From Anaerolineales bacterium (GTDB lineage: Bacteria; Chloroflexota; Anaerolineae; Anaerolineales; UBA4823): a stretch of 36,162 bases of DNA. Every line of letters starts with the position of its first letter. Position 1 is the first letter of the stretch. Positions 1 to 36,162 of the stretch are shown here, in pieces. The position numbers and the translations under genes were made by a program. The DNA lies in the NCBI GenBank assembly GCA_014859065.1, contig JACUUU010000004.1, positions 1 through 36,162 on the forward strand. Direction: 5' to 3'. Under the pieces are notes generated by a model, which was given only the letters and a program-made list of their open reading frames with translations, had not been told where the DNA came from and did not search any database.

Positions 1-995
1 GATATTTTTTCAATTTGCTCCATTTGGGCGATCAGGTTTTCGATGGTAGCTCTGGTGACATTTCCCAATGAGCGCGTATAGTTCAGCGGCTCATATAGGT
101 TTTCAGTGGGAACATGAATGTGAAGCCGGTAAATGCCTTCGCCTTCACCGACCTGGATCGAAGTCCCCATTGCTTCCAAATCAGCGTAAAATTTTTCCAG
201 GACGAGGGGTTGTTGCGGTTCGAAATCGACTACTACCTCAAAATCCTGGCCGGGCTCAATGCTTTCCATGGTTTCTTCCAGGTTCAGTGCTGCCAGGGGC
301 TGGACCGTGCTAACAACAGTGTCCAGTGATTGGCCATTTATATACCGGAGCATTCCCTCCAAGATGAAGAAAAGGCCTTTACCTCCTGCATCCACAACGC
401 CGGCTTCTTTGAGGACCGCTAACAACTCCGGTGTCCGTTCCACAGATTCATCAGCGGCCTGGACTATCGTTTCTAGAATTGTGATCGGATCCTGGGTCTC
501 TTGTAGAGCATGCTCGCCTGAACTGGCAATGTCTTTGGCGACCGTCAGAATTGTGCCTTCAACCGGGCGGACAACACCTTTATAAGCAGTATCTCTCGCT
601 TCTACCAGAGCACGGGTGAAACTGGGACCATCTAAGACTTCCAGGTTATCCATAGCGCGTGCAAACCCACGCCATATCTGTGAAAGGATCACGCCTGAGT
701 TACCGCGCGCTCCCATTAATGCACCGTGTGCAACACTGTGAGCCATTTTTCCGAAATTACGTTCGGCTGAATTTGAGATCTCATCATAAGCGGTCTGCAT
801 GGTCAGGACCATATTGATTCCAGTATCTCCATCTGGAACCGGGAATACATTGAGGGCATTAACGATCTGCTGGTTGGTGCGGAGCCATACCAGACCAGCC
901 TCAATGAGCTTCTTTAATGCCTGCCCATCAACAGGGGTTTCACGCATTCGTTCCTGCCGCTTGATTATGTAAACATCTTGGGATTCTACGTTCAT
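1..995 (-). CDS. fakA: DAK2-domain fatty acid kinase-like protein (FakA/YloV family), 3' end cut by window
   Basis: The reading frame is open from an ATG at 993-995 to the left edge, giving about 331 residues; the C-terminal part lies outside the window. Near the N-terminus it carries NVFPVPDGDTG, the Asp-rich nucleotide/Mg-binding motif of the DhaL/DAK2 fold, followed by ARGNSGVILSQ and later VDAGGKG, all typical of the FakA/YloV family. In Firmicutes FakA phosphorylates fatty acids bound to FakB (DegV-family) proteins so that they can enter phospholipid synthesis; that role is inferred here. Thr is replaced by Ile directly after the DGDTG motif. It lies 36 bases downstream of an Asp23/Gls24 gene on the same strand, the yloU-yloV arrangement common in Gram-positive bacteria and Chloroflexota, so the two are probably co-transcribed. 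No FakB gene is visible in the window. Confidence 0.9.
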   Translation of the reverse strand, partial: MNVESQDVYIIKRQERMRETPVDGQALKKLIEAGLVWLRTNQQIVNALNVFPVPDGDTGINMVLTMQTAYDEISNSAERNFGKMAHSVAHGALMGARGNSGVILSQIWRGFARAMDNLEVLDGPSFTRALVEARDTAYKGVVRPVEGTILTVAKDIASSGEHALQETQDPITILETIVQAADESVERTPELLAVLKEAGVVDAGGKGLFFILEGMLRYINGQSLDTVVSTVQPLAALNLEETMESIEPGQDFEVVVDFEPQQPLVLEKFYADLEAMGTSIQVGEGEGIYRLHIHVPTENLYEPLNYTRSLGNVTRATIENLIAQMEQIEKI

Positions 996-1031
996 TTATA
1001 TGCTCCGGTAAAAATTCTTCCCTGACAGGGT

Positions 1032-1388
1032 TTAATCCAAGGAACTGATGCGTAATCCCTGGACGTGGATGTTTACTTCATTGACCGGCATGCCGATTGC
1101 CTTTTCAACATGATAGCGCACTGTATTGGCCACGCTGTTTGCCACTGATTTGATGCGAGTCCCATATTCGACCACAATGTAAAGATCTATATTGATATTT
1201 TGGCCATCGTAACGAACTTCAACGCCATGGGTTGGATCTTTCGTGATTATGTTGGACACACTATGAACCAGGTTCTTGGATGTCAAACCAACTACTCCAT
1301 AAGATTCCATAGCAGCCCGATAGGTTATTGTCGCGATTGCTTGAGGGGATACATTAATACTTCCAATAGGGGTTGTTTCTTCAGTCAT
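1032..1388 (-). CDS. Asp23/Gls24 family protein (YloU-like)
   Basis: A 118-residue protein of the usual Asp23/Gls24 length. The start region INVSPQAIATITYRAA and the central IDLYIVVEYGTRI strand followed by a long helix and a C-terminal VNEVNIHVQGL strand match the family pattern. It has no signal peptide or membrane segment. Family members in Firmicutes sit at the membrane or envelope and respond to alkaline or cell-wall stress, but their biochemical role is unclear. A GAGG ribosome site lies about 8 bases before the ATG. It is the first gene of a minus-strand pair with the FakA/YloV gene and is divergent from rpmB, the two sharing a 242-base control region that contains a perfect palindrome. 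Confidence 0.88.
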   Translation of the reverse strand: MTEETTPIGSINVSPQAIATITYRAAMESYGVVGLTSKNLVHSVSNIITKDPTHGVEVRYDGQNINIDLYIVVEYGTRIKSVANSVANTVRYHVEKAIGMPVNEVNIHVQGLRISSLD

Positions 1389-1452
1389 AATATACCTCTA
1401 TGTATGCTGGTACTCCTCAAAGGTTGGTTGAAAAAATTTCATCTGCTTTGTC

Positions 1453-1467
1453 TGACAAAATTTGTCA
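1453..1467. promoter_or_regulatory. Perfect 15-bp palindrome overlapping a promoter -35
   Basis: TGACAAAATTTGTCA is a 7+1+7 perfect inverted repeat in the divergent region between the Asp23 gene and rpmB. Its right half contains the TTGTCA proposed as the -35 hexamer of a plus-strand promoter, so a bound dimeric regulator would block or modulate transcription. The operator role is inferred from symmetry and position only. Confidence 0.45.
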
Positions 1468-1490
1468 TAAAGTTTACGGATATCTATAAT
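1462..1490 (+). promoter_or_regulatory. Candidate sigma70-type promoter upstream of rpmB
   Basis: TTGTCA at 1462-1467 and a consensus TATAAT at 1485-1490 are separated by 17 bases, the optimal spacing. The rpmB start codon is 140 bases downstream. The -35 lies within a perfect palindrome. Confidence 0.55.
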
Positions 1491-1507
1491 AACATTAACC
1501 ACTTTGC

Positions 1508-1536
1508 TTGTATAAGGATGCGATTTGTGGTATTAT
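1508..1536 (+). promoter_or_regulatory. Second candidate promoter for rpmB
   Basis: TTGTAT at 1508-1513 and TATTAT at 1531-1536 are separated by 17 bases. This gives a leader of roughly 90 bases before rpmB. The two promoters could act in tandem; neither is proven. Confidence 0.4.
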
Positions 1537-1630
1537 TTTTCGGCTTAGTTCTCAGTAATTAACTGGCTAGATATGTCACGCGGTTTCCGTTTGCGTGGCT
1601 AAATGATTACAAGGTGAAAGGAAAGTAGCC

Positions 1631-1813
1631 ATGGCAAAGTGTCAAGAATGTGGTAAAAAGACCACCTTTGGGCGAAACCGTCCGTGGTCGAAAAAATCCA
1701 CTGCGCGTACATTCCGCCCGAATTTACAGACAATTACCGTTTATGAAGGTGGGCGAAAAATTCGTAAAGTGCTGTGCGCCAAATGCATTCGCACGTTGGT
1801 TAAAGTAACCTAA
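1631..1813 (+). CDS. rpmB: 50S ribosomal protein L28
   Basis: A 60-residue protein with the L28 layout: MAKCQECGK at the start, a basic middle with SKKSTARTFRPN, and a C-terminal CAKCIRTLVK. The paired CxxC motifs at residues 4-7 and about 49-52 make this the zinc-binding (C+) form of L28, a component of the large ribosomal subunit. The length is normal. AAAGGAAAG lies just before the ATG as a ribosome site. It is a single-gene unit with its own promoter candidates and a hairpin terminator immediately after it. Confidence 0.97.
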   Translation: MAKCQECGKKTTFGRNRPWSKKSTARTFRPNLQTITVYEGGRKIRKVLCAKCIRTLVKVT

Positions 1814-1838
1814 TTTTACCCTTTAGTTCCCAAATTGG

Positions 1839-1875
1839 AAAAGGTAATCACGGAATTGCCCGTGATTTTCCTTTT
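1839..1875. terminator. Bidirectional terminator between rpmB and a Ser/Thr kinase gene
   Basis: AATCACGG (1846-1853) and CCGTGATT (1860-1867) form a perfect 8-bp stem around a 6-base loop. Outside a small internal bulge, AAAAGG (1839-1844) pairs with CCTTTT (1870-1875). The A-run on one side and T-run on the other let it work for both converging genes. Confidence 0.8.
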
Positions 1876-1887
1876 AATTTACCGAGA

Positions 1888-2952
1888 TCAGCGCACAGGG
1901 GGGTTGAACAGGAAATAGATCCAAAGCCAAAATGGGATCAAGCCTCCAACCGCTATAAGCGCAAGTAAACCAAGTAAAACCGTTGTCCAGTCAATGTCAA
2001 AGGGATTCTCCTTTAGGGTGGATTCGGCTGCCTTTATTTGGGGGGACTTGTCTGCCGGGAGAGGTGCGATAGTGCTTGTATTAGGAGTATCAAGGCTCTT
2101 CGGTGGGGTAATCTCCCGTATCGCAGAAGATTGTTGGCTGAAAGTGACCAATACACGTCCCATCTGGTCGGCGGTGCGGTAGCGAGCAGCCGGCTCTTTA
2201 GAGAGCACCTTCAATAGGATTTGATTCAATTCTGGGGGTATGGCTGGGTTGAGTTGCCGGGGAGATTTTGGTAGCGAATCACGGTGCAGACGAGCAAGTT
2301 CTTCGGCAGAATTGGAGGTAAACGGCAGCTGACCGGTGAGCATCTCATAAAGGACAACGCCTAATGAATATACGTCTGAACCGAGGCTTGGGGCCTCTCC
2401 AGAGGCCTGTTCTGGGGAAAAGTACTGTGGTGAACCCCAGATAACGTCAGTTACTTCTTCGGGATGGATGGTTGCCAGCGCGCGCGCTATTCCGAAATCT
2501 ACGACTTTCAAGCGCATATCTGGAGTGATGAGCATATTTTGAGGTTTGATATCACAATGGACCAAACCTGCCCGGTGAGCGTAACCAACGCCTGCACATG
2601 CCTGCACGATCAGTGAGATCGCCTGGTTGATGCTGAACTTCTCCCGTTTTCGCAGCAGCTTTTTCAGGTCGGTCCCGGGCACATGTTCCATAACGATGAA
2701 TAATCGCTCGTCATCGAGTCCAAAATCGTGGACCGTGACGATATTGGGGTGCGAGAGGTTGGCAGCTGCTTTGGCTTCTTGGTGAAAGAGCTGTCGAAAG
2801 TCCGGATCCTTAGAATAATCCTGGCGCAGCACTTTTATGGCTACGCTGCGTTCCAACATCAGATCGTGGGCAAGGTACACCACTGCCATTCCCCCTGATC
2901 CCAGGGTTTCTTTTAACTGGTAGCGGTTGTTGAGTAGTAATCCATCCTCCAT
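1888..2952 (-). CDS. Membrane-anchored Ser/Thr protein kinase (PknB-like)
   Basis: A 354-residue protein with an N-terminal Hanks-type kinase domain (about residues 10-275) and a single C-terminal membrane segment (about 323-348). Visible motifs are the glycine loop GSGGMAVVY at 18-26, Lys40 in AIKV, HCDIKPQN at 132-139, DFG at 152-154, and SPEQ in the activation segment. The catalytic loop is HCD, not HRD, so Arg is replaced by Cys; the catalytic Asp134 is intact, and this suggests activity without the usual Arg-dependent activation-loop control. The kinase domain is cytoplasmic, and only a few residues follow the membrane segment, so there is no external sensor domain. The linker at about 275-320 is Ser/Thr/Pro-rich. 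The ATG at 2950-2952 has a rather distant GAGAGG. It is transcribed alone, away from the repeat-bearing gap. Confidence 0.9.
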   Translation of the reverse strand: MEDGLLLNNRYQLKETLGSGGMAVVYLAHDLMLERSVAIKVLRQDYSKDPDFRQLFHQEAKAAANLSHPNIVTVHDFGLDDERLFIVMEHVPGTDLKKLLRKREKFSINQAISLIVQACAGVGYAHRAGLVHCDIKPQNMLITPDMRLKVVDFGIARALATIHPEEVTDVIWGSPQYFSPEQASGEAPSLGSDVYSLGVVLYEMLTGQLPFTSNSAEELARLHRDSLPKSPRQLNPAIPPELNQILLKVLSKEPAARYRTADQMGRVLVTFSQQSSAIREITPPKSLDTPNTSTIAPLPADKSPQIKAAESTLKENPFDIDWTTVLLGLLALIAVGGLIPFWLWIYFLFNPPVR

Positions 2953-3051
2953 GGCATCAGCTTACCTCTCGCGGGATACTTTGAATTGTAACACTGCTCC
3001 TGAAATTTATCCGGTTATTACTGCTTTATAATAGGTCAAACAGTCCCTGTT

Positions 3052-3172
3052 CTAGTGCTTTGTCAAGGCTAAAAGTATGGTTTCATGCCAAGCCTTTTAT
3101 TGCTTGACAAAGCCTAAAGTGTTCTGTCTCAGTAAATTTATAATCATCGATTCAGGTTTGACAGAACACTAG
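3052..3172. repeat. 121-bp MITE- or BIME-like palindromic element
   Basis: The ends are imperfect inverted repeats: CTAGTGCTTTGTCAA at 3052-3066 against the complement of 3158-3172, matching at 13 of 15 positions. Inside are two more copies of the same half-site, so AGTG(C/T)T(T/C)TGTC occurs four times in alternating orientation. This gives two hairpins with perfect 11-bp stems: 3057-3067 with 3103-3113, and 3118-3128 with 3160-3170. There is no open frame, so mobility would need an enzyme encoded elsewhere. The structure is seen directly; the class is inferred. Confidence 0.65.
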
Positions 3173-3304
3173 TTATTCGCCCAGGCTGAAAGTATAATTT
3201 CTGGTAAATCAAAAGGCTTTCTGGACAAAGCCAACAGTTCCATCTACCATACATCTATAATCAGGGAATGTCTTTGATGAGATATTAGTTGGCGGATTTG
3301 CTTG

Positions 3305-3310
3305 TATAAT
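3305..3310 (+). promoter_or_regulatory. Candidate -10 hexamer for the downstream lipid-kinase-like gene
   Basis: A consensus TATAAT lies 33 bases before the GTG start at 3343. No good -35 is seen at 16-18 bases upstream. A similar context (GCTTGTATAA) recurs upstream of rpmB at 1506. Confidence 0.35.
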
Positions 3311-3342
3311 CATGCATGAAGATGGGCTGGAATACTTAACCA

Positions 3343-4299
3343 GTGGTTGAACAGATGCGTAGAGCTCTATTGATTTTTAATCCCACAGCAGGACGCTTTC
3401 CTTCTTGGTTGTTAGCTGAGAGAGCTGCGCGCATTCTAAAAAATCATGGTTGGGAGGTAGAGATTGAAAGAACTATTGACGGTGATCATATTACCTCACT
3501 GGCAAAGCAGGCTGTGCAGGGTAATATGGAAGCGCTATTCGTGGTTGGTGGAGACGGCTCTCTCAACCGAGCGTTACCGCCTTTGATTGGTTCTCAAACA
3601 GCTCTAGCTCATTTGCCAGCCGGGACCGCCAACGTGTGGGCTCAAGAGATTGGCTTGCCAACCCTGAACTGGACAAGGTGGTTAGCTCTTGAGCACAGCG
3701 CACACTTTTTAGCGCATGGTCGCATTTGCGATGTCGATGTAGGTATTTGCAACCAGAATCCATTCTTATTATGGGCTGGAGTCGGGTTGGATGCTTTTGT
3801 GGTCCATAATATTGAGCCGCGCAGTCGCCGTGAGAAAAATCTAGCAATCGTACAATATGCTGCTCAGGCGCTGTGGAACGCCCGTAAATGGGAAGGCATG
3901 CAGCTGCGAGTGCAAGCCGGCAGCGAAAATGTGGAGGGGCACTTCTTATTAGCGGTGATCAGCAATATTCACCAATATGTTGGTGGTTTGGCAACATTAT
4001 CCCCAGATGCCTTATTGGATGATGGGATCATGGATTTATGGCTCTTTGAAGGCAAATCAATTTCCGGCACAATCCAGAGAGCATGGGATTTGTGGTCTGG
4101 GGGTCACGTCCAGTCGGAGCACGTGCGTCGTATTCCTTTCAGCCAGATTGTCCTGGAATCAGATACAGACATGTTCGTTCAATTGGATGGGGAACCGGCG
4201 GTGGTAGGCAAGAAAACTGTTATCGAAGTGCTTCCGAGGGCGTTGAGAGTTTTGCTTCCGACGAAGACCCCACAGCTGCTCTTAATAGAGCCAGAGTGA
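3343..4299 (+). CDS. Diacylglycerol kinase / sphingosine kinase-like lipid kinase (DAGK catalytic family)
   Basis: A 318-residue protein matching the bacterial DgkB/YegS fold. FNPTAGR near residue 12 is the N-terminal phosphate-contact motif, and VVGGDGSLNRAL near residue 68 is the GGDGT nucleotide-binding signature with Ser for Thr. PAGTANVWAQEI corresponds to the family PxGTxNxxA motif, and LDGE near residue 285 to the conserved C-terminal site. The expected reaction is ATP-dependent phosphorylation of a diacylglycerol-type lipid at the inner membrane face; the true substrate cannot be read from sequence. The frame begins at GTG 3343, directly after an in-frame TAA at 3337-3339; ATG 3355 is an alternative, and neither has a strong ribosome site. 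It is followed after 24 bases by the SH3b gene. A second member of the same superfamily starts at 35928. Confidence 0.85.
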   Translation: MVEQMRRALLIFNPTAGRFPSWLLAERAARILKNHGWEVEIERTIDGDHITSLAKQAVQGNMEALFVVGGDGSLNRALPPLIGSQTALAHLPAGTANVWAQEIGLPTLNWTRWLALEHSAHFLAHGRICDVDVGICNQNPFLLWAGVGLDAFVVHNIEPRSRREKNLAIVQYAAQALWNARKWEGMQLRVQAGSENVEGHFLLAVISNIHQYVGGLATLSPDALLDDGIMDLWLFEGKSISGTIQRAWDLWSGGHVQSEHVRRIPFSQIVLESDTDMFVQLDGEPAVVGKKTVIEVLPRALRVLLPTKTPQLLLIEPE

Positions 4300-4323
4300 A
4301 CATGCAGAAGAGGAAGAGCATAA

Positions 4324-4827
4324 ATGTCGTTTAGAAGAAGGTTACGCCGCATTATCACACCGTGGACAATTTTGGGTTCCTTATTTGTAGGTTTTTCCCT
4401 ATTATTACTTGCTTTGCTTGTTTTCTGGTTAGCTTTGCCTGACCCAGCTCCAGCTGGGATCCCGACAGCAGCCCTGACAATCGTGGCTAATCCAACCGCT
4501 ACTCCCACAGAAGTTCTGCCTACACAGACTGAGCGGCCGACCCCTACAATGACCCCAACCGCTTTGCCAACCCCGCTACCCGGTCAGGTGGCATTAGGCG
4601 CTTACGTTGAGATCAAAGGTACTGGAAGCGATGGCTTACGATTGCGGATGGAGCCTGGTCTCTCAAGCAGGATTCGCTTCATAGGACAGGAATCAGAAGT
4701 GTTTCGCGTAGAAGATGGACCGGTAGAATTGGATGGATATTCCTGGTGGTACCTGGTTGCGCCTTTCGATGAAGCTAGAAATGGTTGGGCTGTTTCGAAC
4801 TTCCTGGTAATAATCCAGAACCCTTGA
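4324..4827 (+). CDS. Membrane-anchored SH3b-domain protein
   Basis: A 167-residue protein in three parts. A basic N-terminus (FRRRLRR) precedes one hydrophobic segment at about residues 16-38, which would anchor it with the rest outside the membrane. A low-complexity Thr/Pro linker follows at about 43-86, with repeated TPT and PTP steps. The C-terminal domain at about 92-165 has the bacterial SH3 (SH3_3) pattern: GLRLRMEPGLSSRI, then a Gly/Asp strand region, YSWWYLV, and NGWAVSNFL. Such domains usually bind peptidoglycan peptides or other envelope ligands. No catalytic domain is attached, so it may be a binding or scaffold protein. A GAGGAAGAG ribosome site precedes the ATG. It is likely co-transcribed with the lipid-kinase-like gene. 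Confidence 0.8.
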   Translation: MSFRRRLRRIITPWTILGSLFVGFSLLLLALLVFWLALPDPAPAGIPTAALTIVANPTATPTEVLPTQTERPTPTMTPTALPTPLPGQVALGAYVEIKGTGSDGLRLRMEPGLSSRIRFIGQESEVFRVEDGPVELDGYSWWYLVAPFDEARNGWAVSNFLVIIQNP

Positions 4828-4832
4828 CACAT

Positions 4833-4861
4833 TTGCAATTTTAGGTATTTCGGTTTATATT
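4833..4861 (+). promoter_or_regulatory. Promoter positioned for a leaderless transcript
   Basis: TTGCAA at 4833-4838 and TATATT at 4856-4861 are 17 bases apart. The ATG of the DUF971 gene is at 4868, about 7 bases after the -10, so transcription would start at or next to the start codon. No Shine-Dalgarno sequence is present upstream of this ATG, which fits. Confidence 0.5.
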
Positions 4862-4867
4862 TTAATC

Positions 4868-5233
4868 ATGCCTGAAAATAGAGTCCAACCCAGCAGTATT
4901 TCAGCTGACAGACAAAGGTCGATCATGACGATAAGTTGGAGTGATGGTCATGTGAGCGATTACTCCTTTACGCTGCTTCGCATGGCTTGCCCGTGCGCTC
5001 AATGTCAGGGAGGGCACGAACAAATGCGCTCGGAACCAAACCCGCAGGTATTCAATATCCCGGCAGAAGATTCACCTGCAACCCGCCTGCGCAATGTCGA
5101 GGCGGTTGGAACCTATGCATTGACTATCGAATGGGAAGATGGTCATCATTACGGGATTTACAACTGGAACTACCTGCGTAAGTTATGTCCGTGTTCTGTT
5201 TGCCGGCCGGAGGGTGTCTATGGAGGGGGATGA
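4868..5233 (+). CDS. DUF971 / GBBH-like N-terminal domain protein
   Basis: A 121-residue protein with two half-repeats of the DUF971 fold, also known as the N-terminal domain of gamma-butyrobetaine hydroxylase. The first half reads ISWSDGHVSDYSFTLLRMACPCAQC, shown here only as its key pieces SDGH and CPCAQC. The second reads WEDGHHYGIYNWNYLR and ends CPCSVC. The Cys-rich motifs occupy the place of the metal-binding Cys/His set in this family, so a bound metal is likely. Free-standing members occur near Fe-S and cofactor genes, but their function is not settled. No ribosome site is visible, and a promoter lies right before the ATG. Its stop overlaps the next gene by 14 bases, indicating translational coupling. 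Confidence 0.82.
   Translation: MPENRVQPSSISADRQRSIMTISWSDGHVSDYSFTLLRMACPCAQCQGGHEQMRSEPNPQVFNIPAEDSPATRLRNVEAVGTYALTIEWEDGHHYGIYNWNYLRKLCPCSVCRPEGVYGGG
5209..5213 (+). promoter_or_regulatory. Ribosome binding site that fixes the start of the 182-residue gene
   Basis: GGAGG at 5209-5213 lies 6 bases before ATG 5220 and inside the end of the DUF971 gene. It favours this ATG over an in-frame start at 5139 that would overlap DUF971 by about 95 bases. Confidence 0.7.
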
Positions 5234-5768
5234 TCCACTAAAGGCAGTGTACGACTTTGCCGAACGTGTTCATGCACGCATGCAAGCAGGTGAAGTTCTC
5301 AATCACTGCCTGGAACAAAATCACTCCGCTCCTGTTCAATCCTGGGTTGAGAGGTTGGTTATTGCCGGACCGCAAAATTTCAGGATATTACAAGAAATCT
5401 TGGTCGAGGTTTCACATCGAAAAGTACAGGTAAATCAGGATATTCTCCAGGTTATCGATCATTATGTGAATAGTTTGAGCACCAAGGGGGTCAGGTTTGC
5501 GGATTACGAGACGAACCTCTTGAAGAATAAGCTGGCGCCTGAAGTTTTTATGACTATTCTGAAGGAACAGCGCATCTCGGATAGAGAGAACCGCTTAGAG
5601 TGTTTCCAGCTTTTATATGATGCCAATGAGGTGCTTAAAAACCTGTATGACCACCTGAAGTTATTGGATGAAATTGAAACTTACTTGCAAGATTGGATGT
5701 GGGGAATGGCTTACCAATTTGCTCGGCAAAAAGAATCCAAAAGGTTGGATAATACCTGGCTTATTTAA
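5220..5768 (+). CDS. Hypothetical all-helical protein, 182 residues
   Basis: I do not recognise this protein. Starting at ATG 5220 it is 182 residues, rich in Leu, Glu, Lys and Gln with no Gly/Pro-rich core, and reads as a bundle of amphipathic helices. It has no signal peptide, membrane segment or obvious catalytic motif. The helix near residues 135-165 ([20 protein letters not shown]) could form a coiled coil. The C-terminus is charged. It is translationally coupled to DUF971 by a 14-base overlap, so the two may act together. Its TAA at 5766-5768 overlaps the stop codon of the converging regulator gene, with no terminator between them, which raises the possibility of antisense read-through into either gene. 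Confidence 0.7.
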
Positions 5769-6418
5769 AGGTATTCGCGCAAATTATGTTCGACAGCATA
5801 CGCTGCAGCTTCAGCGCGATTGCTGACTCCTAGTTTTGACAGGATGCTGCTCACATAATTCCTCACTGTACCCTCTCCCAGAAAAAGGGCTTTAGCAATC
5901 TCACGGTTGGTTTTCCCTTCCGATACCAATAAAAGCACGTGCCTTTCTTGTTGCGTCAAGCCAGAAAAAGCGGATGCTTCTTCCTCTTTGGCAGCTTTGC
6001 GGACTTCTTGAAATATGCGCTGGGTTACAGCTGGGTCTAACAATGCTTCCCCGCGGCTTACAGCTTCGAGCGCTTTTACCAGGTCTTCCCCGCCGATTTG
6101 TTTGAGAACATAACCTGAGGCACCTGCGCGGATTGCTGAGAACAACATTTCGTCTTCTGCATATGAAGTCAGCATGATTACCTTGGTATGGGGATACTTT
6201 TGGGCAATCTCTTCGCAGGCTTCTATACCTGATCCTCCGGGCAGGCGGATATCCATGACAACTACATCTGGATTATGTGATGCCACCCGTTCAATAGCTT
6301 CTCGCGCTGTTCCAGCTTCAGCCACGACCTCAAAATATGGATGCTGATTCAAGAGGGCTTTCAAACCCAATCGGACAACTTCGTGGTCGTCAACCAACAA
6401 AATTCGCTGCTTTTTCAT
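5765..6418 (-). CDS. NarL/LuxR-type response regulator
   Basis: A 217-residue protein with a receiver domain at about residues 4-120 and a LuxR-type helix-turn-helix at about 150-210. The receiver has the acidic pair DD at 10-11, phospho-acceptor Asp56 in [17 protein letters not shown] carrying the conserved Thr/Ser, and VLKQIGG with the conserved Lys. The output domain shows [22 protein letters not shown] and the [16 protein letters not shown] recognition helix. It is expected to bind DNA as a dimer when phosphorylated. No histidine kinase gene lies beside it. It is the last gene of the minus-strand signalling run, 31 bases after the OmpR-type regulator. There is no clear ribosome site before the ATG. 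Confidence 0.92.
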
Positions 6419-6449
6419 GGAGATATTGTCCTAAATTCATTCACCCAAG

Positions 6450-7160
6450 TTATCTGCGGAAATCGACAAAGCGATAACCCACTCCTCGTTCAGTCAGGAT
6501 ATATTTGGGATTAGCAGGGTCTTCTTCGATTTTCTTACGAAGGTAATTGATGTACAGACGGACGTAATGGGGTTCATCACGATACTCATAGCCCCACACT
6601 TTTGTCAGCAGTTGATCATGGGTCACCACCCAACCTGCATTCTTAACCAGGTGGTAGAGCAAACGATATTCAGTGGGTCGTAAATTCACCAATTCTCCAG
6701 CGACCCAGACTTCCCTACGGTCGAAATCGAGTTTAAGGCGGTCATCCACTTCGATTAAGCCATGGGTACCTCCGGTTGCTGTCTCAGTCCGCCTCAATAC
6801 AGCTTTGACTCTGCTGACCAGTTCGCGCGGGCTAAATGGTTTCGTGATGTAATCATCGGCGCCCATTTCTAAGCCGCGCACGCGATCGTCTTCCTCCCCT
6901 TTGGCAGTCAGCATGATAACAGGGACAGTGCTAATTTCACGGATCATCCTAAGGACTTCGAAACCATCGATATCGGGAAGCATTACATCTAACAGGATAA
7001 TATCAGGAAGGACATTTCGGATTTTATTAATCGCCTCCACCCCATTCAATGCCTCACTGACCTGGAATCCATCATATTCCAGGTTCAGACGGATGAAACG
7101 AACCATCCGTTCTTCGTCTTCGACGACTAAAATCCGACGGTCTTTAAAATCGAGTTCCAT
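6450..7160 (-). CDS. OmpR/PhoB-type response regulator
   Basis: With ATG 7158-7160 the protein is 236 residues: receiver domain at about 8-122, winged-helix domain at about 138-234. Asp58 in [15 protein letters not shown] is the phospho-acceptor, EDE at 14-16 forms the acidic pocket, and [10 protein letters not shown] and [10 protein letters not shown] hold the conserved Thr and Lys. The output domain ends with [13 protein letters not shown] and TERGVGYRF, typical of PhoB-like DNA-binding wings. An upstream in-frame TTG at 7172 is less likely, because it contains the GGAG that serves as ribosome site for ATG 7160. It lies 18 bases after the 80-residue gene. No partner histidine kinase is present. 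Confidence 0.92.
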
Positions 7161-7178
7161 GGGTTTCTCCAATCTAAT

Positions 7179-7421
7179 TTACTCGCGCACAAAACCGATG
7201 ATGCTCTCCTCTTCTTCAGAGGGAAGGACTTCCAAAAAGCTAATTTTATCGACCGGCCAATATACGGTGACCACCTTTTCTGCCAGGTAATGAAGGTCTT
7301 TGCCATCAATCTTCCTTGGGTTGCTCACTTTTATCAATGTGTCGTCCGGGTTTGGAAGTTCGTCTACTTCAGCGACCACGGGCTCAGAACCGGTGATGTG
7401 CAGTATTATTGTTATCGCCAT
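7179..7421 (-). CDS. Hypothetical 80-residue acidic protein in the signalling operon
   Basis: I do not recognise a named family. The protein has an N-terminal beta-strand stretch (ITIILHITG), a central DTLIKVSNPRKIDGKDL, then KVVTVYWPVDKISFLEVL and a very acidic PSEEEES followed by IIGFVRE. It looks like a small beta-rich domain and has no membrane segment. Its translation signals are good: GGAG 6 bases before the ATG. It sits 12 bases after the FHA gene and 18 before the OmpR-type regulator, so it is embedded in the phospho-signalling run and may link its two halves. It is a real gene by spacing and ribosome site; its function is unknown. Confidence 0.75.
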   Translation of the reverse strand: MAITIILHITGSEPVVAEVDELPNPDDTLIKVSNPRKIDGKDLHYLAEKVVTVYWPVDKISFLEVLPSEEEESIIGFVRE

Positions 7422-7433
7422 AATAATCTCCGT

Positions 7434-7862
7434 TCAATCTCCCAAGATAATCTGAAAAGTCATTTTACCAAGGGTCAGGATATCTTCAGGGACAAATGGA
7501 TGAGGGATATAAGCCTCTATACTTACTCCATTGATGAAAGTGCCATTGCTAGATCCAAGGTCGGTTATAGTTAGTTCGCTACCCAATTTTATGGTTGCAT
7601 GCATGCGAGACACGCCTTGTTCGAAAGCCTTGTAAGCTGATAAATCAACATCAGGTATGATCGATTGGCCTGAATCGATGCGACCTATTGTAAAAGACTG
7701 CACCTCCTCAAGCGGTATTTCATGGTCATGGTCGATAAGATAAAGCCAATATGAACTATCGCTGGCTGAGTTGTCACGCTCATGACCGAGAATATGACCA
7801 CATTGACTGCAGAACAGCGCTCCTAGAATTTCCTGGTGATGACAAGAGGGACAAAGGGTCAT
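7434..7862 (-). CDS. Zinc-ribbon plus FHA-domain protein
   Basis: A 142-residue protein. The N-terminus has a zinc ribbon with Cys4, Cys7, Cys18 and Cys21 (CPSC and CSQC). After a short linker, an FHA domain spans about residues 55-140 with the phosphothreonine-contact pattern: FTIGR, then GVSRMHATI (Arg, Ser and His), then LGSSNGTFING. FHA domains bind phosphothreonine peptides, so this is the likely reader of marks made by the kinase encoded upstream. Its ATG overlaps the stop of the J-domain/vWA gene as ATGA, implying coupled translation. No effector domain is attached, so it may act as an adaptor. Confidence 0.93.
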   Translation of the reverse strand: MTLCPSCHHQEILGALFCSQCGHILGHERDNSASDSSYWLYLIDHDHEIPLEEVQSFTIGRIDSGQSIIPDVDLSAYKAFEQGVSRMHATIKLGSELTITDLGSSNGTFINGVSIEAYIPHPFVPEDILTLGKMTFQIILGD

Positions 7863-9337
7863 GGTAAATGAATATTCTGACCACCGGAGAGCAGCAGAGC
7901 GCGTGTACCATATTTTATCCGTTTTTTCGAACTTGCGCTAATGGATAAACCTTTTTTCAAGTTAGCAACTTCATCCAGGATAGTTTTCGAGAGTTCCAGT
8001 TCATCGATTGAGACCAACCGGCTGGCTAAATATTCCAGTCGTTCTATTGCTGGTTCGAGATTCCCAGCATTGATATCCAGATAAGCTGTTTCTTGCATCC
8101 GGTATAGGGTGAGACGTTCCACCGCTCGAACGATCGCTTCAGGAGGTTTTTCTTCTGTGGGCATCACCCCATGCTCACGGTTGAGATTGATAAACATTGA
8201 GTCAAGCGAATTGAGATTATGGACGTATTGATAATTGATCCTGCCACTGAAAAGGTTAACCCTCTCATGCTTCTCGTGGCTGGGGTGAACCAGGAATTCA
8301 AGTAAGATATCCAGGTTGCCATTATTAGGTAAGTTGCCTAGGTAGATTGGATCGTGCTTCAGTAATTCACCGGTTTTAGGGTGAAGGCGAAAAGCGCAAG
8401 TAAGCTCGACGTTAGGGTTTGATCTTCCATGTAGGGCGACTTCACTGACTAATGATTGACTGAGGTTCTTAATTATGTCCTGTAGATTCTTTTCAATCTC
8501 ATCGGAATCGGCCACGTAAGCACTGCTCCCACCAGATGCAGTCGCAAGCTTATCGAGGAATACATCGTTCCATTCACTTCCAATCCCCAGGCAGGTTATT
8601 GCCACTCCTCGCCTGGCAGCGATATTTGCAAGTTCGAGGGAAGCTTGTTCGTCGCCGTATGTCCTTCCATCGGTAACCAAGACGATGTGATTGACTGCAG
8701 AATTATCTAACCGGCGGTAAACTTCTGCTACAGCAGCCTTCAATCCTTGAAATATTTCAGTTCCACCAGCAGATTGAAGTAAGTGGATAGCGCTCTCAAT
8801 TTCCCAAATTTCCCGATTAGCTCCAGAGGGGAGCAGCACTTCTGCTCTATCGCTGAAGGTAACGATAGAAAGACTACCCTTTTCTTTCAGTTCACGGGCT
8901 AATCTTATGGCTGTCTTTTTTAGGTTATCCAAGCGTTCACCTTGCATTGAAGTCGAGCGATCCAATACAAGGCATATATTCAATGGTAAGGTTGTTTGGG
9001 TGGTTGAGTCTTCAGCGGGTATAAGTGAAATTAAAGCGTAGATAAGTTGAGGCTCATCGCTCCTGAGCAACCGCGATTGCGAATAAAGAACCTCCAGGTT
9101 GATTGGTTTTTTGTGCTCATGTGGTGGTAGATCTCGGTCATATTCGACTCGCAGGTGAGGGTCGGAAAGAACCTCAAAAGCGTTCTGGATGCCTAAGAAT
9201 AGTTCTGTATCACCAGGATTAATGTTTACATCTGGGTGAAGTCGTAAAACGGCCTCATGGTAAGCGCGTCTGATTTCTTCTGGAGTTGCGTCTTTGCTTA
9301 ATCCCAGCAAACGGTAAAAATTGGGCTTTCTCTCCAT
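7859..9337 (-). CDS. J-domain / von Willebrand A domain fusion protein
   Basis: From ATG 9335-9337 the protein is 492 residues. Residues 5-70 are a DnaJ J-domain, starting NFYRLLGLS and containing the DnaK-contact motif HPD at 34-36. Residues about 118-285 are a vWA domain with a complete MIDAS metal site: DRSTS at 126-130, a Thr in GGTEIFQGL, and VTDGRTYGD. A beta-rich region and a C-terminal helical part with Leu-rich repeats of charged residues follow. The Gly/Phe and zinc regions of ordinary DnaJ are missing, so this is not a general chaperone; it may bring DnaK to a target held by the vWA domain. The frame extends upstream to 9403, but that start would overlap the phosphatase gene. It lies 10 bases after the PP2C stop and overlaps the FHA start. 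Confidence 0.9.
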   Translation of the reverse strand: MERKPNFYRLLGLSKDATPEEIRRAYHEAVLRLHPDVNINPGDTELFLGIQNAFEVLSDPHLRVEYDRDLPPHEHKKPINLEVLYSQSRLLRSDEPQLIYALISLIPAEDSTTQTTLPLNICLVLDRSTSMQGERLDNLKKTAIRLARELKEKGSLSIVTFSDRAEVLLPSGANREIWEIESAIHLLQSAGGTEIFQGLKAAVAEVYRRLDNSAVNHIVLVTDGRTYGDEQASLELANIAARRGVAITCLGIGSEWNDVFLDKLATASGGSSAYVADSDEIEKNLQDIIKNLSQSLVSEVALHGRSNPNVELTCAFRLHPKTGELLKHDPIYLGNLPNNGNLDILLEFLVHPSHEKHERVNLFSGRINYQYVHNLNSLDSMFINLNREHGVMPTEEKPPEAIVRAVERLTLYRMQETAYLDINAGNLEPAIERLEYLASRLVSIDELELSKTILDEVANLKKGLSISASSKKRIKYGTRALLLSGGQNIHLP

Positions 9338-9347
9338 ACCGATAAGG

Positions 9348-10280
9348 TCATCCTGGCAGCTGGACCAGGATCGCACTGATATTATCTGGCCCCCCAGCCG
9401 CATTGGCAGCCGCTACCATCTCTTGGCATGCTTGAGCAGGATGCGTATTGTTTAAGACTGAAGCAACGATTTCATCTTCAGGAACAACACCCCATAAACC
9501 ATCAGAGCAAAGCAGCAGATAGCCGGAGATTATCCGTTGGGAGGTTACATCAGCTTCTAAAGGTTCTCTTTGCCCTAAAGCGCGGTAGAGCACGTTCCGC
9601 TGGGGATGAACGGCAGCCTCCTCATCGGATAACTGTCCTAATTCTTGCATCCTTTGCACCAAAGAGTGATCGCGGGTGAGCGATGCTATTTGACCATCAG
9701 AATGGATTAAATAGGTGCGTGAATCCCCCACGTGGGCAATGGTTATCTGACCGCCCATGATAAGCATGGCGGTGATCGTGGAACCACCCCCTGGTGATTC
9801 GTGTTGTATGGCGCGATGTGCAATCTGGACACCTTCCTGCATGATCTCTTGAATCGATTGGTTTGGGGCGGAAGATGAGAGGTTGTATAGCGGGATGTAA
9901 AGGTTTCTGATCACATGGGTGGACATTGCGCGAACAGCGATCTCGCTGGCTAGTTCGCCATGAACATGCCCCCCCATCCCATCAGCGATGATATAGAAAC
10001 CAAAGGGTATGTGGGTGGAATTGCTCACTAACGTAGTCGTGAGGGTAAAGATGGCATCCTCATTGTGTTCTCTTTGCAAACCGGCAGAATGCCCACAACC
10101 GACCATCAGTTGGGGAGGTTCAAACAGGCTGATATGACCTGGGCTGTGCGCCGAAATTTCTCCGCTTGATTGGATGGTTTGAATGTCTTCTGTCGATTCT
10201 GATGCCGAGATATCCGAAATTCGGCGTTTGCCAAATAACCTTTGAAAAATTCCTGTCACCGGTTTGTGCCTCCCATTCAT
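9348..10280 (-). CDS. PP2C-type Ser/Thr protein phosphatase
   Basis: With ATG 10278-10280 the protein is 310 residues. GAGGGTGG lies just upstream and the gap to the kinase stop is 10 bases; a longer frame to 10379 would run back into the kinase gene. The first 55 residues are a basic then Ser/Thr-rich tail. The catalytic domain at about 58-310 has the metal-binding motifs REHNED (71-75 region), ADGMGGH at 99-105, AHVGDSR, CSDGLWG and GGPDNIS. It would remove phosphates from Ser/Thr of proteins marked by the adjacent kinase. It is soluble, with no membrane segment. The genes form a kinase-phosphatase pair as seen around PknB/Stp systems, but embedded with vWA and FHA genes. Confidence 0.93.
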   Translation of the reverse strand: MNGRHKPVTGIFQRLFGKRRISDISASESTEDIQTIQSSGEISAHSPGHISLFEPPQLMVGCGHSAGLQREHNEDAIFTLTTTLVSNSTHIPFGFYIIADGMGGHVHGELASEIAVRAMSTHVIRNLYIPLYNLSSSAPNQSIQEIMQEGVQIAHRAIQHESPGGGSTITAMLIMGGQITIAHVGDSRTYLIHSDGQIASLTRDHSLVQRMQELGQLSDEEAAVHPQRNVLYRALGQREPLEADVTSQRIISGYLLLCSDGLWGVVPEDEIVASVLNNTHPAQACQEMVAAANAAGGPDNISAILVQLPG

Positions 10281-10290
10281 CACGCCACCC

Positions 10291-12129
10291 TCAGACAAGC
10301 AGGGCGTATAGTTTATGATCTGTTGATCCAAAATAAATTTTGTTATCTTCTGCTGCTGGGGTGCCGGTAATTGGGCCATCCGATAAGAACTTCCAGCGCA
10401 ATCGGCCGGTACGATGTTCTAAACAATAGAGGTGACCGTCAACTGAACCACAGTAGAGAGAATCGGTGTATATTATTGCTGAGCCATTTACCTGGTGTTC
10501 AGTCTTGAACTTCCAGATTTCCTTACCAGAACCTGCATCGATACAGTAAATATGACCATCCGCAGACCCGACATAGACCTTGCCTTCATGAACCAGCGGG
10601 TTCGATATTGATCCTTTTCCCATACGAAAACGCCAAACAACCCACCCTGTTTTGGCTTCCACTGCGTAAATTGTCGAGTCCAAAGAACCAAAGTAAAGCA
10701 AGCCATCTGAAATTGCTGGCGAAGAAGTGATGGCGCGTTTGGCTTTGAATCGCCACTTCACCGCTCCGCGGAACTCTAAACAGTAGAAATCGCCTGCTTC
10801 TGTTCCAAAATAGATAGCTTCACCATCGACTATGGGGGTAGAACGAATTGGGGTGCCTGCTTCGGTTTTCCACACCTGACGACCACTTAGCAAATTCACA
10901 GCATGCATGAAACCATCGTCAGAACCGATAAACACGTGGCCGTGCGCAATCAAGGGGGATGAGCGCACCGGACCCTCGGTAAAATAGGTCCACACGACAC
11001 GCCCTGACCGGGACGAGACCACATGCAAGCGGTGGTCCTCAGACCCGACAAATATATCTCCCTCGTGGATTGAAGGCTTGCTTACGACACCTCCATCGGT
11101 TGGGTACTTCCAGTTAAACTCTCCGGTTGAAGCGTTGATCGAATAAAGGTTGTGGTCGTAAGAACCGATGAAAACCGTGCCTCGGTGAACCATAGGTGAA
11201 CCACGGATTTCGTCTTCACAAGCAAATGTCCACACCGGGTCGATAAATTTTTCCATATTGGGTTGTTCCTGTTTCTTGGTGTGTTTCAGAGGCCTGCTGG
11301 TAAATTCCCCGGTAGTTCGGGCGATGTTGATCAAGGCCTCTTTCATCGCCATCGCGCTCGGGAAACGGTCTTCAGGTTTGTATTGCAGTGCCTGGTTAAT
11401 GACATCAGCAAACGCTTCTGAAATTTGTGGGTTTATCCTGCGGATCGGTCGTTCAGAAAAAGAAAATGGTGGTTCCAGCCGGGGATCACGCCTGGTTAGA
11501 AGGTGGTGCAGGGTGGCGCCAAGTGAGTAAATGTCAGCCAATGCAGTTGCCTCGCCGCGATACTGTTCAGGAGGGGAGTAGCCCTCCGTTCCGATCATGG
11601 TGCCCTTTTCTCCAGTTTGAAAGTGCTTGGCAATGCCAAAATCTACCAGGATAATGTGGTTGTGCTCGTTGATCATCACATTGGAGGGCTTGATATCACG
11701 GAACACAATCGGTTCCGGTTTGAGAGTATGCAGATAATGCAGAACATCGCACAGCTCAATCCCCCAGCCAATCACTTGATGTTCAGGTAGAAAAGATGCG
11801 CTTTCATGTAGCAATTCTTCCAGATCTTTGCCTTTGACAAATTCCAGGATCAAATAAGAATTCTTCTCATAGGTGAAATAATCATATATGCGCGGGATTG
11901 CTGAGTGAGATAGGGTTGCCAGCAGATTCGCTTCGCGCTCAAAATTTCTGATAATCGTTTTCCGCAGGAGTGGATCACTCTCGCGGTTTATCATCTCCTT
12001 AACGGCAACCAGTTTAACCACATTGGGGAAGTGCATATCGCGAGCTTTATAAACCGCCCCCATGCCGCCAACACCGATGACACCCTGGATTACATAACGA
12101 TCACCAAGGGTGTAATTGGCTTTAAGCAA
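10291..12129 (-). CDS. Ser/Thr protein kinase with C-terminal eight-repeat PQQ-like propeller
   Basis: The frame from TTG 12127-12129 gives 612 residues. The kinase domain covers about 10-275: glycine loop GVGGMGAVY at 19-27, Lys44, FRDIKPSN at 143-150 (Phe in place of the His of HRD), DFG at 163-165, and SPPEQ in the activation segment. Residues about 295-612 contain eight similar blades, each with a Trp-containing strand (VWTF, NWKY, VWTY, VWKT, KWRF, VWRF, IWKF, RWKF) followed by VFIGS- or YFGS-like strands, as in PQQ/BamB-type beta-propellers. There is no membrane segment, so the protein is probably cytoplasmic and the propeller would bind a ligand or substrate. A stronger ribosome site lies upstream before an in-frame CTG at 12187-12189, which would add 20 residues. 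It heads the signalling run. Confidence 0.92.
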   Translation of the reverse strand: MLKANYTLGDRYVIQGVIGVGGMGAVYKARDMHFPNVVKLVAVKEMINRESDPLLRKTIIRNFEREANLLATLSHSAIPRIYDYFTYEKNSYLILEFVKGKDLEELLHESASFLPEHQVIGWGIELCDVLHYLHTLKPEPIVFRDIKPSNVMINEHNHIILVDFGIAKHFQTGEKGTMIGTEGYSPPEQYRGEATALADIYSLGATLHHLLTRRDPRLEPPFSFSERPIRRINPQISEAFADVINQALQYKPEDRFPSAMAMKEALINIARTTGEFTSRPLKHTKKQEQPNMEKFIDPVWTFACEDEIRGSPMVHRGTVFIGSYDHNLYSINASTGEFNWKYPTDGGVVSKPSIHEGDIFVGSEDHRLHVVSSRSGRVVWTYFTEGPVRSSPLIAHGHVFIGSDDGFMHAVNLLSGRQVWKTEAGTPIRSTPIVDGEAIYFGTEAGDFYCLEFRGAVKWRFKAKRAITSSPAISDGLLYFGSLDSTIYAVEAKTGWVVWRFRMGKGSISNPLVHEGKVYVGSADGHIYCIDAGSGKEIWKFKTEHQVNGSAIIYTDSLYCGSVDGHLYCLEHRTGRLRWKFLSDGPITGTPAAEDNKIYFGSTDHKLYALLV

Positions 12130-12186
12130 CCCTTCTCGACCTTTTCTCTGTTCTTCATCCTGGCTTGTGGTTATGCGATGAGTTTC

Positions 12187-12200
12187 CAGACTGGGCCTCC
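12187..12200 (-). promoter_or_regulatory. Strong ribosome site with possible CTG start for the propeller kinase
   Basis: On the minus strand GGAGG occupies 12200-12196, followed by 6 bases and an in-frame CTG at 12189-12187. No stop occurs in the 20 codons between this CTG and the TTG at 12129. No ATG or GTG is available in that stretch. Confidence 0.45.
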
Positions 12201-12417
12201 TAAATAAATCCTAAAAGCTACCATTAAGCATTACGATAACAAACAGGTAGAATACTGTCCATACTTATGAAACCAGCAGTCAATATACTCAATTTTTGAA
12301 CGGCTTTGAGCCTTCCATATCAATGCTAATTGAAGTATAGTTTCCCTGTATGCAGAATTATAGCATCCCCTGACTGGGAATGCATCTATACAATCATGTA
12401 AGGTCTGGGTTTTACTT

Positions 12418-13809
12418 ATGAAAAAAGACTATGAAGGATATCTCTCTCCCTTCAGCTGGAGATACGGGTCAGAGGAAATGCGTCAAATATGGAGCGAAGT
12501 GAACAAACGTCGCCTTTGGCGTCAAATCTGGGTTGCACTGGCAGAGGTGCAGGCTGAGTTTGGATTGGTGCAGCCGGAACAGGTTGACGATTTGCGAGCG
12601 CACGTCGACGCTGTAGATGTTGGACGAGCTTTGGAGGTCGAAGCGGAAATCCATCACGATCTGATGGCTGAGTTGATGGTCTTCGCGGAACAAGCACAGA
12701 AAGGGGGAGGCGTCTTACACATGGGAGCAACCTCAATGGATATCGAGGACAACGCAGATGCTTTGCGCGTATGTCTTTCTCTCGATTTAGTGCTCGAAAA
12801 CCTACGTACCCTGTTGAAGCTCTTTGCGGATAAGATTGAAGCCTGGGCTGATACTCCCTTGATCGCCTTTACCCATTTACAGCCAGCTGAACCATCGACG
12901 TTGGGTTACCGCCTATCGATTTACGGTCAAGACACGCTCACTGATTGGGACAGCTTGAATCAGCTTCGCCAACGGGTGAGGGGAAAGGGTTTCAAGGGAG
13001 CAGTAGGATCGCGGGCTTCTTTTGGAGAATTGATTGGAGTTGAGAACCTGGCAGATTTTGAAGAACGAATGAGCGCACATTTGAAGCTCGAGTTTTTTCC
13101 AGTGACAACCCAAACTTACCCTCGAAAACAGGATTACCAGATAGTTAGCACGCTGGCAGGGTTGGCTGCCTCGTTGTACAAGTTTGCATTTGACCTGCGC
13201 CTGCTGCAATCGCCCCCCATTGGGGAATTAGCGGAGCCCTTCGGGAGCGCTCAAGTTGGCTCTTCAGCCATGCCCTTCAAACGCAACCCAATCAATGCGG
13301 AGAAAATCAATTCATTAGCTCGCGCCTTAGCTCAGATGCCGCGCCTTGCCTGGGATAACGCTGCCCATTCTTTGCTGGAACGGACTTTGGACGATTCAGC
13401 CAACCGGCGGACATTGCTGCCAGAGGCGTTTCTTACTGCTGACGAACTTTTAATGGTGGCGATTTGGATCTTGCAAGGGTTACATATCGATGAAACCGCA
13501 CTTGCCCGCAACCTTTCCATTTATGGACCATTTGCGGGCACTGAGCGAGTATTAATGGCTTTGAGTAAATGTGGGGCTGACCGGCAGGTGATGCATGAAC
13601 GCCTGCGTGATCACGCATTGGTAGCCTGGTCTGCCATAAAAAATGGGCAACCAAACCCTTTGGTTGATCTGGTCACCCGGGACGTATCTTTCAGCGCTTA
13701 TCTTTCCAGAGAACAACTCCTGGCCTTGTTGGATGCTGAACTTTACATCGGAGATGCACCACAACGAGCGCTGCTGATGGCCAAGGCAATCCGCGACACC
13801 ATTGATTGA
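12418..13809 (+). CDS. purB: Adenylosuccinate lyase
   Basis: A 463-residue protein of normal length for PurB, which catalyses two steps of purine synthesis: cleavage of SAICAR and of adenylosuccinate, each releasing fumarate. The superfamily signature GSSAMPFKRNP is at 281-291 and includes the catalytic Ser of the mobile loop. HMGATSMDIEDNA near 101-113 and THLQPAEPSTLG near 152-163 hold the other active-site segments, with His153 in the general-acid position. It is alone on the plus strand between minus-strand genes, so it has its own promoter; a TACAAT at 12389-12394 is a possible -10, but no matching -35 was found. The ribosome site is weak. Confidence 0.95.
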   Translation: MKKDYEGYLSPFSWRYGSEEMRQIWSEVNKRRLWRQIWVALAEVQAEFGLVQPEQVDDLRAHVDAVDVGRALEVEAEIHHDLMAELMVFAEQAQKGGGVLHMGATSMDIEDNADALRVCLSLDLVLENLRTLLKLFADKIEAWADTPLIAFTHLQPAEPSTLGYRLSIYGQDTLTDWDSLNQLRQRVRGKGFKGAVGSRASFGELIGVENLADFEERMSAHLKLEFFPVTTQTYPRKQDYQIVSTLAGLAASLYKFAFDLRLLQSPPIGELAEPFGSAQVGSSAMPFKRNPINAEKINSLARALAQMPRLAWDNAAHSLLERTLDDSANRRTLLPEAFLTADELLMVAIWILQGLHIDETALARNLSIYGPFAGTERVLMALSKCGADRQVMHERLRDHALVAWSAIKNGQPNPLVDLVTRDVSFSAYLSREQLLALLDAELYIGDAPQRALLMAKAIRDTID

Positions 13810-13842
13810 AGGCTGCGGGGATCAATAAGGTATCGGAGCAGC

Positions 13843-14835
13843 TTACCGGAAATTAGGCAGCGGTTTTGGTTTGTTGTCGAGGATATTTTCGATGCGATCC
13901 AGGACATCCTCGCTGAGCAGGTCTGCAACTTCGAGTGCTTTCATATTCTCGTCTACCTGTTCAGGTCGTGAAGCCCCAGTGATGACCGTGCTGACGTTGG
14001 GATTCTTCGAACACCAGGCGATCGCCAGCTGGGCAGTCGTGCAGCCTAAATCTTTTGCGATCTCGCTCAACTGGCGAACTTTTTCAATATTTTTTTGCCC
14101 CTCGGCGCCTTCCAAGCGTTTGCGCAGCCAATCATAACCCTCCAAGGAAAAGCGGCTACCTGAGGGGATACCTTGGTTGTATTTCCCGCTGAGCAGCCCG
14201 CTGGCAAGGGGACTCCAAATTGTAGTGCCCAGTCCAATCTCTTTATAAAGACGTATGTATTCACGCTCGATACGTTGGCGTTTGAACATATTGTATTCGG
14301 GTTGTTCCATAACAGGCGGGATGAGATGCTCGCGACGAGCGATACCGTACGCTTCCATGATTTGGTCGGCGTTCCATTCACTGGTACCCCAATAAAATGC
14401 CTTGCCCTGATTTATTACATGATTCATCGCTCGGACGGTCTCTTCGATAGGCGTTTCGATGTCTGGGCGATGGCAGAAGATCAAGTCCACATAATCCATC
14501 TGCAAGCGCTTTAAAGCTGCGTTGGTGCCTTCAATGATGTGTTTCCAGGACAAGCCACTGTCGTTTGGTCCATCCCCTCCCCAAAATATCTTGGTCGATA
14601 TGACTAAATCAGATCGTTTCCAACCGGTTTTTTTGATCACATTACCCATCACGATCTCACCATTGCCCGAGCCGTAAGCCTCTGCATTATCGAAGAAATT
14701 TACACCAGCTTCATAAGCCGCAACCATGCATTTGAAGGTGACATCTTCATCGACCTGCTCTCCATAGGTGACCCAGGCACCAAGAGATAGGGCTGATACT
14801 TTGATTCCAGCGCATCCAAGATTGTTGTATTGCAT
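13843..14835 (-). CDS. Aldo/keto reductase (AKR6 / K-channel beta-like)
   Basis: A 330-residue TIM-barrel oxidoreductase. The catalytic tetrad is visible: Asp49 and Tyr54 in [10 protein letters not shown], Lys82 in ISTKIFWGG, and His122 in [31 protein letters not shown] and the NADP-contact TGASRPEQV match the branch that includes Kv-beta subunits and bacterial YghZ-type enzymes. The expected reaction is NADPH-dependent reduction of an aldehyde or ketone; the physiological substrate is unknown. GGAGGG precedes the ATG by about 6 bases. It is last in a minus-strand row after the phosphatase-family gene, 94 bases away, and converges on purB with only 33 bases between stops. Confidence 0.93.
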
Positions 14836-14929
14836 GTTTACCCTCCAAATAATAAAAATGATTTGCTAGTCAGGTACGATCAAACACCTGATAAGTGTCT
14901 CACATGATGATGATTGCAGATGGTGGTTT

Positions 14930-15757
14930 TCATTGTTCTGACTTTGGTTTTAACTGTTGGCGTGCGGTATTCAATAGATGTGAGGAGGCTGCGATGATGG
15001 TGGGATATATCTTCTGGCGGTAATCCTCTTTGGCAACCAGGGGGAAAGGTTGGTCTTGAGGATCGAATCCAGCGACACTGCCCCTGGCTTCAGTTACCAG
15101 CAGCCATCCGGCAGCGATATCCCAGATTTTCGGGGTGGCTTCGAACCCTAGAATCGCGATTCCACGGGCGACTGCACAGAAAGTATAGGCAGCAGAACCC
15201 AAAATGCGTGGTTTGAAGCGGATACCGACTTCGTAAAGCCGGTAAGTGCGCGAGCAAGAGGAAAAGAAGCTGGTCTTGCTGTTCTTATTTAATGGTGAGA
15301 CGTGCAGTGGTTCACCATTCAGCCTTGCCCCTGAGCCGCGGCGGGCAGAATAAAGCTCATCAAAAATGGGAAAATACAGCACTCCGATATCAGGCCAACC
15401 ATTTACCAGGCGGGCGATGGAGATGCCCCAGATTGGCAGCCCCAGGCTGAAATTCGTAGTACCGTCTAAAGGGTCTACTACCCATACACCATCAGGTTGA
15501 TCGGTTTCTGCAGGGTCATAGAGCGGGCAAAGCTCCTCACTGATCAGGCTGTCATCAGGGTAGTTCTTCTGAATTGCATCCGCAATAAGCCTGTCAGCAG
15601 CCAGGTCCGCTTCGGTGATCACAGATTGGTCTGATTTTAGCTTAGAGCTGCTCCCATGCGGGTTAAAATGTTCCAAAAGCAGCTGACCGGTATCTCTGGC
15701 AAGCTGAACGGAGAATTTCAAATCGTCCATTGCAGTGAGTATATCACGAGCGCTCAT
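14930..15757 (-). CDS. Inositol monophosphatase family protein
   Basis: A 275-residue protein with the metal-binding motifs of the Li-sensitive phosphatase superfamily: SEE at 73-75, WVVDPLDGTTNF at 92-103 with Asp95 and Asp98, and KIWDIAAG with Asp213. It would hydrolyse a sugar or inositol phosphate, or a related substrate such as fructose-1,6-bisphosphate; the family does not allow a finer call from these motifs. GSAAYTFCAVARG lies in the substrate-side region. There is no signal peptide. The ATG at 15755 has no strong ribosome site, and Met10 is an alternative. It lies 69 bases after the amidohydrolase gene. Confidence 0.9.
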   Translation of the reverse strand: MSARDILTAMDDLKFSVQLARDTGQLLLEHFNPHGSSSKLKSDQSVITEADLAADRLIADAIQKNYPDDSLISEELCPLYDPAETDQPDGVWVVDPLDGTTNFSLGLPIWGISIARLVNGWPDIGVLYFPIFDELYSARRGSGARLNGEPLHVSPLNKNSKTSFFSSCSRTYRLYEVGIRFKPRILGSAAYTFCAVARGIAILGFEATPKIWDIAAGWLLVTEARGSVAGFDPQDQPFPLVAKEDYRQKIYPTIIAASSHLLNTARQQLKPKSEQ

Positions 15758-15826
15758 TATTCAAAACGCAGAAAAAACAACCGAAGACGAAAGCCTCCTG
15801 ATGGTGGATTGCATCCATCGTGCGAA

Positions 15827-17809
15827 TTAACTGGTGGGGGGAACAAGAGCTGGATATTCTTCTACGATTATATCTTCAGGCGTTGCTCCCAGGAACAGGA
15901 TCAGGTCTGTTGAGACTTCTGCCTTATGTTCTGCGTCGCGGCGGCTCCAGGTACGGCTTTTTACTTCGACAAAATAGCCCAAATTTGGCTGGTCTAGGCG
16001 GTCGAGGTTAATGTAAAACTCAGTGCCTTTATAGAGCACGCGCCAGCGTAAGCGATCTTTCTCGACGAAGATCTCATGAGTAGGCTTGAAGTACTCGCGA
16101 TAGAAGCGCAGGCTGTGCACCGCAGGCGCAAGATAACGGCTGCGGGAGAGCAAGACGTCGTTAGGATAATGGCGTTCACGTTGTTGTCCAATCAAGGTCA
16201 GGCGATAGCGGATGTTTGATATGTTGCCGTCCTCATCGATGTATTCATCTTCGCGGTAGCGTAAGCTGCCCTGTTCAGATCCATCAAAGATAAAGTAGCT
16301 GTCATACTCGTGATAGTGGCGTGAGTATAGGATTTCAATTTCGGGTTTTTCCAATGCTGTTAAGACTAGCTTTGGATCGGGGATACGCGCCTTGACCTGA
16401 ACTTCGAAACTTTCCCCTTCGGTTGCCCCACCAATCGCGAGCAATTTGGAGAGGACGGATTGTTCGCGCTCGATCAAGAAAGCATCAATGCGACGGGCGT
16501 AATCATGGGCTTGCTCTGCCAAGCCTTGCTCTTCTAAGGTCAGCAGGCGGTGATCACGCATCAGCCATTGTCCATTTACCATGACGTCGGTCACATCTGT
16601 CGATTTGGCAGCATAAACCAGCTGGGCATAGATGCTGTTCTCATCCCGGCGGTAGTGCGGAATGTTGTGCCAATTGTTGATGTTTACCAGGATCAAGTCG
16701 GCGCGTTTCCCTGGTTCGAGCGATCCGATCAGGTGTCCGAAGTGCAGTGCCTGAGCACCCAGGCGGGTAGCCATCGCTAACGCAATTGGTGCCGGGAGGC
16801 TGGTTGGGTCACCAGTCGCATTTTTTGCCAGGAATGCTGCCAGGCGCATCTCTTCAAACAAGTCCAGATCGTTGTTGGAGGCAGGACCGTCAGTCCCTAT
16901 GCCTACATTCAATCCGGTATCCAACATTTTCTTTACCGGCGCTGTGCCGGAAGCTAGTTTGAGGTTAGAGGAGGGATTATGTGCTACACCAGCGCCATGA
17001 TGCAGCAGGGTGTGGATTTCGCCATCATCGATATGGACGCAGTGGGCGGCTAAGACCTTTGCGTCAAACAAGTTCTGCTTTTTAGCATATGGGATGACCG
17101 GCATGTCGTGTTCCTGGCGGGAATTCTCCACCTCCAGGGCAGTTTCGGCTAGGTGGGTGTGTATGGGCACATCGAATTCAAGTGCCAGCTCTACAGTGGC
17201 GCGCAGGATTTCTTCTGTGCAGGTATAAGGGGCATGCGGACCAATCGCTGGCTCGATCAGGGGATGACCTTTCCATCGTTGGATAAATTCACGGGCTGCT
17301 CCCAGGGACTCTTCGAATGCATCTGCATCTGGTGCCGGGAATTTTAACACTGTCTGCGCACATAACGCCCGCATGCCGACCTCAGCTGTGGCTTTGGCAA
17401 CCTGTTCCTCGAAGTAATACATGTCTGCGAAGCAAGTCACTCCCGAGCGGATCATTTCGGCACAGCCCAGCAGCGCTCCCAGGCGGACAAAATCGGGTGA
17501 GACAAAGCGTCGCTCGACCGGCATCATGTAGCCCAACAACCAAACATCCAGGCGCAAGTCGTCCGCAAGGCCTCTCAATAAGGTCATCGAGACATGGGTG
17601 TGGGCGTTGACCAAGCCGGGCATGAGCACTTTACCCTGACAGTCGATAGTCTCATTGGCTTGGTAGTCGTTGATTAATTCTTTGTCGGGAGCGACCGCAA
17701 GAATGCTGTCCCCATCAATCGCCAATCCTCCGGGTTCAAATTTGGTGTAGTTTTCATCCATCGTCAGGACGATGGCGTTGGTGAGGAGCAGGTCGATGTT
17801 GTGTTTCAT
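15827..17809 (-). CDS. MTA/SAH deaminase-like amidohydrolase fused to a CYTH-like domain
   Basis: A single 660-residue frame. Residues 1-440 are an amidohydrolase of the ATZ/TRZ type, which deaminates S-adenosylhomocysteine or 5'-methylthioadenosine. The metal ligands are visible: His70 and His72 in NAHTHVS, His218 in IHTHLAE with Glu221, the HCVHIDD segment near 256-262, and Asp307 in GIGTDGPASNN. Residues about 466-650 form a second domain resembling CYTH (adenylate cyclase IV / thiamine-triphosphatase): EVQVKARI at 469-476 in place of ExExK, alternating basic and acidic strands (IRYRLTLIG, LRWRVLYKG) and LGYFVEVKSR near 609-618. CYTH enzymes bind triphosphates. AGGAG lies 6 bases before the ATG. 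The domain is not part of known stand-alone MtaD proteins as far as I know. Confidence 0.85.
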   Translation of the reverse strand: MKHNIDLLLTNAIVLTMDENYTKFEPGGLAIDGDSILAVAPDKELINDYQANETIDCQGKVLMPGLVNAHTHVSMTLLRGLADDLRLDVWLLGYMMPVERRFVSPDFVRLGALLGCAEMIRSGVTCFADMYYFEEQVAKATAEVGMRALCAQTVLKFPAPDADAFEESLGAAREFIQRWKGHPLIEPAIGPHAPYTCTEEILRATVELALEFDVPIHTHLAETALEVENSRQEHDMPVIPYAKKQNLFDAKVLAAHCVHIDDGEIHTLLHHGAGVAHNPSSNLKLASGTAPVKKMLDTGLNVGIGTDGPASNNDLDLFEEMRLAAFLAKNATGDPTSLPAPIALAMATRLGAQALHFGHLIGSLEPGKRADLILVNINNWHNIPHYRRDENSIYAQLVYAAKSTDVTDVMVNGQWLMRDHRLLTLEEQGLAEQAHDYARRIDAFLIEREQSVLSKLLAIGGATEGESFEVQVKARIPDPKLVLTALEKPEIEILYSRHYHEYDSYFIFDGSEQGSLRYREDEYIDEDGNISNIRYRLTLIGQQRERHYPNDVLLSRSRYLAPAVHSLRFYREYFKPTHEIFVEKDRLRWRVLYKGTEFYINLDRLDQPNLGYFVEVKSRTWSRRDAEHKAEVSTDLILFLGATPEDIIVEEYPALVPPTS

Positions 17810-17878
17810 AAATCTCCTGGGTGTGGATACTGGATTTCTAAGGTCAGATTAGTTATGACTTTAAGTATATCTCTTTTT

Positions 17879-19066
17879 CTAAAGTGCAAATTTTTGTATA
17901 GACCGCAGTAAATTCAGGCTTTGGTGAAAAGCCCACTGGGGGGCATTGGCTGGAGGACCACCGTAAGGACGCATTTCCTGGTGTGTATGGTGGGGGGTAA
18001 TCAATACCAGATGAACCTCCTGGAGATTCTCTCGGGCTTGGATGGTTACACCCAAACCGACGGAAGCCCTTCGCTTTTGCCGGTAATCATTGGTTCGCTG
18101 CAGCAAATCAGCAGGACTTACTGGTTTTGTGAGCACCTCTCCGCCTAAGAAAGTATCATCTCCAGTCAGTGCCAGACGATTAACCAAGAAACTACCTCCC
18201 CCAGATACGACCACAACCAGGTTCCAACCAGATGCTTTCAGGGCAGATAATGCGCTGTTCTCGAGGGTTTCTTCATCTACTCCATAAACCCAGTCTTCTA
18301 GGCGTAATCGCAACTGACGTTCTACCTCAGCGATCATTTCATCTGCTTTCTGGTCGCTGTCAGCTTTGGCGGTGATGCGTACATCCACCTGACCTGTATA
18401 TGCAGCCAAACCGACAGTCGGGTTAGTGAGAGTCTCCAGATCAGAGATCAGTTCGTCGATCTGGGATTCACCTACTCCCGCGGTGTGCAGCAAGCGGATC
18501 TTGATGACACTTTGTAGATCGTATTTGTTCTGGAGGTATGGTATGGCTGCATGTTCTAGCAGGTACTCCATTTCACGTGGCACACCAGGGAAGGCAATGA
18601 TGGAATTTGCCGGTGTTTCAACGATAAAAGCTGGTGCAGTACCTACCGGGTTCTCAACAGTAATCGCGCCATGTGGGATGTAAGCCTGGCGGCGGTTGTT
18701 CTCTGTGGGCTTACGTCCAAAACGTCGGAAGCGTTCTTGGATCTGATCCCAAAGCTCAGGCCGGTACTCTAACTCCACACCAACTGCCAAAGCGATCGCC
18801 TCACGGGTGGGATCGTCCACTGTGGGACCCAGCCCACCGGAAGTGATGATTATTTGAGCGCGTGACATCGCTTGCCGAATCACTTCCGCGATGCGCTCCT
18901 CATTGTCACCCACCGTGGTTTTGCGGAAAAGATCGACGCCTTGCTCTCGCAGGACACGGGCGAGATGGGATGCATTGGTATCCACGATTTCGCCCAGCAA
19001 GATTTCGGTCCCGATTGTAATTATTTCAGCAGAAGGCATGGCAGACCGTCGCAGAGAGATTTGCAT
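17879..19066 (-). CDS. cinA: CinA-family protein with degenerate C-terminal domain
   Basis: A 395-residue protein. The N-terminal COG1058 domain (about 10-175) is well kept: EIITIGTEILLGEIVDTN, TSGGLGPTVDDPTRE and FPGVPREMEYL. In characterised homologues this half is an ADP-ribose pyrophosphatase, or a molybdopterin-binding fold. The middle (about 180-265) resembles the KH-like linker. The C-terminal half corresponds to the NMN-deamidase domain, but its ESCTGG-type catalytic motif reads VVSGGGS and the end (from about residue 340) is unrelated in appearance, so deamidase activity is doubtful. The start is uncertain: Met1 at 19064-19066 and Met10 at 19037-19039 both lack a good ribosome site. 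It is followed after 69 bases by the amidohydrolase gene. Confidence 0.82.
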   Translation of the reverse strand: MQISLRRSAMPSAEIITIGTEILLGEIVDTNASHLARVLREQGVDLFRKTTVGDNEERIAEVIRQAMSRAQIIITSGGLGPTVDDPTREAIALAVGVELEYRPELWDQIQERFRRFGRKPTENNRRQAYIPHGAITVENPVGTAPAFIVETPANSIIAFPGVPREMEYLLEHAAIPYLQNKYDLQSVIKIRLLHTAGVGESQIDELISDLETLTNPTVGLAAYTGQVDVRITAKADSDQKADEMIAEVERQLRLRLEDWVYGVDEETLENSALSALKASGWNLVVVVSGGGSFLVNRLALTGDDTFLGGEVLTKPVSPADLLQRTNDYRQKRRASVGLGVTIQARENLQEVHLVLITPHHTHQEMRPYGGPPANAPQWAFHQSLNLLRSIQKFAL

Positions 19067-19227
19067 CTAGGATAGAAGGATGAGTTTATCGAACCATTAT
19101 ACCAATGTCTCGAATGCTAATAAATAAATTGATCGGTCTTTTGAACAAGAGTTTGATTTAAAATGGATTCTATGCTGTGAGAAGTTTCTAAAGAAAAATA
19201 AACCATGAGTTAACCATGATAATAGTT

Positions 19228-19282
19228 ATGGTAAAATTAATCGCGGATTAATTCACCCCATTAGAAGTTTTTATTGTATAAT
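19228..19282 (+). promoter_or_regulatory. Candidate promoter region for the liv operon
   Basis: Two candidate -10 elements are seen. TGGTAAAAT at 19229-19237 fits an extended -10 (TG-N-TAAAAT) and shares a 14-base context with the promoter region at 24369. A consensus TATAAT lies at 19277-19282. No strong -35 accompanies either. The region 19067-19358 is otherwise AT-rich with no gene. Confidence 0.35.
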
Positions 19283-19358
19283 GCATTAGTTTTATCACGT
19301 TCTCCATTATCAGCCCTTCAATAGATGGCAAAGCAGCAGCCAGAGAGGAGAGAATGCA

Positions 19359-20144
19359 TTGAGTGAGAACGGCAGTTCCCCAATTCTTATAATTAAAGAT
19401 TTAAAGAAGTATTTTGGTGGGATAAAGGCTATCGATGGCATCTCATTGGAGATCTACCCTCAACGGATCACGGGTCTAATCGGGCCAAACGGCGCCGGTA
19501 AAACGACCTTGTTTAATGTGATCTCTGGTTTCCACAAACCAGATGAAGGTGAAGTTCATTTCAAGGGCGAGAGAATTGATGGCTTACCACTTCATAAGAC
19601 CTTTCACAAGGGTCTTTGTCGCACTTTCCAGATCAGTCGTGAGCTCAAATTGATGACTGTGTTGGAAAACCTGATGCTAGTTCCCCCAAGACAACAAGGG
19701 GAAAGTATATTGAGGACCTGGTTATTATCATCCCGGGTCAAGAAACAAGAAAGGGAGAATCGTGATAAAGCTCTACATGCGTTGGAAACCGTTGGGTTAC
19801 TTCATCTGAAAGATGAATATGCTGGTAACTTATCCGGAGGTCAGAAACGGCTTCTCGAGCTGGCACGCACCATGATGGCTGATCCGGACCTGATCATGTT
19901 CGACGAACCAGGTGCAGGTGTGAATCCAGCAGAGAGACGGATCCTGGCAAGACGCATCCGCCAGTTGGTGGAGGAAGCAGAAATTTCCGTCTTTCTCATC
20001 GGTCATGAAATGGAACTGGTAATGGATGTTTGTGAGCCGATTATTGTGATGGATAGGGGCAAAAAGCTGACTGAGGGAAGCCCGGATGAGCTGCGCAGTG
20101 ATCCGCGTGTCTTGGAAATCTATCTTGGGAGTAGTGCCTCATGA
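19359..20144 (+). CDS. livG: Branched-chain amino acid ABC transporter ATP-binding protein LivG
   Basis: A 261-residue ATPase. It has Walker A GPNGAGKTT near 47-55, the signature LSGGQKRLLELA near 159-170, Walker B LIMFDEP, and the H-loop IGHEMELVMDVC. The C-terminal EIYLGS is typical of LivG. It energises uptake of branched-chain amino acids or related compounds together with LivF, LivH and LivM. The start is a TTG at 19359, chosen because AGGAG at 19346-19350 lies 8 bases upstream and the nearby ATG at 19354 runs straight into a stop. Its end overlaps livF by 4 bases (ATGA). Confidence 0.94.
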   Translation: MSENGSSPILIIKDLKKYFGGIKAIDGISLEIYPQRITGLIGPNGAGKTTLFNVISGFHKPDEGEVHFKGERIDGLPLHKTFHKGLCRTFQISRELKLMTVLENLMLVPPRQQGESILRTWLLSSRVKKQERENRDKALHALETVGLLHLKDEYAGNLSGGQKRLLELARTMMADPDLIMFDEPGAGVNPAERRILARRIRQLVEEAEISVFLIGHEMELVMDVCEPIIVMDRGKKLTEGSPDELRSDPRVLEIYLGSSAS

Positions 20145-20845
20145 GCAGCATGATCGTTGAAAACCTGGTTTCTGGATATGGGCAGATGGAGGTGCTGCAC
20201 AATCTTTCATTGGAGATTGAAGAAGGTCAGATTGCCTCCGTATTAGGCCCGAACGGCGCTGGAAAGACCACTTTACTGCGCTCCATTTTTGGTTTACTAA
20301 AACCCTGGGAAGGTAGGGTGATCTATCAAGATGAAGACATCACCGGCTACACACCTGACAAGTTGGTGCGGATGGGGATATGCTATGTTCCCCAGGAGGA
20401 GAACATTTTCCCTCAATTGACCGTAAAAGAAAACCTGGAGATGGGGGCGTTTATCCGCACCGATGACATCAACCCCAGGATGGAAGAGGTCTTCGATTTG
20501 TTCCCAGATTTGCACAGCCGCACAAAGAGCCATGCTGGTGAACTCAGCGGTGGTATGCGGCAGATGCTGGCCATTGGGCGGGCGTTAATGCTTAACCCTA
20601 GTACGCTGATGCTGGATGAACCATCCACCGGACTTGCGCCTTTCCTGGTAGATAACATCTTCGAGCGTGTGCACAATCTTAACCAAACAGGTGTGACCAT
20701 CCTTTTGGTGGAACAAAACGCTGGGAAAGTATTGCCATTCTCAGATAAAGCTTATATTCTCGAAGGAGGGGAGAAAAAGGCTGAGGGTGTTGGTAAGGAA
20801 CTTCTGGCAGACGAAGAAATCGGTAAACTTTACTTGGGGAGATAA
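20141..20845 (+). CDS. livF: Branched-chain amino acid ABC transporter ATP-binding protein LivF
   Basis: A 234-residue ATPase with Walker A GPNGAGKTT near 37-45, YVPQEENIFPQLTVKENLEMG around the Q-loop (the text QEENIFPQL is characteristic of LivF), signature LSGGMRQMLAIGRAL, Walker B LMLDEPSTGLAP, and VEQNAGKVL in the H-loop position. The final GKLYLGR is typical of LivF. It forms the second nucleotide-binding subunit with LivG. It is coupled to livG by the ATGA overlap and precedes livH by 2 bases. Confidence 0.95.
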   Translation: MSSMIVENLVSGYGQMEVLHNLSLEIEEGQIASVLGPNGAGKTTLLRSIFGLLKPWEGRVIYQDEDITGYTPDKLVRMGICYVPQEENIFPQLTVKENLEMGAFIRTDDINPRMEEVFDLFPDLHSRTKSHAGELSGGMRQMLAIGRALMLNPSTLMLDEPSTGLAPFLVDNIFERVHNLNQTGVTILLVEQNAGKVLPFSDKAYILEGGEKKAEGVGKELLADEEIGKLYLGR

Positions 20846-20847
20846 TC

Positions 20848-21756
20848 ATGTATGAGCTTTTCGTTCAAGGATTAATCTTAGGTAGTATCATCGCTCTGGC
20901 AAGCATCGGCCTGACTCTGATCTGGGGTATTACCGACCTATTCAATATGGCACATGGCGACCAGATTACGCTGGGTGCTTATATTGCCCTGCTGACGATT
21001 GGCATATTTTCCCGCATGGGTATTTTACAAGGGACTGTAGGTCCATTCTCATTCAGCTGGGGGTTGGTAGTAGCATTCATCCCGGCAATCCTGATATCGA
21101 TGGGTCTGGCGATCTTAATCGATCGTTGGGTTTACCGCCCGTTGCGCAGCCTGGGGGCAACCGCGATCACCGGTTTTATTGCTGCCATGGGGGTTGCCTG
21201 GGCTTTGCGGGGAGTGATCTACATCATCTGGGGCGCAGATTTCCACTTCTACTCAGAAGGTTTGCGGCCAATGGTCTTCCTCCCACTAGGAATTAAACTG
21301 CGCACCGATGAGATCTTTATCATGGCGGTGTCGTGGATTGCGGTGGCATTGGTTTATCTGTTCCTGATGAGGACCAAAATGGGCAAAGCCCTGCGTGCCC
21401 TGGCGGACAACCCTAGCCTGGCACTCATCGCGGGGATCAATACCGAGAGGATGATTGTGTGGACATGGGCGATTGCAGGCTGCTTGATCGCCATCGCAGG
21501 CATCTTTTTCGGTATCCAAACCCAGCTGCGACCGGAGATGGGTTGGTTGTTCTTACTGCCGCTGTTTGCAGCCATCATATTAGGTGGGCAGGGAAGTATT
21601 ACCGGCGCCCTGGCTGGTGGTTTAGTGATGGGTGTTGCTCAGCAGATGTCAACCTACTGGTTGATGCCAACCTATAAGCCTGCTGTAGCTTTCTTGATCA
21701 TGATCTTGGTTTTACTTTTCCGACCACAAGGCATTTTCGGTAGAAGGAGGGTGTGA
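20848..21756 (+). CDS. livH: Branched-chain amino acid ABC transporter permease LivH
   Basis: A 302-residue membrane protein with about eight hydrophobic segments. GLILGSIIALASIGLTLIWG at the N-terminus, FNMAHGDQITLGAY just after, and the cytoplasmic LRALADNPSLALIAGIN loop that contacts the ATPase are typical of LivH. GGQGSITGALAGGLVMG near the end is the usual last-helix motif. GGGGAG precedes the ATG. It sits between livF and livM in a tight operon. Confidence 0.94.
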   Translation: MYELFVQGLILGSIIALASIGLTLIWGITDLFNMAHGDQITLGAYIALLTIGIFSRMGILQGTVGPFSFSWGLVVAFIPAILISMGLAILIDRWVYRPLRSLGATAITGFIAAMGVAWALRGVIYIIWGADFHFYSEGLRPMVFLPLGIKLRTDEIFIMAVSWIAVALVYLFLMRTKMGKALRALADNPSLALIAGINTERMIVWTWAIAGCLIAIAGIFFGIQTQLRPEMGWLFLLPLFAAIILGGQGSITGALAGGLVMGVAQQMSTYWLMPTYKPAVAFLIMILVLLFRPQGIFGRRRV

Positions 21757-22721
21757 TGGAGATTCTTGGTATCCTCAACTTTCTGGTGTCCTTTGCCATA
21801 ATGGCTTCGATCTATGCCATTTTTAGCATGGGGTTAAACGTCCATTGGGGCTATACCGGGATGCTGAACTTCGGTATCGCCGGTTTCTTTGCGGTCGGCG
21901 CGTATACCTCGGCATTAGTCACCTCCTCACCTCCGACCGGTGCGCTGGCCGATTACGTCCGCCAGTCATTCGGGCTCAACCAACCATTCCTGGTGGGCGT
22001 GGTAGCGGCAGCTGTTGTATCAGGCATTTTGGCTGTCTTGGTCGGTCTGCTTACCTTGCGCCTGAGCGAAGGGTATCTGGCAATTGCGACCATCGGCATC
22101 GCAGAGAGCATCCGCCTCTTCTTGAATAACGAAGTATGGTTTGCCAACGGACCTCAAGGATTGATTGGTCTCACCAAACCACTCTACGGTCTGGTGTCAC
22201 CAGCTTTTTATAATTATCTCTACCTGGTTATCGTGCTGGTTTTCTTAGTGTTCATCTACCTGGCTCTGGAGGCGGGAATACGTTCCCCGTGGGGTCGAGT
22301 ATTACGCGCTATCCGCGAAGACGAGGTTATGGCTGCTGCCAATGGGAAAAATGTTTTTGCTTTCAAATTACAATCCCTGGCAATTGGCGCCATGATTATG
22401 GGGATTGGTGGAGCGCTATATACCCATTATTCTGCTGCCATTCAACCGTCGATATTCATGCCGCTGTTTGGCACCTTCATCATCTGGGCGATGCTCACAC
22501 TGGGTGGTACTGGTAATAACAAAGGCGCTATCCTGGGAGCGTTTATCGTGTGGGCATTGTGGTCCTGGAGCACCCTGGCAATCACTCAAGTGGTGCCACC
22601 AGCGCTGGAGACGCGCGCTCCATATATCCGTTACGTTCTGATTGGTCTGCTGTTGGTGGTCGTCATCTTGAAACGCCCCCGCGGGTTGATTGGCGAGGAA
22701 AGGCAGGTATCACGATTCTAG
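21756..22721 (+). CDS. livM: Branched-chain amino acid ABC transporter permease LivM
   Basis: A 321-residue polytopic membrane protein. It carries SMGLNVHWGYTGMLNFGIAG near the N-terminus and a cytoplasmic loop RSPWGRVLRAIREDEVMAAANGKN followed by FKLQSLAIGA, the LivM coupling region (given here as separate short pieces: RVLRAIREDE, GKNVFAFKLQ). LTLGGTGNNKGAILGA lies in the last third. ATG 21756 is preferred over an in-frame GTG at 21753, because AAGGAGG at 21744-21750 is spaced 5 bases from it; it then overlaps the livH stop by one base (TGATG). Confidence 0.93.
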   Translation: MEILGILNFLVSFAIMASIYAIFSMGLNVHWGYTGMLNFGIAGFFAVGAYTSALVTSSPPTGALADYVRQSFGLNQPFLVGVVAAAVVSGILAVLVGLLTLRLSEGYLAIATIGIAESIRLFLNNEVWFANGPQGLIGLTKPLYGLVSPAFYNYLYLVIVLVFLVFIYLALEAGIRSPWGRVLRAIREDEVMAAANGKNVFAFKLQSLAIGAMIMGIGGALYTHYSAAIQPSIFMPLFGTFIIWAMLTLGGTGNNKGAILGAFIVWALWSWSTLAITQVVPPALETRAPYIRYVLIGLLLVVVILKRPRGLIGEERQVSRF

Positions 22722-22763
22722 CAGGTTCGCTTTTCCTGGTTTATCAAAATCTAACCTGAAATA

Positions 22764-22804
22764 AAATAAAACCGGCCCCTATTTTATGGGGCCGGCTTTA
22801 ATTT
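22764..22804. terminator. Strong bidirectional terminator between livM and livJ
   Basis: CCGGCCCC at 22772-22779 and GGGGCCGG at 22788-22795 form a perfect GC-rich 8-bp stem around an 8-base AT loop. It is preceded by an A-rich run and followed by a T-rich run, so it can stop transcription from both converging units. Confidence 0.9.
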
Positions 22805-22818
22805 GGATATTTAGTATT

Positions 22819-24078
22819 TTACCGTTCAGGGATATCTGCTTCCATACGAACGGATTCTATATAGGGTTCTTGTGCGGTGTAGCGCCAGACTTCGATCGGG
22901 GTTACAACGTCTCCGTTCTCGTCGAAATCAACGGATCCAGCCGCGCCCTCATAGTTGATATCCTGTCCATCTTCGAGCAGTTCGATTGCTCTCCTGATAC
23001 CATCCACTCCTGGGTAAATTTCTTCACCTGGGGGATTGGCTACAAAGCGCAGGTTATCGCGGATGCAGATGGGAGTGATCTCCTCTCCTTTGGCTTCACA
23101 GGCAGCGGCGGCTAAGCCCGCTACCAAAACCGCATCGTAGAAGTTAGACATGAAAGGCAGTGGTGGTAGATCACCGTATTTTGCCTCGTAATCGCGTTCG
23201 AAGATTTCAAGGGCTAGACCTCCCACAGTTCCTGGCGCAGTACCAAAATAGCCAGCCAGGTTTTCAGCACCCAAGGCAGCTGGCATCTCAACTGATTTGG
23301 TGCCATCCACAAAGAGTAGGTCGGCAGTTTCGTTATAGCCAGCTTCGAAGAATTCCTTCAAATAAACGGTAGCCTGACCAGGGTAACCCAGAGCAACTAC
23401 AACATCGGGGTTGGCATCCATAATGCGGCGCAGTTCGGATACATAAGTAGGTGCCGGTGTTTCGTCATGCGGTACAGAGCCAACCAGTTCACCACCTCGA
23501 AACTCAAAGGCTTCTTGGAAACGAGTCATCAGACCCTCTCCATAAGGGTTGTTGACCCAGAAAACTGCCGCGCGTCGATAGCCTTCATCATAAGCCAGTT
23601 TTCCCAGGATAACACCCTGCAGCGCATCGGAGGGGCAGGTCCTGAAGAGGAAATCCCGGCCCTCGTCTTCTGGCAGGAAAGAAATCAAGGGTGAGGTGGA
23701 GGCATTGGAGATCTGCGCGACCTGGCTGGGTATGGAAACCGAGGTTGCGATGGGGATGGTGACTCCACTGGCGGCTGCACCGATCAAGACCTGTGCCCTT
23801 TCCACTTCTACCAAGGAGCGGGCAGCTTCAACCCCTGGAATGGCGGATGTTTCTGTGTCGCCATATCTGATCTCAATTGGGAATCCAGCCTCTTCGAACT
23901 GCTCAACAGCCAGGTCACCTGTTAGCCTGAAGCTGGCACCAAACTCGGAGAGAGCACCGGTTAGGGGGATCAAGCCTCCCATCCTGACCTTCGCGCCCTC
24001 TTCCCGAGGTGCACAGGCAACCACAAGCATACTGATGATCACAAACAGGATCAGGATCGACTGAAATCGTTTATACAT
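22819..24078 (-). CDS. livJ: ABC transporter substrate-binding lipoprotein (LivJ-like)
   Basis: With ATG 24076-24078 the protein is 419 residues. A basic start and hydrophobic stretch end in the lipobox LVVAC, placing the lipid-modified Cys at residue 22. The mature part is a Peripla_BP_6 (type I periplasmic-binding) fold: GGLIPLTGALSEFG, a VEVERAQVLIGAAASG stretch, VFWVNNPYGEGL, and a C-terminal DFDENGDV. It should capture amino acids or similar molecules for LivHMGF. GGAGGAGG just before the ATG fixes the start; a longer frame to 24132 would place charged residues ahead of the signal peptide. Unusually, it is on the opposite strand to livGFHM and converges on them. Its leader is long, over 100 bases. 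Confidence 0.93.
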   Translation of the reverse strand: MYKRFQSILILFVIISMLVVACAPREEGAKVRMGGLIPLTGALSEFGASFRLTGDLAVEQFEEAGFPIEIRYGDTETSAIPGVEAARSLVEVERAQVLIGAAASGVTIPIATSVSIPSQVAQISNASTSPLISFLPEDEGRDFLFRTCPSDALQGVILGKLAYDEGYRRAAVFWVNNPYGEGLMTRFQEAFEFRGGELVGSVPHDETPAPTYVSELRRIMDANPDVVVALGYPGQATVYLKEFFEAGYNETADLLFVDGTKSVEMPAALGAENLAGYFGTAPGTVGGLALEIFERDYEAKYGDLPPLPFMSNFYDAVLVAGLAAAACEAKGEEITPICIRDNLRFVANPPGEEIYPGVDGIRRAIELLEDGQDINYEGAAGSVDFDENGDVVTPIEVWRYTAQEPYIESVRMEADIPER

Positions 24079-24414
24079 ATCTTCCTCCTCCAAATAAATT
24101 ATTGAACGGATCTTGGGTAACCTTCCACGCATCGTTTAAATGACAAGAGAACAGGAAGGTATCTAAAGCTTATCAAGGATTAGCGTTCTTCACCTCCTTT
24201 CGGTCAGAAGTGGTACTCTTCTTATCCCATTTGTTGGTTTATGGATTGATAATGGTATTCCAGGGATTAGATCCAACCATATTTGAATAATCACATTTTA
24301 TAATAATTAACTTATTAGGTCAAGGTGAAGGCACAACAAGAATGGTTTGAGTTAGAAAGTCTAGCCAATATGGTAAAATTAAGCATTGCACGAAGGTTAC
24401 TCTGAACAATCACG
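24079..24414. other. Divergent control region between livJ and a membrane-protein gene
   Basis: No gene is seen. On the minus strand TTGGAT (24276-24271) and CATTAT (24254-24249), 16 bases apart, form a candidate livJ promoter. An AGGAGGTG-type sequence on the minus strand near 24190 has no credible frame after it. On the plus strand TGGTAAAAT at 24371-24379 fits an extended -10 for the membrane-protein gene, with a leader of about 30 bases. Confidence 0.5.
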
Positions 24415-25425
24415 ATGACGATACAATCCCAAGGAATGCAGCCTCCCCCAAGTCTGATGGCAGCGCTGAGGGGGGGTTTTAATGCCATCACCAATCATAT
24501 TGGCTTGATATTATTTCCAGCCGGCTTGGATCTCTTGCTCTGGATGGGACCCCAGGTACGCCTGACGCAATTGATTCGGTCGATAATAGACCAAATGGTT
24601 GAATTTTACGCTACGGCTGAAATGGATACAGTCGAGTTGTTGACGGCTGGTGAAGAAATGTGGTCGATTTTGGCGGAGAGTTTCAACCTGGCTATCGCAC
24701 TGCGCACTTATCCTATCGGCGTTTTCAGCCTGATGTCCTCTCGTTTACCGGTGGAAACGCCATTAGGTGAACCCTTGGTGTGGGAGATCGATGGCGTGGG
24801 CGGGGTTTTGCTGGGTTGGCTGGTTATCTCTGCACTTGGTTTAGCAGCAGCCGCGCTTTACTTCAAGGTAGTCTCGCAGGCGGCGATGCAGAATCAGGTC
24901 AACTTTGCAGAAGCCCTTTTCCAATGGAGATGGACTTTCCTTCAGTTCTTGCTCCTGATGGTTATTTGGATTGCTTTTATCCTTCTGATGGGCATTCCAG
25001 GGAGCATACTGCTCTCATTGATGGTGGTTACCAGCTCACCAGTGATCTTGTGTGTGTTAGTGCTGTTCCTGGCTTTTTTATTCTCGGTCTTTATTCCACT
25101 GCTGTTGACCCCTCACGGGATCGTTGCGAGTGAAAAGCCAGTTTTTGAGGCAGCTAAATCCAGCATCCGTACCGTGCGGATGACTTTACCAGCCACAAGT
25201 TTGTTCTTCCTGGTAGCGGTTATGCTCAGCGAAGGGTTAGACATCTTGTGGCGAGTCCCCGCAGAAAATTCCTGGTTAACCCTGGTAGGCATTTTTGGTC
25301 ATGCATTCATTACAACGGGACTGTTAGCAGCCAGTTTCATATTTTATCGAGATGCCAACAACTGGGTGGCTGGAGCGATTGAAAAAATCTCGCCTGATCC
25401 TATCGATGTCGAAATCAAAACCTGA
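24415..25425 (+). CDS. Polytopic membrane protein of unknown function
   Basis: A 336-residue protein with about six hydrophobic segments, near residues 27-46, 128-152, 172-202, 206-234, 255-276 and 286-311. The first follows a short Pro-rich cytoplasmic stretch. The loop between segments one and two is long and acidic (about 80 residues). The pattern is like the glycerophosphoryl-diester-phosphodiesterase membrane domain or DUF975-type proteins, but I see no decisive motif and do not name a family. The loop GIVASEKPVFEAAKSSIR, with its small residues and Ala-rich helix, is the kind of conserved amphipathic segment found in such proteins. It starts ATG 24415 with no strong ribosome site and ends 40 bases before gyrB, possibly in the same transcript. 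Confidence 0.8.
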   Translation: MTIQSQGMQPPPSLMAALRGGFNAITNHIGLILFPAGLDLLLWMGPQVRLTQLIRSIIDQMVEFYATAEMDTVELLTAGEEMWSILAESFNLAIALRTYPIGVFSLMSSRLPVETPLGEPLVWEIDGVGGVLLGWLVISALGLAAAALYFKVVSQAAMQNQVNFAEALFQWRWTFLQFLLLMVIWIAFILLMGIPGSILLSLMVVTSSPVILCVLVLFLAFLFSVFIPLLLTPHGIVASEKPVFEAAKSSIRTVRMTLPATSLFFLVAVMLSEGLDILWRVPAENSWLTLVGIFGHAFITTGLLAASFIFYRDANNWVAGAIEKISPDPIDVEIKT

Positions 25426-25432
25426 GAGGTGA

Positions 25433-27391
<1,959 letters not shown>

Positions 27392-27489
27392 GCTGTGAAC
27401 ATAACATCAAAATCCAATAAGCAAGGTAAACTATTCTTGTTCTAGGCGGAAGCCAGGTTCTTGCGGTGAGGTAATAGGGATAATAACCC

Positions 27490-27523
27490 TTGACAGTCAA
27501 CTTACGGGTAATTACAATGTAAT
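27490..27523 (+). promoter_or_regulatory. mazEF promoter with palindromic operator
   Basis: A consensus TTGACA at 27490-27495 and TACAAT at 27513-27518 are separated by 17 bases. The palindrome ATTAC-AAT-GTAAT at 27511-27523 covers the -10 and its flank, so a bound MazE/MazEF complex would block RNA polymerase. Autorepression is the known rule for this family; the site itself is inferred. Confidence 0.7.
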
Positions 27524-27545
27524 CACAAATTAAAAGGAGGCTGGC

Positions 27546-27800
27546 ATGGGATACCGGACGCGTTTAGTAAATATTGGCAATTCGAAGGGCATACGCATTC
27601 CCCGCCCGTTGCTTAAACAGGTAAACTTAGAAGGGGATGTTGAAATACGGGTGGAAGATAATCAAATAATCGTTCGACGAGTGGCTGAAATGCGTCAGGG
27701 GTGGGAGGCGGCATTCCAACGTATGGCTGAGGTAGGTGATGACCACATGCTTGATCAAGAAACCAGCACAGATTGGGATCAGGCAGAGTGGCAATGGTAG
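27546..27800 (+). CDS. mazE: MazE-like antitoxin (SpoVT/AbrB fold)
   Basis: An 84-residue protein. The N-terminal half is a swapped-hairpin AbrB/MazE DNA-binding domain: RLVNIGNSKGIRIPRPLLKQ, then VEIRVEDNQIIVRRV. The C-terminal half is acidic and Trp-rich and ends WDQAEWQW, typical of the flexible tail that wraps over the toxin. It neutralises MazF and binds its own promoter. A strong AAAGGAGG site precedes the ATG, which fits the need for excess antitoxin. It overlaps the toxin frame by 7 bases. Confidence 0.9.
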   Translation: MGYRTRLVNIGNSKGIRIPRPLLKQVNLEGDVEIRVEDNQIIVRRVAEMRQGWEAAFQRMAEVGDDHMLDQETSTDWDQAEWQW

Positions 27801-28117
27801 CTTTGCGCTTTGAGGTATTTCTGGTTAATCTCAATCCTACGGTTGGAAGGGAGATGCAAAAAGCCAGACCTTGTGTTGTGGTGTCTCCAGATGAGATGAA
27901 CCGCAACATTGCTACGGTGACAATCGCGCCGATGACAACGATGAGAAGGAACTATCCCACAAGGGTCAATCTAAGATTTGAAGGGAAGGAAGGCCAGATT
28001 ATACTCGATCAAATCCGCACGGTGGATAAGCGCCGCCTGCTTCGTAAATTGGGTGTAATCGATAAGAAAGCGGCCTCAGAAACCCTTGCTGTTCTGCAGG
28101 AAATGTTTGCAGAATAA
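27794..28117 (+). CDS. mazF: MazF-like mRNA interferase toxin
   Basis: From ATG 27794 the protein is 107 residues, normal for MazF/PemK. RFEVFLVNLNPTVGREMQKARP is the N-terminal strand-loop, with the catalytic Arg in the GREMQKARP part. VVVSPDEMNRN follows, then VTIAPMTTMRRNYPTRV with the conserved Thr/Ser site, and QIILDQIRTVDKRRL at the dimer interface. It would cleave single-stranded mRNA at short sequences. An in-frame TTG at 27773 is rejected as start because it lies well inside the antitoxin gene. It has only a weak ribosome site, so translation probably depends on the antitoxin gene. Confidence 0.9.
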   Translation: MVALRFEVFLVNLNPTVGREMQKARPCVVVSPDEMNRNIATVTIAPMTTMRRNYPTRVNLRFEGKEGQIILDQIRTVDKRRLLRKLGVIDKKAASETLAVLQEMFAE

Positions 28118-28180
28118 TTGGCATTCATACTCATGTGTTGCTAACCACTTTTATAATATATCCCAAGATTGGTATCGTCG

Positions 28181-28204
28181 TTGGATGTTTAAATTAACAT
28201 CCAA
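28181..28204. promoter_or_regulatory. Perfect inverted repeat upstream of the alcohol dehydrogenase
   Basis: TTGGATGTT at 28181-28189 and AACATCCAA at 28196-28204 are perfect 9-bp arms around a 6-base AT spacer. No T-run follows, so it does not look like a terminator. It lies 24-30 bases after a TATAAT at 28152-28157, suggesting an operator for the downstream gene. Confidence 0.5.
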
Positions 28205-28257
28205 ATGTTGAGTTATAAATTCCTGATGAAGAGTGATTTTCAACATGAGGAGTATTG

Positions 28258-29286
28258 ATGAGAGCAATAAGATTGGTTGAACCTGGGAAACCTCTGGAGT
28301 TGCAGGAAATCGAAATCCCTGAGGTGGGTGCCAATGATGTGCTAGTAGCGGTCAAAGCTGCCGGCATCTGTCATTCTGATGCCCACTACCGCGCGGGCAG
28401 ATCGCCGGTTCACCCGCTGCCGCTCACCTTGGGTCACGAGGTCTCTGGAATTGTCGAGCAGGTTGGGTCAGAGGTGACTTCGATCAAAGCAGGTGAGCGG
28501 GTTTGTTTACATTACCTGGTTACCTGTGGTGAATGCGAATACTGTCAGCGCGGCAGCGAGCAGTTCTGCAAATCAGGTTCGATGATCGGGAAGTATCGCG
28601 ATGGAGGTTATGCTGAATATATTCGCATACCTGCCAGGAGCGTTTTCGTGCTGCCGGATGAAGTGCCTTTCGAGCAAGGCGCAATTATGATGTGCTCGTC
28701 AGCCACTTCGCTGCACGCTATCAATAAGAGCAGGTTAAAACCAGGCGAGTCGGTGGCGGTTTTTGGTGTTGGGGGTTTGGGCATCTCTGCTATCCAACTG
28801 GCGCGCGCCTATGGAGCAGAGCTAGTCTTGGCGGTCGATATCAATCCTGCCAAACTGGAAAAAGCAGCCCACTATGGGGCAGTGCCGGTCAATGCTCGGG
28901 AGACGGATCCGGTGGCTGAAATCAAACGCCTGACTGGAGGGAGAGGTGTTGATGTAGCTCTGGAGCTGATTGGTTTGCCGCTCACCATGCAGCAATCAGT
29001 GCAGTCGCTAGCTGTCCTTGGCCGTGCAGCTGTCGCTGGTCTGACTGAAGAATCTTTCCAGATCGCGCCTTATCAAGAGGTGATTAACAAAGAGGCTGAA
29101 TTGATCGGCGTATCCGACCACCTGGCTCAGGAGATTCCTCAATTGCTTACCTGGGCAAGCTCAGGTAAACTCGACTTGTCTGCTGTAATCAGTCAGACGA
29201 TTCCCCTGGATGCCGGCTTGATTAATGAGACTCTAGACCAACTGGAGAGTTTTGGCAAACCTCTCAGGGTTGTAATAACGCCATAA
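28258..29286 (+). CDS. Zinc-dependent alcohol dehydrogenase (MDR family)
   Basis: A 342-residue medium-chain dehydrogenase. Catalytic zinc ligands are in GICHSDAHYRAG (Cys near residue 38) and GHEVSG (His near 61). The structural zinc site is CGECEYCQRGSEQFC with four Cys near 91-105. The Rossmann nucleotide motif is GVGGLG near 170-175, followed by AVDINPAKL, which favours NAD. It should oxidise an alcohol or reduce an aldehyde; the substrate is unknown. ATG 28258 is chosen over TTG 28255 because GAGGAG at 28247-28252 is 5 bases upstream. It stands alone between mazEF and addB, with a palindromic site ahead of it. Confidence 0.93.
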   Translation: MRAIRLVEPGKPLELQEIEIPEVGANDVLVAVKAAGICHSDAHYRAGRSPVHPLPLTLGHEVSGIVEQVGSEVTSIKAGERVCLHYLVTCGECEYCQRGSEQFCKSGSMIGKYRDGGYAEYIRIPARSVFVLPDEVPFEQGAIMMCSSATSLHAINKSRLKPGESVAVFGVGGLGISAIQLARAYGAELVLAVDINPAKLEKAAHYGAVPVNARETDPVAEIKRLTGGRGVDVALELIGLPLTMQQSVQSLAVLGRAAVAGLTEESFQIAPYQEVINKEAELIGVSDHLAQEIPQLLTWASSGKLDLSAVISQTIPLDAGLINETLDQLESFGKPLRVVITP

Positions 29287-29350
29287 GCTTGGCATGTGGG
29301 TATAATCTGCCGAAACCTCTCGCTCTGCTGAGATCGACAAAGGAGGCTGA

Positions 29351-32300
29351 ATGCCTGCAAACCTGGTCCTGATCCCAGACCTTGCTGTTGCCTTCCAGCA
29401 CATCAATAATCAGATTGATAATTGCAAATCAAACAAGACGCTGTCAACGACCTATATGCTGATGCCGACTACCGCGGCCATAAGCAGCGCCCGCTGGCAG
29501 CTGCAAAGCTCCTTAGGGGTGCGCATGGTCCAGTTTTATGGTTTGGGGGAGATCATTCTGGAGGCAGCGCGCGCTCCTATCCAACGCTTGAGCGATATCT
29601 CTATCCGCCGTCTGGTAGGCAGGTTGCTTTGGGAGCTGTTCAGCGAGGGGAGTCTGACCACCTTTGCCAGCGTGTGGAATAAACCAGGCTTCACTCAAGT
29701 GTTGATCGAGTGGCTGCGGGAAGTGAAGAGTCAGGGGATTTCCCCTGAAGAAGTGCAGATGCATGCCGATCAAAGCCAAAGCGAACGCGACCAGCAATTG
29801 GCGAAGCTCTACCAGCGCTACCAGGACTTCCTGCACGATACCAATACCTCCGACGCAGATGGGCTTCTTTGGCTGGCAGCAGAGCGGTTGGAAGGTGATG
29901 CAGATCTTTTAAGTAGTGACGAGCCATTCTTCATCCTGGGTTTTGACCATTTCAACCCGCTGCAGGTGCGCATTCTGGAACAGATCGCCAAACGCCGGCG
30001 GGCTTTTTTTATCTACCTGTTATGGGATCAGGAGCGCAGCCGGGACAGTTTGGCTCTCTACCGCCTGGGTCGCACGCGCTCAACCCTCGAACGGTCACTA
30101 TACCCACAGGTTGTAAATTGGGAGGGAGTGGGCAGGCCGCCATCATCAATAAGACACGTGAGCGAAACCCTGTTTGAACTAAAGCCGCCTCCTTATCAGG
30201 CAGACCAATCATTGGCGGCGATCGCGGCTCCCTCCAGAGAGGCAGAGGTGCGCTACGCTGTCAGGGAAATCAAAGAACTGCTCTTAAGCGGAGTCCTGCC
30301 GCATCAAATTGGTCTGCTGGTGACTGACAAGCCAGTTTATTTGCCCATTATCCAGGCAGTTTCCAGGGAGTATGGGGTGCCAATCCAGGTCGAGGGTCAG
30401 CTGCACGACCAACCGGCGATCGCCCAATTGATCAACCTGCTCAGCCTTTATCCGGATTTCCCCTGGCGGCAGACGATGGATGCGCTGCGTTCCCCTTACT
30501 TCCGTCAGCCCTGGCTAGACGCGCAGCAGATCGACCGGTTGGACCAGCTGTCTCGCCAACGTCCGGTGGTTGCGGGGATCGATCAATGGTCATACGCGCT
30601 GCAGCCCAGCGAACTTGGTGGAGAGTCACTGGATGATGACGAACGGCGCTCAGATTTCCTGGTCGACCAACTGAGCGCCGAAGATTTGAGCGAGATCGGG
30701 AGGGGCTTGTTGGCTTTTTTCAACCATCTCACCCCGCCATCCACCGCCTCGATGCGCGCATTTGGAATCTGGCTTCAGGAGAATATCCTGGGACCATTTC
30801 CCCAGGAGCAAGCCAATGGGGAAGAGGAGGACCTTCAAAACGAAGGCAATGTCAGCCTGGAGATGTGGAACTGCTGCGCAGAAAACCTGCAGTTCAGGGA
30901 GCGTGACCTTCAATCTGTGGTTAGTTTGACTGAGGTGATCAGCCAGATGGTGGCGGCATCTTTTATCAATATCTCTGATCCAGATGAAGATTTAACCTGG
31001 GAGGGTTTCAGGGATGAACTGTTCACTCTGCTTCCGTCCACAGCCCTACCTTTAGACCCCCTTCAGGGAGGAGTCACCTGCGAATCGATCCATGCAGCTC
31101 GCTCAACAATCTTCGATTACACCATCGTGCTGGGGATGAGTGAAGGAGAATTTCCGCGCCCACCGGGTGCTGACTGCCTGTACGCGCCAATGGAACGCGA
31201 ACATCATCCCCTGCCTATCGTGCGCTACCACCCGGCTGAAGATGCCTGCTTGTGGTGGCAGGTGGTCAGCAACTGTCGAAATAAGTTGACCTTGCTGCGA
31301 CCATACCTGGATGAGAACGGGGCGGAATGGCAGCCCTCGCCTTATTGGGGAGAAGTGACTGGCAATCTCACGGGTTTGGAAGTGGTGGAGCTACCGATCG
31401 CTGAATCTCCCCAAGTCGAGCGGGCTGCCTGTCAGGACGAAATGCTAACTGCCCTGGCAATCTCAGAGGTGCAAAAAATCCCGGCGGCGATCGAGAAAGA
31501 ATGGCAGGCTGCTGTGCGGGCAGCGGAGGTAATGCGCACCAGGCAGAGCTGGCAGCCTGGCGGAGCTTTCGAAGGCTACCTGGGGTCTAAAGAGATCTTA
31601 TCCGAGCTGCGTGCCAGATTTGGATCGGCTCATCGCTGGAGCCCCTCACGCCTCAACAGTTACGGCAACTGTCCTTTCGGTTTCTTCGCAGAGACGGTGC
31701 TGCAGCTTGAACCGAGGGAGGACCCCATCGATGGGTTGGATGCCATGCAGCAAGGCAGCCTTTTGCATGCCATCCTAGAATACCTGCATAGGTATGCCGC
31801 CCAGCACGACTGGCAGTTCACCCGTGGAAATCAGGAAATCTTGATCCAGCGTTTAGAGGCGATCTGCAAGCAGGTATTCAGGCATGCTCCTGAGAGGTTC
31901 GCCTTCCGCCCCAGCGCATTATGGCGGCACGAGCAAAACGAGCTGCTTCGGCTGCTGAGAACTCTGGTTGTTTGGGAATGCGAGACCAACGGCGATCAGG
32001 CTCGCTTCCGACCCTATTTGCAGGAGGTGCGCTTCGGCTTTTCAGGAAGCAGGTTGCCAAGCTTGCAGCTAGAGGGGGGAGATGGGCAACCTTACCGTGT
32101 TGCTGGGGTCATCGACCGCGTAGATATCGACAACCAGGGAAACCTGCAAGTCATCGATTACAAGAGCGGCAGCCTGGGATTCACGAAAAAGGACCTGCAG
32201 AACGGGCTGGCGTTCCAGACTGCCATTTACGCGCTGGCAGTTGAACCCCTGTTGTCAGACTCAGCCCGCGTAATCGAAAGCGCCTATCTCCACATTCCCA

Positions 32301-32539
32301 GGCGTGAAAAGAGCGGGGTGTTGAAGTTTAACGCTGCGGTCAGTCAGGATGCGGTCGTTCAAGGCATTCTGGATCTGGCTGTGGAATTTATCGAACGTAT
32401 CCAGCGCGGCGAATTCCCCAGCCAACCGGGCAAATCAGCCTGGGGTGCCAGCGCGTGCCAGCGGTGGTGCAGCTTTTCCAGCTTATGCCGGGTAAGCCGC
32501 GTGAGCATCGCCAAAGCGCGCCAGCGGAGGGAGTTGTGA
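29351..32539 (+). CDS. addB: AddB-like helicase-nuclease subunit (PD-(D/E)XK)
   Basis: A 1062-residue protein fitting AddB/RexB, the partner of AddA in double-strand-break end processing. The N-terminal two-thirds resembles a degenerate UvrD-like helicase with weak motifs: LMPTTAAISSARW in the Walker A region and LGMSEGEFPRP further on. The C-terminal nuclease domain starts LNSYGNCPFGFF (Cys774), has QGSLLHAILEYLH, VIDRVD and IDYKSG (Asp936, Lys938), and ends in a Cys cluster at 1036, 1040 and 1046. With Cys774 these would hold the 4Fe-4S cluster of AddB, though the spacing is Cx3C rather than the usual Cx2C. A GGAGG site precedes the ATG. It overlaps addA by 4 bases (GTGA). Confidence 0.9.
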   Translation: MPANLVLIPDLAVAFQHINNQIDNCKSNKTLSTTYMLMPTTAAISSARWQLQSSLGVRMVQFYGLGEIILEAARAPIQRLSDISIRRLVGRLLWELFSEGSLTTFASVWNKPGFTQVLIEWLREVKSQGISPEEVQMHADQSQSERDQQLAKLYQRYQDFLHDTNTSDADGLLWLAAERLEGDADLLSSDEPFFILGFDHFNPLQVRILEQIAKRRRAFFIYLLWDQERSRDSLALYRLGRTRSTLERSLYPQVVNWEGVGRPPSSIRHVSETLFELKPPPYQADQSLAAIAAPSREAEVRYAVREIKELLLSGVLPHQIGLLVTDKPVYLPIIQAVSREYGVPIQVEGQLHDQPAIAQLINLLSLYPDFPWRQTMDALRSPYFRQPWLDAQQIDRLDQLSRQRPVVAGIDQWSYALQPSELGGESLDDDERRSDFLVDQLSAEDLSEIGRGLLAFFNHLTPPSTASMRAFGIWLQENILGPFPQEQANGEEEDLQNEGNVSLEMWNCCAENLQFRERDLQSVVSLTEVISQMVAASFINISDPDEDLTWEGFRDELFTLLPSTALPLDPLQGGVTCESIHAARSTIFDYTIVLGMSEGEFPRPPGADCLYAPMEREHHPLPIVRYHPAEDACLWWQVVSNCRNKLTLLRPYLDENGAEWQPSPYWGEVTGNLTGLEVVELPIAESPQVERAACQDEMLTALAISEVQKIPAAIEKEWQAAVRAAEVMRTRQSWQPGGAFEGYLGSKEILSELRARFGSAHRWSPSRLNSYGNCPFGFFAETVLQLEPREDPIDGLDAMQQGSLLHAILEYLHRYAAQHDWQFTRGNQEILIQRLEAICKQVFRHAPERFAFRPSALWRHEQNELLRLLRTLVVWECETNGDQARFRPYLQEVRFGFSGSRLPSLQLEGGDGQPYRVAGVIDRVDIDNQGNLQVIDYKSGSLGFTKKDLQNGLAFQTAIYALAVEPLLSDSARVIESAYLHIPRREKSGVLKFNAAVSQDAVVQGILDLAVEFIERIQRGEFPSQPGKSAWGASACQRWCSFSSLCRVSRVSIAKARQRREL
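32526..32530 (+). promoter_or_regulatory. Ribosome binding site that sets the addA start
   Basis: GGAGG lies 5 bases before GTG 32536, inside the end of addB. It favours this GTG over an upstream in-frame ATG at 32455 that would overlap addB by 85 bases. Confidence 0.75.
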
Positions 32540-35500
32540 GCGCTACCAGTGAGCAGAAGGCGGCAATCGAGACACAGGGTCGCGCATTGCTGGTTGATGC
32601 CGGTGCCGGGACGGGCAAAACCTGGGTGCTGGTGGAGCGTTTTATCCACCTGCTGTCGGAACATCCTGAGTGGCCGCTGGAAAGCATCCTGGCGGTCACT
32701 TTCACCAAAAAAGCAGCCCGTGAGATGCGCACGCGCATCCGGGCAGCAATCGAACAGAAGGTGCGCACCTATCCCGCTGACACCCACTGGCAGGACCGCC
32801 GCCGCCTGGTTGACCGCTTACAGGTCAGCACGATCCACGGTCTGTGTGCCCGCATCCTGAAAGAGAACGCCATTGCAGCCGGCATCGACCCACTTTTCAC
32901 CGAGCTGGATGAGCAGGAATCGGACTTGTTGAAGGAGGAGGCGATCCAGCAGACCCTGGTTGAACTGGTGGACGAAGACAGCCCGGTCTTAGACCTGCTG
33001 ACCACCATCAGGGTGAGAGATCTGCGCTCTGAGATGAGCAGCTTGCTGGTAAAACGCGGTACGGTCAGCAGGATATTTGACCAACTACCGGACCCTGCTA
33101 CCCTGATCGAACGGTGGGAAGAAGGGTTTGCGGAGATGAAAGCGCAGCTGTGGCAGGCGGAGCTGAGCAGCAATGAGCTGTTTTGCAGCGCTCTGCACGC
33201 GATTCCTGCCATCGCAATTCGCGCTCGTGAAGACCTGTTAGCCAGGTCAGTCGAATATGCCCAGCAGGGATGCCAGCTGCAGTCGGCAGGTGACTACGCT
33301 GGGGCGATAAGTGTGTGGTTGAACATCAACCTGAAAGGAGGCAGAGGTGTGAATTGGGGCGGCAAGGAAGAGATGACTGCCCTGAAAGCCTCCTTGGGGG
33401 CGCTGCGGGAGGTAGCTCAAAAAATTGAAAAACGCGGGTTTACCAGAGAAATTGACGCTGAGGATGAACAAGCCATTCAAGCGCTACTGCTGTGGAAGCA
33501 GCTGTGGGGGCGTTTGAATCAATCTTATGGACAGCTCAAAGATGAACGGCGGGCATTGGATTTCGACGATCTGGAGATGCTCACCGAGCAGCTGCTCTCT
33601 CAAGAACCACGCAGCCAACGTCTGCGGGCATATCTGGCGGGGATCAACCACGTGATGGTCGATGAGTTCCAGGACACCAACCAAATTCAGCAGAGCATCA
33701 TCTACAAATTAGCACATCCCACGCAGGGCGAGCGTTTATTTGTGGTTGGAGATGCCAAACAATCGATTTACCGCTTCCGGCAGGCGCAGGTTTCGGTCTT
33801 CAACCAGACCAAAGAGCAAATTCAGAGAGCCAGTGGCTTCCCAGCCCTGCGGCTGGCGCGTTCCTTTCGCACCCACCAACCTTTGCTTTCCTTCAACAAC
33901 GTTTTATTCGACCAGCTGCTGCAGCCTTTAGCAAAAGACTATACCGATTTCGAAGCTCAACCAGGTCGATTGACTGCTGAGCGGGATGATTTTCCATCCC
34001 AGCCGGTGGTGCCTGCGCCGGTTGAAATGATCCTGATCCCAAACAAAGACCAAGAGGATACAAACATCGACATGGAGTCGGCGCGCATATGGGAAGCTGC
34101 TGAAATCGCCCGGCGGCTGCTCAGCTTGCATGCGGGGGAGTTCCTGGTGTGGGATAAAGGCAGGCGAGAATACCGCCCTTTCATGTTTAACGATGCGGCG
34201 GTCCTAATGCGCGCCACCACCTCTCTGCCCCTGTATGAAGAACAGTTCAAAGCGGCTGGCTTGCCTTATCTGGCAGTCTCCGGGCGCGGATATTACAACC
34301 TGCCCGAGGTCCAGGATCTGATCTCCCTGCTGTTAAGTTTATACAGCCCGGGGGACGACCTCAGCCTGGCTTCAGCTTTACGATCCCCCCTGTTCAGTCT
34401 GAGCGATGAGACCCTCTACCGCTTGCGCTGGTGGAAGGCAGATAATGAACGTAGCCCTGATCCGCGATCCTATACTGCTGCACTGCAGGACCCCCCGAGC
34501 ACTAACCAGGGTGAAGAGGTCGCTTTTGCAGCTGAAGTCTTGGCAGCGCTATGGTCGCTTGCCGGGCGTGCACCGGTGTGGGAACTGCTGCGCGCGGCGG
34601 TCAGTAAAACTGGCTATGAAGCTGCTCTGGCGATTTCCGATCGTGACTCCGGCGGGATGGGACGCCGGCGCAGCAATGTGTTGAAGCTTTTGGAATTCGC
34701 GCGGGAGTGGGGAGGGGCGAACCTGTCTGAGTTCCTGCGGCGCGTGCAGGCATTGAAAGCTCAAGAAGCGCGTGAAGGCGAGGCGCTGGGGAAGACCCCC
34801 GAAAGCGGCGCGGTCCAGTTGATGTCGATCCACGCAGCTAAAGGGTTGGAGTTTCCGGTGGTGGTGCTGGCGGATCTAGGCCGCAGAGCACAACAGAGGG
34901 CGTTCGACTCCCGCATCCTGCACGACCCGCTTTATGGGATCGTCTGCCAGCTGCGCGATGATCAGGGTGATTGGCGGAAGCCAGCCAGCTATCTGTGGGC
35001 TGAATGGTTGGAGGAGCAGATGGAGCAGGCTGAAAATAAACGTCTGCTGTATGTAGCCTGCACGCGGGCGGCAGATCTGTTGATCCTATCGGGGAGGTTG
35101 GGGGAGAAGGGCTCCTGGCTGCAGGAGATATTGGCGGCGATGGAGATCGAAGCAGGGGGGGATGGGGAACGGGTGGTGGATAAGGGGCGGTTTTCTATTC
35201 GCATAGTCGAACCAAGGGCGGCGCCGATATTAAAAAGTTGGGGTGGTGAAGTGTATCCCAGCCAGGCGGGCATAACCGAGATACCGAGGCTGGCAGAACC
35301 TTTGTCGGGTGAGGCTTTCCCACGTTCCATATCGGTCACTCAGCTCACGCGGTTCGGTCAAGCTGAGACTGCAGGTGGAATGCAGATGTTCCCACGCCTC
35401 CTGCACCCCTCTGGCGATAGTGGACAAGTACGAGCGCCGGCTTATGTGATTGGGCGCATGGTGCACAAAGCTCTGGCTGATTGGGGTTGCCTGTCAAAGC

Positions 35501-35931
35501 CGCCTCAAGAATTACATTCGCTGTTAGAGAGCCTAGCTCGAAAAGAGGGGATCTGGAAAACGAGCACCATTGCTGAGGCAGTTGAATCTTCCTACCGAAT
35601 GCTGTCAAAACTGACCAGGGATGCTTTGTTTGCAGAAATTGATGCCGCAAGCGAACGGTTTGCCGAGCTGCCGTTCTTGTTGAAGACCGAGGGTGGGGTG
35701 GTCGAGGGGGTGATCGATTTGCTCTATCGGGCTTCAGATGGGGTTTGGAAGCTGATCGATTGGAAAACCGAGTATATGAGAGAGGATATTTTAGAGCAGT
35801 TCTCCCGTGAGCATGAACTGCAGCTTGGGTGGTATGGGCGAGCTGTCAAGGAGATCACCGGCGTAACCCCCCAGGTCTATTTGTGCTATTTGAATCCTAA
35901 TGTACGGCTGTATCCTTTTTTGATGAGATGA
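32536..35931 (+). CDS. addA: AddA-like ATP-dependent helicase-nuclease subunit
   Basis: From GTG 32536 the protein is 1131 residues, a UvrD/Rep superfamily 1A helicase with a C-terminal nuclease. Helicase motifs appear in order: Q-motif SEQKAAI, Walker A GAGTGKT at 23-29, TFTKKAAREM (Ia), DEFQDTN from 376 (II), VGDAKQSIYRFRQA (III), LARSFRTH (IV), SIHAAKGLEFPVV (V) and LLYVACTRAAD (VI). The C-terminal PD-(D/E)XK domain shows GRMVHKALA, EGVIDLLY with Asp1061, and IDWKT with Asp1075 and Lys1077. With AddB it unwinds and degrades broken DNA ends to prepare RecA loading. It overlaps addB and the next gene by 4 bases each, so all three are coupled. Confidence 0.94.
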   Translation: MSATSEQKAAIETQGRALLVDAGAGTGKTWVLVERFIHLLSEHPEWPLESILAVTFTKKAAREMRTRIRAAIEQKVRTYPADTHWQDRRRLVDRLQVSTIHGLCARILKENAIAAGIDPLFTELDEQESDLLKEEAIQQTLVELVDEDSPVLDLLTTIRVRDLRSEMSSLLVKRGTVSRIFDQLPDPATLIERWEEGFAEMKAQLWQAELSSNELFCSALHAIPAIAIRAREDLLARSVEYAQQGCQLQSAGDYAGAISVWLNINLKGGRGVNWGGKEEMTALKASLGALREVAQKIEKRGFTREIDAEDEQAIQALLLWKQLWGRLNQSYGQLKDERRALDFDDLEMLTEQLLSQEPRSQRLRAYLAGINHVMVDEFQDTNQIQQSIIYKLAHPTQGERLFVVGDAKQSIYRFRQAQVSVFNQTKEQIQRASGFPALRLARSFRTHQPLLSFNNVLFDQLLQPLAKDYTDFEAQPGRLTAERDDFPSQPVVPAPVEMILIPNKDQEDTNIDMESARIWEAAEIARRLLSLHAGEFLVWDKGRREYRPFMFNDAAVLMRATTSLPLYEEQFKAAGLPYLAVSGRGYYNLPEVQDLISLLLSLYSPGDDLSLASALRSPLFSLSDETLYRLRWWKADNERSPDPRSYTAALQDPPSTNQGEEVAFAAEVLAALWSLAGRAPVWELLRAAVSKTGYEAALAISDRDSGGMGRRRSNVLKLLEFAREWGGANLSEFLRRVQALKAQEAREGEALGKTPESGAVQLMSIHAAKGLEFPVVVLADLGRRAQQRAFDSRILHDPLYGIVCQLRDDQGDWRKPASYLWAEWLEEQMEQAENKRLLYVACTRAADLLILSGRLGEKGSWLQEILAAMEIEAGGDGERVVDKGRFSIRIVEPRAAPILKSWGGEVYPSQAGITEIPRLAEPLSGEAFPRSISVTQLTRFGQAETAGGMQMFPRLLHPSGDSGQVRAPAYVIGRMVHKALADWGCLSKPPQELHSLLESLARKEGIWKTSTIAEAVESSYRMLSKLTRDALFAEIDAASERFAELPFLLKTEGGVVEGVIDLLYRASDGVWKLIDWKTEYMREDILEQFSREHELQLGWYGRAVKEITGVTPQVYLCYLNPNVRLYPFLMR

Positions 35932-36162
35932 AAAAATTTGTGATTTTGAATCCCCTTGCCGGGAGCGCAGATCGGGAGCAGGTGAAGCAGCTGCTCGCCG
36001 ATCAGTGGCAGAAAAGTGAATATGAAATTTATGAGACCAGCGAAGATAAGCGGCTTGCAGACGTGGTTGCAGCCGCCCTCGAGCGTGGTTTCGAGTTGAT
36101 CGTCGCGGCTGGCGGCGATGGAACCGTCTCTGGAGTGGCAGCCGGGCTGGTAAACAGCCAGG
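35928..36162 (+). CDS. Diacylglycerol kinase-like protein, 3' end cut by window
   Basis: Only the first 78 residues are visible. They begin KKFVILNPLAGSAD, which is the N-terminal phosphate-contact motif, and reach VAAGGDGTVSGVAAGL, the GGDGT nucleotide-binding signature of the DAGK/LCB5 superfamily, here in its consensus form. The ATG overlaps the addA stop as ATGA, so translation is coupled to the recombination genes. The lipid substrate cannot be told from this fragment. It is a paralogue, not a copy, of the protein at 3343: the motifs agree but the surrounding residues differ widely. Confidence 0.88.
   Translation, partial: MKKFVILNPLAGSADREQVKQLLADQWQKSEYEIYETSEDKRLADVVAAALERGFELIVAAGGDGTVSGVAAGLVNSQ

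Follow-up and report, generated by a model that had tools for sequence, protein, structure and literature searches.

We report a protein from an Anaerolineales bacterium of the phylum Chloroflexota that joins, in one polypeptide, an amidohydrolase, most likely a deaminase of the MTA/SAH/5'-deoxyadenosine type, to a second domain predicted to adopt the CYTH/triphosphate-tunnel (CYTH/TTM) fold. Its conserved residues and predicted structure suggest a deaminase combined with a CYTH/TTM pseudoenzyme, the tunnel of which would bind a polyphosphorylated ligand without cutting it, with binding tuning the deaminase; we hold this composite reading tentatively, at just short of even confidence. Its two parts differ in strength: binding without hydrolysis can be proposed from the sequence with fair confidence, and an effect of the ligand on the deaminase with less. 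Both halves are of a known kind, and the deaminase partner and an ExQxK/ExK signature in the tunnel appear to be the new elements. No description of a fusion between a CYTH/triphosphate tunnel and a deaminase or amidohydrolase, or of this signature, was found in the open-access literature, which was partially covered. For most CYTH proteins, no physiological role has yet been established (PMC8233210), and a tunnel fixed to one metabolic enzyme ties the CYTH fold to a named pathway. With the phosphate grip mostly kept and the cutting machinery partly lost, the question of whether a tunnel can serve as a sensor also becomes addressable in one purified protein.

A single fusion shared by many Chloroflexota

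The window, i.e., the whole stretch of 36,162 nucleotides analyzed here (contig JACUUU010000004.1 of assembly GCA_014859065.1), encodes the fused protein as a single 660-residue frame at exactly positions 15827 to 17809 (Table 1). A reading made earlier from the sequence alone (here, the sequence-only reading) had proposed one uninterrupted frame of this length without giving its strand, which is the minus strand. Promoter and terminator scans gave a signal no greater than that in shuffled sequences.

Table 1. Features of the fused gene and its flanking genes (window positions; conservation is over 127 fused sequences)
Feature	Residues	Positions	Strand	Evidence or conservation
Upstream neighbor, CinA-type protein (MoCF_biosynth + CinA_KH)		17879..19066	-	69 nt before fused gene
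Whole fused gene		15827..17809	-	660 aa, ATG start; orthologues found
Amidohydrolase deaminase domain	1-445	16475..17809	-	PF01979 E 3e-73; phmmer to 4f0r E 1e-95; structure
HxH metal ligands	H70, H72	17594..17602	-	127/127
HxxE, metal ligand and acid/base	H219, E222	17144..17155	-	127/127
Metal-site histidine	H256	17042..17044	-	127/127
Metal-site aspartate	D307	16889..16891	-	127/127
CYTH/TTM-fold domain	463-656	15842..16423	-	AlphaFold2 pLDDT 85; Z 17.9 to 2een, 16.6 to 3n0z
EVQVK, ExExK counterpart with middle Glu = Gln471	469-473	16391..16405	-	Q471 127/127
DxY, putative counterpart of the SaTTM beta-water motif	D503, Y505	16295..16303	-	127/127; assigned by strand and spacing, motif from PMC8233210
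RYRED, counterparts of the RxR phosphate-binding arginines	R517, R519	16247..16261	-	127/127
SRSR, on a strand that is acidic in active CYTH enzymes	R556, R558	16136..16147	-	126/127; register +/- two residues
EKDRLR, counterparts of SaTTM K110 and R112	K584, R586	16046..16063	-	127/127
INLD, counterpart of the LD of CYTH enzymes	D603	16001..16012	-	127/127
VEVKSRTW, metal-1 Glu counterpart and Lys replacing the metal-2 Glu	E615, K617	15947..15970	-	both 127/127
Downstream neighbor, inositol-monophosphatase family		14930..15757	-	PF00459 E 3e-49; 69 nt after fused gene

The best 80 loci retrieved from GTDB genomes are all Chloroflexota by title, and in 76 of these the fusion can be read at full length, always joined at the same point (N-terminal parts of 445 to 449 residues); three of the others are cut by contig ends (L073, L104, and L113), and the fourth (L084) was left out for a single codon that is either a stop or ambiguous. 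A search with the C-terminal domain recovered the fusion in 62 of 301 Chloroflexota genomes, and a profile search recovered it in 115 of the 199 genomes of the class to which the window belongs, which disposes of the concern that it might be unique to this assembly. It is nearly always present once per genome, in frames of about 650 to 840 residues except at contig ends. No stand-alone version of the C-terminal domain was found among the searched Chloroflexota genomes, and a plasmid collection yielded no relative of it. One candidate split gene, in genome G142, proved to be two contig ends.

When the deaminase half was used as the query, matches with at least 49% identity were all fused, and those with less than 43% identity were all deaminase-sized frames without the second domain (mostly 440 to 510 residues, with one longer frame). 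In a maximum-likelihood tree of this half, a single branch with support of 100/100 separates 32 fused from 16 unfused sequences. The fusion is most simply a single event that preceded the divergence of the sampled families. The notion that the frame reflects a sequencing frame error, a chimeric contig, or a recent accidental fusion carries a negligible probability and was rejected: independent assemblies share the fusion with its joint in place, its occurrence is class-wide, and the deaminase tree gives it one origin.

The N-terminal deaminase domain

The Amidohydro_1 profile matches residues 61 to 415 of the protein, and phmmer aligns the deaminase half to 4f0r with about 40% identity. Overall, this domain shares 37 to 40% identity with MTA/SAH- and adenosine-deaminase-like amidohydrolases (4f0r, 4gbd, and 4dyk; TM0936), and the full-length model matches structures of this group with Z scores of 53 to 55 (4dzh, 54.9; 4f0r, 54.2). 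It also has in common with them the full set of metal ligands, as had been claimed from the sequence alone: every element of the amidohydrolase barrel signature (HxH, HxxE, H, and D), including the catalytic glutamate, is present and invariant in the 127 orthologues. Chains of the 4f0r/4gbd/4dyk type, however, stop at about 450 residues, whereas the fused protein adds about 200 as its second domain.

The window protein did not reach the NCBIfam equivalog cutoffs (the best was PRK09045, with 467.7 bits against the 540 required; the MTA/SAH deaminase PRK15493 gave 294.5 bits against a cutoff of 779), and for this reason the exact substrate is left among candidates. Its sequence makes an MTA/SAH/5'-deoxyadenosine-type deaminase the most likely assignment, with MTA, SAH, 5'-deoxyadenosine, or adenosine as candidate substrates. 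Genes of the SAH-hydrolase family occur in 57 of 60 genomes of the class and those for MTA phosphorylase in 176 of 199; hence, the deaminase is an extra route rather than the sole one.

The C-terminal CYTH/TTM domain

An AlphaFold2 model of the C-terminal domain, built from 78 aligned sequences, reached a pLDDT of 85.3 and a pTM of 0.80 (the full-length model of the fused protein, 0.88). It comprises eight strands and a helix at residues 623 to 639, as in an eight-stranded antiparallel tunnel with a C-terminal plug helix. The 15 best rows of a comparison with the PDB are all CYTH/TTM proteins (Z scores of 13.3 to 17.9), headed by 2een (Z score of 17.9 over 170 residues at 2.5 A), followed by 1yem, 2aca, and the class IV cyclase 3n0z (each 16.6) and including SaTTM (7ns9; 15.6); Foldseek likewise matched the model to a class IV cyclase with an E value of 3e-8. 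These comparisons bear out the CYTH-like fold proposed in the sequence-only reading, and the extent of the domain, about 194 residues, is close to the 185 or so given there.

At the sequence level, the picture is divided. The Pfam CYTH profile (PF01928) did not match the window protein at an E value of 10 or less, and no CYTH chain was retrieved from the PDB by sequence, whether the domain or its profile served as the query. The same profile nonetheless matched orthologues directly, in 12 of 23 (best, 1.7e-7) and in 27 of 78, several above the curated cutoff, and a genome search with it yielded fused frames of 659 to 824 residues above that cutoff in several genomes. Comparison by hhalign with stand-alone CYTH proteins of Chloroflexota gave probabilities of 94 to 96% and E values of 3e-9 to 1e-7 (the E value being for one comparison). 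For the window protein, with the CYTH chains of the PDB missed by sequence, the CYTH assignment was thus reached by fold and profile-profile comparison only; between them, the model and the profiles support a CYTH/triphosphate-tunnel fold. A match to the Argonaute N-terminal domain (PF22430; E value of 0.009 over 21 residues), below the cutoff and seen in only 3 of 78 orthologues, was taken as chance.

Conserved and replaced residues of the tunnel

Residue conservation was scored over 127 fused sequences, in all of which E469, Q471, K473, D503, Y505, R517, R519, D521, K584, R586, R588, N601, D603, E615, and K617 are invariant. Two departures from active CYTH enzymes stand out among these. The ExExK motif of those enzymes is ExQxK in 127 of 127 sequences, as the sequence-only reading had seen in the EVQVK of the window protein, and the later ExE motif, the second glutamate of which binds metal 2, is ExK, again in 127 of 127.

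The consequences can be gauged from SaTTM, in which E7 and E135 hold metal 1; E5, E7, and E137 take part in the two-metal state, where metal 2 activates the attacking water; and R56, R58, K69, K110, and R112 stabilize the triphosphate (PMC8233210 and PMC4641920). Profile alignment combined with motif order equates the metal-1 residues E7 and E135 with Q471 and E615; E5, E7, and E137 with E469, Q471, and K617; and the five basic residues with R517, R519, I540, K584, and R586, respectively. The lysine of the SaTTM TxK motif (K69) is thereby without a counterpart, and I540 in its place is variable, while the phosphate-binding RxR and KxR residues and the metal-1 glutamate are present in all 127 sequences. 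Two of the three metal-2 ligands are thus gone, one of them now a lysine, and the residues gripping the phosphate are largely retained, as is the central metal-1 glutamate. Metal 1 itself may be held weakly, because in SaTTM it also uses the glutamate equivalent to Gln471. The ExQxK/ExK departures are not decay, since no sequence examined lacks them. In AtTTM3, mutating Glu-2 or Glu-4 of ExExK or Glu-169 strongly lowers hydrolysis (PMC4641920). The suggestion that the tunnel may bind a triphosphate without hydrolyzing it was first made from the glutamine alone; it gains strength by inference from the second change (ExK), the invariance of both, and the kept phosphate-gripping residues. We also observed that a CYTH protein in which both ExExK and ExE are intact is encoded separately in the genome from which the window comes (L135, G000:C46:12638-13048), a natural control.

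The invariant residues are distributed unevenly over the predicted barrel. When the motif residues are used to set the inward register of the eight strands, strict invariance is seen at 15 of 52 inward positions and at none of 49 outward ones (Fisher P = 2e-5); with the register-setting residues left out, the figures are 9 of 44 and 0 of 49 (P = 7e-4). The signal lies in these strictly invariant positions; mean entropy differs only weakly between inward and outward positions (P = 0.10). Of the nearly invariant inward residues, 10 are basic and 5 acidic, which makes this set basic on balance.

Comparison with known CYTH/TTM proteins

Class IV adenylyl cyclases are recognized by an HFxxxxExExK signature and a small residue in place of the first RxR arginine (PMC8233210). 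The fused domain shares the fold (Z scores of 16.4 to 16.6) and the order of the motifs with these and with CyaB-like CYTH proteins (2fjt, 3n0z, and 2aca), but it has no HF before EVQVK, retains the first arginine (R517, 127 of 127), and carries Gln and Lys at the metal-2 positions. An adenylyl cyclase was rejected on the first two of these differences, which concern the published signature. In thiamine triphosphatases, a conserved W or Y stands two residues before the first RxR arginine (PMC8233210); the equivalent position 515 is variable in the fused domain, with an entropy of 2.3 bits. SaTTM (7ns9), YgiF (5a60), and mouse ThTPase (5a64) have in common with it the fold and the RxR, DxY, KxR, LD, and metal-1 Glu elements. 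It is set apart from them by the E-to-Q change in ExExK, by ExK in place of the later ExE, by the absence of the TxK lysine, and by the lack of conservation of the W/Y before RxR.

Two other tunnels depart from the canonical pattern. The polyphosphate polymerase Vtc4 has metal site 1 without site 2 and basic residues where triphosphatases have an acidic patch (PMC4641920 and PMC8233210). The fused domain resembles it in keeping a metal-1-type glutamate and in the replacement of acidic by basic residues (PMC4641920), but the structural match is weaker (3g3r; Z score of 8.8), the architecture is different, and polymerase activity is not indicated. The plant proteins TTM1/TTM2 (7z67; Z score of 14.2) likewise fuse a degenerate tunnel to an enzyme domain; in their case, the partner is a kinase, rather than a deaminase, and both ExExK and ExE are lost (PMC8233210). 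They show pyrophosphatase activity despite the missing motifs (PMC8233210), and loss of motifs is therefore no proof of a total loss of activity.

Proposed function and alternatives

On the reading that we favor, the tunnel would grip inorganic triphosphate, a short polyphosphate, or a nucleoside triphosphate by means of K473, R517, R519, K584, and R586, perhaps together with metal 1 bound at E615. The ligand would stay uncut because the water-activating metal 2 would not be held, with Gln471 and Lys617 in place of two of its glutamates. With less assurance, we suggest that binding might inform the deaminase half of the energy or phosphate state and set its rate of deamination of adenosine-type by-products arising from S-adenosylmethionine chemistry. 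The constancy of the fusion is consistent with control of the deaminase by the tunnel, or coupling to it, without proving either. Ligand control, if real, would connect the removal of methylthioadenosine-type by-products with energy or polyphosphate status. The stronger claim that the tunnel is an allosteric receptor whose ligand is triphosphate, polyphosphate, or ATP, gating deamination of these by-products across much of Chloroflexota, is possible but doubtful; if true, it would mean that the CYTH fold acts as a sensor in nucleoside salvage, a use not described before.

The tunnel could also be a scaffold that fixes an oligomer or docks a partner protein without any small ligand. In the Mediator subunits Med18/Med20, a related fold serves protein contacts, and because Mediator subunits of this same fold match the C-terminal model (Z scores of 9 to 13), the fold can be considered usable in this way. 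In a scaffold, however, conservation would be expected on the outer face, and the confinement of strict invariance to inward strand positions favors a ligand in the tunnel over a purely external scaffold; we regard this alternative as unlikely. The same inward invariance lends itself to a rather different explanation, in which the tunnel is active with altered chemistry, as a phosphatase or phosphotransferase that uses one metal or the help of a lysine, and the protein is truly bifunctional; for example, the tunnel might remove triphosphate or pyrophosphate while the deaminase half removes the nucleoside by-product. The fixed tunnel-facing residues are active-site-like, E469, D603, and E615 remain, and there are precedents in Vtc4, which works on metal 1 only with basic for acidic residues (PMC4641920 and PMC8233210), and in the persisting pyrophosphatase activity of TTM1/2 (PMC8233210). 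Against it stand the replacement of two metal-2 ligands, one by lysine, the far lower hydrolysis by AtTTM3 mutants at Glu-2, Glu-4, and Glu-169 (PMC4641920), and the fact that the catalytic lysine of Vtc4 has no mapped counterpart in the fused domain, so that we consider altered chemistry rather improbable, if worth keeping in view. Highly improbable is a role of the tunnel in presenting the substrate, whereby the deaminase would act on a phosphorylated adenosine compound held by its phosphate tail. Each half could recognize a part of an adenosine phosphate, and the full-length model is confident overall, but the enzymes that the deaminase half resembles (4f0r, 4f0s, and 4gbd) were solved in complex with 5'-methylthio compounds or inosine, and the two sites would have to lie within the length of one ligand.

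Gene neighborhoods

A gene for an MTA phosphorylase lies within 2.5 kb of the fused gene on the same contig in 12 genomes of the class, representing 8 families, and 11 of these 12 genes are convergent with it, with about 150 to 410 nt between the matched stretches. NCBIfam confirmed this neighbor in L185 (2356-3297), and L181 is another case. The count is inflated by shared ancestry, though several families are involved, and the chance expectation is well below one (about one such gene per 4-Mb genome); the adjacency is thus a pointer to methylthioadenosine or its relatives. In one deep-branching genome (L176, 479-1399), a single gene separates the fused gene from an upstream gene for an inosine/guanosine-type purine nucleoside phosphorylase.

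In 59 of the 77 fetched loci, in addition to the window, a CinA-type gene precedes the fused gene on the same strand, at a median gap of about 50 nt, and several of the loci in which it was not found carry too little upstream sequence to judge. In the window, the CinA-type protein keeps its MoCF and KH domains, but nothing in Pfam matches its C-terminal part. An SCTGG motif is expected of the nicotinamide-mononucleotide deamidase half of CinA, and 0 of 60 CinA homologues adjoining the fused gene (among L037-L116) have it. This half also looks degenerate from its sequence, because both the motif and the C-terminal Pfam match are absent.

Downstream, an inositol-monophosphatase-family gene is present in 32 loci, including the window. 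In 11 loci (L044, 6656-7507, and ten more), a calcineurin-like metallophosphoesterase directly follows the fused gene at a median gap of 6 nt. Farther away in the window, a serine/threonine kinase-like frame (10291-12129, minus strand) has repeats resembling PQQ beta-propeller repeats in its C-terminal half, and about 26 loci have a homologue of it close to the fused gene.
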